This document shows positions 1 to 64,000 of a DNA stretch of 64,000 bases, in pieces. The notes below the pieces were generated by a model. The model was given only the letters and a program-made list of their open reading frames with translations. It ran no database searches and was not told where the DNA came from. The stretch is from Brachycybe producta. Its lineage: Eukaryota > Arthropoda > Diplopoda > Playtdesmida > Andrognathidae. The stretch lies in NCBI GenBank assembly GCA_036925085.1, contig JAUPFP010000032.1, positions 1,181,001 through 1,245,000 of the forward strand, read 5' to 3'. The stretch's first letter is position 1, and each line of letters starts with the position of its first letter. Position numbers and translations under genes: made by a program.

Positions 1-480
1 GAATGCGTAATTCCTTCTGAAGTTTATTCTTAATATGTTTACTACTTTCATATATCGAAAATATGGTTTTGCATTTAAGGCCTTGTTTCAATTGCGATGA
101 CAATTTGAACTTTTCGAAAATTTCAACATGGTGAAAGAAGAACACACTCGTGGCCCCCGGCCTATTCCCTGTCATAAGCGGGAGCCACGTTTGTTCTATT
201 TTTCATCAGTTGAAATGTCCAATAAAAGTTCAAATTTTCACTCAATGGAAACAAGGCATTATGGCCTTGTTTCCACTGGAGCAAAAATATGAACTTTTCC
301 TTTCTTTTTCGCTATTACTACTACTACCTTTTTTTTTTTTTTTTTTTTTTGTAAACTTACACATCGTAAGTTTCCGTAATTGGTAAACGATGGTAGCACA
401 TAAAAGAAAAACTAAACAACAAAAACTAATGACTGACTGTACAATAATTTCAATATACCTCCAGTTACAATCTAAATACT
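1..480. other. Gene-free stretch, nothing recognised
   Basis: AT-rich sequence with a T tract near 330-350. I see no conserved protein, RNA gene or clear transposon end. It lies downstream (minus-strand sense) of the last visible exon of tetraspanin A, so it is probably intron or 3' flank of that gene. Confidence 0.4.
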
Positions 481-1595
481 AGAAATGGGCCATTCGAATC
501 GTCGAATCCCACGAATCTTAAAAAATATTCGAGATTCGAAAACTCGAATCTTCGCACTTTTTTCATCTTTCGAATTCCTAACCTAAAAAAAAAACTGTTA
601 AAAACGTTGGTAAAAATTAGTTTTAACTCCATTGACGTCCAATAGAAGCGTTCACTAACAAAAAACGGCGATTGTTGCAATTTTGGTGGTTGGACCCGGA
701 TCACCAATGGGGATTACCTTTTCGCGACCCTGAGTGCCGCCACACTTTCTTTTTTATTATTAATTTTAATATTTAATATTTTTTTCATTTATTTGCATCT
801 TCTTAATGAACTAGTGGGGTAACCCCGTCATAAATGACGGGAGCAAAATTCACAAGCAATTGTGCGCATGCGCGTCGTTTTTTCCTTTTTTTACTCTTTT
901 CATTTCAATTTCAGTCACCCCGGCCCACTTTTCTCTCTCTCTCCCCCCTTCCACACTTTCCAAAGGAAGAGTTCAACATGTAGTTGACCTTCAGAAAAAA
1001 AAAACCCGGTTTATTCAAATGGTTTTTGTTACTCAACACACACACAGACCTGGGATATTATTATATATATAAAATCCTAGGTCTGTGTGTGTGTGTGTGG
1101 AGTAACAAAAACCCTTGAAGCACGTCGGAATTTATATAAATTTGAATAAATGAACCGTTTTTTTTTCTCAAGGTCAACTATATGTTGAACTCTTCCTTTG
1201 GAAAGTGTAGAAGGGGGAGAAAGAGAAAAGTGAGAGGGGGTGAGGGGGAAAAGGTTGGAAAGTGTAGAAGGGGGGGGAGAGAGAGAGAGAGAAAAGTGGG
1301 AGGGGTGAGGGGAAAGTGCAGGGGGAGAGAGAAACGTGGAGGGGGGAAAAGTGGAAGGGGGGAAACTGAAATTGAAATGAAAGGATTAAAAAAAGGAAAA
1401 AACGACGCGCATGTGCACAATTGCCTGTGAATTTTGCTCCCGTCATTTATGACGGGTTACCCCACTAGTATATATAATAATAATATATATAATAATAATA
1501 TAATATAGGATTCTTATATGAAGAATTTGAGAGATTCGAGGTTCGGAAGATTCGAGAGAGAACCTTTTAGGATTCGGATTCGTCCCATCTCTAGT
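481..1595. repeat. Dispersed repeat with ATTCGAG motifs (copy 1), interrupted
   Basis: Positions 481-811 and about 1473-1595 match 60270-60960 (copy 2) in the same order: CGAATCCC-type start, GAGATTCGAAAACTCGAATC, a GCGACCCTGAGTGCC block, then TAGGATTCTTATATGAAG and GGATTCG. In this copy a foldback element (812-1471) splits the repeat; in copy 2 that site is empty but another element is inserted elsewhere. The two copies therefore define each other's empty sites. Family not identified. Confidence 0.6.
812..1471. mobile_element. Foldback element, ACTAGTGGGGTAACCC-end family (copy 1)
   Basis: The two ends are inverted copies: CTAGTGGGGTAACCCCGTC on the left and the reverse complement ending in GACGGGTTACCCCACTAG on the right. 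Both arms carry GGGAGCAAAATTCACA and a GCGCATGCGC-like purine/pyrimidine block. The middle has a (GT)n stretch and a purine-rich GAGAGAGGGGG tract. There is no transposase ORF; the small ORFs here are low-complexity artefacts. Related copies lie at 6522-7372 (with a nested MITE) and 29410-29757 (right half only). The repeat copy at 60.8 kb gives the empty site. Confidence 0.7.
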
Positions 1596-1865
1596 AAATA
1601 CCGTAAATCATTTGTCATGTTCGAGATTTTTTTAGGTGTCCTCCTTTTCGTGCGAACAGAGAACATGGTAAAACTATAAATGAAGTAAAATTCATTGATG
1701 CATCTTGAAACATTGCAATTCTATTCTGCATGTGAATACATTTATAATTTTTTTTTTCTATCACCTCTTATCGGTGCACCATTATCGAATATATGCATTA
1801 ACCATTTGAATTTGTATTAAAAAAAATACATTGTTCTCGTATGTCCCTTCAACAAATATACTGAC

Positions 1866-4730
1866 CGTTCCCAGCATGCAAGGACTTTCCCTATAGGCAC
1901 CACAGCATCCAAAGAAACCAATTATCTGTTCACGAAAAATGAATAAGAAAAAAAAAAAAAAAAAAACAACAACATTATTATTATTTTCCACATATCATTC
2001 GAAATCTATTATCGTATCTCGAATTAAAATTTATAAGTTATTGTTCAAGGAAAACTAGGAAACAAAACGTCAGAGTTTTCACTTTTTATCTTCAAAAGTG
2101 TCCCTTTTTGAATGAATTATTCACCTAGATAAGAAAATAAACCTCACCTTTTGAGAATTTCTTTTTAAAAAAATTGAGAAAAACATTGAAAAAAAACTAA
2201 CCGGCATTGTTTATGTATTTAGGTGACTGAATATTAGGTTGGTAGGAAAATAATTGCGTTTTTTTGTTTACTGCAATTGAAACTCAAATAATTGTTTTTA
2301 ATATAAATGTAATTACAAATATGTTTCAGTTAAAGATCATTTGAAAGTGAATTTTGCGGTCATTATTTTTGTAACATTAACTTTGGTTTTATTGTTAATT
2401 GTGTTTCAATTTTTATGCTATTTGAATTGAAAATGGACGAGAAACAAATATCTTCAACAACAACGTAGCTGCTGCCGAAAAATGCATTCCGGAGTTTTTT
2501 TTTATTCAACTCCAGGACTCCGGAATTTTATACCACCGGAATAAATAAACTTGTAATTAATTGGCAAAAATGTGTAAAAAAATGTTCGATTAATAAAGTT
2601 AATTATTAATTGAGAAATTTCGTTATTTGTTGAGAAAACAAAAAAACCGCAATTATTTTCATACCAACCTAATGGATATTTTTATTTTTGTCCTTCCAGC
2701 TCCCATAGGCTGCTAATGCAATGCTCCATAGACGTTTATGTAAAATTTGGACACTTAAAACGTCGAGCAAACGTTTTTTTTTTAAGAAACAACATTACAA
2801 AAAAATTTAAATTGTTGTCAATGGCATATCTTTAAACATAAACATTTTAGAGTTCAGTTTGAAAATGACCCATTTTTTTTTTGGGGGGGGGGGGGGGGGT
2901 TATTAAAAATTTATTTTAAAAAAACATCAGCTTTCTGATCTTTTTCAATTTTTATCGTGTTTCGTCATAAAATTGGCCCTCTGATGGAAAAACCCGCCAT
3001 GAAACAAAGCGGGCCCCATACAGAAAATGGGTATGGGACAGTTGCCCTAAAGGGACAGTTGCCCTAAAGGGACAGTTGCCCTAAAGGGACAGTTGCCCTA
3101 AAGGGACAGTTGCCCTAAAGGGACAGTTGTCCTAAAGGGACAGTTGCCCTAAAGGGACAGTTGCCCTAAAGGGACAGTTGCCCTAAAGGGACAGTTGCCC
3201 TAAAGGGACAGTTGCCCTAAAGAGACAGTTGCCCTAAAGACAGTTGCCCTAAAGACAGTTGCCCTAAAGAGACAGTTGCCCTAAAGAGACAGTTGCCCTA
3301 AAGAGACAGTTGCCCTAAAGAGACAGTTGCCCTAAAGGGACAGTTGCCCTAAAGGGACAGTTGCAATAAAGGGACAATTGCCCTAAAACCATTTGCCCTA
3401 AAGAGACAGTTGCCCTAAAACCATTTGCCCTAAAGGGACAGTTGCCCTAAAGGGACAGTTGCCCTAAAACCATTTGCCCTAAAGAGACAGTTGCCCTAAA
3501 ACAAATTGCCACTAATCCGTATGAAAAGAGAACAAAAAAAGGGGGTTTAGGGCAAAGGTCTCTTTAGGGCAAGTGTCTTAAGGGCAAATGTCTATATCGC
3601 AGAGAAAATGGCGTGATTGTCCGATAGGTCAGTTCGCCCTTGCGTATCACAAAATAAATCTGGAAAATTTCTAGCATTTTTAGGCAATTTAAAGACAACA
3701 AGAATAAGCTAATCAATGGATGTAAATCCATAAGTGAAGTTATCTTAGTTTGGCTCGTTGTTTTTGCAGCATCGTACACATTTGTGAACAATGCAAGTAA
3801 TTGTTTAAATTTATAACCGGTTTGGTTGTTTTGCATATTTTACCATCTTAAGCCGTGTCCAGACTAGAACAGAATAACGAATCGGTTTGCACTATCGGTT
3901 TGCAAACATTTCCGAAGAGCATGTTCGCTGTTCTATTCGCTGTGGCTGGAGTGTCCATGCACTTTAACGGAACATGTTTGCGAACATGTTCGGAACCACA
4001 AGTCCAGAACCACACGTCCAGGAATACACGTGTGACTGCTGCTGCTCAGAACCGCCAATGACTGGAGGATGTTCTGGAAAATATTCGACAAAACGTCCAA
4101 GCTCCTACATGGCCCAAACACGAACATTGGCTCGAACACGGCAAAAACTGACAACTGGTGGGATCGGAGCCAATTGTATTCACCCCATGTATTCACCAAA
4201 AGATCAAGCAAGAGTAAACATATGCTCGTGCTCGCATCTATACCGGAGCAAATAGGTTCTTGCTCGAAGTTGATCCATCATTTACAGCGAGCACTCCCTA
4301 ATCTGCACAATCATTTCAACAATACGAGCAAGGCTTTTCTTTGACATACCGCCAGCCATCGTATCTTTTTTGATCGGATGTTTTCTGAGCGAATGTTTGC
4401 TCGCTCACTAACCAGTACTCACCGGACGATTATTGAGTGAGAATGCCTGCATGCTTGCTCATGTTCGCTCTTTTGGTTAAATACCCACCCTTACAGAGAA
4501 ATGTTCGCAAAACCGTTTACACTGTTCGCGAACAGTGTTCAGTTCGTTGTTCTGTTCTAGTCTGGTCACGGCTTTACAGTGTTAATATTGCTTACACTCA
4601 TAATGGAACCCGCTGCCATCAGGACGTAAGTTCCCGTAAGATAGTTTTCGAGGTGCGGATTGTCCTGTACGTATTTGGCGTAATCGAGCCGCAAATAGAT
4701 TGCCAAGATTAGGATTCCAACGCCAGCCAA
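1866..4730 (-). CDS. Tetraspanin A, partial gene (two exons)
   Basis: Two minus-strand exons are visible: 4730-4596 (45 codons) and 1925-1866 (20 codons). The first begins LAGVGILILAIYLRLDYAKY and covers the end of TM1, the small loop and the start of TM2. The second reads IIGFFGCCGAYRESPCMLGT, the classic tetraspanin CCG segment at the TM2/TM3 boundary. Splice sites fit: CTAG acceptor and GTAAG donor on the first, CAG acceptor and a GTCAGT donor on the second, all phase 0. The intron between them is about 2.7 kb and is filled with transposons. Tetraspanins are four-pass membrane proteins that organise membrane microdomains. The N-terminal exon (upstream, above 4730) and the large extracellular loop exons (below 1866 or outside the window) were not found. 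It is distinct from tetraspanin B, because TM1-TM2 is encoded again there. Confidence 0.8.
2234..2672. mobile_element. Mariner-ended non-autonomous element
   Basis: Terminal inverted repeats of about 30 bp start TTAGGTTGGTAGGAAAATAA and end with the inverted TTATTTTCATACCAACCTAA. A TA precedes the left end, while the right flank is TG, a decayed TA duplication. The tips closely resemble Hsmar1/MADE1-type mariner ends (TTAGGTTGGTGCAAAAGTAA, from established knowledge). The 439-bp interior has only a short open stretch and no DDD transposase, so it is an internal-deletion derivative. It lies in the tetraspanin A intron. Confidence 0.75.
2690..2990. repeat. Remnant of the TTAA-ended GGTGGCTGAATAG family
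   Basis: It contains GCAATGCTCCATAGACGTTT, AAAATTTGGAC and AACGTCGAGCAAACG, the signature block of the family seen intact at 5597-6113 and 62484-63020. It has no clear end here. A G homopolymer (about 2883-2900) follows. Confidence 0.5.
3035..3605. repeat. Tandem array GGGACAGTTGCCCTAAA plus inverted arm (foldback)
   Basis: About 28 head-to-tail copies of a 15-17-bp unit (GGGACAGTTGCCCTAAA, with GA and short variants) run from 3035 to about 3508. After a spacer with CCGTATGAAAAGAGAAC, the same unit appears inverted (TTTAGGGCAAAGGTC, TTTAGGGCAAGTGTC) to about 3595. Array, spacer and inverted array match the elements at 8405-8868 and 60478-60745, so this is a foldback transposon whose inverted arms are themselves tandem repeats. 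It is not CRISPR: there are no unique spacers. Confidence 0.75.
3848..4576. mobile_element. Non-autonomous TIR element, AGCCGTGxCCAGACTAGAACAG ends
   Basis: The left end AGCCGTGTCCAGACTAGAAC and the right end GTTCTAGTCTGGTCACGGCT are inverted copies over about 30 bp with few mismatches. The interior holds many GTTCGC/GCGAAC-type motifs but no transposase. It sits in the intron just before the 4596-4730 tetraspanin exon. Superfamily not determined; no clear target duplication seen. Confidence 0.6.
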
Positions 4731-4929
4731 CTAGAAAAATAAAAATAAATAATAAAATAAGATAATTAAGCATCAATTGTATTTCTTGCACATAATTGCT
4801 TCTCGGAACATTACGCAATTATTCAATAACAATCAAATTAGATTTGGAAATTTGCCACTACGATGTTTGTCACGGACGCCACATAAGCACAATTGATACT
4901 GCACACTTGCAGTCGTTTCGAAACTTTAA

Positions 4930-5395
4930 GAGCCTAGATCCTCCATCTTGTGGTTTTGAGCAGACGACAATCAGACATATGAGTGTTACTACATGGTGTT
5001 AGTAAAATTTCAAGAAATAGCCTCGTAATCGTTCAACGAAGATATATTAAAGCGCAAAACGCTATAAAAAGCATTGTTTTTTAAGTGATCGCGTTATAGA
5101 AATTTTAAAAAGGTCCTTCTATTTTTAAATAATGTTTAAAATTGTACATTTTTTTAACTCCATGTTAAATCTCATAGACCCAAAAAAAAAACCTTCCAAC
5201 AAAAGTTTGAAGAACTCTCGTTAAAAATGATTTAGAGGATTAAAAACAAATCACCACGTGCATTAATGTATAGGCTTCGCACTGATTCCTTTTTATAAGC
5301 TTAGCACGTGCAATTATTTTTCTATTCATTTTATGTGATTTCATACCGAGACAAAAACCATTTTTATACCAAAAAACGATCACAACACCTACATT
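4930..5395. repeat. Dispersed ~460-bp repeat (pairs with 9626-10075)
   Basis: Direct repeat of 9626-10075. Shared blocks include GACATATGAGTGTTACTA, TTCAAGAAATA, AATCGTTCAACGAAGATA, AAAGCGCAAAA and TTTTTATAAGCTTAGCACG. No ORF and no recognised family. Confidence 0.6.
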
Positions 5396-5596
5396 CGGAA
5401 AAATCTTGTACTAAACACTGTATCTAGGCACAGCACAGTATTCTTTTGCCTGGAGAAATCGCGGGCCATCTAGGAAAACTCATGGTACACTAGTGGGCCA
5501 AAGTACATGCTTTGGAATCCACTGTGTAATGGGAAAGTTTTGTTTATTTTGCTTTTTTCAATAAAGATAAAATTTATTTGAAAATAATAAATTATA

Positions 5597-6113
5597 TTAA
5601 GGTGGCTGAATAGATATTTTATTTTCCTTTTGTCCTCCCCGGATGGCGCCACTGCAGTGGCTTATGCTATGCTCCATAGACGTTAATTTGTAAAATTTGG
5701 ACGCAAAAACGTCAAGCGAACGCTTTTTAGAAACATTCAAATTGTTTTCAAAACTAGAATGGTAAAAGATTAAGTGTTTTCATGACAATATCTTAAAAAA
5801 TAAACATTTTATAGTTCAGTTTGAAAATGACCCGTTTTTAGGCATTTTTCAAACTGTCATAAAAAGTTTATTTTGAAAGATATCAGCATGAAAAAACTTT
5901 TAGCATTATCACCAACTATTCTAGTTTCTAAAACACTTTGAATTTTGTCGTAATATTTCTCCCGAAAAACGTTCGCTAAATATAGAAATTTTCTCAAAAC
6001 CGCAGGTGGTGGAGGGGAAGAGACCATTCTATAGAACATAATAGCCACGCAGGCGCGCCATCTGGAGGGGGAGGGGAAACAAAAACAAAAAAATATCTAT
6101 TCAGCCATCTTGA
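5597..6113. mobile_element. Palindromic TTAA element, GGTGGCTGAATAG family
   Basis: Begins TTAAGGTGGCTGAATAGATA and ends AAATATCTATTCAGCCATCTTGA, near-perfect inverted termini with TTAA (decayed on the right) flanking. Internal landmarks are GATGGCGCCACTGCAGTGGC, CTATGCTCCATAGACG and ACGTCAAGCGAACG. TTAA targets suggest a piggyBac-type mobiliser (inference). Other copies or fragments lie at 2690, 13244, 17506, 44225, 46700, 52693-53465, 59800-59982 and 62484-63020. Confidence 0.65.
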
Positions 6114-6432
6114 GATGGGTTTAAAGTGTAAACGCGTCTCGAACTTTGATTATTCAATTGAGTGTTGTTGTCTTAAACTTAAAAAATCAATTTAGCAATT
6201 TACATTTTTTTTCTTGTAATTTTGTAAATTATAAAATTTAGTGTACCAATGTTTACAGTGCACGTGCACCCAACAACAGCCAAGAGTCTGCCAAAATGGA
6301 GCCTTGGCTAAATTATAAATAAGTGCCCATAATAAAATTATTTACCATAACGTGTGTTAATCATGACACTGACATTGTACAATTTAATATAGGCCCTATA
6401 TTGATTAATTGCTCTCTTAAGACAATTAATTT

Positions 6433-6500
6433 TAAATCTGGCTTCACGCGAACCACTTTGTGGCGCCACAAAGTGGTCCGTGTGAAGCCGGATTTAGAGG
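6433..6500. repeat. Near-perfect 66-bp palindrome
   Basis: Inverted halves meet at CACTTTGTGGCGCCACAAAGTG; the outer arms are CTGGCTTCACGCGAACCAC and its near complement ending GAAGCCGGAT. The same arm sequence forms the ends of the element at 14260-14575. It is likely a highly deleted foldback transposon able to form a cruciform. Confidence 0.65.
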
Positions 6501-6521
6501 AACGAAACGTAACATTTCACA

Positions 6522-7372
6522 ACAGGTGGGGTAACCGGTCATAAATGACGGGAGCCAAATTCACAGGCAATTGTGCCCAGCATTGGAATTTCTTTTCCTC
6601 CGCCCTTTTATGACGTCAGACCAAGTAACAAAACCAATTAGAAATTGATGACGTTCATAAAAGGGCGGGAGCAAAAGAAATTTTAATGCTGGGCACAATT
6701 GTCCGTGATAAATTCTAGTTTAATTTTGCTACTATTATCCCCTCCCCTTTTTTATATTTGAAAGAGAAAATGAGTTTTTCATTTTCTCTGGTGTGCGCAT
6801 GTGCATCGTTTGTTCCTTTTTTTACTCCTTTCTTTTCAATTTCAGTCACCCCTCCCACTTTCACCCCCCCCCCCCCTCCACGTTTCTCTCTTGGATGGGA
6901 AGAGTGCAACATATAGTTGACCTTGAGAAAAAAAGCAGTTCATTTATTCATTTAAATTTATATAAATTCCGACGTGCTTCAAGGTTTTTGTCCTTGTATG
7001 TACAGCGTTACTCATACAGGGAAGGAAAGAAAGAAAGACGGGGCTTAATTATTATATATATAATATCCCAGGTCTGTGTGTGTGTGTGTGTGTGGAGTAA
7101 CAAAACCATTGAAGCACGTCGGAATTTATATAAATTTGAATAAATGAACCGATTTTTTTTTTCTCAAGGTCAACTATATGTTGAACTCTTCCTTTGGATA
7201 GTGTGGGAGGGGGTGAGGGGAAAGTGTAGAAGGGGGAAAGAGAAAGAGAAAAATGGGAGGGGGTGACTGAAATTGAAATGAAAGGAGTAAAAAAAAGGAA
7301 AAAACGACGCGCATGCGCACAATTGCCTGTGAATTTTGCTCCCGTTATTTATGACGCGTTACCCCACTAGTA
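6522..7372. mobile_element. Foldback element, ACTAGTGGGGTAACCC-end family (copy 2)
   Basis: Ends GGTGGGGTAACCGGTCAT and ATGACGCGTTACCCCACTAG, with GGGAGC(C/A)AAATTCACAGGC in both arms. A GC-box/CCAAT MITE (6571-6707) sits inside the left arm next to CAATTGTG. (GT)n and GGGAGGGGGTGA tracts recur as in copy 1. ORFs here are translations of simple sequence. Confidence 0.65.
6571..6707. mobile_element. Short palindromic MITE (GC-box/CCAAT family), nested
   Basis: Inverted arms GTGCCCAGCATTGGAATTTC...GAAATTTTAATGCTGGGCAC flank CCGCCCTTTTATGACGTCAG, CCAATTAGAAATTG and AAAAGGGCGGGAGC. It is a variant of the MITE family at 14955-15159. Its insertion inside a foldback element shows it is the younger insertion. 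Confidence 0.6.
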
Positions 7373-7607
7373 TATAATATAATTAGAACGAAAGCCCTTC
7401 TTCGATGTAGTGATGGGCAAATTTCATGAAATTTATTTTGTTGCAAAATTTCATGAAATTTATGAAAAGTTGTAAACTTAATTGAAATCCATAAAATAAA
7501 ACAAGATAATTGCATCAGTTTACATTAACTTTATATGCAATAAAGCAAGCAACACCGGGTCGCCACACACCACATTAACAGCCGTGTAGAACATTCCATG
7601 CAAATTG

Positions 7608-7748
7608 ATCACAGGCGTTTGGATTCAGCACAAGAAATTCGTTTGCCCCGCCCTTTTATGAGCATTAGACCAAATATCAACCAATTAGAAACTGCAGTTT
7701 CTCGTAAAAGGGCGGGGCAAACGTATTTCTTGTGCTGGATCCAGCTGC
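7608..7748. mobile_element. Short palindromic MITE (GC-box/CCAAT family)
   Basis: Arms CAGCACAAGAAATTCGTTTG and the inverted CAAACGTATTTCTTGTGCTG enclose CCCCGCCCTTTTATGAGC, CCAATTAGAAACTG and CGTAAAAGGGCGGGG. Outer CACAGGCG/TGCCTGTC tips fit the family's ACAGGC ends. Confidence 0.55.
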
Positions 7749-8404
7749 CTGTCCTTAATCCGGGACTCCACCACTTGTGGAAGACAACATAAAACACAGC
7801 ATAACTGCTACAATTTGTCCCTTTAACAGGTTTCCGAAAAAACAAAAGTTAAAGCGTGTCACTACATGTTTCTAAATGCTTTGTCGTAACTTGCTAATTG
7901 TCCAATGCCCCCTCACCCTCGATGGTTCCTCTCAATCGCCCATTTGTGACAATCAACCCTAGTTGTGATATGTCATAAAGCTGATGCGATTTTCCCCCCA
8001 TGGTGCCTCAAAAGTGGGCTAGTGTGTGCCAAGCTTTAAAGCAAAGGCATACAACATGTTCATTATAATTTAGATTATAATTTACAATTTTTGCAACCTC
8101 GCTAAACAAATGCGGCCCCTAAGGGAACATTACGAATATGGCTGTTAAAGTGTTTCAGCAAATCTACAATTCTAATGCTATAGTTTACAGTTTTGCACCA
8201 AGAGACAAGAGTGTCAGTGTATTTTTATGACATTGTATCATTATGCAATCCCCACAGCAGTCATACATACATGCAGCTGATAACAAAATCGATACAGCTT
8301 GGAGACTACAAAGAAACCCTTTTATACACACATTTCTTGCATGAATTTTGTATTGAATTTCTACTATTTGAAGTAGAGGCCACGCAGGTCTGTGCAAGAG
8401 AGGA
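7749..8404. other. Gene-free stretch, nothing recognised
   Basis: Unique-looking AT-rich DNA. No exon with plausible splice sites, RNA gene or transposon end seen. Confidence 0.4.
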
Positions 8405-8868
8405 GAAATAGCCATTTGCCCTAAAGACACTTGCCATAAAGCCATTTGCCCTAATAACACTTGCCCTAAAGCCATTTGCCCTAATAACACTTGCCCTAAA
8501 GCCATTTGCCCTAAAGCCATTTGCCCTAAAGCCACTTGCCCTAAAGCCACCTGCCCTAAAACCACTTGCCCTAAAGCCACTTGCCCTAAAATCATTTGCC
8601 CTAAAGCCACTTGCCCTAAAATCATTTGCCCTAAAGGGACATTTGCCCTAAAACCACTTTTTTTCTCTCTTTTCATACGGTTTAGTGTCTTTCGGTGGAG
8701 TATGTTGAATAGTTTCTACATGCCGCAGGTGCGCAAAAAAAAGCCAAATGACGTAAATTTACACTACTGATTAGGGCAAATGTCCTTTTAGGGCAAATGC
8801 TTTTAGGGCAAATGCTTTTAGGGAAACGCTTTTAGGGCAAGTGTCTATAGGGCAAATGTCCACTCTTG
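8405..8868. mobile_element. Foldback element with TTTGCCCTAAA-array arms
   Basis: The left arm (8411-8655) is a tandem array of GCCATTTGCCCTAAA-like 15-mers. The unique core (8660-8770) carries TTTTCATACGGTTTAGTG, GGTGGAGTATGTT, GCCGCAGGTGCG and AAATTTACACTACTGAT. The right arm (8773-8862) is the same unit inverted (TTAGGGCAAATGCTTT). Core and arms match 60478-60745. The 163-residue GQMALGQV-type minus-strand ORF is only the translated array. Confidence 0.75.
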
Positions 8869-8932
8869 CCTGTGATCCAACTGCCTGTCCATTTTTAGGG
8901 TGAATTAAATTGAAATTAAGCCCCTTATACCT

Positions 8933-9300
8933 AGTACACACCTGATACTTTAAATGCATTCAAATAATAAACGTGTTCTACAGAGCCCCGTAAAGGGCAA
9001 TCAATTATCGAATATATATCAAATTCAATTTATTCAGTTAATAATCTGAAAATATTGAGTTAATACTTAAATATAATAATATAAACTTTTGACAAAAATA
9101 TTGATTTTGTATTTCAATTTAAAATATTAACAATAAAGTCAATTTTTATTTGGTCCAGGTCCTTAACTGGATTCCGTATAGTTCACATAAACGCATTTAA
9201 AAATAATTTTCCTGCACATAAAACTATTTAAATTGAAAATGTTTAACTAACATAACATTTCCTGTTTATTTAAGTAGGACCTACTTTAAAATTTCACTTC
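8933..9300. repeat. Dispersed repeat (pairs with 45001-45290)
   Basis: Shares with 45001-45290 the blocks ACACACCTGAT, AATAATAAACGTGTTCTACA, GAGCCC.GT.AAGG, TCAGTTAATAATCTGAAAAT and TCCTTAACTGGATTCCGTAT. Unidentified family, no ORF. Confidence 0.6.
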
Positions 9301-9625
9301 ACAGGGAAGAGTTATGACAGGCTGACAGCTACAAAAACAAGCAGGAAAAAAATCTTGAAATCTAAAAGACACTCAATGGAAATTATGAATTTGTCTAAAT
9401 TTCAATTTTACACAAAAAAAATATTACAAATATAAAAAGATAAATATTTAAACAACTTGAATTTGAATTGACACTGAAAAAAAATATGGGGTAGCCACAT
9501 TTGACCTACTGAAGAGATATATGTACAATTCCAGGCCCAGCAATGTCTCCAGAAATGCATTCTTTACCTAGAGGTTACCTATAACTAGAAGTGGGCCAAA
9601 ATTACTAAAAGAAAAAGCTGATAAG

Positions 9626-10075
9626 AGCCTAGCTACACCTCCATTTTGTTTTTTTTTACGTAGCTGACAATAAGACATATGAGTGTTACTATATGGCTGT
9701 TTCTAAAATTTCAAGAAATAAGTCTCGCAATCGTTCAACGAAGATACGTTAAAGCGCAAAATGCAATAGAAAGTATTGTTCATTAAGTGGTCGCTTTATA
9801 GAAATTTTGAAAATGGTCCTTCTATTTTTAAATAATGCTTAAAACGTACATTTTTTTTAACTCCATGTTAAATCCCATAGGACTAAAAAAACGTCTCACA
9901 AACGTTTGAAGAACTCTCGTTAAAAATGATTTAGAGCAATAACAAAAGAATTAGCACGTGCATTAGTGTATTGGCTTCACGCTGATTGCTTTTTATAAGC
10001 TTAGCACGTGCAGTTATTTTTCTATTAATTTTTATGTGACTTCACACTGGGACAAAGTTTAAAAACCATTTTTAT
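9626..10075. repeat. Dispersed ~450-bp repeat (pairs with 4930-5395)
   Basis: Same order of conserved blocks as 4930-5395, in the same orientation. No coding potential. The preceding 9301-9625 shows nothing recognisable. Confidence 0.6.
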
Positions 10076-10499
10076 ACCTTAATATTTTTGTGTGAAATAT
10101 TTTGTTGTTATTTTTTGTAGTGTTGTGGAATTTTGTATTGTTGTGATTTGTGTGTGTTGTGTTTTGGGATGTTGCGTTACTTTGGCTTATTTTTGTGTTG
10201 TTGTAGAATTTTGCATTGTTGTTACAAATTTTGTGTTGTTGTGGCGTGTTTTCTAGTTTGTATGCGCTTGCAAAACCACGATTACAAGCAACTGCCCAAG
10301 ATGCAAGACTCAAGAGCCACATGTGCCATCTACAAGAGCCACTGGTTGGTTACCATGGTCATAAATACATCAACACAAGTCAATTATGTTGAGTCTGTAG
10401 TCGGACTATTTTTTATTGTTAATCGACTGTTAAAAGCGTAAAAAAATCCTTGAAGTTGAAAGATTCGCCAAATTAACTTTTGTTGAAAACATATCAGCA

Positions 10500-10560
<61 letters not shown>
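10076..10560. repeat. T/G-rich TTGTTGTG tract and (ATT)n microsatellite
   Basis: 10085-10265 is a degenerate TTGTTGTG/TTTTGTGTTG simple repeat. 10501-10558 is an almost perfect ATT microsatellite. The two ORFs over the first tract are artefacts of composition. Confidence 0.6.
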
Positions 10561-10579
10561 GGTATATTAGGAGTTTAGA

Positions 10580-11065
10580 AATAGGGCTGGCGATATTTTA
10601 AAGAAAATCGATTTTTAACGATATATCTAAAAATAAAAAATCGAGAAAAATCGAGAAAAATTGAGAAAAATCGAGAAAAATCGAAAAAAATCGAGAAAAA
10701 ACGAAAAAAATCGAGAAAAATTGAAAAAAATTGAGAAAAAACGAAAAAAAATCGAGAAAAATCGAAAAAAATCGAGAAAAAAATCGAAAAACCGAAAATA
10801 TCGAAATATAGAGAAAAAAAATCGAAATATCAGAAAAAATTTTAAACTAGTATTAGTGATCATTGTAAACCTACTCAACTTTAGTAGGGCCAAAGATGGC
10901 CTATTGGCCATTCAAACATTTTTTGATAATTTTCGATATTTTTTTTTTATTTTTTCTGTATTTCAATATTTCGGTTTTTCGATTTTTTTCGATAATATAT
11001 TTTTTATCAATATCGCACGATATTTATAAAAAATATCGATATATCGAAAATTTTGACAGCCATGT
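10580..11065. repeat. Foldback of AAAAATCGAG simple repeats
   Basis: The left part (10585-10830) is a degenerate AAAAATCGAGAAAAA array starting GCGATATTTTAAAGAAAATC. The right part (10915-11060) is its inverted counterpart, with TTTTCGATATTTTTT and GATATATCGAAAATTTTGAC. A unique spacer of about 80 bp separates them. A related TTCGATATTTCG background flanks the element at 51672-52408. KKIEKNRKK-like translations are not proteins. Confidence 0.55.
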
Positions 11066-11379
11066 TTATAAACACATTTTCTCCGAATTCTTTTTTTTTT
11101 TCTCGGCAATTTAAAGAAACAGAAAAATTAATCCGTAATTTTCTGATATTGTATGTTTCATTTCGAATTTTTTAAAAAAATGCCATTAGAAGAAAAAAAA
11201 ATAGTTTAGATTGAAGAGGAAGAAATGATTGGAAGAAAAAGTAATATTCAATTATAAAACATCAGCGGGTAATCTGCAACTTTCTTTCAACAACATCAAC
11301 ACCACACCCATTAGTTTAATTAAATGTGGTTTAAATCATTTAAATTGAGTGAGTGTCATGGGATTGGGATTTATTTGTT

Positions 11380-12510
11380 ATGTGTATGACGTTTGCCCTG
11401 AAGCCATTTGCCCGAAAGAGACATTTCCTTCTAAACAAATTCAGCTACAATATATTTCACATAAACAATTACACCTACAGTATATTTCACACGAAACATT
11501 TTTCACTGAAATATTTTTCCCTAAACTACTTCATCTAAACAAATTTACCTAAAATATATTTTGCCTAAAGTAATTTTCATCTAAATATTTTTTCTTCTAA
11601 ACCATTTTTTACCTAAACAAATTTACCTAAAATATATTTTGCCTAAAGTAATTTTCATCTAAATATTTTTTCTTCTAAACCATTTTTTACCTAAACAAAT
11701 TTACCTAAAATATATTTTGCCTAAAGTAATTTTCATCTAAATATTTTTTCTTCTAAACCATTTTTTACATAAAATATATTTTGCCTAAAGTAATTTTCAT
11801 CTAAATATTTTTTCTTCTAAACCATTTTACCTAAATAGATATACCTACATACAGTTCACCTAAAATATTTTCATCTAAAAAGATTTTTCTTCTAAACTAT
11901 TTTTCACCTAAAGAAATTTACCTAAATATAGTTTTACCTAAAATATTTCCATCTAAAAAAATTATTCTAAACAAATTCACCTAAATTCACATTATCCCCC
12001 ACCCCAAACATTTTCCGCCAAAATATTAATCCATAAACCATTTCACCTAAACAAATTCACCTCTAATATATTTTGCCGAAAGCAAATTTCCTCTAAATGT
12101 TTTTCTTCTAAACCATTTCACCTAAATAAATTCACCTACAAAACAGTTTTTACCTAAAATATTTCCATCTAAAATATTTCTTCTGAACAAATTCAGCTCA
12201 AATATATTTCACCAAAATTTATTTCACCTAAAAGCTATTTCACCAAAATTTATTTCACCTAAAAGCTATTTCACCAAAATTTATTTCACCTAAAAGCTAT
12301 TTCACCCAAATTCATTTCACCTAAAAGCTATTTCACCCCAAACATTTTTCATCGAAACATTTTTGCCTAAACCTCACCTAAACAAAATCAGTGAAAAAAA
12401 TTGACCTAAACAAATTGACCTAAAATATATTTTCCCTGAAGTAATTGTCCTCTTGTTTTTCTTCTAAACCATTTCACCTAAAATACATTCCACCCACAAT
12501 TCATACCCTC
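11380..12510. repeat. Degenerate CCTAAA-monomer satellite with 78-bp higher-order unit
   Basis: About 1.1 kb of short monomers ending in CCTAAA or TCTAAA. It begins with TTTGCCCTGAAGCCATTTGC, i.e. the foldback-array unit, and drifts into TTTCACCTAAA and TTTTACCTAAA forms. Between about 11550 and 11830 a 78-bp higher-order unit (TTACCTAAAATATATTTTGC start) repeats about three times. Around 12220-12330 a second local unit, TTTCACCTAAAAGCTA, repeats four times. The flank 12511-12827 shows nothing recognised. Confidence 0.65.
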
Positions 12511-12827
12511 TTTTTGACTATCAAACTGTGTTTGTGCTGCTGCTATTCAATGCTTTGTGTTCAATCAAATGTTTAACAAACAACATAAAAAAGAACCGTT
12601 CTCGGTCAATACTCTCTCCCACACATCCACGCGCACATGGCTCGCAAAAGAACAGACATAAGTTCAGAGGTCATGATACATTATATTCAAATATAAAAAA
12701 AAACTAAAAGGAAGAAGGAGTGGTAGATAATGCCATTGAATATGACTGAAATAGATTATTGTAGTAGGGAAAGCACCATGTGTTGACCACATCATTAGGA
12801 ATACATTACAGGAAGTTATATATGTTA

Positions 12828-13230
12828 CTGTCAGTCTGCGGAATCAGTCAATCTGCAGACTGGCTAGGCAATCAGGAAAACCACCAACCTGGTAGTGAAT
12901 CTGCAGACTGGCTAGGCAATCAGGAAAACCACCAACCTGGTAGTGAATCTGCAGACTGCCTAGGCAATCAGGAAAACCACCAACCTGGTAGTGAATCTTC
13001 AGACTGCCTAGGCAATCAGGAAAACCACCAACCTGGTAGTGAATCTGCAGACTGCCTAGGCAATCAGGAAAACCACCAACCTGGTAGTGAATCTGCAAAC
13101 TTCAACATCTGCAAAATTCCATACATTAAAATGTATGGAATTTTGCAGATTCACTAGCAGTTTGGTGGTTTTTTGCAGATTACCTAGGCAACCTACAGAT
13201 TGACTGATTCTGCAGATTGACAGGTCCATA
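12828..13230. repeat. Palindromic element with a 48-bp minisatellite in one arm
   Basis: The outer inverted arms are GTCTGCGGAATCAGTCAATC and GATTGACTGATTCTGCAGAT. The left arm contains five tandem 48-bp units (AATCTGCAGACTGCCTAGGC start), while the right arm holds only one decayed unit. The element at 59448-59640 is the same palindrome without the expansion. The 125-aa ORF with 16-residue repeats is the translated minisatellite. Confidence 0.7.
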
Positions 13231-13239
13231 TATATGATA

Positions 13240-13460
13240 CAAATTAAGGCGGCTTTATAGATATTCATTTTTCTTTCTTTTTTTCTACAGACGGCGCCAC
13301 TGTAGTGGCTCATGCAATGCTATATATAAGCGTTTCTGTAAAACGTGGATGCAAAAACGTCAAGCGAACGTTTTTTTAAAAAAAAACTTTATGAAAAAAA
13401 AAAAACTGAAATTGTTTATAAAACTAAAATGGTAAAGATGATTTTTTTGGGGATTTACAT
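13240..13460. repeat. Left half of a GGTGGCTGAATAG-family element
   Basis: Contains AAGGCGGCTTTATAGATATT, GACGGCGCCACTGTAGTGGC and AACGTCAAGCGAACG, then decays. The region to 13780 has no gene and only A/T-rich runs. Confidence 0.55.
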
Positions 13461-13781
13461 GTAGTTTTTTTTTTTGGACAAATTGAAGCCAAATTTAATC
13501 TCAACAGTTGAATGGACTTGTAACAAAAAAAAAATATGAAAGTTTCGTTCTCTAAAAAAAGCCCTTTTCAGACAACAGATTGTTGAAAGTAACATTTGTC
13601 AAATTAGACACAGTCAGAGTCACAATGAATGATGTTGAAAACTGAGGATTAGTCAGTCCATTGCCCCGCCCCCTTTTTCAAGAGCTTTTAAAGAGTCCCT
13701 GAGTTTCCTAACACGGAGAAAAAAAAGTATTTCAAAAGTCAAAATTTCAAAATTCTAGTTTAAAATTGATAATTTCTTGGA

Positions 13782-13972
13782 CAGGCAATTAGAAAACGGG
13801 ATGAACACAAGTTGGCTCCACCCTTTTTATGACGAACGCAACTTCTAATTGGTTGGTTATGTAGTCTGCTAATGCTCCGCCCTTTTCAACGTCAAACCAC
13901 ACAACAAACCAATTAGCAGTTGTCGTTCGTCATAAAAAGGGCGGAGCCAACTTCTGTTCATCCCGTTTTAGA
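13782..13972. mobile_element. Palindromic MITE (ACAGGCAATTAGAAA family)
   Basis: Left end ACAGGCAATTAGAAAACGGG; the right arm ends with the inverted CCCGTTTTAGAATTTCC, its tip decayed. Between them are GGCTCCACCCTTTTTATGACG, CTTCTAATTGGTTGG, GCTCCGCCCTTTTCAACG and the inverted copies. TTTCTTGG stands before the left end and again shortly after the decayed right end, consistent with an 8-bp target duplication. Confidence 0.7.
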
Positions 13973-14259
13973 ATTTCCTTTATTTCTTGGAAGTTCATTT
14001 TTTCCATTAAAAAATTGCAGATTTTTACAGATCCAACTGATATTTCATTCTGTACTCCCCCCCCCCCCCCCCCAACCGAAACCCGTCTCCCCTACTCTCA
14101 ACCCCTAAACACCTCTCTCCTCTACTCCCTACTCTCGAACTACCAACCCCAATCTCTTCCCCCTTATCCTCATTAATGCAGGAACTGGCAGTATACACAG
14201 GAAGTCCAAGAGATAGTCTCCCCCCCCCTCACTTTTCCCAATGAAAGAAATGTTAAGCC

Positions 14260-14575
14260 GGCCTCACGCGAACTGCTTTGTGGCGCCACACATAAACTGG
14301 TCTTCTTTTTAGCAGACCATTCATTACATAGCGGATGCTCACACGAGCCACCAAAACCACCATCAGTTTTTTTTTTTTCATGACCACAGTGGCGAGGAGT
14401 GGTTGAGTCCGGCCACAAGTGGCGACCACCGCCTGTTTGTCAGCAATGAACCTGATGATTAAGGTCGTACCCGTGGCACACCCTGACAGCAGGCTGTTGT
14501 TGTAAAACAAGCCGCATCAACCACTTTGCGCCACCACAAAGTGGTTCATATTTAGTCGCGGCTTAAGAAAGTTAA
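14260..14575. mobile_element. TIR element, CCGGCTTCACGCGAACCACTT family
   Basis: Left AAGCCGGCCTCACGCGAACT with CTTTGTGGCGCCACA; right CACCACAAAGTGGTTCATAT then GTCGCGGCTTAA, inverted. The interior (14300-14510) is moderately GC-rich, with GTGGCGACCACCGCC and GTGGCGAGGAGTGG motifs and no transposase. The 66-bp palindrome at 6433 is a minimal relative. Confidence 0.5.
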
Positions 14576-14954
14576 TCACAGGCGACTTTGGAAAGACCTC
14601 TCGGCGACAAAATAGAGTCGAGTTGTTGCCAAAAGCGAACACTTTTCAAAACACCGCGGTGTTTTAACAGACGCCTGTGTCGCCAAGGTTGGCGCCATTC
14701 AGTAGAAAATACATTGCGACGACAGCCCAGCGACCTTCGACTTCGTTTTGGTCGCCAAAAGCGGCGAAAAGACTTTCAGACGTTGGATGTCTGTCAAGGC
14801 GCTAAGGCCATTTTGACGTATTCGATACAAAAATATCGATATAAGCATGAAACGATACGATATATTTATAATTTTTAATTATTACAACACTACATTTTCA
14901 TGCAAGTGTGCCACTACCGCTGCGCCGATTTTTGAATGGCGCGAGATCCACACG

Positions 14955-15159
14955 ACAGGCAATTAGAGATCGGGATAAACAGAAGTTGGCTCCGCCCTTT
15001 TATGACGACCAGCAACTTCTAATTGATTTGTTGTGTGGTTCGACGTTGAAAAGGGCGGAACATGTGACGTGAGACTAAATAACCAACCAATTAGAAGTTG
15101 CGTTCGTCATAAAAAGGGCGGAGCCAACTTCTGTTCTTCCCGATTTCTAATTGCCTGTG
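14955..15159. mobile_element. Palindromic MITE with 8-bp target duplication
   Basis: Starts ACAGGCAATTAGAGATCGGG and ends CCCGATTTCTAATTGCCTGT. TCCACACG occurs immediately before (14947-14954) and after (15160-15167). Internal motifs are CTCCGCCCTTTTATGACG, CTTCTAATTGATTTG, the inverted AAAAGGGCGGAGCC, and GTGACGTGAG. An 8-bp duplication suits hAT-type mobilisation (inference). Confidence 0.8.
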
Positions 15160-15243
15160 TCCACACGCCACTGATTTTATCATCTCGTTGGCTCGCACCT
15201 GTAGTCTAGTGCAGAATGTATGAGAGGCGTTACGGGAAAAAGG

Positions 15244-16300
15244 TTAAGAGGATACATCGCAAAATTACTTCGAAAAATCTCCACAAAGAGCGCTAGCATA
15301 GTTTTTCTATTGAGCCCATAGACCCAATGTTAAAGAAGAAACGTTAGTTTTTAAAATACACACAGTCGCGGCGGCAATATGTTTATTTTTCATATTTAAA
15401 GTTGTCCAATTTTGTTGGTTCAAAGTGCAATGTGCAACTTAATTATATGCTGATCGAGTGATAGAATGACAAAAAATTAGAAAGTGTGCTTCTATTTTTA
15501 AATAGTATTTCAAAATGGCGAATTTTTAACTCGTCTCTTAAACTCCATTGAGTACGCGCTCGTAACCAAAAAATATCCAATAAAATGCTCGTAAAATACC
15601 TAAAAATAATTTAAAAAAAAAAAAAATAGAAAAATTCATCACGTGCGCCAATGTGTTGGCTTCACAATGGTTTATTTGTGGTTTTTTAAAAATTATTTTT
15701 ACGTATTTTTACGAGCATTTTAATGGATGTTTTTTTCTTATTTGGGCGTACTCAATGGAGTTTAACATAAAAGTTAGAAATTCGTGATTTTGAAATATTT
15801 TTAAAAAAAGAACTACACTTACCAATATTTTGTCATTCTATCACTCGATCAGCATATATTTAAGGTGCACATTGCACTTTGAACCATCAAAATTGGACAA
15901 CTTTAAATATGTAAAATAAACATATTGCCACAGCGACTGTGTATTTTAAAAATTAACGTTTTTCCTTTAACATCAAGTCTATATGGGCTCAATAGAAAAA
16001 CGGAGATTTTTGCGGAGATTTTTCGAAGTAATTTCGCGACAGGCAATTAGAAATCGGGACGTACAGAAGTTGGCTCCGCCCTTTTTATGTCGACCGGCAA
16101 CTTCTAATTGGTTGGTTATGTAGTCTGAGGTCACATGCTCCGCCCTTTTCAACGTCGAACCACATAACAAACCAATTAGAAGTTGCCGGTCGTCATAAAA
16201 AGGGCGGAGCCAACTTCTGTATACACGTCCCGATTTCTAATTTGCCTGTATTTCGCGAGGTCATTATAGTGAGGATAGAAGTTTTCAAATGCGCACCCAT
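15244..16300. mobile_element. TTAA-ended palindromic element, GAGGCTACATCGC family (copy 1)
   Basis: Left TTAAGAGGATACATCGCAAA followed by CTTCGAAAAATCTCCACAAA, GAGCGCTAGCAT and AGACCCAATGTTAAAGAAG. The right arm repeats these blocks inverted (GCGGAGATTTTTCGAAG near 16013). The two arms meet near 15600-15720 around AAATACCTAAAAATAATTT. The right tip is interrupted by the MITE at 16039-16249. Other copies: 46099-46650 and 53571-54391. No coding capacity. Confidence 0.7.
16039..16249. mobile_element. Palindromic MITE, perfect 8-bp TSD, nested
   Basis: ACAGGCAATTAGAAATCGGG ... CCCGATTTCTAATTTGCCTGT, flanked by ATTTCGCG on both sides (16031-16038 and 16250-16257). It carries GGCTCCGCCCTTTTTATG, CTTCTAATTGGTTGG, GAGGTCACATGCTCCGCCC, CCAATTAGAAGTTGCC and AAAAAGGGCGGAGCC. 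Inserted into the arm of the TTAA element at 15244. Confidence 0.85.
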
Positions 16301-16503
16301 TGACATAGTGCGTCCTGAAATGCACCCATATGAAATTAAATTCATGATTAGTTTTTATTTCTAGTTAAAAACAATTGAAATACATAAGCAACCTTGACAG
16401 ATCTACAGTTGTTGTTGTTTTTTTCTTTCAAAAAAAAAACAAAACAAACACATTTGACGTTGATGCAGGAATACGAAATACATTAATATCGTTACTTTCT
16501 TAT

Positions 16504-16834
16504 AGGTAGGGCTCGGATTTTTATGCAATATCAAAAACAAGTGTTTCTCAATCTTTGGCCGAATAGAAAGTTACAAAGTAACAATGACTTGTTTAAGTCA
16601 ACCAACAATTATGCTGTTTTTTTTTTTAAATAAAAAATGTTGATTTGAGGCTAAAAATGCTAGTTGACAACTGATAATAAACCAACAGCTAACCTCTAAT
16701 CAGGCTTTTTTTTATTAGAAAATACAGTTGCTCTAATAAAGATGAATATACTTCACAATTGGCACTTGGGCCACAAGTTGAGAAACATTTGGCTTTATAT
16801 TTTCATAAAAATCCTCGCTCTACTTATAGCTGTG
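16504..16834. mobile_element. TIR element, AGGGCTCGGATTTTTATGC ends (copy 1)
   Basis: Left AGGGCTCGGATTTTTATGCA, GTTTCTCAATCTTTGGCC; right GGGCCACAAGTTGAGAAAC and CATAAAAATCCTCGC, inverted. Copy 2 is at 56932-57437. No ORF of interest. Between 16301 and 16503 nothing is recognised. Confidence 0.55.
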
Positions 16835-17505
16835 CTACGGAGCCCTGTAAAGGACAGGCGAGATTTTTTTTTAAATCTCGACATGTCGACTTTAATCTCG
16901 AAATGTGACTTTAATCTCGAAATGTCGACTTTTATCTCGAAATTTCGACTTTTTTTCCAAAATTTCGACATTCCGACATTTAATCTCTTTTATCCGCGGT
17001 CATGTTAATTATGCCATGTTGTGTGCACCATACTCGAATAATTAAATTATTACAAGCGCCCTCTTGTAGCAGCAATAATTTGATTATTAAGAGTATGGTG
17101 CGCACAACATGGCATAATTAACATGGCCGATTACGAGATTAAAAGTCGAAATGTCGAGATTAAAAGTCGAAATGTCGAGATTAAAAGTCGAAATGTCGAG
17201 ATTAAAAGTCGAACTGTCGAGATTAAAAGTCGAACTGTCGAGATTAAAAGTCGAACTGTCGAGATTAAAAGTCGAACTGTCGAGATTAAAAGTCGAACTG
17301 TCGAGATTAAAAGTCGAACTGTCGAGATTAAAAGTCGAACTGTCGAGATTAAAAGTCGAACTGTCGAGATTAAAAGTCGAAATGTCGAGATTAAAAGTCG
17401 AAATGTCGAGATTAAAAGTCGAAATGTCGAGATTAAAAGTCGAAATGTCGAGATTAAAAGTCGAAATGTCGAGATTAAGGTCGAAATGTCGAGATTTTTA
17501 CAGAA
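16835..17505. mobile_element. Foldback element with 21-bp TCGAGATTAAAAGTCGAA arrays (copy 1)
   Basis: Left end ACGGAGCCCTGTAAAGGACA then GCGAGATTTTTTTT and about five inverted units (CTCGACATGTCGACTTTAAT). The core 16994-17127 is itself palindromic: TCATGTTAATTATGCCATG, GCACCATACTC, AATAATT, a CGCCCTCTTGTAG loop, then the complement. The right arm is about 16 tandem 21-bp units (TCGAGATTAAAAGTCGAAAT plus G), with a block of AACTG variants in its middle. The true right end is lost into the element at 17506. The 172- and 144-residue ORFs across the array are artefacts. Confidence 0.8.
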
Positions 17506-17592
17506 AACGTCTATGAACCAGAACATTATCCACTGCAGTCGCGCCATCTGGAGCGACAAAAGCAAAATGAATATCTATTCAGCCACCTTAAG
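17506..17592. repeat. Right end of a GGTGGCTGAATAG-family element
   Basis: CGTCTATGAACCAGAACATT, CCACTGCAGTCGCGCCATC and AATATCTATTCAGCCACCTTAA: the inverted terminus of the TTAA family, abutting the truncated foldback array. Confidence 0.6.
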
Positions 17593-17759
17593 AAAAGACA
17601 GTTTACAACAAATGCAATTTCTTTTTATGAGAGTTGACTGAACTATGAGGTTTTTTTATGAGTTAAATACATCAATGTGGTAAATAGAGTTCACAAATAG
17701 CCTATTGTATAGTTTTTCATCAATCACCATGAAACAGGGGACTCATTGTAGAAAAAGTC

Positions 17760-18125
17760 ATAAAATTGTGACAGTCATTATGTGTTACTACTTCATGACT
17801 GTCATATAATTGTGTTGCCTCATTACAGAAACTGAATAAGGCTGTCATATGAGCTGTAAACAGTCACAAAATCAAATTACAAAATATTATTATGACAGCT
17901 ATTGTGACAGTCATTGTGTGTTACTACTTTATGACTGTCATATAACTGTGGCGACTCATTATAGAAACGGAATGAGACTTTTGCTCATATGCACAGTAAA
18001 TTGTCATATCTAGCTCATAACCTAGTAACAGTCACAAAATCAAATTACAAAATATTATTATGACAGATATTGTGACAGTCATGGTGTGTTACTACTTTAT
18101 GACTGTCATATCAGTTTTGTTTTTG
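17760..18125. repeat. Tandem ~160-bp repeat with GTGACAGTCAT motifs
   Basis: Three degenerate head-to-tail units each carry ATTGTGACAGTCAT, GTGTTACTACTTTATGACTG and AACAGTCACAAAATCAAATT followed by ATTATTATGACAG. Each unit also has internal inverted TGACAGTCAT/ATGACTGTCA. No coding signal. Confidence 0.6.
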
Positions 18126-18234
18126 TTCTGCTTTTTATGTCATTTTTGTTGTGTTTTTGTCTCGAACTCATGTTGCACTTTTGTCATCTTCATGTGAACC
18201 AGGCTTGATAGCATAAAACCAGGAAGAGCATTTT

Positions 18235-18650
18235 TACACTATTTCGACCTAGGCGCAATAAGGCGCGCGCCTAGAGCCCTCAATTTTTAAGGACCCTCAA
18301 ACTTTACTGACTGATAAGACATAAATTATACACAAATTGTCAAACAACTAGGGCCCTATTACCCCACTGCGCCTTGGGGCTTAAAAAACGCGCCCCGCCA
18401 CACTATATGAAGATATATAAAATATGCACAAAAATTGAAAATTTATAAACGTGCGCGCGCATGCGTGCATATGCACGACACGCATGCGCACACAATACTA
18501 GGGCCCTAATACCCCACTGCGCCTTGGGGCTTAAAAAACGCGCGCGCCACACTATACGAAGATATATAAAGATGCGCAAAAATTAAAAATTTATAAACGT
18601 GCGCGCGCATGCGTGCATAGGCACGACACGCATGCGCACACAATACATAC
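18235..18650. repeat. Two direct copies of a ~150-190-bp repeat with GCGCATGCGTGCAT
   Basis: Units at about 18355-18500 and 18503-18650 share CTAGGGCCCTAxTACCCCAC, TGCGCCTTGGGGCTTAAAAA, CACACTATA and ACGTGCGCGCGCATGCGTGC. The alternating purine/pyrimidine block could adopt Z-DNA. 18651-19079 has no recognised feature except a G run near 19003. Confidence 0.6.
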
Positions 18651-19079
18651 CCAAAAGATGAGGTTGAATATGAGTACAACCCATTTCAAACAAGCTGGAC
18701 ACCCCTTCAAAGACATTTTTCTTTTCAGTTATTAGATTTTACTATTTTTTTTTTTAGTTCCTCCCTCCTGGTTCCTTATGATCCCCACTTATTACTGTTA
18801 TTATCCTTATGATTATAATGATGCAGACCACAGATTCACAGTTTAAAAAAATGTGTTCATCAGAGTAGAACTCAACAACAAATGAAATCAAGGAAGATGA
18901 GAGAGACTTATTACAGTAAACACCAAGCCTCATTCACAATAAAATTTACTACAATACATTTTAGCAATTTTACAACCAAACAAGAGAGAGAAACAAACAC
19001 AGGGGGGGGGAATACAAATAGGCCAATTTTTCCCCCCTCAAGGCTTTCCTTGATTGGAGGACGCGTAGGACAAATGAAA

Positions 19080-19272
19080 CCACTCTGCCCAGCAGTAAAA
19101 TTTTTGTTGGCCCCGCCCTTTTATGAGCGTCAGACCAAATATCAACTAATTAGAAATTGGAAAGGGCAGAGCATGTGACGTCAGACCAAGTAACAAACCA
19201 ATTAGAAATTGATGACGCTCGTAAAAGGGCGGGACCAACAAAATTTCTACTGCTGGGCAGAGATGCCTGTAT
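19080..19272. mobile_element. Palindromic MITE (GC-box/CCAAT family, GCCCAGCAGT variant)
   Basis: Arms GCCCAGCAGTAAAATTTTTG...CAAAATTTCTACTGCTGGGC enclose GCCCCGCCCTTTTATGAGC, AACTAATTAGAAATTGG, GTGACGTCAGACCAAG, CCAATTAGAAATTG and AAAAGGGCGGGACC. The right tip is ATGCCTGT. A relative lies at 46845-47031. Confidence 0.65.
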
Positions 19273-19369
19273 CAATAGCGTATAAAGATGTAGGTGGCGC
19301 CACAGTACAGGTCTGAAAAACTATTTTCTTTTTTTTTTACCTTATAACAGGGCAAGAACTCCAAGGGGA

Positions 19370-20475
19370 CGGACAATTGGGTGCGGTGAATCTCGTACGG
19401 AATTGCAAACCATGTTACTTTTTAATCCGCGTTTTACTAAATGTTCAAATTTCAATTCTATTCTGGGTAGGGTATCCTTTAAACCGCGAATTAAAAGTAA
19501 AATAACTTTCCATAATACACGATCTGCTGTGAATCGCCTTGAATCTGTGAATCTCTTATATGATTTTCTTCAATGTCGACCCCCTTGCCAAAGCCGCAGA
19601 ATAATGAGATACACGGTACACGTGACAAGGGGGAAGACATTAAGGGTGATTCTCGTCCGGTATGGCAAGCCATTTTAATTTTTATCTGCGTTTAATTGGA
19701 TTTTCAGATTTTAATTCTATTCTTGATACCATGTAAAATGCGAATAAAAAGTAAAATGACTTTCCATAATACACGATCTGCTGTGAATCTTGGTGAATCG
19801 TTGTGAATCTCGTACATGATTTTATCCAATGTCGGCTCCTTGAGAAACTCACAGTGGCAATGGGGGACGAATTACATTGGGAAGAGCTTTTGACGTCATG
19901 CATGCTACGTTCACATCAAGGGGAACGACATCGAAGAAGTTCATGTACGAGATTTACTAAGATTTACAAAAATTCACCCAGATTCACAGCAAATCGTATG
20001 TATGCAAAGCCATTCTATTGCAAGTAAAATCTGTAATTCCAGTAAGCTTCCCCTCCCCAACGTCTGCCCTGTTCTTTCACATTGGCTGCAGGATTGTACT
20101 GTATAGTATCTCTCCAGAAACCTTGCACAGGTTGAGCTCAAAGGGGGGGGGGGGAATACATTGAGGGTGAATCTCGTATGGTGTCGCAAAACATTTTACT
20201 TTTTATTCGCGTTTTACTGAATTGATAAATTTCAGTTCTATTCTGGATGTCCAGTAAAACACGGATAAAAAGTAAAATGACTGTCCATAACACACGATCT
20301 ACAGTGAATCTTGGTGAATTTTTGTGAATCTCTTACATGATATTTGTTTAATGTCGGCGCGCTTGGTGGCCTTATTACTGTATATGACAAGAAAACTCAT
20401 AGTGGTAATAGGGACTCAATCATTCCAAAGAGCTTTACGTCATAATGTCGTGTTCATGTTGATGATTTATGTAAT
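19370..20475. repeat. Three tandem/dispersed copies of a ~300-bp repeat (GGGTGAATCTCGTA)
   Basis: Units near 19385, 19640 and 20165 each contain GGTGAATCTCGTA or similar, TTTTACTTTTTATTCGCGTT-like, AGTAAAATGACTTTCCATAA, ACACGATCTGCTGTGAATC and a TCCAATGTCGGC block. An inverted partial copy lies at 55030-55250. Unidentified family; small ORFs in it are not conserved between copies. Confidence 0.6.
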
Positions 20476-20763
20476 ATGATTTTATTATACTAATGTTGAT
20501 AGGTAAATAATTAGATCGAATGTTGTCATGCGTCAAATTTCAGTTCTAAAGCCCCATTTACACCTACAATAATGTCTTAAATAAATGTATAAATTAATTT
20601 ATGATTGTGAGAATGCATATGTACAACGACGTGAAAGTTAAATTTTTGTTCAAGATTGCATTAATGTCGAACATGTTCTATTTTTCTTAAATGATCGCAT
20701 CTACTATAGAGCGCTTTCTTAGGCTAAGCATCATTCTTATGTAATTGTACAATGCGCTTAGCT

Positions 20764-20915
20764 GGCAGGCCCGGACTGGCCCGGCCGGTTGACCGGCGAT
20801 CGCCAGTCAATTGGGGGCCAAAAGAAAATGGGGTCCAAAAATAAATAAATTAAAAAAAATCGGGCCAACACAATTTCATAGCCGGTGGGGCCAACCACAA
20901 GCCAGTCCGGCCCTG
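20764..20915. mobile_element. Short TIR element, CAGGxCCGGACTGGC ends
   Basis: Left CAGGCCCGGACTGGCCCGGC and right AAGCCAGTCCGGCCCTG form inverted ends about 150 bp apart, with inner GGTTGACCGG and CCGGTGGGGCCAACC also complementary. Such CAGGGCCGGACTGG tips are typical of hAT-type non-autonomous elements (established knowledge; assignment inferred). Confidence 0.55.
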
Positions 20916-20992
20916 CGCTCTGCAACATATTTAGCACAACTCTCCCCAATTCTCTTGTCTAGAAGATCACGATAAACTTTCACACTACGCAC

Positions 20993-21110
20993 TGTTCTGC
21001 GGCATCCTGCGCACTGTTCTGCGGCATCCTGCGCACTGTTCTGCGGCATCCTGCGCACTGTTCTGCGGCATCCTGCGCACTGTTCTGCGGCATCCTGCGC
21101 ATGTTATTTA
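20993..21110. repeat. 22-bp tandem repeat, five copies
   Basis: GCGCACTGTTCTGCGGCATC plus CT is repeated head to tail about five times. A minisatellite; translations are artefacts. Confidence 0.75.
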
Positions 21111-21129
21111 AGTAAAAATGTTCGAATAC

Positions 21130-21425
21130 TTTTACTTGTGTATAACTGCCGATTGACACTTATAAAGTAATTTATACATTTTATGTATCAAACCACTAAC
21201 GAAAACATTCATTTAATTGACACAAATATGTAAGTAAAAATTGTCTGTGTAAAATTTAGGGGGCTTTAGAAAAGGGGGATTTTAAACAAAAATCCGATTT
21301 TTTATTTTTCTAAAGCCCCCTTTACATCGACAATTTTTACTTGCATATTTGTGTCAATTAAATGATGAATGTTTTCGTTAATGATTTGGTACATAAAATG
21401 TATAAATTATTTTATAAAGCTGGAA
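21130..21425. mobile_element. Palindromic element, GGGGGCTTTAGAAAA centre
   Basis: Long inverted arms: ATACATTTTATGTATCAAAC...AATTGACACAAATATG and GGGGGCTTTAGAAAA on the left, TTTTTCTAAAGCCCCCTTTA, ATATTTGTGTCAATTAAATG and ACATAAAATGTATAAATTA on the right. The centre is about 30 bp (AAAAATCCGATTTTTT). A diverged half copy is near 20545-20660. The downstream 21435-21530 block (CTAGCAACTAGCGACTAGC) pairs with 58225-58330. The rest to 22298 is unassigned. Confidence 0.6.
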
Positions 21426-22298
21426 CTTCATACACGCTACCTTGAGCATAGCGTCTGCGACTAGCAACTAGCGACTAGCATAGCAACTTAAAGTAGCAAG
21501 TCGCTAGTAGCTGGCACACACAAAGCATATTTACGACCCACAAGGAATATGGCCTACTTATTCACGTGTACGAGTTTTCACAATTTTTGTTAACTTTTTC
21601 CCGCCATCAGGTGAAGTACCTGATTACTGGGTATTTTTTTTGTCCATAGAATTCGTAACATTCTTCTATAGATTTACATCTCTTAAAGCATGAATTCTAC
21701 TCAGCATCAAATATCCATATCATAGAAAAATTATGGTTACACATAACATTTAACAAACTTCGAGCGGATCTGAATAGTAAGACTGCTAATTCATTCTTTG
21801 GCCCCAAATATTCAATTCATATTCTTTCTTTGCTCTAAACATGTAACAGTGAAGAACTGATTCACTTTTTCTCACCAGTTAAGTACAATGTCATTTTAAG
21901 ATATCAATATGTCTTTGTTCTTTATGTATAATGATGCTTTTATCTGAATCTTTATGTGCAATTGTTGCTCTGAAGATGGCTCATACTGAGTCGAAACATC
22001 AGCCCATTAAAAGAATTTCTTATTTTTAAGTTTTCTATTGAATTTTTTTAAAGATTGTTTTGGCTTTTGCCAGTATTTTATTAAGGTTTTATAAAAAAAG
22101 GACATTGTTAATCTTGCAAATGTAATGATTCGAATTTGATTTGGATTTTTAGCCATATTTTTTGCCAACAGCTAGAAATATAATAAATCCTTGATCTCGT
22201 TTCAATCAGCTATTGAATATATATGAAAAGTTACTTTATATTAAAAAAATTTTTTAAAAACAACTTTAACTCCTCTTGTTTGACAAATAACACAAATG

Positions 22299-22786
22299 TT
22301 AAAGAGGAGTAAACTCATCTTTAACATTACTGGTGAGTAGTTGAACTAAAAGCCAACTCACACAATCGTGATCTTTTATTGTGAGTACAGAATCTGGTCT
22401 TTTGAGGGGAAGCAATCCATCAATCATGTCATCTACTAAAATACAATTAAAATTAATATAAAAAATAAAATGATAGAACAGTTTAAATACATACACTGCT
22501 AAATGACATTCTCTGCATTTGGAACATTGGTGCTACACTGTATTTCCTTGTTCTCCAATTTGAAGTAAAAATTATATATAGATGTATATACATAATTATT
22601 CTATATCAATGAAAGTGTTAGTTTTTAATGAATATATTTAACTTACATTAATAGTTTCTCCTCTTCCCAATGCTTCTTATACTTCATCAGCTGACATAGT
22701 TTCAAGTTGATGTTTTGCAGCTTGAAATTTTGGCGTGGCTTTCCTTTTTGTCTTTCGGCCAGATACTGCAGTTTCTACGGTGAAGT
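22299..22786 (-). pseudogene. Possible decayed spliced gene (two exon-like segments)
   Basis: Minus strand. 22786-22647 reads like coding sequence (VETAVSGRKTKRKATPKFQA is part of it), with a TAG acceptor and a GTAAGT donor, but has an in-frame TAA after ADEV. 22435-22299 has a TTTAG acceptor and reads VDDMIDGLLPLKRPDSVL... to a stop. The phases do not join directly, so an intermediate exon is missing or the unit is dead. No family recognised; it may belong to the decayed mobile element on its right. Low confidence. Confidence 0.22.
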
Positions 22787-23018
22787 CTATCAATATGTTT
22801 TCAGTTTTTTTCTAAGAAAGATATTGGCTACTTTGTAAAATTTGAAAATGTGTTATAAACAATACTAAGGAAAATTCCCTCCCCATCAACTTAGTACTCT
22901 GCTAGCAGCCAAATAGGCCTATGGCAGAGGGACATAAAAGTCCATATGCCGTATTAAGCATTGTCAAGCACATATACATGCATATATACGGTATAAAAAC
23001 AAAATGAATATACAAATG

Positions 23019-23855
23019 TCAATCCCACAAAACAAAATTATCCTCATTCACCACTGCCTCAGGAAGAGAGTTCCATTGTCTTGTAACTCTAACAAAAAAC
23101 CAATAATATGAATCCGTCCTAGCAAAAATCTCCCAAATTTTCTTAGAGTAGTCAGCCCTGCCCATATATCGTGCTTTAGGAATAACACTGGACTGTGGTT
23201 TAGGACAATCACCACGTGTAATTTTTCCATACAATTTCAAACTTAACTCAGCCCTGCAATGTGCCAAACTATGCCAGTATTATCTGTAAATTTGTGCCTG
23301 CCACAAACAAACCTAGCTGCCTTACACTGAACCATTTCAACTGAATGAGTGTGTGTGACAGAGCATCACTGCATCAATACTCAAGATGAGGCCGAACCAA
23401 TGCTTGATAGGCAATAGATTTAACTTGTGCCCGGCAGGTGCCCAATGTCCTTTGACTAAAAGACTAAAACAGAGCATTTGTAGAGCTTTTCTAGTAACAC
23501 CATCAATGTGTTTTTTCCAAGAAAGGTCATCTGTCATTGTAACCCCCAAGTACGTATAACACTTGACACTCTGAAGAATAGTGTCGTTCATACTATATTT
23601 GAACACAATTGGATTTCTACCCCGAGTTAGCCTCATAACACTACACTTCCCCTCATTCAACTGAAGTTGCCATGTATTACACCATCCCTCAATTGCCTTC
23701 AAGTCTAGAGCTAATGTTTCACAGTCTTGGATACCATCAACCTCTTTGTAAATTATAGTATCATCAGCAAATAGTCTACAATTGCTGCCAACTGTGCTGC
23801 TGAGATCCTGGGGTACACCAGATTTAACAGCCAACCACTCTTGAGTGAGACACAT
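23019..23855 (-). pseudogene. LINE ORF2 fragment (CR1/L2/RTE-like reverse transcriptase)
   Basis: Minus strand. The upstream part (23855-23337) has SGVPQ, then the catalytic box LFADDTIIY (about 23760-23775), then the downstream blocks WCNTWQLQLNEGKCSVM and YTYLGVTMTDDLSWKKHID, typical of CR1/L2/RTE-like LINE reverse transcriptases. The usual segment between SGVPQG and the FADD box is deleted: SGVPQ runs almost directly into FADD. After a frame change, 23267-23019 gives the conserved C-terminus (VTRQWNSLPEAVV). No endonuclease domain remains and the element is dead. 23879-24230 and the rest of the flank have no further RT homology. Confidence 0.75.
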
Positions 23856-24239
23856 TTACAACTACCGTTTGTTTCCTATCACTTAAAAAAGAAGTTACCC
23901 ATTTGGTTACCTGCCCCTAACCCATATGCTGCAACTTTTGCCAGAATAAAATATGAACACTCACCAATTACATCTTGATTGTCCTGTATTGTGTTAAATT
24001 GATGTTTTGATGCTATAGATGGACAAGTTTTGATGAACACTTTTACACAAAGTAAAGAACAGTTAGCAAAAATAACATCAACCAGAGCAAAAGAAAGTAT
24101 TTGTGAAGTGTTAATTTGAACAGCAGCCACAGTAAAAGATTTTGTGAAGTGTTGATTTGAACAGCAGTCACAGTAAAAAAAAATTTGTGAAGTGTTGATT
24201 TTTGCAGAAAGTAAGATGATCAAGTGCTAATAGATAGTC

Positions 24240-27200
24240 TTCACTGTGAAGATTTCAGAATAATAGATGGTATGTGGATTCTATGATAAAATTTTAATCT
24301 TTTTATACTAAACTAGTATTGACCAATGAATACTCAGACATTAAAACAAAACACCAATAATATAAAGTAATTCAAGGCTACAAAAGACATCAATGCAGAT
24401 TATAAAAAATAGAACAAGGCTATGAAAGACATCATATATACAAAATAGAAATGAAACAAAATAATAACAATAGCAATCTTATCAATTGTTTTAGTTAGCT
24501 GTTTTAAAAACATATTTACAAGGTAAATTAAAAAACTTTTAAAAGCTATTTAAAAAGAAATTCTTAAAACAGAAAAATGTAAATATAAGTAAAAAAAATA
24601 TAAAGAAGTTTGTGAAATAAACTAAAAATAATATCAAAAACATTTATTTTTAACTAGCTAGGACTTCATAGCATTGAATAAAGTAGCTTACTTTCAATAT
24701 ATAAAGTATAGTACAGAAAGTGTGTAAACAAATAATCAAGTTTTTATAGTCATTTCATGAATTGTAAATGCTTTGTTTATTTGTGTGGAATTTATTTAAG
24801 CAGGAAATAAATTATTAGTCAAAAACAACAAGAGGTACAAAAATGTGTTGTTGACCATACTTTTTTTCCTACAGCAACAGAACAAAATTAAGTATTTTGT
24901 GAAGCACTGCATGAAAACTGGTTGATCTTGATTGTTATGGTTGAAGTGGTGTATAAAATTACTCAATTATTCTCTATGAGGCTTGAAAAAATGAGAAAAG
25001 TCTATAGGAAAAAATGGCTACAATAGTATTATATTTCAGCTAACAAAATTGAATGACTTACCTTCAATACATAAAAACTACGATACAAAAAGAGCTGTGT
25101 AAATAAATAAACATGTTTCATAGTCATGAATTGTAAATGTATAATAAAAAATAAATGAACAAGTAACCTCACTTTCTTATTTTTCTTCATAGAATTTATT
25201 TAATAAGCAGGAAATGAATTATTAGTTAAAACAAGAGGTAGAAAAAACATTGTACTATCTTTTTTTTTTCTCCATGAAAACTGGTTGACCTTGATTTGCT
25301 ATGCAGTAGAAATGACTCAATGTTCTTCTATGAGGAATAAAAAATGAGGAGAAAGTCAATAGATAAAAGTGGTGTGGACAAATAAATTGGCTTAGTAAAC
25401 TTTATAGCATAGATATTAGATGTTCCCAGATGGATAAAAGGTTCATCTGGAAAGTCCTCGTTTTTTCACCATAATATGTATACGTGCACTAATTTGTTGT
25501 GGAAATACAGACTTCAAAGTTTCGTGATTTAGTCGTTCATAGTTGTATGTTTTACTTGGTTTTGCACACCATAAATTAAACATAATTGTTGAGTCTGAAT
25601 GCATCCATGGCTTATAGCATGACCAGGATGGTTGTAAATAATCAGTATTTCTCATAGTCAAATTGTCCATTTCCTGGAGACCTCTGCACCACTCCTAAAC
25701 CTCATTTAGCTTCATTTCTTCTCAACATTGCTTTGCTGCAGCCATCCCCTCATCTGTCCATGTCTTCCCAGTTTTCAGTGAAACAGTTCTTGTCCATAGA
25801 GAAATCGACTGTTGATGTGTTTTTCTTGTCCATTTTATTATCTGGGTTATTGTTCCCATATTCTTCTGGGGTTGTTTTCATGTTGGTTTCTGCAAAACTT
25901 TCTGCCTTACCTGCTAATAAAAAAAATAATTATTCTACTCAATCACATTCAAGAGTTAAAAATGTGTTTGTATAAAAGGGAATACGTTCTTGTTTTTTCG
26001 TGTAATTACCTTTCATTGTCTTTACAGTTATGGTTCTAGTTGCTTCCATACCTGTATGTACAATGCACTCCGGCAGTTTTCCCCATAACTCATTAGTACC
26101 AGGCTCCAAAACGAGGCTGGCATCGCACCCATAGCAGCTTCGAATGGCGGGAGGGAAGCATTGCCCTCCGTGGAGCCTCCCTTGCCGGATACGTTACTAC
26201 AAAAACTGCCAAACATGACAAGAATCTGTGGTGGAACATGAGTTCTACCACAAGCCAATGCTAGTCCCCGCCTGTAAAAGATGGAGTGGAAGCGGCAAAT
26301 TCACCCGAACTACCCCTTCCCACAGTATTCCCCAAAATAGCCGGGCACGACAGTTTAACAATAAATAGAATGAGTATTTATTTACATTTATGGATGAAGC
26401 AAGCCAAGACAAGTTACACAACTCAAAGGCCACATGGCCAAAAAAGGTAAAAATGATGTGTTGAAAACTGGTGGCCACCTTGGCCTCCAGCAAAGGTAAT
26501 CACAGTTTAGAAGTCACCAACACACTACCCTGATGCCATCAGCCTGGCCATATAATACCTCCAGGCAGCTCCGCCTGGAGAGGGACAGTGGTCACATCTT
26601 ACCTCTCACTTATTGAACTCAATGGGGAGAGGCCTGCTGGCACCAAAATGGCATCCACCTAGTTGCCTACCATAAACAACCAGACAGACCACCACTGGGA
26701 GTTTGTCTACTTAATCAAAAAATGTTGCTTGAGCAGACCAGGTCGCCACAATACAATAAATAGTATGTTTTTCTCAATTGTCATAGCAATGACAAATTCA
26801 CTAAATTTATATTTAAAAAAAAAACAATAGATAAAATTGTTAATTTTTTGCAGAATAAAAATGGGTAACCCAGTAATAGGCATTTAAAAACTCAAACTTG
26901 ATTTTTTCTTTTCAATAAATAAAACTAGAAATGACAGTTACATGAACAATAAACAAGTTTTTATCATGATTTGTAAAACAGCAAGTGGAATAAAGTAATC
27001 TCAATTTTAGATTTTTTTTCTTTTATTATAAAGCAGGTTATGAAATAAACTAAAACAAATAAATATTATTATTGAAAACATTTGTTTTTGACCAGCTAGA
27101 GCAAAATCTGACAAATTCATAGCATTGAAATAAAATGACTTACTTTCTATATACAATACAAATGAAAGTCATGACAAGTTTCTTAATCACAATTTGCAAC

Positions 27201-28141
27201 CACAGCATGTGGTACCATGAAGTAGCTGCAATAGATTAGATAATTTATAGAAAAAAACAATGAGAGGTAACAAAAAACTGGGCCACAACAGATTTTTTCC
27301 CTCCAGCAATTTAATGTGTTAATATAAAACACATGAACAAAATGGATTATTCTTCCTGTTATAGTGTACAAATGTCTTAATGCTACTTTATGGGCATTGG
27401 AATGTGGTGTTAAAAATGAGTGCTCTGTAGTAGTCTATGAGGAAAAGTGTAGTTAAAATATATTATATTTTGACTTATAACATGGATTGAAAATGACTTA
27501 CCTTCAATTAAATAAACTACAAATGAAAATTGCAATATCATGATTTGCAATCACAGCATGTGGTACCATGCTGTAGCCACAATTTTAGATTTTTCTCAGT
27601 AAAAACTGGGTCAAGACAGTTTTTTTGTCTTCAGTAATTTAATGTTATTATGAAACACAACATGAACAAAATGGGTTAGTCTTCTTGTTACAGTGTAGAA
27701 ATGTCTCAATGCTACTTAATGGACATTGGAATGTGGTGTTGAAAATAAGTCTTGGGGAAAAGTAGTTAAAATATAAATATATTTTGATTTATAACATGGA
27801 TTAAAATGACTTATCTACAATATACAAAACTACACATGAAACTTCCGTAAACAATAAACAACTTTTTTATCTTTTGTGAAGCATTGAAATGTGGTGTTGA
27901 AATTAGGAGTCCATGGGAACAGTGGCATAGAAATGACTTTTCCTATACTACTGTCAATACTCTAGACTTCTTTTCAAAAGTGTTATCTTTTGTGAAGCAT
28001 TGAAAATATGGTTGCCTTCCAGCTATGGCATTGAAATGACTCAATGTTAGTCTATGGGACATTAGACTGCAGTGTTGAAATAAGGTCCTCTATACGAGTC
28101 TATGGGAAAAGTGGCATAGAAATGACTTTTCCTATACTACT
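24240..28141. repeat. Decayed repeats related to the Polinton termini
   Basis: A series of ~300-400-bp degenerate units resembles the terminal and subterminal repeats of the 30494-42148 element: GACTTACCTTCAATAxA, GTTTTTATCATGATTTGTAA, AAAACTGGGTCAAGACAG, GAAATGACTCAATG and TCTATGGGAxA. Two adjacent copies end exactly like the Polinton terminus, AATGACTTTTCCTATACTAC plus T, at 27952 and 28141, both followed by GTCAATAC; a 189-bp segment with the end was thus duplicated. 26050-26790 inside it is a somewhat more GC-rich unassigned insert. Confidence 0.55.
25443..26049 (-). pseudogene. Decayed paralogue of the Polinton acidic-protein gene
   Basis: Minus strand. Exon 1 (26049-26010, 40 nt) starts ATGGAAGCAACTAGAACC and ends AAAG before a GTAATTA donor. 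Exon 2 begins after TTATTAG at 25913. The gene at 41075-40635 has the same 40-nt first exon (ATGGAGGCCAATGGAACC start), the same phase and a TTATTAG acceptor. Shared residues include STVD-F and ENWED. Exon 2 has a frameshift and stops, then an open stretch to 25443 (FNLWCAKPSKTYNYE) that the intact copy lacks. It was probably part of a second, now decayed, related element. Confidence 0.55.
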
Positions 28142-29108
28142 GTCAATACACTTGATTAATTGCCAGCTTAATTAGTATTCATGCTGGCATAGCATTACCA
28201 TATTAGTAAATGTCTGATTTTGATTTTGTTTTAGCATTTTTTTTTATTTCAAATTGATTTCAAATAATTTCTTTCTTAGTTTTTGTATGTGTTTATGTAT
28301 GTTTAGAAACAGTGCATTAAAAACCTGCCATCCAATATTTTGGTGAATTTTCAGGGTATATAAAAAGTTGCATTTTGTGTATTTGTGTTCACCGAATCTA
28401 TGCCCAATTTCAGATAGATTCTAGAGATTTTATGTATGATTTTTTTGTGTTAATCAAAGAAGTTAAGTCCAATGTTGGTATATTGTGACGGACCTTTTTC
28501 TCCAGGTAGAATCTGCTCTTTTTAATTGGTATGAGCGAGTTTTCAATCGTACTAATAGTGAGTGGCTAGGTCACTAATTCTACCGGCCCGGGAGGACTAG
28601 ACCAATATAATGTCTATTAAACATCCTCACTAGTCTCTTGCAAAGACTCACAGTCTTGAAGATCATTTGTCTCTGTATATCTCGGACTTGCATCTGTAAA
28701 TTTACCCTTGAAAATAGTGTGAATATACTCATGAACCTGCATGAACCATGCACCTGTTTGTAGACTTGGAGTATCCAAATGGTGTAGAGCTGCAACGAAA
28801 TCATGAATTGCCCAGTCGCGAAATAATTAAGTTTAGAATTAATTAAAAACACCACTGTTGAAGTGAAATATAAAGACAAGGATTTATTCTACATATAAAA
28901 CGATGTGAAACGATAACTTAGTTTACAACACAACACTTGAAAATAAGAATGTAAGAACCTAGCCAAAATTGGGCATAGGTTCGTTATTTAAGAATTAACT
29001 GCCTTACATACAAAAACACAGCCTTTTTTATAAAAAAAAAAGAGGATACTGATAACACTTTCTCAGTATCCCCTGATTGGGCAAAAACAAAAGTAAAAAC
29101 CAAACTGG

Positions 29109-29110
<2 letters not shown>
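28142..29110. other. Gene-free stretch, nothing recognised
   Basis: AT-rich DNA between decayed Polinton-type repeats and a TA microsatellite. Direct flanks of the repeats (GTCAATAC) lie at its start. No supported exon, RNA gene or complete transposon. Confidence 0.35.

Positions 29111-29112
<2 letters not shown>

Positions 29113-29173
<61 letters not shown>
29113..29173. repeat. (TA)n microsatellite
   Basis: About 30 uninterrupted TA units followed by TAA-rich sequence to 29205. A shorter TA tract lies at 60197-60228, next to a tetraspanin B exon. Confidence 0.9.
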
Positions 29174-29177
<4 letters not shown>

Positions 29178-29409
29178 ATAATAATATAATAATAATAATA
29201 TAAATATATAATGGTGAATCGACAACAATGAACTGAGTTGTAGATGAGATGTAGTTGAAATGAGATGTTAATTTTAAAATGAATTATTGTTGTATTGCTT
29301 ATATTTTTATGAATAATTAATTCGAAAAGGAAACTACACTACATTGTATGTCTATGTGTATTATCACTATTATAAGCAGGTAATTCTATGATAATCATTT
29401 CAAGTTTTA

Positions 29410-29757
29410 TTACAATTATTATATATATAATATCCCAGATCTGTGTTTGTTGTGTGTGTGTGAGGGAACTAACGATGTGTCGGAATTTATATAAATTTAA
29501 ATAAATGAACTGCTTTTTTTTCTATCAATGTCAACTATATGTTGAACTCTTCCCATCCAAGAACCCCATAATATTAAAGTGGAGAGGGGAAACGATTGGA
29601 AAGTGTAGAGGGAGAGAGAGAGAAATGTGGAGGGGGAAAGTGGGAGGGGGTAACTGAAATTATAATGAAAGGAGTAAAAAAAGGAACAAATGATGCGCAT
29701 GCACACTATTGCCTGTGAATTTTGCTCCTGTCATTTATGACGGGTTATTCCACTAGT
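29410..29757. mobile_element. Right half of ACTAGTGGGGTAACCC-family foldback (copy 3)
   Basis: From ATATATAATATCCCAGATCTG through CGGAATTTATATAAATTTAA, TTGAACTCTTCCCATCCAAG, GTGAATTTTGCTCCTGTCAT to GGGTTATTCCACTAGTA. It matches the right arms of 812-1471 and 6522-7372; the left arm is missing. Confidence 0.6.
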
Positions 29758-29829
29758 AAATAAAATAAAAAATGAGGAAGTGGTGTAAACAATATAAGAA
29801 TAGTATTATAATTCAGCTAATTTTTTTTA

Positions 29830-30115
29830 TTTATTTCACATTATAAAACTAGAAACAATAAGAATTAAAAATAGGTCAAAACAATATTTTTTTCTCTCTA
29901 GTATTTTAACACTACTACTATACAATGAGTTGGCCTTGGCTGCTATGCTTGAAGTAATTCTATGAGGTACGGAAAAAAATGAGGAAGAAGTGGTGTAAAC
30001 AATATAACAATAGCTGCTACGCTTGAGAGGTGACATTGGAAAAAACAGACATTGGAATGTGGTACTGAAAATGTGCCTCCATGGAAAACAGTGGCCCGGA
30101 AATGTATTTCCTATA
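29830..30115. repeat. Polinton-terminus-like remnant
   Basis: Contains GAAATGTATTTCCTATACTA, GGAATGTGGTACTGAAAATG and GTGGTGTAAACAATATAA, resembling the terminal repeats of the Polinton in the orientation of a right end. Too decayed to delimit. 30116-30487 has no gene. Confidence 0.45.
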
Positions 30116-30493
30116 CTAATGTGTTTCACCGTGGTCCTCGTCTTGTTGTCGGTTTGTTTTTCGTGGTGGCCGTCACCACCCAGCAGTTCTTGTGAGGCAG
30201 CCACGAGTGTGATCCTGTCCCTAATCTGGAGTCAGGACTGGTGAGTTTATGTAAAACTACCAAGGGGTTTTGTGAGCAACCAAGTGGGGTTGTTACATCG
30301 GCATGTTTCTATTATTAAAAATAAAAAATAACAATTTCATTATTTTTGCTTTTTTATATATGCTCCCCTCATATCCCTTTAGGCATACAAGTAATTGCTC
30401 ACATTAAAACATTTATCTTAACTTTTCTTGGTCTGGTTGCAACAAAAAATTGATGCAAACAGTGCCAGTTCTGGGTACCTGGCCACCCATGTG

Positions 30494-30805
30494 AGTAGTA
30501 TAGGAAAAGTCATTTCTATGCCACTTTTCTCCATAGACTACTATGGTGACCTCATTTCGAGCACCACATTCCAATCTCCCATAGGCTATCATTGAGTCAT
30601 TTCTACACCACTCCTTTTAAAGCTATTTTAATGCTTCATCAGAGAGAAAAAACTTTGTCCCAGTTTTTTTTGCTTCTCATTAAAAAGAAGTTTGAAACTT
30701 TCTTTAACCACCTGCTGAGATAATAAAAAAACTTGTTTTCACGACTGTTGTTTTGTATATAGAAGGTAAGAAATTTTATTTCAAACTATGAATATATATA
30801 TATAA
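30494..30805 (+). repeat. Left terminal inverted repeat of the Polinton
   Basis: Near-identical to the reverse complement of 41830-42148 over the first ~250 bp (differences such as CTATGCC versus ATACGCC), then diverging through GTATATAGAAGGTAAGAAA to a TA-rich end. Preceded by CATGTG. Confidence 0.9.
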
Positions 30806-30851
30806 TTTTTAATGTTAGTTGTGCTTAGCTTTTGCGAATAAGGCGTTCAAC

Positions 30852-31289
30852 ATGCAGGATTCTACTAAAATTGCCGTTGATGTGTATCATATGGCCAAAC
30901 AATCGAACGAAGCCGTGAATTCCAACTTTTCACGAAAAATTTTCAAACTCGCCGAACAAGCTCGAAATAAGGATATTCAAGCTTTATAATCCATAGCAAC
31001 AACTTTAAAAACTGTTTCACATTTGAACCAAGAATTAACCTTCTTGTTGGACGAAGTTTATCGAGGATCACCATCATTCGGTAAAATTATAGTGACTTAC
31101 GCACTCGTCCTCCAACTGGCAAGATCCGGATTCGAGGAAGCAATGGCAGTGCATATTGGTGAATACGTGTTCAAGTCAATTCGGCATCGTGGCTTCGAGA
31201 AAATGGATCATGTGCTGCGATGCAGGATGTCTACACAACACCTAACGACACTCCGAGTAACGTTATTCATGTGGTTCCGCAATTACTGA
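30852..31289 (+). pseudogene. Bcl-2-like apoptosis regulator, one in-frame stop
   Basis: The reading frame from ATG 30852 to 31289 is 146 codons with a single TAA at 30987-30989. After the stop, LTFLLDEVYRGSPSFGKIIV resembles a BH1 region (family pattern ELFRxG..NWGRI). The downstream IGEYVFKSIRHRGFEKM resembles BH2 (WIxxxGGW position), with the tryptophan replaced. Cellular and viral Bcl-2 proteins block mitochondrial apoptosis, and adintoviruses are known to carry apoptosis-regulator homologues. There is no clear C-terminal membrane anchor in the 3' 40 codons. It is the first gene inside the left TIR and converges on the RING gene. An AATAAA follows at about 31325. The family call rests on weak motifs; a structure-level search should settle it. 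Confidence 0.55.
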
Positions 31290-31403
31290 TGATTAGCACT
31301 TTGTTATATTTATTAATACGGATGCAATAAAATGTTACATGATCAAATTTTTTTCAGTATTGTTTTATTTCTTTATAATAACTAATGACACTTCTGAATT
31401 CCA

Positions 31404-31461
31404 CAGACCTCTGCCTGCTTAGGGATAGCAAACTTGGTATCCCAAGGCAGGCAGAGGTCTG
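31404..31461. terminator. Strong hairpin between convergent Bcl-2-like and RING genes
   Basis: A perfect 15-bp stem CAGACCTCTGCCTGC / GCAGGCAGAGGTCTG extends inward with GGGATA/TATCCC around a ~10-nt loop. It lies in the 212-bp gap between the stop codons of two convergent genes. Transcription-end or transcript-protection role is inference. Confidence 0.5.
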
Positions 31462-31501
31462 TTGCAGAAGTGTTCAATATATAAAAGAACTTAGATGATA
31501 T

Positions 31502-32005
31502 TCATTGACTTGGCAATAAGTCTGTTAAGGGCTGGTAAACATCAATTACATTTGAAATGGTGTTTCTACACACTGGGCATAAAAAACGTTCCATTTCTAA
31601 TAACGTTGTTGTACATGCCTTACAGGCAGCTTGATGTTTACAAGGGTCAAATACAACCCGTGCACCCTTCACTAAACAAATAGTACAATATTTGATAGTT
31701 GCCGTTTCTTCATCATCGTAGGGTAGTAGTTTCTCCAAAAGTTCTTCTTTTCGGCTTACAGGTGGATTTCCCATCAGCTGGAGGAGAATTTCACTATCGG
31801 TCGTGTCATCTGCAGTTGCAATTTCATTATTTTTTTTTAAATTTTTTTACGACCAATCTAATTACTTACTGGAGTCATCGAGATAGACAATTGGATGCCT
31901 ATTAACTGCAGCACTTCTAGTAGAGGCATTCGGGACAGTTTCAGGCTCCGTTTCAGAATCAGATGCAATGTCTACAAATGAAATACATGAATTATAAGAA
32001 GACAT
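31502..32005 (-). CDS. RING-finger protein (IAP/MDM2-type), spliced
   Basis: Minus strand, two exons: 32005-31870 and 31809-31502, separated by a 60-bp intron (GTAAGTAATT ... ACTGCAG). Exon lengths 136 and 308 nt give 147 residues in frame. The C-terminal RING reads CTICLVKG...DPCKHQAACKAC...CPVC, ending near NVIDVY, as in the C-terminal RINGs of IAP and MDM2 proteins. It should act as a ubiquitin ligase domain. The N-terminal half is acidic (SDSETEPETVP), with no BIR repeat visible. The start at 32005 is the first ATG after an upstream stop. It is intact, unlike most neighbours, and points at the Bcl-2-like gene: a two-gene anti-apoptosis module (inference). Confidence 0.75.
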
Positions 32006-32431
32006 AGTTGCATCATGCCTAACCAAGGTTTGACAATAGGCTTGGGAATTATCATGCTCCGAAAAATTAACATTAGGTATGAGAAATAGTGTTAACGGGG
32101 CCAGACATGGTACATCCTCAGGAGTATTTCAGTAGGACAGATTAGACAGATGAGTCATCATGTCTATACATGTTTTTATAAGTTCATGATTTAGACACAC
32201 CCTTTGGACCACATCGAGGCATGTTTGAACAAGCCTAAACATGTCTCAACACGTTTATTTTTGTTTTGTCAAGGCCGTGATTTATTTACACCCCTTGGAA
32301 ACAAGAATGGAATAAGCTAAGGGGTATAAGTACCTGGAGAAACGTATATGCTATGACTAGATCTACTCATTACCCGAAGCCTCGGATTTCACGGCATTAG
32401 GTACTTTTTTTTCTCAGTTTGATTCAGCCTT
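32006..32431. promoter_or_regulatory. Probable divergent promoter region
   Basis: 426 bp between the divergent RING gene (minus) and the exonuclease-like ORF (plus). It has a TATAAGTA box-like site about 100 bp before the plus-strand ATG, and several CATGTTT/AACATGTC repeats at 32160-32260 (ACATGTTTTT, GGCATGTTTGAAC, AAACATGTCTCAAC). Role inferred from position only. Confidence 0.35.
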
Positions 32432-32992
32432 ATGAATGAAAAATTCATTTCCAGAATGTCTGTTTTCGGCAATATATCCACCGTTATTGATTGTGACGGG
32501 TTTCAAATTGGAAGTGATTTTTACATTAAAGAATTTGGATACTATACTATCGGTGATCCACATCCGATGAATATGTTTATTCGACTTCCTGAAAATAGGG
32601 TGTTTACTTACAAGGATGTCAGAACAATGCAATTCGTGATGGCACATATTCATGGTCTTTCTTACAGAAATGATACCGATGATGTCGCATTTTCAACATT
32701 ACTGAATGTTTTATGTAGATTGTATACGCATGCCTCTGAGAAAAATTCAAATGCCTTATTCGCTTATAAGGGGGGCACTGTGGAAAAAAATTTATTAATG
32801 AAATTAAATATTCCTAGCATAAACCTCGAGGAACTAGGCCTTTGTATGAAATATGAGAATTTACTGACAATTTTTGACCCTCAAGAAGTTGACTTTACGT
32901 GTAGTCGTCATAAAAAACAGAGAAATGGAATAGCACATTGTGCAAAAAATGAGGCTTATATTTTTGGATTATGGGTACAAAAACAAAAATAA
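32432..32992 (+). CDS. Polinton-associated ORF, possible DEDDh-like exonuclease fold
   Basis: Intact, 186 residues. Features: a hydrophobic strand ending VIDCDGFQIG near residue 18, then FYIKEFG; a middle FAYKGGTVEKNLLMKLNIP; and a C-terminal CSRHKKQRNGIAHCAKNEAY. This layout (acidic pair after a first strand, GG/N-type second motif, C-x-H and H-C-A-x-N-E-A at the end) matches an uncharacterised family commonly seen with Polinton-like elements. The last motif recalls the H-x-A-x-x-D-A of DEDDh exonucleases, with the aspartate changed. Catalysis is unproven. It occupies the position where polymerase B might be expected. ATG 32432 is the first in frame. Confidence 0.5.
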   Translation: MNEKFISRMSVFGNISTVIDCDGFQIGSDFYIKEFGYYTIGDPHPMNMFIRLPENRVFTYKDVRTMQFVMAHIHGLSYRNDTDDVAFSTLLNVLCRLYTHASEKNSNALFAYKGGTVEKNLLMKLNIPSINLEELGLCMKYENLLTIFDPQEVDFTCSRHKKQRNGIAHCAKNEAYIFGLWVQKQK

Positions 32993-33021
32993 GCTAATAT
33001 GTACAATTTATTTTACTCAGA

Positions 33022-33291
33022 ATGTTGTATACGCCAACGGATTTTCCTGGTATTCGCGCGCAAGCTCGTGATGCAATAAAAACCACGATAAAATTACCAG
33101 GTTGGAATAAAGCGTGTGCTGACTGTGTTCATCAAGACGAACTCCTAAAAGCGGGTGATGGAAGTCAAGTTCCATCTCATTTTTGTACGATGTATCCCGA
33201 GGAATACGAACGGAAAAAAATAAATGATTTATTTGAGTGTGAATGTCTTATTTGTGTTAAACCGCTGGATCGAATATGCCAAATCAATTAG
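33022..33291 (+). CDS. Small cysteine-rich protein, unknown
   Basis: 89 residues, intact, 29 bp after the previous stop. Cysteines are spaced as CADC...HFC...CECLIC...C with conserved-looking histidines, suggesting one zinc-binding fold near the C-terminus. I do not recognise the family. The stop is TAG, the only terminal TAG in the plus-strand cluster. An AATAAA follows at about 33384. Confidence 0.5.
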   Translation: MLYTPTDFPGIRAQARDAIKTTIKLPGWNKACADCVHQDELLKAGDGSQVPSHFCTMYPEEYERKKINDLFECECLICVKPLDRICQIN

Positions 33292-33432
33292 AAGCGTCAT
33301 CATTCAAGGAATTTTGTATCTGATCGACCATTGGTTAGAATATGAGTGCCGATGTGAAATTTTCAAATCTTGTACTAATACTGAATAAATATCACGTTAT
33401 GTAATCATTCTCGTTGCATTCTTGAAGCTAAA

Positions 33433-34231
33433 ATGGTAGGGCAAGATGAAATATCGTGCTTAACGATAGAGGAAACGGTGATGCCGCAAAAAAGGAAACT
33501 GAGTATAAAATACATCGTTATGGGCTGCATTGCGGCTCTTATGCTTATACTCGAAACAACGAACATCGCTATTTCCACTAAAACGGAAGTACTTGCCAAT
33601 ATACAACTACCGCAAGATTCCGTAACGATCATGGAAAAAGAGGGTTCCTTGATTCCGCTGATGGCACCGCTTAGGATGATTATTGCCGGTCCCAGCAACT
33701 GCGGGAAAACAACCTTCGTTAAGAAAATTTTGGATCATGCCAGGGGAATGATTAAACCCTCACCGGAAAGAGTAACGTGGTACTATTCTCAATATCAAGA
33801 CAGGTATTCACTTTATGGGACTCGAGCAACATTTCTAAAAGGAATGCCCGACATGAAGACTCTGATGCGATAGAAACCAGCTTATTGTACTCGACGATCT
33901 GTTTCAAGATGTGGATAGGGGTGTTTCTCAGCTGTTTACGTGCAATTCGCATCATCGAAATATAAGTGTTATATTTATTACTCAAAATATTTTTGACTGT
34001 TCTTATCTGGTTCTTTTTAAAAACCCTCGTGACAAATCTCAAATTGCTCATTTGTCTCATCAGATGTATCCTGGTAACACCAAGTTTATGATCGATGCCT
34101 TTAACCAGAGTACTCATGATCCGTACAGTTACTTGATGATTGATCTCACGCAGAATGTGGATGACAACTCTCGGCTCAGAACTAATATATTTCCGGGAGA
34201 GTATACCGCTGTATTTTTACCTAAACAATGA
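33433..34231 (+). pseudogene. FtsK/HerA-type genome-packaging ATPase (A32-like), frameshifted
   Basis: The first segment (33433-33873) has Walker A IIAGPSNCGKTTFVKK, preceded by PLMAPLR. The second segment (to 34231, different frame) has Walker B LIVLDDLF and the sensor ISVIFITQN, then a conserved C-terminal part ending FLPKQ. One frameshift near 33855-33875 separates them. In Polintons and related dsDNA viruses this ATPase pumps the genome into preformed capsids. The ~75-residue N-terminal extension with a hydrophobic stretch is unusual; the real start may be a later ATG near MAPLR. The stop overlaps the next ATG (ATGA). Confidence 0.85.
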
Positions 34232-34635
34232 TGAAAGTAAGTCAAAAAATTCCTTCACGTCTCGATCGTAACATTCACAGATTACACGTAGCTGTGGAAA
34301 GTAATCCACGGCTTCAAAAAGAACTTCTAAAGAACTCCAACTTTGATTTTAATCAGTGTTTATGTGATTGTGCGCATAATATTGGGAACTCTAACATTGT
34401 ACTGAGTGAACGTGAAAAAAGAAAGCTACGACCCTATAGGCATAGACTGAATAAATTAGTGAATACGAAAGCATCTCCAAAGTCGAAGAAAAACTTTCTC
34501 GTCAAACAAAAAGGGGGTTGGCTTCCGCTGTTAATTTCTCCCGTATTATCGATGTTAGGGTTTAACGGGTTTAATAACATCATGGCCGAGAAAATGATCC
34601 TCATCCCCGCTGAATCTTGGGAAGCTCAATATTGA
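34228..34635 (+). CDS. Small basic virion-type protein with hydrophobic C-terminal segment
   Basis: 135 residues starting in the ATGA overlap with the ATPase stop. N-terminal half is helical and charged (RLDRNIHRLHVAVESNPRLQ), followed by a basic region (SEREKRKLRPYRHRL). The conserved KQKGGWLPLL then leads into a hydrophobic stretch to about residue 118. The basic-then-QKGG(F/W)LxxLL pattern is common in Polinton/adintovirus ORFs between ATPase and capsid genes and is thought to mark a minor virion component. A membrane-active or pVI/pX-like role is inference. Intact. Confidence 0.55.
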   Translation: MMKVSQKIPSRLDRNIHRLHVAVESNPRLQKELLKNSNFDFNQCLCDCAHNIGNSNIVLSEREKRKLRPYRHRLNKLVNTKASPKSKKNFLVKQKGGWLPLLISPVLSMLGFNGFNNIMAEKMILIPAESWEAQY

Positions 34636-35192
34636 GAAAGACAAGAAAAATGCCCGTTCAACGTACTCTAAGAGACATTGAAAAGACCATTCAACATATT
34701 TTGGAAGAAGAAAACTTGGATAACTACAATAAGGTTTTACTTCTAGGACAATTACAACACCGGTATAAATCCATTTATGAGAACAGACCCAAAGAGGTAA
34801 CGAAAGTTATGTTAGAGGACCCTGGTTTTTCGAGTCCCATTGAAGAAAAACATTCATCAGGTATCAGCGATATAGTTAACCAACTGCCGAAGACGCAACA
34901 GAAGAAGGCCGGTCATCTTCTTAATTTGTTAAAAGATGGTAGAGGGCCATTAAGTTGGAATTCATCGCATCAGCTTCTGATAAATGGTCAAGTCGTGCCG
35001 AATACCAATATCATAGACCTTACTAGAGATCTTGTTATCAGTAAAACTAGATACAATCCCCCAGGATGGGAGCCATTTATCACTGAGCTGAAAAAAATGA
35101 ATGTACCTCGATCTCTAATAGCTAACGACAAGCGATGGGATTATCATCCAGATACCAAAGAATCTGACAGTCCCATATGGGAAGAATCATGA
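34617..35192 (+). CDS. Polinton-associated conserved ORF, unknown function
   Basis: Open from 34617, but ATG 34650 (MPVQRTLRDIEK) just after the previous stop is the more likely start (about 180 residues). Features: N-terminal helical region (KVLLLGQLQHRYKSI), then DIVNQLPKTQQKKAGHLLNL, a W..SHQLLINGQVVPNTNI segment, and a C-terminal NPPGWEPFITEL with NVPRSLI. I know this combination from Polinton-like elements without an assigned function; proximity to capsid genes suggests a structural or assembly role. Intact; its stop overlaps the integrase start (ATGA). Confidence 0.55.
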   Translation: MGSSILRKTRKMPVQRTLRDIEKTIQHILEEENLDNYNKVLLLGQLQHRYKSIYENRPKEVTKVMLEDPGFSSPIEEKHSSGISDIVNQLPKTQQKKAGHLLNLLKDGRGPLSWNSSHQLLINGQVVPNTNIIDLTRDLVISKTRYNPPGWEPFITELKKMNVPRSLIANDKRWDYHPDTKESDSPIWEES

Positions 35193-36253
35193 AAAACAAA
35201 GAACTTAAAAAAATTTATTACGATCCATCCTCCAGTGGGTCTTTCGGAGGTGTGGACCGCCTTCATGCGGCAACTGGAAAGAAATTTACTCGGGGTGAAA
35301 TTGAAGCCTGGTTACTAACGCAAGATGCCTACACTTTACATAAACCAGTGAGAAGAACATTTACGAGAAATAGAACATTGGTCAGTAAAATAGACGATGT
35401 ATGGCAGATGGATCTCGTGGATATGCAGTCTTACAAAAAAGAGAATAAGGGTTATAACTATCTTTTAACTTGTATCGATGTATTTTCAAAATATGCTTGG
35501 GTTCCACCATTAAAACAAAAAACTGGAAAGGAAATGATCACTGCTTCAAAAATTATTCTGCGAGATGGAAGGAAGCCGAGAAAAATTCAATCGGATAGGG
35601 GTAAAGAATTCCTGAATAAGAACTTTCAGATCTTTCTCAAAGAAAATGGTATTAGATTTTATACCACTTTTAACGAAGTCAAAGCTGCCGTTGTCGAACG
35701 TTTTAATAGAACTTTGAAATCACGCATGTGGAGGTATTTTACAGCGAAGGGGAACTATAGGTACATCGATTAGTTGAGTCATCTGGTGAAAGGATACAAT
35801 GCAGCGTATCATAGAAGCATTGGAATGGCCCCGGACAAAGTTTCATCTATCAATGAAAAAAATGTATTTAAACGGTTGTTTCCGTCTGCCAATAGTAGAT
35901 TGCCCAAGTTCAAAGTAGGAGATCGTGTTCGTATTTCCAAGACGAAGCTAACTTTTGAAAAAGGTTACTTGTCTAATTGGTCGGACGAAATTTTCACCAT
36001 CTCGGCACATATCGACCGAATACCTCCGGTATACCATCTCGTGGATATTGATGGAGAACTATTAGAAGGTACGTTTTATGAGGAAGAACTTCAAAAAATT
36101 GACAAGAAAGATAGCGATTTTTGGAGGGTAGAAAAAGTTGTAGCTGAAAAAGGGAAAGGTCACCACCGGCAACTTTTGGTGAAGTGGAAAGGATATGCCG
36201 ATAAACATAACAGTTGGATTAAAGTAGGAGATTTGAAACAGCTTCAAAAATGA
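35189..36253 (+). pseudogene. Retroviral-type integrase with chromodomain, one in-frame TAG
   Basis: Start at ATG 35189, which overlaps the preceding stop as ATGA, fits the pattern of neighbours; 35177 is an alternative. The catalytic core has WQMDLVDMQ (first D), CIDVFSKYAWV, IQSDRGKEF (second D) and VVERFNRTLK (E 34 residues later). A single TAG at 35771-35773 interrupts the frame after the core. Beyond it come the SH3-like region (KFKVGDRVRI) and a C-terminal chromodomain (FWRVEKVV...LVKWKGYADKHNSW). A c-integrase with chromodomain is a Polinton hallmark; it inserts the element and makes the 6-bp duplication. The N-terminal zinc-binding HHCC motif is not obvious. Confidence 0.9.
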
Positions 36254-37617
36254 CCGAGCCTCAAGACTTTTACGTGACACTTCCGAGTAATAGCAGTATG
36301 AAATATTATCCGGACAACACTTTAACGAATTACACCGTGAAACTCCCAAAACCCATCGAAATTATTAGAGATTACGAAGTCGCCTTGGCTGAGATTCATT
36401 TTTCGCGTACCTGGTTAAATATTGCGGATGAAAAGGAAGGTGAAATTATTATCAGAGATCTAGATCGGAGCCTAAGCATCAACATTAGCATTCCTAGTGG
36501 AGTGTATCATTCCCCCGAATATCTCGTGAATGCCATCAACTCTCATATCGATGAACATTTCGGGACCCCGCATTTGAGACATCCTTCGATTCAGTCGAAC
36601 AAAAATGAGTTGATTAAAAAAATAGACAAATCTACATCTAATATAGACAAAGAGGAAAAAAATATGGTAACGGAAGAAGCCAGTGTGCAAACAGCCGCGG
36701 ACAATGTGGATATCATGTTCAAAACGTGCGAGGAATCACGCACCAATTATCAGAATCTCGTTAAGGATCAGAATACCAGTCAAACAGAATATCAAAACAA
36801 AATAACCGATCTCGAAAAAGAATTACAACATCAAAAAGCACTTCTACATGGGCCCGATGGAAAATGGAATGAAACCATTCAGCGACTTGTTTATGCCTTA
36901 CAACAAAAACTACAGGACGAAGAAAAAAAGAAGGCGGATGATGACGATGCCAAAGATAAACTTATCAATTAGGTTCGGTTACAAAAAGAAGCGAATGAAT
37001 TTAATTACAATATTTTAAAATCCTCGTATGACGAAAAAAAAGAAAATTTGGCCAAGTCAAAACGAGATCTACAAAATATGAAAGAATATCATCAGCAGCT
37101 GTTAGAAAGCAAAACACGAATAAAGAATATTGCAAATCCGAGATTAAATAGTGAAAAGAATCATTGGTTCAAATATCGGAATACAACGTCATGTGTAGAA
37201 GTTATCGTTCAGCCCAATTCAAGCATTCAATTCTCCGAAAAAATACAAAGAATGCTCGGGTTTCAAGAGGACTATCTTAGTAATACGGCGGAACTTCCCA
37301 TTATTATTGTGGCCGACTTTCTTTCGGATATTCAGCGTGATATTCATTCTTTATTCGTGTATATTGACTGTATCGAGTACCAGCCTGTGGGGGATATACT
37401 TTCTCCTTTATTGAGGCCCGTTCATCTTCAAGATTCTGATGGAATGAGAGTTACCAAAATCTACAATCAACTGCAGTACAAAAGAGTATCACGTGATAGT
37501 ATACATAGTATTGAAGTGCGTATAAGCGATGTCTTTGGACGTAAAATTTTATTTACCAGTGGAGACGTAGTGATAGCCACAGTTCATTTTTGTCCGTGTT
37601 CCATTTTTCACAAATGA
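36250..37617 (+). pseudogene. Penton-like minor capsid protein with coiled-coil insertion, one TAG
   Basis: 456 codons in one frame with one TAG at 36970-36972. The N-terminus DFYVTLPSNSSMKYYPDN, then YTVKLPKPIEI and YEVALAEIHF, is the signature of Polinton minor capsid (penton, single jelly-roll) proteins. Residues of roughly 115-295 are a long charged heptad-rich region (IDKSTSNIDKEEKNM, DLEKELQHQKALLHG, AKSKRDLQNMKEYHQQ) that splits the jelly-roll; homology resumes at HWFKYRNTT and ends RISDVFGRKI. Usual family members have a much shorter loop there. The stop lies inside the coiled coil. Starts in ATGA with integrase and ends in ATGA with the core protein. Confidence 0.8.
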
Positions 37618-38089
37618 GGGTGCCTTACAATTGTGGATCAGCGACTGATCCGTGTTATAATTATCATAAACAAATTGGATCCTCTTTGCCCGTCTTCGCG
37701 GGATCTCAATATCAGCGGGGACACGGATTTTTTTCTTCGTTATATATCGTTTCGTGATCCCTTTTTTGAAAAAAGGAGCCCTCTCAGCGAGTAAGCAGTT
37801 GTTAAAGTCTGGAACTAACATCGTATCCGATATTGAAGCGGGAGAGACTTTCAAAAGCACCTTAAGAAGGCATGGAACGGAAGCCGCGCATGAATTTTTG
37901 AAGACAGGCGGAGCTAAGCGTCGAAAAACCACTAAAACATCTGGAAATAGAAGAGTCGTGGCCAGTACGAAGCGTACAGTGAAAAGGAAAGCATCAAAGA
38001 AGAAAGTCGCTAAGAAAAGGAAATCCGCAGCAAAGAAAGCTTCGGGCCAAAAGAAAAGAAAATCTGGTAATTTCATGAATCTCCTATAA
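37614..38089 (+). pseudogene. Basic core/virion protein (Polinton pX-like), frameshifted
   Basis: Starts MRVPYNCGSATDPCYNYH in the ATGA overlap, continuing QYQRGHGFFSSL, then shifts frame near 37735-37750 into VIPFLKKGALSASKQLLKSG. The C-terminal 60 residues are extremely K/R-rich (KRKASKKKVAKKRKSAAKK). The QRGHG-glycine and LKKGA....K blocks are known from Polinton and adintovirus proteins that resemble adenovirus core proteins; DNA condensation in the virion is the likely role (inference). The 227-residue ORF on the opposite strand is a shadow. Confidence 0.65.
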
Positions 38090-38091
38090 AC

Positions 38092-39420
38092 ATGAGTGGC
38101 TTTCTCGTACATCATGACTCGGGGCCTGGGATGAGTTGTGAGTTGGATATTTTTACCGTGCCCGCGACACAAACGAGTAATCGGGATGACTGCATTAAGG
38201 AATACCATCCCGTGAACAGTATCGAAGACCAAAATATGATAGAGTTCAATATCATGGGAAATGCCGATGAATACATAGATCCTTCTGATATTTACCTGAA
38301 TGTGAAGGCAAAAATTTTAAAAGTGGACGGAAAACCATTGGACACTACTTGCGAAGTCACACTTATAAATGGTTTTTTTCACTCACTTTTTAGTGAAATT
38401 ACGGTTACTGTCGGGCATACGATTATTAGTTCCACCGATTACGATTATGGATATAAAGCTTATTTAACGACCCTTCTAGGCAGCGAAAACACCGGGAATA
38501 AACCTTATTTATCTCTCGAGATGTTCTACAAAGACACCATCGCTGCCTTTAAAGATCCTAAACCATCCACCGCTGATCCAGCAGATGGATTAGCGCAATG
38601 CTTCGAAAGATCAAAAGCATGTGCTATTATGGATATGTGCGGACGTCTTCACGGAGATATTTTTCATCAGGGGCGGCTCTTACCTAATATGCTCGATCTC
38701 TCCATTAAATTAATTCGTCAATTCGTCAATTCGCCTTTTGTTTACTGAAACCAGATAGTGACAAAAATGATTACAAAGTGGATATTAGATCTGCTACCCT
38801 CTATGTACGAAAAGTGGTACCTAATCCATCTATCGTTAGACACATATTGAGCAGTCGTTGAAAAATAATTTTATTTATCCTATCAATCGAATCAAATGCA
38901 CTTCTTTCAGCGAGCCGAGTAGAGGCCACGATATTAACATCAACATTTGTAATGGCATATTACCGAGTTTCGTTATGATTGGACTCGTTGATAGTGATGC
39001 GCGAGCTGGAAATTTAAAAAAGGATCCTTTTCATTTTCATTACAAGGACCTCAGTTTTCTCGAGCTACAGGTGGATGGCACCCAGTTTCCGGGATACAGT
39101 TCAGTCCAAATTTCAGTACGAAAGAATACGGTCATCTTTATCAGCAGCTATTTTCTGCGTGTCGCAAGTATTATGGCACAGACGGTGTAGATGTGACGTT
39201 TGAGGAATTTAAAAACGGTTATTCTCTTTATGCCTTCGATCTCACCAATGATCAAAGTGCTCTATCAGGAACCCATTTCAACTTGAGTAAAAATGGATCT
39301 TTACGTCCCAATATGAAATTTAAAAACCCACTGAACACAACGGTGAATGTCATCGTTTATTCCATCTACCAGTCCATCATCGAAGTGGATCATCATCGCA
39401 ATGTTATCATAGATTATTAA
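38092..39420 (+). pseudogene. Major capsid protein (double jelly-roll), frameshifted
   Basis: About 443 codons. The first segment (38092-38748) starts MSGFLVHHDSGPGMSCELDI and contains NMIEFNIMGNADEYIDPSDI and TVTVGHTIISS. Later segments show VRKVVPNPSI, INRIKCTSF and IRCNG-like strands, and the last (39193-39420) has NGYSLYAFDLTNDQ and the C-terminal VNVIVYSIYQSIIEVD. The reading frame changes at least twice, near 38735-38745 and near 39090, so no full-length protein can be made. The fold assignment comes from Polinton MCP motifs (Y.FDLT, TVNV.VY). It would form the hexon-like capsomers together with the penton. Confidence 0.85.
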
Positions 39421-39421
39421 A

Positions 39422-39892
39422 ATGGATTCTAGTCAACTGGAATATTTATTATTTCATCATCCTGCCACACATATCGTGTTTGCCGGTGTATTTGCACGGG
39501 TCCAACTTCCTTTTAGAGTGAATCGTAAACTTTATATCGTTAATCTGGATGCAAGGTCGGAGCCCGGATCTCACTGGATCGCTATTTAGTTCAATAATGG
39601 AATGGCTGAATATTTCGACAGTTATGGAATGAAGCCAATGACAGACGAGATAAATCAGTTCATCACGAGAAACAGTCTCTCCTGGACTTACAATGCACGT
39701 AGAATCCAACATTCGAGAACGGCCGTATGTGGTCAATATTGTATTTTCTATTCTATTTTAAGATGTTCTAATGTGTCTATGAAAAGTATCGTTTCTGTGT
39801 TTCATCGACACAATTATTTACGAAATGATAAAATTGTTCACACGTTTATTAATTATAATTTAAAAAAATATTTACCACTGTATACTTTTTAA
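39422..39892 (+). pseudogene. Adenain-type cysteine protease (C5 family), one in-frame TAG
   Basis: 157 codons from ATG 39422, two bases after the MCP stop. Catalytic signature in order: YIVNLDARSEPGSHWIAI (His), then a single TAG at 39587-39589, then AEYFDSYGMKP (acidic residue) and TAVCGQYCIFY (Gln and nucleophile Cys). This is the adenovirus-type maturation protease found in all Polintons; it cleaves capsid and core precursors. The stop separates the histidine from the rest of the active site. A-rich 3' flank follows; 39893-40038 is non-coding. Confidence 0.88.
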
Positions 39893-40038
39893 TTACATTT
39901 TTATTTACCCTTTACCTTTTCAATACATGTATTATTATACTATTTATATAAAATTAATGAATTAAAATGGGCATGTGTAACATTATGGGATGGATGCATT
40001 TGTGAATAAACATTTATTGGACTACATTGAGTAAATAC

Positions 40039-40395
40039 TTAATTTCCCATAGAGCAGAACCCAAGCTCACCACGGGTGCTTGGAGGGAGTTCAACATCGC
40101 ACTCTGCAAATTCCACATCAGGGTATATTTTTTCAAAAATGATTTGCGCAATTCTATCCCCTTTTTTAATGGAAAAATCGTAGGTTCCGAAATTTATTAA
40201 CAGAACATTAATAGCACCCCTGTAGCTGGAATCAATGACGCCAGCCAAAACATCGATTCCAAAATGAAGTGCGGGACCCGATCTTGGTGCAATTCTTCCA
40301 TAGGAATTATACGGTATAGACATGGATAAGTCTGTCATATGTAACATTATATAATCATTATGAAAAAAAGGTTTTATTTTAAAAAAATATAACAA
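40039..40395 (-). CDS. dUTPase, N-terminal motif missing
   Basis: Minus strand, up to 119 codons. Shows motif 2 (YGRIAPRSGPALHFGIDV), motif 3 (AGVIDSSYRG), motif 4 (KKGDRIAQIIF) and a variant motif 5 (RGELGFCSMG instead of RGxGGFGSTG). Homology begins at DLSMSIP; the residues before it do not match and motif 1 (AGYDL) is absent. A possible splice acceptor (GACAG before ACTTATCC, at about 40332) suggests an upstream exon, but only poly-A/T-rich DNA lies in the next 240 bp. Homotrimeric dUTPases hydrolyse dUTP to dUMP; this form would be inactive unless spliced. 40396-40634 is low-complexity A/T. Confidence 0.75.
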   Translation of the reverse strand: MLYFFKIKPFFHNDYIMLHMTDLSMSIPYNSYGRIAPRSGPALHFGIDVLAGVIDSSYRGAINVLLINFGTYDFSIKKGDRIAQIIFEKIYPDVEFAECDVELPPSTRGELGFCSMGN

Positions 40396-40634
40396 AAAAT
40401 TCTGAAAAATATAAAAATGGAAAAAACTTAGTTTTATTTAAAAAAAATTTATTATTATGAAGAAAAAAATATAAGAAAAAATACTGAAAAATATAAAAAA
40501 TGGGAAAAAACTTAGTTTTATTTAAAAATTTTTATTATGAAGAAAAAAAAAATATAATAAAAAATAATAAAAAATATAAAAAAATGAAAAAATATAACAA
40601 AAAAACTGAAAAAAAAATATTAAAAAAATTAGTC

Positions 40635-41075
40635 TTATTTTGGATAGGGTATCCATGCACTATCCACTTTCTGAATGTTCTTTCTCCACTCCTCAATTTC
40701 TCTTTTTTTCATTTTCTCACGAAGTTCCTTAGCAGCAGCCATTGCCGCCATTTCCTCTTCTGTCCAAAGTTCGTCCTCCCAGTTTTCTGCTGGGCAGTTT
40801 TCTTTTTCGATTCTAAAGTCCACTGTTGATGTATCGTCCCACTCCATATCCCCTGCATTTGTTTGCCCCTCCTGGCTAGTGTCTGTGTTTGTAGACACTA
40901 TAACAGTAGCCAGCTTTGCAGAGTTTTCTGCATCGCCTACTACTAATAAAGATTAATTATATGAAATTATAAATAAGAGCTAAAAAAATAATTTTTGTAT
41001 AAAAGGGGATACATTTATTGTTTTTGTATATCTACCTTTTACTGGCTTATTGTCAGTGGTTCCATTGGCCTCCAT
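40635..41075 (-). CDS. Acidic protein of the Polinton, spliced, unknown function
   Basis: Minus strand. Exon 1 41075-41036 (40 nt, MEANGTTDNKPVK), intron of ~93 bp with GTAGATAT donor, exon 2 from 40942 to 40635; 115 residues. The acceptor is doubled (TTAGTAG), so either AG keeps the frame and adds or drops one valine. The protein is acidic in the middle (DMEWDDTSTVDF, ENWEDELWTEEEM) and helical basic at the end (LREKMKKREIEEWRKN). No domain recognised. A decayed paralogue with the same exon structure lies at 25443-26049, which supports it as a real gene. Confidence 0.5.
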
Positions 41076-41299
41076 GTTTAGCTGGCTGAACAGATGAAGA
41101 AGTTGTATCTACATACAAAAATACATCCCCTTTTATACAAAAATTATTTTTTACCTCTTGAATGTGATTGGATAGAATAATTAATATTTTTTTCTCATTT
41201 ATCATTCATAGTGCACATTCACTAAATTTATTTTTCAAAAGAAGCAATAAATAAAATCATTAATTGTTCATAAAATAAAATGAGTAATTCAATAATAAT

Positions 41300-41829
41300 C
41301 ATTTAAAAATTCAACTGTTTTTTTTTCATTAAACAAGACAAGAAAAGAATATTAAACAAGTTTTTATCATGACTTGTAAAACAGCAGGTGGTATCATAGT
41401 CACGATTTTAGGTTTTTTTTTTCTCTCTAAAATAAACAAGGTGAAGTAAAAAATGGAACCAAGACAGTTTTTTGGGGTATAAATGATATGCTTTATACAT
41501 AGTCAAAATCTCAACATTATTATAATTTATTTTGATTCATAGAATTGACTTACCTTCCATATACAAACTATAATATCAAAACAAATGAGTCGTGACAACA
41601 AGTTTTTTTTATCTCAGCAGGTGGTTAAAGAAAGTTTCAAACTTCTATCTCTTTAATGAGAAGCAAAAAAAACTGGGTCAAAGTTTTTTCTCTCTGATGA
41701 AGCATTAAAATAGCTTTAAAACGAGTGGTGTAGAAATGACTCAATGATAGCCTATGGGAGATTGTATTGGGGTGTGGAAATTGTGTATTCTATAAGAAAA
41801 AATGTAGTTAAAATCTGAATGTATATGTA
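41300..41829. repeat. Subterminal repeats of the Polinton right end
   Basis: 41560-41790 is a degenerate extra copy of the TIR (CAGCAGGTGGTTAAAGAAAG, AAACTGGGTCAAAG, GAAATGACTCAATGATAGCC), and 41340-41480 a weaker one (AACAGCAGGTGG, TTTCTCTC). The left end lacks them. The same units build the array at 24240-28141. Confidence 0.6.
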
Positions 41830-42148
41830 TATATTCAGAGTATAAAATAAAATTTCCTACCTTCTATATATAAAATCTTTTATTTATTCTATATATATTC
41901 GTGAAAACAAGTTTTTTTATTATCTCAGCAGGTGGTTAAAGAAAGTTTCAAACTTCTTTTTAATGAGAAGAAAAAAAACTGGGACAAAGTTTTTTCTCTC
42001 TGATGAAGCATTAAAATAGCTTTAAAATGAGTGGTGTAGAAATGACTCAATGATAGCCTATGGGAGATTGGAATGTGGTGCTCGAAATGAGGTCACCATA
42101 GTAGTCTATGGAGAAAAGTGGCGTATAAATGACTTTTCCTATACTACT
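41830..42148 (-). repeat. Right terminal inverted repeat of the Polinton
   Basis: Reverse complement of 30494-30805, ending GACTTTTCCTATACTACT, followed by the CATGTG duplication at 42149-42154. Confidence 0.9.
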
Positions 42149-42154
42149 CATGTG

Positions 42155-42811
42155 CAAACCTACTTTTTACTGCCCCGTTGTTTCGTAAAAATTAAATTTG
42201 TTCAAAATACAAAAATATTCGTACATTTGCTATAGACAGTATATGTATGGAGCAAAATGTTTGGCGAACTCTAACCAGAGTTTATTTTATTGCGCAAGTG
42301 AAACCACAGGTACCGGTACGAATCCATGATTTTTTTGTAAAATTACAAATTTAATTTTTTTTCCTTTTGGCACGATCGGCCGCTCGTGTGCAGGGTACGC
42401 GTTTCAACCGGCCCTGGATGCAAAGGTGAATTTTACTATACTACTGTTGTCTGTTCAAAACAACAAGTTGGAGGTGTATCCAGGCTCTTAAAGTAAAATT
42501 AAAATATAGATTTTTGAATTTGAAAAATTCAAATTGTTTTCAATACTAGAATAAATAAATATTTAAAAAATAAATATTTTATAGTGGTTTGAAAGTGACC
42601 TGTTTTTTGTTTTGTTTTTTTTTCATCGCTATTTCAAACCTGTCATAAAACGTTATTTTGAAAGACATCATCTTGAAAAAATTTAATTTTAAGAGTCGTG
42701 AATTGGGCGAAAGCACTACTCGTAGGCTAGCAGTAGTAATCACTACCTCATGTGAACAAGTGGCCATGGAAGTGGGCGGTCGTACACGACCTTGAAAAGT
42801 GGGGTCGTGCT
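42155..42811. other. Gene-free flank with a GGTGGCTGAATAG-family fragment
   Basis: 42520-42680 resembles the interior of the TTAA family (TTCAAATTGTTTTCAATACT, AATATTTTATAGT, CTGTCATAAAACG). The rest, including GCGTTTCAACCGGCCCTGGA, is unassigned. The hAT-like element begins at 42812 after the GTCGTGCT duplication. Confidence 0.4.
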
Positions 42812-44179
42812 CAGGGGCATAGCTAGGGAACCGCAAGACCCGCAACTGCGGGGAGGGGCGCAGGAGGTTTGGGGGGCACAAAAAACGAAAAGAAAGTGCA
42901 AGTAAACCAGACGAGTGGGAATAAAACTGTTGGATGCCATGAATTCCCAGGGAAGTCCGGAAGGCAGGGATGTTTTCAAAAGTCACGCCGTTCAGAGTGT
43001 AACTATGGTTCCTGAAAAATTTAAATTCTAAAATTCATTGCAAGTGAACCAGTCAGAAAAATAGTAGAAACAGTCCAAAGGTTTGGTTTAGTAAAATTAA
43101 GTTCTTGCAGGGGGTCTGGGGGCACAGACCCCGACTTTTTTGAAAATATTCATGGACTTATTATAATATATCAAAAATTCATTGCAAGTGAACCAGACGA
43201 GCGAAAATGGAACTGTTGGAATCGATGCATTCCCAGAGAAGTCTGAAATGCAGGGATTTCTTGAAATTCTTGTGTGCACTGCATGCTTCAACAGTTACGC
43301 CGTTCAGAATGGACTTAGTTGAAGTGTAACTATGTTTCCTGAAAAATTTAAATTCTAAAATTCATTGCAGTTTGCATTCTTTGAATTTATGGGTTTTTGT
43401 GGTCTTCTGAAGTCTGTTGGGCCCTCCTGACTTCATTTCGGTGCTTTTCAGGGCATCTAAAAGTCTTTTATTTTTTGCCATTTTTTGAGAATTTTCCAAG
43501 AGGAAAATTCTTCTCTTGGGATGAATTTCATTTTTTGACAGTTTTTACTTTTTTGAATTTATGGGGGGGGGGGGGGGTTTTGGTCCTCCGAAGTCTGTTG
43601 GGCCCTCCTGACTTCATTTCAGTGCTTTTCAGGGCATCATTGAAAATTTTCTTGGACTTGGAATATTTATATAACTTCAAAAAATTCATTGCAAGTGAAC
43701 CAGACGAACGGGAATGGAACTGTTGGAATCGATGCATTCCCAGAGAAGTCTGGAATGCAGGGATTTCTTCAATTCTAGTGTGCACTGCACGTTCAGAGTG
43801 GACTTAGTTGAAGTGTAACTATGGTTCCTCAAAAATTTAAATTCTAAAATTCATTGCAAGTGAACCAGTCAGAGTCCTATAGGAACAGTCCGAAGGTTTG
43901 GTTTAGTAAAATGAAGTTGTTGCAGGGGGTCTGGGGGGCACAGACCCCGACTTTTTTTTTAAGAATTATTAAATCAAATTAGTCCATTGTTCCGACTGCT
44001 CCCTAATTTGTTCAATGGGAGGAACGGTCGCAAAAATGGACAAATTTGATTTAATAATTCTTAAAAAAAAAAAAAAGGCGAGGTCTGCGCACCAGACCTC
44101 TTGGGGGAGGTACATGTAAAGGGAGCACAAAGTTTTGCGCGGGTGGGGGGGGGTGCAACCAAGCCTAGCTACGCCACTG
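42812..44179. mobile_element. hAT-like non-autonomous element, perfect 8-bp TSD
   Basis: Ends CAGGGGCATAGCTAGG and CCTAGCTACGCCACTG are inverted copies; GTCGTGCT stands at 42804-42811 and 44180-44187. The interior is a repeated module: TTCATTGCAAGTGAACCAG, GGAATGGAACTGTTGGAATC, ATTCCCAGAGAAGTCTG, GCAGGGATTTCTT, plus GGGGGTCTGGGGGGCACAGA, in about three diverged copies. Two T/A-rich stretches around 43975 and 44050 (AAATCAAATTAGTCC versus GACAAATTTGATTT) are inverted. CAGTGGCGTAGC tips with 8-bp TSDs are typical of hAT elements. No transposase ORF. Confidence 0.75.
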
Positions 44180-44187
44180 GTCGTGCT

Positions 44188-45000
44188 CACTCCAACCTGC
44201 TGGAGTGACACTGACCGCATTAATCGGCATTAATCAATGCACCACTACAGTGGCGCCATCAGGGGGGACAAAAACAAAATAAATACCTATTCATCTACAT
44301 CGTATCTGCAGTAAACACCACTATCAAACTCTGTTTATTCTGTATTTCAGGAGGGTTTAGAAACAGAAAGGACTAGAAACTAGAAGAGTAGTTCAACCAC
44401 TTACAAGTATTTTTGTGGTGAATTTGTTGGTATCTTTTATGATAAGCTTTTCGTATGAGTTTTTAAATCTTTGCTTTTAAAATGTTTATTTCGAAAGACA
44501 TCAGAAGTGATTCAGCTACCATTCTAGTTTCTAACACACTTTCATTTTCAAATGTAAAAAACAAAACAAAACTGAAAGATATTTTATTAACTAGAAGAAC
44601 TGAAGAATTATAGGATCATTATAATTCTTCTAGTTTCGAAAATACTTTTCAGGTTTTTTTTACATTTGAAAATAAAAGTGTGTTAGAAACTAGAATGGTA
44701 GGTGAATCACTTCATATTTTCATTTATTTTAAAGTGTAAATGCCGCTTGAACTGTTGATTATATGCTGTCTTTCTGATGACATTATAAAATGAAAAAAAA
44801 AAATTTTTGAATGTAGGCCTACTTTAGAAACTAGAAGGGTAGTTCAATGACTTAAGCGTATTTTCATGTTGATTTATCAACTTTAAACAAACTATTTTTA
44901 ATTAATCTATCTATTAAAAAAAGTTTATTTTGCAATATATCAACACGAAAATACTATGACGTCATTCAGCTATTTTCTAGTTTCTAATATACCCATAGTA
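44188..45000. repeat. GGTGGCTGAATAG-family fragment and internal palindrome
   Basis: 44225-44310 carries the right-end block (CACTACAGTGGCGCCATC, AATACCTATTCATCTAC). 44517-44699 is a palindrome: CATTCTAGTTTCTAACACAC and TTTTCAAATGTAAAA inverted as TTTTACATTTGAAAA and GTGTTAGAAACTAGAATGG around AATTATAGGATCATTATAAT. No gene. Confidence 0.5.
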
Positions 45001-45290
45001 CACACCTGATAATTGAAATGCATTTAAATAATAAACGTGTTCTACAGAGCCCTGTGAAGGACAAACAAACAATACGTTGAATTCCATTTATTCAGTTAAT
45101 AATCTGAAAATATTGAGTTAATACTTAAAATATAATATAGAAACTATTTGACAAAATATTGATTTAGTATTTCAATTTAAAATCTTAATAATAAAGTCAA
45201 TTTTCATTTGGTTCATGTCCTTAACTGGATTCCGTATAATTCACCTAAACACATTTAATTTGAATTCATTTAACTCATGTGTGTATAAGG
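45001..45290. repeat. Dispersed repeat (pairs with 8933-9300)
   Basis: Same blocks as 8933-9300 in the same orientation (AATAATAAACGTGTTCTACA, TCAGTTAATAATCTGAAAAT, TTAACTGGATTCCGTATA). 45291-45691 downstream holds A-rich sequence but no gene. Confidence 0.6.
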
Positions 45291-45691
45291 TGTTGCTCTT
45301 CAGCCTCTTCTGAACGTTTGAAACCAAGTTAATAATAATTATTTACCTTATGATTTGTTTAACCACCGCCACTTTGCCGTTGTGACTCCTTAACTTCGGA
45401 ACATCTGTAACAATGAACAATGAACAAAAGCGTGAAGAGACAAACAAGTGAGGAGGGTTGCATGAGTGACAAAAGAAAAAAACCTGAATAACCGCGAAGT
45501 GAAGTTTAAAACCGAACAAGAACAACAAAGAAAATAAATATAATCGAATCTCAATTAGCATTAATTAAAACTGAATAAAATAGAAACTGAAAAACATCGA
45601 AAATGAACAACAGAAAAAAAAAACTGAACTGTATAATGAAGGAATCTGAAGTTCTGAAGAACTGTAAAAAAAAAAAAAAAAAAAAAAAACC

Positions 45692-45898
45692 AGGCAATTA
45701 GAAATCGGGACGAACAGAAGTTGGCTCCGCCCTTTTTATGACGACCGGCAACTTCTAATTGGTTGTTTATGTAGTCTGACGTCACATGCTCCGCCCTTTT
45801 CAACGTGGAACCACACAACAAACCAATTAGAAGTTGCCAGTCGTCATAAAAAGGGACGGAGCCAACTTCTGTTCGTCCCGATTTCTAATTGCCTGTCT
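45692..45898. mobile_element. Palindromic MITE (ACAGGCAATTAGAAA family)
   Basis: CAGGCAATTAGAAATCGGGA ... CCCGATTTCTAATTGCCTG with GGCTCCGCCCTTTTTATGAC, CTTCTAATTGGTTG, GACGTCACATGCTCCGCCC, CCAATTAGAAGTTGCC and its inverted partner. It follows a 25-base A run, so a duplication cannot be judged. Confidence 0.75.
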
Positions 45899-46098
45899 GA
45901 AAAATGAGGGTTTCTGTATTATCCCTGGAGGGGGGCAAGTATCCCAGGTCCCTGCCCTCCTGTTGTTTTTTGTTTGTATCTAGAAAACATACCTTCAAGG
46001 TCAAAAAAGAAACAAAAGTTATTATCTTATTTTATAGCTTATCCTAAAATACGGGGTGTGTAAGAACAATACATTAAAAAGAAATGCTTAGTTGAATC

Positions 46099-46650
46099 TT
46101 AAAAGGCTACGTCACAAAAATATCTTAGAAAAATCTCCGCAAAAGAGCGCTAGCATCGTTTTTCTATTGCGCCCATAGACCCAATGTTAAAGAAAAAACG
46201 TTAATTTTTTAAATACACAACAGTCGCGGCGGCAAATATGTTTATTTTTCATATTTAAAGTTGTCCAATTTTGATGGTTCAAAGTGCAACGTGCACCTTA
46301 AATATAGGCTGATCGATATGATAGAATGACAAAAAATTGGTAAGTGCGGTTATATTTTTAAAAATGTATTTCAAAATCGCGAAATTTTTAACTCTTATGT
46401 TATACTCTATTGAGTACGCGCTCGTAACCAAAAAAAAAACATCCATTAAAATGCTGTAAAAACAAGTACACCAATGCACACGTACACCAATGTGTTGGCT
46501 TCGCTGTGGTTTAATTGTGTGTTTTAAAAATTATTTTTAGGTATTTTTACGAGCATTTTAATGTGTGTTTTTTTTTTGTTTCTGAGCGCGTACTCAATGG
46601 AACATACGAGTTAAAAATTCGCGATTTTCAAATAATTTATTTACCACAAA
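46099..46650. mobile_element. TTAA element, GAGGCTACATCGC family (copy 2)
   Basis: Left TTAAAAGGCTACGTCACAAA, then ATCTCCGCAAAAGAGCGCTA, AGACCCAATGTTAAAG, GTCCAATTTTGATGGTTC and ATTGAGTACGCGCTCG. The inverted arm begins near 46540 (ACGAGCATTTTAATG, GCGTACTCAATGGA) but is truncated. No TSD on the right. Confidence 0.6.
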
Positions 46651-46689
46651 GGAGTACAAGACTCAGCTGACATGTGGCTACATAAAACA

Positions 46690-47031
46690 ATTTGAATATT
46701 TTCATAGTGTTCTTTCTAAAACACGTTCACTTGACGTTTTTGTTTACAAAAGTTTTAAAAAAAACTTTGTCTATGGAACATAGCATTAGTCGCTACACAG
46801 TGGTGCCGTCTGGTGGAACAAACGCAAAGAGAAGATTTATACAGCACCAGGCATTCTCGCCCCCCCCCCTCCCCGTTTTAATAGTGTCATCTATTTCTAA
46901 TTGGTTTGTTATTTGGTCTGACGTCACGTGCCCCCACCCTTTTCAATTTCTAGTTGATTGATATTTGGTCTGACGCTCTTAAAAGGGCGGAGCCAACAAA
47001 ATTTTACTGCTGGGCAGAAATGCCTGTTTAT
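46690..47031. mobile_element. GGTGGCTGAATAG-family right end with nested GC-box MITE
   Basis: 46690-46840 has ACACGTTCACTTGACGTTTT, GTCTATGGAACATAGCATTA and CAGTGGTGCCGTCTGGTGGA. At 46845-47031 lies a MITE related to 19080-19272, with GGTCTGACGTCACGTGCC, TAAAAGGGCGGAGCCAAC, TACTGCTGGGCAGAAATGCC. The terminus resumes in TAAATCCACCTTGA. It lies only ~180 bp upstream of the valyl-tRNA synthetase ATG. Confidence 0.5.
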
Positions 47032-47208
47032 AAATCCACCTTGAATATAATAAATTCAAATCTCCCACCATTGAATTTTACTTAACGCTAGATGGCGCTA
47101 AATGGCGGGAAATGAACCGGAAGCACATGGCCAAAAAATGAAAGTGAATAATTTCTTATAAAAAGTCGCTTATTTTTGAAGGGTTTTAAAGTTAATTTCA
47201 AGTGAAAA

Positions 47209-50200
47209 ATGTGTTATTTAATCGGAAAAACATCGAACTTTCTGAAAACGTATCGAAAATGTTTCATTTTATTTAAGAATATTAATTTAATTCGTGATTT
47301 CGACCGCGATTTGAGGTTTTGTTCGTTCAGTTCGAATAAAACCGGTAAGGAAAAGGACGTTTCCGGTTCATTTCCGAACGCTTACAACTCAAAAGACGTT
47401 CAGTCTGAATGGTACGAATGGTGGTTAGAAAGAGAGTTCTTTAAACCGTTTGAAAACAGTTCGAAAAAGCCGTTTTATTCGATGGTTCTTCCACCACCGA
47501 ACGTAACCGGAGACCTTCATATCGGTCACGCGCTTGCAATAACGATTCAGGACGTTATCGTTCGATGGTATCGTAACCATGGTTACAGTTGTGTTTGGGT
47601 TCCCGGTTATGATCACGCCGGTATCGCCACACAGGTCGTTGTAGAAAAGAAACTCAAATCCGAAAGGGGAATCAATCGGCATCGTATTGGTAGAAATGAG
47701 TTTCGAAACGAAGTGAAAAAATTTACCGATATTCGAATCGGTAACATTCGAAAGCAGCTTCGCGATTTAGGCGCATCGTTAGACTGGAGCCGAGAAACGT
47801 TCACGATGAACGAGTCGTATACGAAAGCGGTCATAGAAGCGTTCGTACGTGTTCACGAGCTCGGTCTGATTACGAGACGTAAAGGATTGGTAAACTGGTG
47901 TTGTCAGTTAAGATCGACGATATCGGATATCGAAGTCGATCACGTCGTTGTTACGGGTCGTGATACGTACAAAGATCCCGGTTACGATGTACCGATACGA
48001 GGAGAAATGATCGATTTTGCTTATCCAGTTGAAGAATCGCGGGACGAAGTCGTCGTTTCGACGACGAGGCCCGAAACGATTTTCGGAGACGTTGCCGTTG
48101 CCGTGAATCCTAACGATGTTCGTTACGAACATTTACGAGGCAAGAATGTCGTACATCCGTTTGATGGTAGGATTCTTCCGATCGTATTCGACGATTTCGT
48201 CGATCCGAAGGTTGGAACGGGTTGTTTGAAAGTGACTCCGGGTCACAGTTACGATGATTTTCGCATTGCCGAAAAGCATAAACTGCCTCTTTTAAATATT
48301 CTCGACGAAAAGGGACATCTCGTGACTTCGGTTACCAAATTCAATAATCTCCATCGGTTTTCAGCCAGAAAAGCTGTTGTCGAAGAGTTAGAGCGGCTCG
48401 GTTTGTTTCGTGGCCGCCGAGATCACGAAGTGACGCTTCCGATCTGTAGCCGCAGTGGAGGGATCGTAGAACCGATGCTAAAATCGCAGTGGTTTTTCGA
48501 AACGTCGCAATCAATTCGTGAGATTAATCGCGACCTCGAATCTGATCGGCTAGTTGTCGATCCGGGACATTCTCGTAAAGATCTTTCGCATTGGTTGAAC
48601 ATTAGTCGTGATTCCAAATGGTGTTTATCGAGGCAACTTTGGTGGGGACATCAAATTCCGGCATATCGCTTGAAATCCGATAGTATCGAGTCGGATGACG
48701 ATACGTGGATCGTTGCTCGATCTAGCGAAGAAGCGTTACTCTTGGCGAGGCACAAGTACGGTTCCGTAGTTCGACAAGACGACTTGGTTCAAGATGAAGA
48801 CGTTTTAGACACTTGGTTTTCTGCGGCTTTGTTTCCGTTCGCCGTTTTCGGATGGCCAGAAAACACAGATTCGTTACGGGCCCTTTATCCGTTGTCTTTG
48901 ATGGAAACAGGCAGAGATATCCTATTCTTCTGGGTCGTACGCATGCTAATACTGGGAAAGCTGCTTACGGGTAAACTTCCGTTTACGAACGTTCTAGCGC
49001 ATGGATTAGTATGTGATGCAATTGGTCGCAAGATGAGTAAATCGTTAGGGAACGTAATCGATCCTGCGCATCTCATAAACGGAATCACCTTAGAAGGTCT
49101 CAAGAAACGTAACGTAGACTATCATCGCGATGGTTACATCGATGCCGAAGAACTTCGGAAAACGCAAATGGCTCTAAATAAGAATTTTCCAAATGGTATT
49201 CCGGAATGCGGAGCAGATGCTTTAAGATTTGCGTTATGTTCGCAAGACATAAAAGATCAAACTGTAAGCATCGACATCAAATACATGCTTAGCTGCCGTA
49301 TGTTTTGCAACAAGATATGGCAAGCATGTCGATTTTACCTCATCTGTAAAGAGAAAGCCGGTGTGGAAGTTCCGAAGCTTTCGGAAGTGCGGCAACATTT
49401 GTCGCTTTTACATAGATGGATGCTAAGTCGGGTTTACAAAATGGTTGCCGAATGCGATGCCCATTTCGATGCTCGTGATCTTCACTTGGCAACAAGAGCA
49501 ATCAAACAGTTCTGGCATTTCGAATTCTGCGATATTTACGTCGAAGCCGTGAAACCGCTCTTTAATACGCCCGGCGGTTCGAAAACTGCAGTCGAAACAG
49601 CGCTGACGGTCATGCGGACTTGCATCGAAGCCGGAGTTTTCGCAATGTCTCCGTTTATGCCTTTCTTGTCAGAGGAACTGTTTCAACGACTGCAGTTGTC
49701 GAATAAATCACAACAGATTGATTCTGTTTGTGTCGCTGCATATCCTCGTTCGGAAGAATGGAAGCAATGGGAAGATAAACGGCTGGATGTCAACTTTAGA
49801 GAAGTTTTCGAAGTTGTATACGAATTGAGACGTTTCAAGAAATTGTTCGGAATCTCCGGTTCCGAAAGACCGAATGTTTTTCTGAAACTAAACGTTCTCG
49901 ATGACGATTTTAATTGGGAGGAAGTTTCGACTACGCTAAACACTCTCGGACGTTGTAACGTTCAACCGAATGACACGCAGCTTGCGTTCGGTGACAGAAT
50001 AATGCCGCTACGCAGTTCGTCAAAGCATGAATTTGGCGTGCAGCTAACCGGCATTGTCGATCTCGCGAAAGCCATCATTGATTTTGAGGGACAACGAGAT
50101 AAGTCGTCGAAGGAATTGGCACGTTTGGAAGCTGCAATCAAGCGTTCGGGTGGTAACGAGTACGAACACGGTAAAGTGGATGCTACAAATGAAAAACTGA

Positions 50201-50262
50201 AAGAGATAGACGAATATTTATTACACCTAAAACAAATGCTAACGAGAAGTGATCAAACGTAA
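47209..50262 (+). CDS. VARS2: Valyl-tRNA synthetase, mitochondrial type, intronless
   Basis: 1,017 residues uninterrupted. Class Ia synthetase that charges tRNA-Val. The first ~55 residues are rich in K, R, F and S with few acids (a likely mitochondrial presequence). The catalytic core has PPPNVTGDLHIGHALA (HIGH at 104-107); the CP1 editing domain includes VVSTTRPETIFGD (TTRPET 285-290); the second signature is GRKMSKSLGNVIDP (KMSKS 608-612). An anticodon-binding helical domain follows (MLSRVYKMVAECD onward), with a short coiled coil at about 950-1012 (LEAAIKRSGG, LLHLKQML). The length fits bacterial-type/mitochondrial ValRS; the cytosolic animal enzyme has a long N-terminal extension that is absent here. 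Its codons are CG-rich relative to the flanks. Lack of introns is unusual for an animal VARS2 and suggests intron loss or an old retrocopy; the intact frame implies it works. ATG 47209 is the first in frame. Confidence 0.93.
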   Translation: MCYLIGKTSNFLKTYRKCFILFKNINLIRDFDRDLRFCSFSSNKTGKEKDVSGSFPNAYNSKDVQSEWYEWWLEREFFKPFENSSKKPFYSMVLPPPNVTGDLHIGHALAITIQDVIVRWYRNHGYSCVWVPGYDHAGIATQVVVEKKLKSERGINRHRIGRNEFRNEVKKFTDIRIGNIRKQLRDLGASLDWSRETFTMNESYTKAVIEAFVRVHELGLITRRKGLVNWCCQLRSTISDIEVDHVVVTGRDTYKDPGYDVPIRGEMIDFAYPVEESRDEVVVSTTRPETIFGDVAVAVNPNDVRYEHLRGKNVVHPFDGRILPIVFDDFVDPKVGTGCLKVTPGHSYDDFRIAEKHKLPLLNILDEKGHLVTSVTKFNNLHRFSARKAVVEELERLGLFRGRRDHEVTLPICSRSGGIVEPMLKSQWFFETSQSIREINRDLESDRLVVDPGHSRKDLSHWLNISRDSKWCLSRQLWWGHQIPAYRLKSDSIESDDDTWIVARSSEEALLLARHKYGSVVRQDDLVQDEDVLDTWFSAALFPFAVFGWPENTDSLRALYPLSLMETGRDILFFWVVRMLILGKLLTGKLPFTNVLAHGLVCDAIGRKMSKSLGNVIDPAHLINGITLEGLKKRNVDYHRDGYIDAEELRKTQMALNKNFPNGIPECGADALRFALCSQDIKDQTVSIDIKYMLSCRMFCNKIWQACRFYLICKEKAGVEVPKLSEVRQHLSLLHRWMLSRVYKMVAECDAHFDARDLHLATRAIKQFWHFEFCDIYVEAVKPLFNTPGGSKTAVETALTVMRTCIEAGVFAMSPFMPFLSEELFQRLQLSNKSQQIDSVCVAAYPRSEEWKQWEDKRLDVNFREVFEVVYELRRFKKLFGISGSERPNVFLKLNVLDDDFNWEEVSTTLNTLGRCNVQPNDTQLAFGDRIMPLRSSSKHEFGVQLTGIVDLAKAIIDFEGQRDKSSKELARLEAAIKRSGGNEYEHGKVDATNEKLKEIDEYLLHLKQMLTRSDQT

Positions 50263-51171
50263 TGTTAAGAATGCAATTTGATTGATTAGAATAAATGCTA
50301 CATGTACGAGGGTAGTTTGGAAAGATCTCGGAATCGGATGTAGCCGTCGCTGTAATCGGCATGAAGTTCGTTACATTTTCAACCGTCATCTTTAGTAGAA
50401 ACGGACTCAAAGTTTCAGCACAGAATAAGGAGAACAACAGAAGGGAAACTTGAGCAATTAACTTGTGACAGAATTTTTCTGCGCACGTGCTGCGCTGCCG
50501 CACATTAAAATGTATTACTTTCACATACGCAGTAATACATTCTACAGTGGCGGCTATCAAGTAACCGGTTAAAATAAGCAAAGCTTTCAGTCCAAGGTCA
50601 TGAAATTCTGTCACAGCAACTTCGAAGGCGCCGCACGAGAGTTTCCCTTCTGTCATCATCATCATCATCTTTTCCTGTACCTTATCCCGCAAGCAGCAGG
50701 GTCGGCCTTGCTGGTTCTAAGTCTCCACTCGTTCGGATTTTGCACCAAGCCCCCAGTGACCCCACATGCCACCATATCCCGTTTTACTACCACGTCCCAG
50801 GTTTGCTTGGGTCCTTGGGTTTCCCTTCTGTACTACTCTTTATTCTGTGGTTTCAGTGCGATATGTCAAACAGTTTGTTTTTGACAACCAATCGAAGCAG
50901 TCGATGTACCCTTAATGTGAAAAATGGAGGATAACGAAGTTCGTGCTGTGATAACAAATCTGGCGAAGAAGGGTTTAAAAAGCAACCAATATTAAAGCGG
51001 ATATTAATATATAGTCTAATATTCGTTATGTTTACACCCTTCTTCGCTCGGTATATAATTATCATGGCACGAACTTCGTTATTCGCCATTTTTTACATTA
51101 AGCCTGCAATGACTGCTTCCATCGATTGGCCGTCAAAAGTAAACTGTTTGACAAATTGCGCTGTAGTTTAC
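50263..51171. other. 3' flank of valyl-tRNA synthetase; inverted-repeat pieces
   Basis: An AATAAATG about 30 bp after the stop may serve as polyadenylation signal. 50918-51103 holds an inverted repeat (AATGTGAAAAATGGAGGATA, ACGAAGTTCGTGC versus GCACGAACTTCGTTATTCGC and CATTTTTTACATT, with GAAGAAGGGT/ACCCTTCTTC inside). The 169-residue minus-strand ORF at 50183-50692 overlaps the synthetase end and shows no family match; I do not support it as a gene. Confidence 0.4.
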
Positions 51172-51484
51172 AGACAGTTAGAAATCGGTCAGAACTTCAG
51201 TAGGCTCCGCCCTTGTTATGACGTATGGCAACTTCTGATTGGCTGGATTTTTGATTTTTGAAAAATTACTCTGCAAGCAGCCATAAAGGCCTATGGCAGA
51301 GGGACAAGAGTCCAAGTGCAGCATAGAAAATGCATTGTCAAAAGCAGAAAATATTATGTAGTCTGACGTCACATGCTCCGCCCTTTTCAACGTTGGACTA
51401 CATAAGCAGCCAATTAGAAGTTGCCGGTCGTCATAACAAGGGCGGAGCCAACTGAAGTTCTCCCCTATTTCTAACTGCCTGTCT
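51172..51484. mobile_element. Palindromic MITE with ~110-bp internal insertion
   Basis: Ends ACAGACAGTTAGAAATCGGT and CCCTATTTCTAACTGCCTGTC. It carries GGCTCCGCCCTTGTTATGAC, CTTCTGATTGGCTGG, GACGTCACATGCTCCGCCC, CCAATTAGAAGTTGCCG and AACAAGGGCGGAGCC. Between the CCAAT and CRE-like blocks sits an extra ~110 bp (GCAAGCAGCCATAAAGGCCT, TATGGCAGAGGGACA) that recurs near 22900-22940, so it is itself a repeat. Confidence 0.7.
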
Positions 51485-51589
51485 GAAGTTTTGATTGCGT
51501 TTCTAGCAAACTTGGCGGGCGAAAATGTAACTAACTTAATGTCGATTTTGGTGCCTTCTATACCCGATTCCGATTTCCGATTTCCTGAA

Positions 51590-52530
51590 CTCAAACAGTT
51601 TTTTTTTTATATATATTTTTCGATATTTCGATATTTTCGGTTTTTTTTTTCAATTTTACGATTTGTTTTATACGGAGCCCTGCAAAGGACATGCGAGATT
51701 TTTTTTAAAATCTCGACATTTCCACTTTTTCCAGAATCTCGACATTTCGATTTTAATCTCGAAATTTCGACTTTAATCTCGACATTTCGACTTTAATCTC
51801 GACATTTCGACTTTAATCTCGACATTTCGACTTTAATCTCGACATTTCGACTTTTAATCTCTTATTCGGCCATGTTAATTATGCCATGTTGTGCGCACCA
51901 TACTCTAATAATTAAATTATTGCAAGCGCCCTCTTTTAGCAGCAATAATTTAATTATTAGAGTATGGTGCGCACAACATGGCATAATTAACATGACCGAA
52001 TAAGAGATAAAAAGTCGAAATTTCGAGATTAAAAGTCGAAATTTCGAGATTTTGGAAAAAGTCGAAATGTCGAGATTAAAGTCGAAATGTCGAGATTAAA
52101 GTCGAAATTTTGAGATTAAAGTCGAAATGTCGAGATTAAAGTCGAAATGTCGAGATTAAAATCGAAATTTCGAGATTAAAGTCGAAATTTCGAGATTAAA
52201 GTCGAAATTTCGAGATTAAAGTCGAAATTTTGAGATTAAAGTCGAAATGTCGAGATTTTGGAAAAAGTGGAAATTTCGAGATTAAAGTTGAAATGTCGAG
52301 ATTAAAGTCGAAATTTCGAGATTCTGGAAAAAGTCGAAATGTCGAGATTAAAGTCGAAATTTCGAGATTTCAAAAAAAAATCTCGCCTGTCCTTTAGAGG
52401 GCTCCGTAGTTTTACAATAGGGGAATATTTCGATTTATTTTTTTGGATTTTTCGATAACAGTATATGGAGAACGATATTTTTTTTAAAAATATCAAGATA
52501 ACGATATATCGATAATTTTGTCAACCCTAC
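51590..52530. mobile_element. Foldback element with TCGAGATTAAAGTCGAAA arrays (copy 2)
   Basis: 51672-52408 is the element proper: ACGGAGCCCTGCAAAGGACA and TGTCCTTTAGAGGGCTCCGT are inverted ends. Both arms are arrays of ~20-bp TCGAGATTAAAGTCGAAATT-like units; the core 51865-52003 is a palindrome (GGCCATGTTAATTATGCCAT, CACCATACTCTAATAATT, CGCCCTCTTTTAG loop). The flanks (TTCGATATTTCGATATTTTC and GGATTTTTCGATAACAG) form an AATCG-type host repeat like 10580-11065, so the element inserted into that repeat. Copy 1 is 16835-17505. Confidence 0.75.
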
Positions 52531-52692
52531 TAATGAGCAAAGAAAAAAAAAACAATTGAAAAATATTTTGCACTTTTATTACAAAATATGTGTGCTTTTG
52601 ATTACATAATGTTAATGCAATTTGGAAGACGTAAATCTCAAGAGTTGAACATTTTGAAAACTTTTCTCGACATAATATTTTTTTGTTGTTGT

Positions 52693-53465
52693 TTAGGGTG
52701 GCTTTATAGATAAGTCATTTCGTTTTCGTCCCCTCCAGATGGCGCGCCTGCGCGTCTATTATGTTCTAAAGGACGTCTCTTCCCCTTCCACTCGTGGTTT
52801 TGCGCAAAATTTATATTTTTCAAGCGAACGTTTTTCAGGAGAAACATTACGAAAAAAACTCAAAATGTATTAGAAACTAGAATAGTTGGTGATAATGCTA
52901 AGTTTTTTTCATGATGGTATCTTTCAAAATAAACTTTTTATGATAAATTTGAAAAATAGGCCGAAAATAGTTTTTCATGAAATCTCAATGGAAAAAAACC
53001 GGGTTTCATTTTCAAACTGCTAAAGATATTACCACGAAAAAACTTTTAGCATCATCCTTTACCATTCTAGTTTTTAAAACAATTTGATTTTTTTTTTCAG
53101 AATGTTGTTTCTAAAAAACGTTCACTTGACATTTTTGCGTCCAAAATTTTTATAAAAAAAAAACGTCTATGAAGTATAGCCATAGCATTAGACAGGTATT
53201 AGAAATCGGGACAAACAGAAGTTGGCTCCGCCCTTTTTATGACGACTGGCAACTTCTAATTGGTTTGTTGTGTGGTTCGACGTTGAAAAGGGGCGGAGCA
53301 TGTCACGTCAGACTACATAACCAACCAATTAGAAGTTGCGTTCGTCATAAAAAGGGCGGAGCCAACTTCTGTTTGTCCCGATTTCTAATTGCCTGTTAGC
53401 ATAAGCCACTGCAGTGGCGCTGTCCGGTGGAACAAAAGCAAAATTAAATATGTAAAGAACCACCT
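52693..53465. mobile_element. GGTGGCTGAATAG-family element with nested MITE
   Basis: Left GGGTGGCTTTATAGATAAGT and GATGGCGCGCCTGCGCG; right CAGTGGCGCTGTCCGGTGGA, AAGAACCACCTTA. The interior carries CAAGCGAACGTTTTTCAGGA and AAACTAGAATAGTTGG blocks. The MITE 53194-53397 interrupts the right arm. Confidence 0.65.
53194..53397. mobile_element. Palindromic MITE, nested
   Basis: ACAGGTATTAGAAATCGGGA ... CCCGATTTCTAATTGCCTGT with GGCTCCGCCCTTTTTATGAC, GGTTTGTTGTGTGG, GTCACGTCAGACTACATAACC, CCAATTAGAAGTTGCG and AAAAAGGGCGGAGCC. TAGCATTAG precedes and TAGCATAAG follows, a near-perfect 8-9-bp duplication. Confidence 0.75.
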
Positions 53466-53570
53466 TATCCTATACATTCAGAATGTAGAAATATTACATT
53501 TTGAGAAAGTCAATGAACATCTTGTTACTCTTGTGACTAAACAGTTAACAGAACATGTTCAGTAAACGTT

Positions 53571-54391
53571 TTAAGAGGCTAAATCGCAAAAAAAAAAAAA
53601 ATACTTCGAAAAATCTCCGCAAAGAGCGCTAGCATCGTTTTTTTTTATTGAGCCCATAGACCCAATGTTAAAGAAGAAACGTTCATATTTAAAATACACA
53701 GTTGCGGCAATATGTTTATTTTTCATATTTAAAGTTGTCCAATTTTGATGGTTCAAAGTGCAATTGTGCACCTTAAATATATGCTGATCTAGTGATAGAA
53801 TGACGAAAAATTGGTAAGTACGGTTCTATTTTTTAAAAAAATTTCAAAATCGCGAATTTCTAACTCTTATGTTAAACTCCATTGAGTACGCCCAAATAAG
53901 AAAAAAAAAACATCCATTTAAAATGTTAGTAATATTACGTAAAAATAATTTAAAAAAACCACAAGTAAACCACAGCAAAGCCAACACATTGGCGCACGTG
54001 CTGAATTTTTTCTGGGTTTTAAAAATTATTTTTAGGTATTTTTTACCAAAATTTCAATGGATGTTTTTTTTTTCTTACGAGTGTGTACTCAATGGAGTTT
54101 AACATAAGAGTTAGAAATTCGCGGTTTTGAAATAGTTCTTTAAAATAGAACTGCACTTACCAATTTTTTGTCATTCCATCACTCGATCCGCATATATTTA
54201 AGATACACATTGCACTTTGAACCATCAAAATTGGACAACTTTAAATATGAAAAATAAACATATTGCCGCAACTGTGTATTTTAAATATGAACGTTTCTTC
54301 TTTAACATTGGGTCTATGGGCTCCATATAAAAACGATGCCGGCGCTCTTTGTGGAGATTTTTCCAAGTAATTTTGTGATGTAGCCTCTTAA
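53571..54391. mobile_element. TTAA element, GAGGCTACATCGC family (copy 3, complete)
   Basis: Starts TTAAGAGGCTAAATCGC (TTAA 53571-53574) and ends GATGTAGCCTCTTAA (TTAA 54388-54391). Both arms include CTTCGAAAAATCTCCGCAAA, GCGCTAGCATCG, AGACCCAATGTTAAAG and GTCCAATTTTGATGGTTC; the palindrome centre is near 53960-54020. TTAA duplication and a G-rich tip suit piggyBac-type mobilisation (inference). No transposase. Confidence 0.75.
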
Positions 54392-54449
54392 TTAGGAGCC
54401 GCTAGCCTCCGAGCTAAGGCGGTCAAGTTATGTAGGTTGTGCCGAATAA

Positions 54450-56765
54450 GGTAAAAATGCCGGGTCCACATCAAACTGACAAACCATAAACAAAACAGAA
54501 ACTCAAGTGTTTCGAGACAAATTGGCGACAATTCTAAAACATCCATGCGACTTAGTGTTTTGTTTTCGTTTTGTCTGCAATTTCACAAACTAGTCCACGT
54601 CCCACCGCAAGTCGGTAAACCTCAAAAGGTTCATGTTTTGTCTCGGTTCTACACAACATTTTGTCAACTCTTGTCTGTGCAGTTGTGGACAGTTAGTATT
54701 AAAAGAAAAACACAACAGTTGCGTAGTTTACGTAAAGCCGCTATTAACACTAGCAACTTTTAATGCAATAAAATGTGCAATGTGACATGCAACTTCATTG
54801 TTTATAGTGTGATATGACGTCATGCAACTTGATAAAACTTTCCTTTTAACTAGTGTCAAACTCAGTCTCATCGAGTTGCACACGTTCAACTTTGAGAGAC
54901 TTTTCAAGTAAACTTTCTGACAAACAACCAATCAGGCCGTTTGCCGGAAATGACATATGGTGGTAACATTGAACGAATTCCCGGTTTCATGACTTCCGGT
55001 TTATAAACTTTCCTGTTAGTTGATCACAATATGGACACAAACCAAGGGGCAGACATCGAAGAAAATCATGTACGATTTTCACTATAAGATTCACAGCAGG
55101 TCTTGTGGATGGAAAGTCATTTTACTTTTTTAGCTGCATTTTTACTGGATATCCAGAATAGAATTGAAATTTTAAAATTCAGTAAAACGCGGATTAAAAG
55201 TAAAATGGCTTCCAATACGTCCGTACGAGATTCACCCGAATGTGTCGGCCCCTTGACATAAACGAAGTTTTGAAAACTTGATTGGGAACTAGGTTGCATA
55301 GTGTGATATAGAGAAGTTTATTACAAAGTTCTAGTTGCAAGTCACATCACAGGTTGCATTGCAAGTTGAATTGCATCAAATGTTGCTAATGTAATATTGG
55401 CTTAAGAAAGCTATAGAAACAAAAAACAAAACCCAAATTTGTTTGTGTAAGGGTAGGTTTATACTCCAAACTTTGCTAAGCTTTTGCAAGCTTTGAAGTT
55501 CTATAAAATTAGCTCCCCAAAGCTTAGCTTGTTCATACAAACATGTGGTCTTGCAAACTTCACAATATTTTCTAACCTTTATATCCTATAAAACAGATAC
55601 ACAAAACAATAGAACCCTTCCCCTTCTGGAAGAAAAAAGGTGTGACTTGTTAACCTCTTTTGTGTATCCGTCACCTGATTGGTGCTTTTAATTGCTAAGC
55701 TTTGAAAAGTTGAACACTTTCAAAGCTAGTTTCATGCTCTGGCGAAGACAGCAAGGCGGCAAAGCAGCCTGCGAAGCTTCAAAAACGACGTCAGAGCTTC
55801 AGTCAGGTTTTTGCCTTCGCCAGAGCATGAAGCTAGCTTTGAAAGTGTTCAACTTTTTAAAGCTTAGCAATTCAAAGCACCAATCAGAAAATGGATGTGC
55901 AAATGGGATGAACAAGTCACACCTTTTTTTTTTGCTTCCTTAAGGGTTGGTTTATACTCCCTTGCTAAGCAGCAAAGCAGCCTGCTAAGCTTCAAAAATG
56001 TCGTCAGAGCTTCAGGTTTTTCCTTCGCCAGAGCATGAAGCTGGCTTTGAAATTGTTCAACTTTTCAAAGCAACTCAAATCACCAATCAGGAAACGGATA
56101 CATAAAAGGGGCGAACAAGTCACACCTTTTTTGCTTCCAGAAGGGGAAGGGTTCTATTTTATATATCTGTTTTATAGGTTATAAAAGGTTAGAAAATGCA
56201 GTGAAGCTTGCAAGACCACGTGTTTGTATGAACAAGCTAAGCTTTGGTGAGCTCATTTTTAGAAGCTTCAAATCTTGCGAATCTTAGCAAAGTTTGTAGT
56301 ATAAACCTACCCTCAGAGCTTCAGTCAGGTTTTTGCCTTCACCAGAGCATGAAGCTAGCTTTGAAATTGTTCAACTTTTTAAAGCTTAGCAATTCAAAGC
56401 ACCAATCAGAAAATGGATGTGCAAATGGGATGAAAAATTAAGTCACACCTTTTTTTTTTGCTTCCATAAGGGGAAGAGAGTTATATTGTTTTATATATAT
56501 TTTTTTTGCAAGACCACATGTTTGTATGAACAAGCAACGCTTTGGTGAGCTAATTTTTTTTTTTTAGGAGTTTCAAAGCTCGCGAATCTTAGCAAAGTTT
56601 GGAGTATAAACCTACCCTTATGTCTGAAACTTGTTTTGGTTGTGGTCTTCAGCTAACAGTTGTTTCAGTTTCGTTTTTTGTTTTTAAAAATATGCTTTTT
56701 CTGGCGGTTTTTGTTGTGTTTTTGTCTCGAACTCATTTGTCAGCTTGATGTAGACCGGGCCCATT
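54450..56765. mobile_element. Composite TIR region, CCGGGTCCACATCAAACTGACAAA ends
   Basis: Left TGCCGGGTCCACATCAAACT and AAACTCAAGTGTTTCGAGAC are inverted at the right as TTTTGTCTCGAACTCATTTG, CAGCTTGATGTAGACCGGGC. A third right end lies near 18140-18200. The inside is itself repetitive: 55030-55250 is an inverted copy of the 19370-20475 family, and 55450-56620 is an inverted nest of GGGTAGGTTTATACTCC, AGCTTTGAAAAGTTGAACAC and CCAATCAG repeats, closing with GGAGTATAAACCTACCCTTA. No gene is supported; 55692-55943 and 56244-56441 encode duplicated repeat translations. Confidence 0.5.
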
Positions 56766-56931
56766 ATTAACACTAAAAGCAAAAAAAAAAAAAAACATTA
56801 AACTTTGATAAAATAATTCCTAAAATGTACATCATGATCACAAATTTCGCGACGATCAACGAATATTCCTATGAAAATTATAAACACCTTTCATATAAAT
56901 TTGAAAAACAATTGATACACCGTTATTATTA

Positions 56932-57437
56932 GGGCCCGGATTTTTATGCAATATAAAGCAAATGTTTCTCAATTTGCGGCCCAAGTGCCAGTTGTGAAGT
57001 CATCAATCATCATCATTAGAGACAGGCAATTAGAAATCGGGACAAACATAAGTTGGCTCCGCCCTTTTTATGACGACTGGCAACTTCTAATTGGTTTGTT
57101 GTGTGGTTCGACGTTGACTACCTAACCAACCAATTAGAAGTTGCGTTCGTCATAAAAAGGGCGGAGCCAACTTCTGTTCGTCCCGTTTTCTAATGGCCTG
57201 TTCATTAGAGCGACTGCAATTATGCTTTTTTTCTAATAAAAAAAAGGGTTGGTTAGAGGTTAGATGTCTAGTTACTATCAGTCGTCAACTAGAACGTTCT
57301 AGCCTCTAACCAGTGTTTTTGATAGTAAAAAAAAAACCATTATTGATATAAACGGGGATTGTTACTTCACAATCGGCCCTCGGGCCACAGATTGAGAAAC
57401 TGTTGCTTGATATTGCATAAAAATCCGAGCCTTAGTT
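56932..57437. mobile_element. TIR element, AGGGCTCGGATTTTTATGC ends (copy 2) with nested MITE
   Basis: Left GGGCCCGGATTTTTATGCAA and GTTTCTCAATTTGCGGCCC; right GGGCCACAGATTGAGAAACT and TGCATAAAAATCCGAGCC. The middle has inverted GGTTAGAGGTTAGA/CTAACCAGTG. The MITE 57022-57201 sits in it. Copy 1 is 16504-16834. Confidence 0.6.
57022..57201. mobile_element. Palindromic MITE with 8-9-bp TSD, nested
   Basis: ACAGGCAATTAGAAATCGGG ... CCCGTTTTCTAATGGCCTGT; TCATTAGAG at 57013-57021 and 57202-57210. The central CRE-like and second GC-box block is deleted relative to full copies. Confidence 0.8.
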
Positions 57438-58435
57438 ATTATATACATGATTTGCATAGTTTTAAAAGCGTTTCTTAAACGTGTTTTACACGGTACTACT
57501 TTTGAAGCTGCTGTGTCGCTCGCTTCTTTTGTCGCCAGCTTCTCGCTCATCCAGAGCGAATTTCTGGCTGATAAAGTCGCTAGCGTTTGGAGAGATTTTT
57601 GTGTGAACAACCAGCGACCATGGCGTCACGGAATTATGTATTTGGAGCCGTTTTTAGCTTTGTGCACGAGAGATCCCAACATGGCGTTTCTTTTAAAGTT
57701 GCTACTAAAATCAGCCAGCTATTCGCTGGACTCGAGCGATAAATTACTCTTTAAGCGCGATTACAGGAAGGTATTTTTGTTTGATTTGGACATGTTTCTT
57801 AATTCGGCAGCGAATGTGTCGGTAAAAACTTCTAAAGACGTGGCTCCTTTTTATTTGCCAAAAGATGGCGCTGCAGATCGTATGAAGACAACTCCAAGCC
57901 GCTAAATGCTAGTGTCCCAGAGTATGAAGCTTAAACTTCATTCACGCGACGTCGAACGACCTACCTAAAGCGAGCGTCAGCGCGCATGCGCGTCTTTATA
58001 CCATATACAAGCAACTATTAGCCACTTGTCAAATCGTCGCGACTTGCTACTCAGTCGCCAAGCTTCTGTTCAAACCGAAGCTTCACGTCGCAAACATTTC
58101 AAGTAGCTACCCACCAACAAATCAGAGACCAGATTTTGTTGCATATGGCGTCTTCGACGCCATTTTTTATGATATCACACACCATGAAGACATGCCCAAA
58201 AGATTTGTAGGTGCAGCACATATGTAGTGTGTGCCAGCGACTAGCGACTTGCTACTTAAAGTCGCTATGCTAGTCACTAGTCCCAGACGCTACGCTCAAG
58301 GTAGCAGGTATGAAGTTCCAGCTTTATGATCTAAGGTATACCGCTAGCGACTTATCGGTCAGAAATTAGCTCTGGGTGAGCGAGAAGTTGGCGACAAAAG
58401 AAGCCAGCGACTAGCATCAAAAGTAGCACCGTGTA
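57438..58435. repeat. Inverted repetitive region with CTAGCGACTTGC motifs
   Basis: 57470-57560 (CGTGTTTTACACGGTACTAC, GTCGCCAGCTTCTCGCTCA) is inverted at 58370-58440 (GAGCGAGAAGTTGGCGAC, AGTAGCACCGTGTAAAGC). 58225-58330 (GCGACTAGCGACTTGCTACT, CTACGCTCAAGGTAGC) pairs with 21435-21530. So a ~970-bp TIR element spans about 57470-58440. The 152-residue plus ORF (57447-57905) lies partly in the arm; no family recognised and not supported as a gene. Confidence 0.5.
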
Positions 58436-58618
58436 AAGCTTGCAGCACACTGCATCGGATATGAAAGGAACGAATCGGAATATTTTAATAACAAGCATTT
58501 CAATGGAGCCCCGCTGGCATGTCATTTCCGATCCGAGCTAGTCTGCAGGGCTCCATTGAAATGCTAGTTTGCCAAAATATTCCGTTCCGATGCGGTGTAG
58601 TGTGCTACAAGCTTAAAT
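58436..58618. mobile_element. Palindromic element, GCAGCACACTGCATCGGAT arms
   Basis: AGCTTGCAGCACACTGCATC, CGGAATATTTT and CATTTCAATGGAGCCC on the left mirror GGGCTCCATTGAAATGC, AAAATATTCCG and GATGCGGTGTAGTGTGCTAC on the right. About 180 bp; it abuts or is nested in the preceding element. 58619-59447 beyond it shows no gene or recognised element. Confidence 0.6.
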
Positions 58619-59447
58619 CACACTTTTAGATTTTGAAGCGATTGGTTCAAAAGCACAATCAAAGAATTAAAGAGCCGAGGCGACAACTACGCCTACAAAC
58701 TTAAAGGCGACAACGAGAGTTTGTTTTCTCGTTCATTCAATATTTAGGCTCTTTCCTGTGTGAAGTCTAGAAATGAACCTCATTTAAGAATGCAAGTAGT
58801 TAATTTATTTTGTCCCTGTATCGTTAGATGGCGCCACGAGCCCTCACATTGAGATGTACTGACACTTCCTTTTTTTGCACAAACTTTTAAACTCTTCACG
58901 TATATGTTCCGGGTAACTTTGTCACAATGCTAATGGGTTGTTTTGGATGCTTTTAGAGCTAAAAGACATTCGATTTCAACTAATTGCCAAGTGTAGCTTG
59001 CCACCTATGGAGGTTGGCGCCATCTACCTTGCATTCACACAAGTATTTTTCTATGGAGCCCTCTTAAGCCAACTCCGGTCTTGGTTAAGCTCATGAACTG
59101 ATGATTTTTTATCGAAAGTTTCGAATAAATTCATTTGAATATCTAAATTAACCGAACTATTTCTAAATCAATGCTCGAAAGGGGGATGCGAATAAAATTT
59201 AAATCAAAACTTCCTTCCTTCTGATGGAAATAAATGAAGATGACACAGGAAAGTTGTAATCATTTCAGTAAATGAAAGGATAAATCACAATTAGGCCATA
59301 TTAAAATAAATTACGAGACATCCCTTTGTCTACGAGTTCCATTTCCTGTTTCGATGGCGTAACGTGCAGTAAATTAACATGGCTGCGACGAGACCGAATA
59401 ACTATAAAAAAAAAGAGTTTAAAAGATTTGCAAATATATAAAATATA

Positions 59448-59640
59448 TTACTGTCAATCTACCGAATCAGTCAATCTGCAGAATGCCTAGGCAATCTGCA
59501 AAACAACCAACCTGCTAGTGAATCTGCAAAATTCGGTACATTTTAGGTGTTGAATTTTGCAGATTCATCTAGCACATTGGCTGTTTTGCAGATTGCCTAG
59601 GCAATGTGCAAATTGACTTATTCCGCAGATTGCCAGTAAC
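59448..59640. mobile_element. Palindromic element (unexpanded form of 12828-13230)
   Basis: TACTGTCAATCTACCGAATC, CAGTCAATCTGCAGAATGCC and AGGCAATCTGCAAAACA are mirrored by GTTTTGCAGATTGCCTAGGC and CAAATTGACTTATTCCGCAG. The centre is ATTCGGTACATTTTAGGTGT. It ends ~20 bp from tetraspanin B exon 5. Confidence 0.65.
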
Positions 59641-59660
59641 AAATATAAGAACCAAAATAC

Positions 59661-60195
59661 CTGAACGAAGGCGAAGACTAAAATGATTATTCCAGCCATG
59701 TGGAGTCTTTCTATCGCCCAAACGTGTAATTTATCGAAACAGCCCTTTTAACGAAAACATCACGAATTTAGAAAATTAGGAGGTTTCGCAAAACTTCCCC
59801 CCCCCCCCGGATGGCGCCACTGCATTGGCTGATGCTATGCTCCATAGACGTTTTTTTTTTGTAAAATTTGGACGCAAAAACTTCGATGAAACGTCTATGA
59901 AGCATAGCATTTATCCACTACAGTTGCGCCGTCTGGAAGGCCAAACGCTAAATTAAATATCTATAAAGCCACCTTAACCAAATGTAACACAAAGTATACG
60001 ATTTCACTCGAAAAACCTCCTCAAGCAGTAAATTATTATTACCTTATCGTAGATGTAACCGGCCGTAACATCAAATCCACAATCTGTTTTATTTGTGACT
60101 TCATTGTCGCAACACGAATCGGGAACCCTGCTTTGATTGGTCCACGAATCGATATTGTTCCAGTCGTTTGGACTCGAAACTCCGCAGCAGTCAAG

Positions 60196-60231
<36 letters not shown>

Positions 60232-61859
60232 TAACGAAATAAATCTCTTCACTTAGTCGAAACTTTGAAGGTGATAATTAGGAATGGAACATTCGAGTCC
60301 TCGAATCCCGCGAAACTTGAAAAATATTCGAGATTCGAAAACTCGAATCTGCACGCTTTTATCGTCTTTCGAATCTTTCGAATACTAACCTATAGAACTC
60401 CAATAGAAGCGTTCACTAACAAAAAAAAACCGGCGATTGTTGCCATTTCGGTGTTGTACCCGGAGATCACCAATGGGATATAGACATTTGCCCTAAAATC
60501 ATTTGCCCTAAAGGGACACCAATGGGATATAGACATTTGCCCTAAAGCGACATTTGCCCTAAAACCACGTTTTTGTTCTCTTCTTTTCATACGGTTTTGT
60601 CTTTTGGTGGAGTATGTTAAATAGGTTCTGCGCCGCGCCGCAGGCACGCAAAAAACGCCAAATGACATAAATTTACACTACTGATAAGGGCAAATGGCTT
60701 TACGGCAAGTGTCCGTGGGACAAGTGTGTTTGGGGGGTCCCACACCCATCACCAAAATCACCTGGTGGCGACCCTGAGTGCCACACTTGTTTTTTATTAT
60801 TAATAATTTAATATTTAATATTATTTCATTTATTTGTATCTTTTCTTAATGAATTATATAGGATTCTTATATGAAGGATTCGGGAGATTCGATGGTTTTT
60901 TGAACCTTTTAGGATTCGGATTCGAGAAAATTTCGGATTCGTCCCACCTCTAGTTATAACCTAATTAAAACCTGTGTTTGAATGTGATCCCAGGCCATTG
61001 TGAATCCTTCTTGACCCGTTTTCCTGTAGTTATGTTTGATTCCCAACTTGAATTCTTCTTTGAGAGTCTCTTTGACGTCTTCGCGATAAACGAAAGCCAA
61101 AGTTCCGGCCGTCACTTCCATGGCAAATATCAACGCAACTAAAGTGAAATACTACAAAAAAAAACCCATGGGTTCAAGTCAGTGGCATAGTCAGGGGGTG
61201 GTCCAGGAGTCCGGACCCCCCACCCTCTCGAAACTCTATATACATGCCAAAAAAGCTGTGTTTATATTTGATAGTTTTTTCTCTGTCTTTTTTTTTTTTT
61301 CTTTCTCTCTCTTTTTCTCTTAACCCGTACCTTCAGAACTCATTTTGTCAAACCACCATATTAGATGCTCAACTAAGCGACTTTTCAGCTAGTCGCCAAC
61401 TACAGCGCGCAGCGCCATGCCGCCCAAACCACCATGTGGAACTTTTCCTTCCGAGACCCAGCCCATATACTGTAGATGCACCACCACAACGCCGCCACTT
61501 ATTGAAGACAACTTAAACACTCACGCTTAACCATACAATTGAACACGTGTTGTTGTTTACAACAAAGTATGCTGGCAAATGAAGACACCTGAGGTGTCTG
61601 AATGTCACACGAGCGCGTTATTCCCCTGGTTCCTTCCGTCGACGCATAAAAAGAAAAAGTTCTTCCTTGGTATTACTCTTGACTTCTGGCATGGAACTTA
61701 TGGAAGTTCTACAAGCCAGTTTTGCATGTCGCAGCATGCCACCTTTATAGCGGACGTTGCACAATATGATGCATACATGAACCTTATATTTTGTCTTATA
61801 TTGACCAGGGTTAGACGTAAGTGTTGCTGTAATGTACAACCTGTAAAACCCTAATAAAA

Positions 61860-61896
<37 letters not shown>

Positions 61897-63110
61897 CCCC
61901 CCCCTCCCCGAAGGTTTAAGGGCTAAATGTGATGCATACAATGGAAAGTTCTTTAGGCGGTGTGGTGCGGCGTGCATGCTGTAGTGGGTGCATGATTAGC
62001 TTTATTCTGAAGAAATAATTTTGGACCCCTCCCATAAAAAAAATCCTGGCTACGCCACTGGTTCAGGTTGCGGTTTTTTCAAGCGAACGTTTTTCGGGGA
62101 AAACGCTACGAAAAAATTCAAAGTGGTTTAGAAACTAGACTAGTTGGTGGTAGTTTTTTCGATGATGATGATATCTTTCAAAATAAACTTTTTAGGACAA
62201 GTTTGAAAAAGGCCGAAACCCTTGAACCCTTTGTAATTTGTCTTAATATATACTTACGATAATCAGAAGACATCGATTTTGAAACCACGATCCACAACAT
62301 CCGAAAAAAGCTACCACGAATGTGATAACGCCAGAAATGATACACAAACTGTCGGCACTCAGGCTACTGTAGCCCGGTAACATCGTAGCGTAACCACCGT
62401 AAGCTAACCGTAACCAGACTCCGACTCCGAGAATTCCGCATCCGATGAGCTGTTTTTTTTTTTTTAAAAAAAACCCAATTTAAGCGTGGATCTATAGATA
62501 TTTATTTTGTTTTTGTCTCCACCGGATGGCGCCACTGCAGTGGCTAATGCTATGCTCCATAGACGTGTTTTTTTTTCCCGCGTCAAATTTGGACGCAAAA
62601 AACGTCACGCGAACGTTTTTTTGAAACGACATCACGAAAAAACTCAAATTGTTTTCAAAACTAGAATGGTAAAAGATGATGCTAAAAGTATTTTCGTGAC
62701 ATTATCTTAAAAAATAAACATTTTATAGCTCAGTTTGAAAATTGATCCGTTTTTTGAATTTTTTTCATTGAAAAACTTTCAAAAAAATTTCATGAAAAAC
62801 TGTTTTCGGCCATTTTTCAAACTTGTCATAAAAAGTTTACTTTGAAAGATATCATCACGAAAAAACTTTTAGCATTATCATCAACTATTCTAGTTTCTAA
62901 AACACTTTGAATTTTTTCGTAATGTTTCTTCTGAAAAACAGTTCACTTAAAGAGAAAATCTAAATTTTCTCGAAACCTGAGCAGATTGGAGGGAAAAGAG
63001 ACAGTTCTCCTATAATACAGCAGTGGCGACTTCCCGAACAAACTTACCCAAACGAGTACGTTTGACGTACACATCGTGTAGCGGATGCACGTGTAACCGC
63101 TGCGGCCCAT
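59661..63110 (-). CDS. Tetraspanin B (Tsp5D-like), five exons, 3' exon missing
   Basis: Minus-strand exons: 63110-63048, 62449-62258, 61151-60972, 60195-60043 and 59744-59661 (21, 64, 60, 51 and 28 codons; all introns phase 0 with GT-AG ends). Start MGRSGYTCIRYTMCTSN is TM1; CGILGVGVWLRLAYGGYATM the small loop; AFFGCCGSW plus NRCLLII the TM2/TM3 boundary with the CCG signature; VALIFAMEVTAGTLAFVY TM3. The large extracellular loop has LDCCGVSSPNDW and VPDSCC, four of the hallmark cysteines, then DCG and GCFDKL; IERLHMAGIIILVFAFVQ begins TM4. GYTCIR and WLRLxYxGYAxxLP resemble insect Tsp5D-type tetraspanins. The final exon (rest of TM4 and cytoplasmic tail, ~10-30 residues) was not found downstream, so a long last intron is likely. 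It is a plasma-membrane scaffold protein; partners cannot be inferred. Repeats fill all introns but spare the splice sites. Confidence 0.88.
59800..59985. repeat. Short GGTGGCTGAATAG-family derivative in intron 4
   Basis: GATGGCGCCACTGCATTGGC, TATGCTCCATAGACG, AATTTGGACGCAAAAAC, then directly the right arm GTCTATGAAGCATAGCATTT, AGTTGCGCCGTCTGGA and AAGCCACCTTAA. An internal-deletion derivative preceded by a C run. Confidence 0.6.
60270..60960. repeat. Dispersed ATTCGAG repeat (copy 2), interrupted
   Basis: Matches 481-811 plus 1473-1595 (GAGATTCGAAAACTCGAATC, CACCAATGGG, GGCGACCCTGAGTGCC, TTAATGAAT then TATAGGATTCTTATATGAAG). Interrupted at 60478-60745 by the TTTGCCCTAAA foldback. Lies in tetraspanin B intron 3. 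Confidence 0.6.
60478..60745. mobile_element. Foldback element with TTTGCCCTAAA arms (short copy)
   Basis: Left ATAGACATTTGCCCTAAAAT plus three more units; core TTTTCATACGGTTTTGTC, GGTGGAGTATGTTAAATAGG, GCCGCAGGCACGC, AAATTTACACTACTGAT; right AAGGGCAAATGGCTT and CGGCAAGTGTCC. Core order is identical to 8660-8770. Only a few array units per arm. Confidence 0.7.
61180..62060. mobile_element. hAT-like non-autonomous element in tetraspanin B intron 2
   Basis: CAGTGGCATAGTCAGGGGG ... CCTGGCTACGCCACTG, flanked by GTTCAAGT (61172-61179) and GTTCAGGT (62061-62068), 7 of 8 identical. The left tip lies 29 bp upstream of exon 3 (acceptor at 61152-61153), close to the branch-point region. The interior has T/C-rich tracts, an (ATT)n run at 61860-61893 and no transposase. 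Related to 42812-44179 by its ends. Confidence 0.75.
62061..63030. repeat. GGTGGCTGAATAG-family copies around tetraspanin exon 2
   Basis: 62068-62230 is an internal fragment (TCAAGCGAACGTTTTTCGGG, AAACTAGACTAGTTGGTGG). 62484-63020 is a fuller copy (TATAGATATTTATTTTG, GATGGCGCCACTGCAGTGGC, CTATGCTCCATAGACG, ACGTCACGCGAACG, then the inverted internal arm). The tetraspanin exon at 62258-62449 lies between them. Confidence 0.55.
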
Positions 63111-63383
63111 TTCGTCCACGCTCTAATAATATTATGAATAAAAAAAAATGTTTCATATGATTGAAAACGGTTTCGAAAACGGTTGCGGAAAAAAAAAATA
63201 ACCAGATTCAGTGTGGAGACTAAAAGAACACTTGTTTCTGTTGAGTGTCACTGATTTTAAGATAAAAAATCCTGAACTGTTGAACGTTTCAAGTGGATTC
63301 ACTTTCACTTCTTTGCGTATAATCGCAAAGATTGCAAAGTTTTGCGTTTTTTTTTTGCTCAGCAATCTTAACTTGTGTCTATG

Positions 63384-63596
63384 ACAGGCAGTTAGAAATC
63401 GGCCAGAACTTCAGTTGGTTCCGCCCTTTGTTATGACGACCCCGGCAACTTCTAATTGGCTGGTTAGGTAGTCTGACGTTGAAAAGGGGCGGAGCATGTG
63501 ACGTCAGACTACATAACCAGCCAATTAGAAGTTGCCGGGGTCGTCATTACAAGGGCGGAACCAACTGAAGTTCTGACCGATTTCTAACTGCCTGTG
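63384..63596. mobile_element. Palindromic MITE (ACAGGCAGTTAGAAA variant)
   Basis: ACAGGCAGTTAGAAATCGGC ... CCGATTTCTAACTGCCTGT with GGTTCCGCCCTTTGTTATGA, CTTCTAATTGGCTGG, GTGACGTCAGACTACATAACC, CCAATTAGAAGTTGCC and AAGGGCGGAACC. GTGTCTATGA precedes the left end and recurs about 6 bp beyond the right end. It is upstream of tetraspanin B exon 1, with GC, CCAAT and CRE-like motifs. Confidence 0.75.
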
Positions 63597-64000
63597 TTGT
63601 GTGTCTATGAGGTGTCTCAATAGTTTTTAACAACAACAAAAAAAAAGAGTAAAGTTTAAATTTAAAAGGCTCCTTTTCGGATTTGTTGCATCAGTGAAAA
63701 ATATGTGTTGTCTTGTTTCTTTGTAAAAAAAAAAAAAAGTTTGATGTAACACAGAGCTTAGAATCAAATATACATATGGAGTATTAAATTTATTGTACAG
63801 GGTGATTGTTTTAAAATGTACAATTTAAAAACTGCATTTTAAATACTAGGGGGGGGGGGGAGGAAGAGGAAATCAAAAAGTTCGTCGTCTAGTCTAGAAG
63901 GCATTTTTTTTTCTATTGGCTTGTAAATTGGAATGGGAAGTGATATAAAAACTAGACAGTTAACTGAAGTTCTCCCCGATTTCTAAATGCCTGTTAATTG
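63597..64000. other. Right edge; partial MITE end
   Basis: No gene. A G run at 63850-63859. 63955-63996 carries AACTGAAGTTCTCCCCGATT and TCTAAATGCCTGT, the right tip of another MITE copy preceded by CTAGACAGTT, a short left tip: almost fully deleted between its ends. Confidence 0.45.

Follow-up and report, generated by a model that had tools for sequence, protein, structure and literature searches.

Results

Ends and gene content of the element

The window, a 64,000-nucleotide stretch of the genome of Brachycybe producta, contains at positions 30494-42148 an element of 11,655 bp whose 5' end reads AGTAGT and whose 3' end reads ACTACT. Aligned over 254 columns, its left (30494-30746, plus strand) and right (41896-42148, minus strand) terminal inverted repeats show 4 mismatches and 2 gap columns, and a repeat comparison within the window (30492-30671 against 41971-42150) gave 98% complementarity over the outer 180 bp. 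Part of the right terminal repeat recurs further in, at 41588-41774. The element is flanked on both sides by a perfect 6-bp target-site duplication, CATGTG (30488-30493 and 42149-42154). Both terminal repeats, the AG...CT termini and the duplication had been reported in a first-pass annotation of this DNA, and the repeat alignment bears them out. Long terminal inverted repeats with ends of the AG...CT type and a 6-bp duplication are features of Polinton/Maverick elements; the length falls short of the 15-20 kb expected of them. An open reading frame at 47206, outside the element, corresponds to a valyl-type tRNA synthetase.

We screened gene content through 47 stop-to-stop frames of at least 60 amino acids, 20 of which were run against Pfam and 10 against PHROGs, and compared the frames with those of sister copies elsewhere in the genome. 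At the left lies a broken frame (30819-31327, plus strand) matching a 169-aa sister ORF that shows a weak match, below the curated cut-off, to the Bcl-2 family. It is followed by a RING-finger protein on the minus strand (31505-31846; Pfam zf-C3HC4_3, E=3.4e-11), by a 189-aa plus-strand frame of unassigned function (32423-32992) that is open in a sister copy too and has one protein-database relative, and by the broken frame of a 130-aa sister ORF (32998-33385, plus strand). A P-loop ATPase, probably the packaging ATPase, which in Polinton/Maverick elements is of the FtsK/A32 type, occupies two frames at 33385-34228 (plus strand). The corresponding 294-aa sister ORF matches Pox_A32 (E=8.8e-6, 25.8 bits against a cut-off of 22.8) in an alignment confined to the surroundings of the P-loop. 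The same protein also gave a match to RNA_helicase (PF00910), below the cut-off for the window frame (E=0.0088) and just above it for the unbroken sister ORF (E=0.00015). This match spans only the P-loop part, residues 99-145, and we read it as the P-loop of the putative packaging ATPase and not as a separate helicase. Further right, the stretch corresponding to a 244-aa sister ORF with no assigned function (34455-35189, plus strand) is interrupted by stops in its first part, which may precede the true gene.

The remaining plus-strand genes begin with an RVE integrase bearing a C-terminal chromodomain (35171-36250; Pfam rve, E=7.5e-16, and Chromo, E=2.3e-7), a combination characteristic of Polinton/Maverick elements and recognisable here in spite of one in-frame stop. 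Next come a putative penton or minor capsid protein (36223-37617) and a Lys/Arg-rich frame, the putative core protein (37670-38089). Both names are those of the first-pass annotation; the second reflects composition only, and neither frame had a match above cut-off in Pfam or PHROGs. The major capsid protein (38071-39417) is split over three frames, and is about 449 aa long and open in many sister copies. It has 131 sequence relatives in the database, found in animal sequences, and two of those listed are named F54H12.2-like; it is a candidate for the double jelly-roll capsid protein expected of Polinton/Maverick elements. A probable cysteine protease of the adenovirus type typical of such elements follows (39413-39889); its sister ORF matches Peptidase_C5 at E=0.0079, below the curated cut-off. 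Of the genes named in the first-pass annotation, profile matches secure the RING protein and the integrase, support the ATPase by way of its sister's P-loop match and the protease weakly, and leave "penton" and "core protein" as names without a family match above cut-off. That annotation named no dUTPase, of which we found an open frame on the minus strand at 40039-40437 (Pfam dUTPase, E=2.3e-22). It aligns with residues 49-150 of the 150-residue sister protein: the first 48 N-terminal residues are lost, and homology stops near the deletion point described below.

Compared with its siblings, the window copy is frame-broken in the ATPase and capsid genes and carries one in-frame stop each in the integrase, penton and protease genes; in the penton, the sister copy on contig C12 is open at the point of the stop. 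The element had been called structurally complete, which holds for its ends and not for its interior, where several genes are damaged and the 5' end of the dUTPase gene is gone.

Absence of DNA polymerase B from the window

No trace of a DNA polymerase B (PolB) was detected. When the 1200-aa PolB of a sister copy was used as a TBLASTN query against the whole window, no match was returned at E<=10, and on this ground we rejected a hidden PolB remnant. Nor was a polymerase, or an alternative replicase (primase-helicase, S1H or S3H helicase, TVpol), seen among the 20 of 47 frames run against Pfam or the 10 run against PHROGs. These searches agree with the earlier observation that PolB is missing without even a decayed stretch. 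Since the protein-primed DNA polymerase B that characterises Polinton/Maverick elements is missing here and present in the siblings, we class the window copy as a derivative of the family that has undergone deletion, rather than as one of its full members.

Sister copies and the place of PolB

The genome (295 Mb, 442 contigs) contains many related copies. A query with the outermost 187 bp at the left had at least 40 genomic matches (251 candidates, 40 of them scored), two of the matches being the ends of the window copy itself. On contig C12 a sister measures about 16.4 kb, with both ends present and its own 6-bp duplication, AACATT; duplications on both sides were demonstrated for this copy and for one on contig C72.

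In the siblings, the C12 sister among them, a 1200-aa ORF lies on the minus strand to the right of the dUTPase gene. It was not called a polymerase by Pfam (E<=0.1, where only a weak Endonuclease_7 line appeared), and sequence searches of NCBIfam and PDB were both empty. We identify it as PolB because of its homologues and motifs. For its C-terminal 640 residues, 7073 of 8000 scored candidates were homologues (best identity 53%), and among the 120 listed several carry a precomputed PF03175 assignment and two are named DNA-directed DNA polymerase; the ORF also contains readable motifs that we take to be those of B-type polymerases. PolB matches were present in all 12 sister right halves that we fetched, and 7 of these have an open 1200-aa frame.

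The frequency of PolB beside the capsid gene was assessed by a census. The capsid search reported at least 156 matches (150 of 181 candidates scored). Of these, 67 were entered manually, namely 65 long matches with identity of at least 63% and 2 partial ones. Not included were the other partial matches (some above 85%), rows below 60% and a small number of long rows of about 61-65%, such as C71:144009, C1:12254374 and C12:2158743. The PolB side of the census comes from a single protein query (74 of 436 candidates scored). Among capsid loci of the near family (identity of at least 85%), PolB adjoins the capsid gene on the opposite strand in 42 of 48, or in 40 of 46 once the two partial rows, whose choice was not blind, are set aside. 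Across near and distant loci its distance from the capsid match is 2.3-3.1 kb, usually 2.4 kb. For the distant loci a PolB was listed in 12 of 19; two of the other seven were inspected and both turned out to bear PolB.

The first-pass annotation had held that the window copy would be a simple deletion if most other full-length copies carried PolB between the RING gene and the ATPase. The census and the fetched right halves show that most of the copies examined do carry it, in a different place. We rejected the proposed site, as window positions 30494-36568 form one collinear alignment, at 93.5% identity, with the left half of the one sister compared, and nothing is missing there.

A single junction marks the loss

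The right part of the window copy tells where the sequence was lost. All 12 sibling right halves that we fetched align with the window in a first block that stops at window position 40336, with 94-97% identity up to that point; beyond it the alignment jumps towards the right end of the element. In the C72 sibling (L038) a gap of about 5.3 kb follows and the match picks up again at 40337; this sibling is 96.6% identical over the 2 kb left of the join. The sibling on contig C3 is closest immediately left of the join (98.7% over 302 bp), and only 89-93% identical to its right. Here 5,253 bp lie between the counterparts of window positions 40336 and 40337, comprising the 5' end of the dUTPase gene, the whole of PolB (frame-broken in C3) and about 1.5 kb more. 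By eye, the ends of the missing stretch have no bases in common; the join itself is spanned by ordinary bases, and an A-rich repeat comes immediately to its right.

A 300-bp query centred on the join was fully matched only at the window itself, other places crossing it by at most 16 bp (40 of 101 candidates scored). A lineage sharing this deletion was sought and not found among the scored places.

These comparisons bear directly on the proposal that the element represents a distinct Polinton lineage, one that makes virions, replicates by host enzymes or a helper, and either never had PolB or lost it long ago. Intact ends, an intact duplication and the lack of any PolB remnant speak for such a lineage. 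The left half of the element, however, is 93.5% identical to that of a PolB-bearing sibling, its right half follows 12 siblings up to one clean break, the join was seen once among the 40 scored places, and the frames of ATPase, integrase, penton, capsid and protease are broken. With PolB standing beside the great majority of close capsid loci as well, we consider a virion-making lineage without its own polymerase scarcely credible.

The missing sequence might also be a product of assembly, PolB having been dropped by repeat collapse. The family is highly repetitive and the A-rich repeat adjoins the join, both of which would favour such an error, but the ordinary bases across the join and the lack of bases common to the two ends of the missing stretch do not, and sibling copies were assembled at full length. 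We therefore judge this explanation very improbable.

Other losses and the age of the copies

The six near-family loci without PolB include the window copy and one on contig C133, where the PolB side would fall off the contig. Internal deletions were also found at C20:1532295, where PolB residues 1-160 are left and sibling right-half positions of about 2153 and 5560 are joined, and at C1:13834247, where the PolB match is confined to residues 745-1167 and positions of about 3804 and 6266 are joined. The deletions in these two loci and in the window have different end points, which argues that PolB sequence was lost by internal deletion at least three times. Two other loci are truncated or interrupted: C86:114459 retains PolB residues 1023-1200 only and has a right-hand break, and at C2:261812 the sibling match stops before the dUTPase gene.

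Twenty-one capsid loci share a single score, 467.4 bits, next below that of the window's own capsid; 20 of these are open frames of 449 aa and one is of 445 aa. Identical scores together with open frames suggest that the family expanded in a recent burst. Relative to the siblings compared, the window copy has diverged by about 5-6% and is a fossil beside them.

Discussion

The element is almost certainly a decayed, internally deleted and non-autonomous copy of an abundant family of Polinton (Maverick)/adintovirus type, from which PolB was lost by one deletion. This internal deletion, of about 5.25 kb, runs from within the 5' part of the dUTPase gene almost to the right terminal repeat and took with it the whole PolB gene and the dUTPase 5' end. 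We infer that it arose by end joining or failed copying, the usual routes in DNA transposons, and that a copy in this state can neither replicate nor form particles from genes of its own.

It had been suggested that an internal deletion removed the polymerase before insertion. The deletion itself is upheld by all 12 sibling right halves and by C3, with no observation to the contrary; it may have come before, during or after insertion. A variant nested within the deletion reading would have the deletion come first and the shortened element then insert in trans, in the manner of a satellite, with PolB and integrase supplied by siblings. A perfect duplication and ends that are nearly identical, flanking an interior that has suffered deletion, would suit this order of events, as would siblings with open 1200-aa PolB frames in the same genome. 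The join, on the other hand, has no second copy among the places scored, and deletion after insertion would look alike; we think this variant unlikely, if not strongly so. The broader proposal that PolB was lost first, that a sibling with PolB and integrase then copied the element and placed it here in trans, and that deleted Polintons could act as satellites of intact ones, is in our view doubtful.

Given one internal deletion, other broken genes and the presence of PolB in most sisters checked, the window copy is therefore an ordinary dead copy, not a new kind of virus. It carries a caution: intact ends and a clean duplication are no proof that an element is complete. A genome with many near-identical, open-frame copies beside deletion derivatives is also a fair place to study how such derivatives originate.

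The closest comparison is with the sisters in the same genome, which have the same terminal repeats and gene order and the high identity in both halves described above. They differ in keeping PolB and, for the C12 sister, in being longer by the measure already given. Polintons are described in PMC4028283 as 15-20 kb elements with pPolB. According to PMC11071308, Polinton-like viruses mostly lack pPolB and the RVE integrase and have other replication genes instead. The window copy resembles them in its lack of PolB; it differs in that one deletion explains the loss, in its RVE-type integrase, and in having no other replication gene in the frames screened. Adintoviruses, as outlined in PMC11071296, have a PolB with an N-terminal OTU-like domain, a hexon and an RVE integrase with a C-terminal chromodomain. 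The integrase with chromodomain, the capsid relatives in animal sequences and the PolB of the sister copies agree with this, whereas the window copy itself is without PolB. Finally, PMC8097293 gives 3,511 vertebrate Maverick loci, 96% of them eroded and probably fossils, with (AGT)2//(ACT)2 ends and 6-bp duplications. The window copy is of little weight in itself, because an abundant DNA transposon can be expected to leave internally deleted and decayed copies and because so large a share of those vertebrate loci is eroded. It shares with the degraded vertebrate Mavericks the end motif, the length of the duplication and the kind of decay, and differs from them in how well its ends are kept.

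Family abundance and internally deleted copies

Twenty-one capsid loci, spread over many contigs of the genome that holds the window, share one identical score, and the 449-aa frame is open in 20 of them. Many of the DNA polymerase B (PolB) matches in the same genome likewise lie within open frames of 1200 aa. The equal scores of the capsid loci, together with these many open PolB frames, are read as signs of a recent burst of the Polinton/adintovirus-type family to which the window element belongs. A second family, with 64% capsid identity, is represented by 8 loci (on contigs C17, C49, C1, C35, C57, which has three, and C11), all having a single common score.

Internal deletions extending into PolB were also found in two other copies of the window element's family, at C20:1532295 and C1:13834247 (sister-copy excerpts L053, L058 and L060). 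These two deletions are independent events, and their end points differ.

Repeats and reading frames in and beside the element

A short way to the right of the deletion join in the window element are A-rich repeats (40381-40631), and part of the terminal repeat is present a second time at the element's right end (41588-42080); several sister copies have additional right-end repeats of this kind. The leftmost gene of the element (30819-31327) has a broken frame in the window, while its counterpart in a sister copy (L052, 1154-1660) is open and encodes 169 aa. The sister frame matches the Bcl-2 apoptosis-regulator family weakly (E=4.7e-4; 21.1 bits, under the cut-off of 31.4), the match covering profile positions 4-100 of 100. 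A 189-aa frame at 32423-32992, open in the sister copy too, has one relative in the protein database, and family searches with it gave no convincing match.

To the right of the element, on the forward strand, an unbroken frame of 1018 aa (47206-50262), which encodes a class I tRNA synthetase, is probably a single-exon host gene; its top match among solved structures is a valyl-tRNA synthetase.
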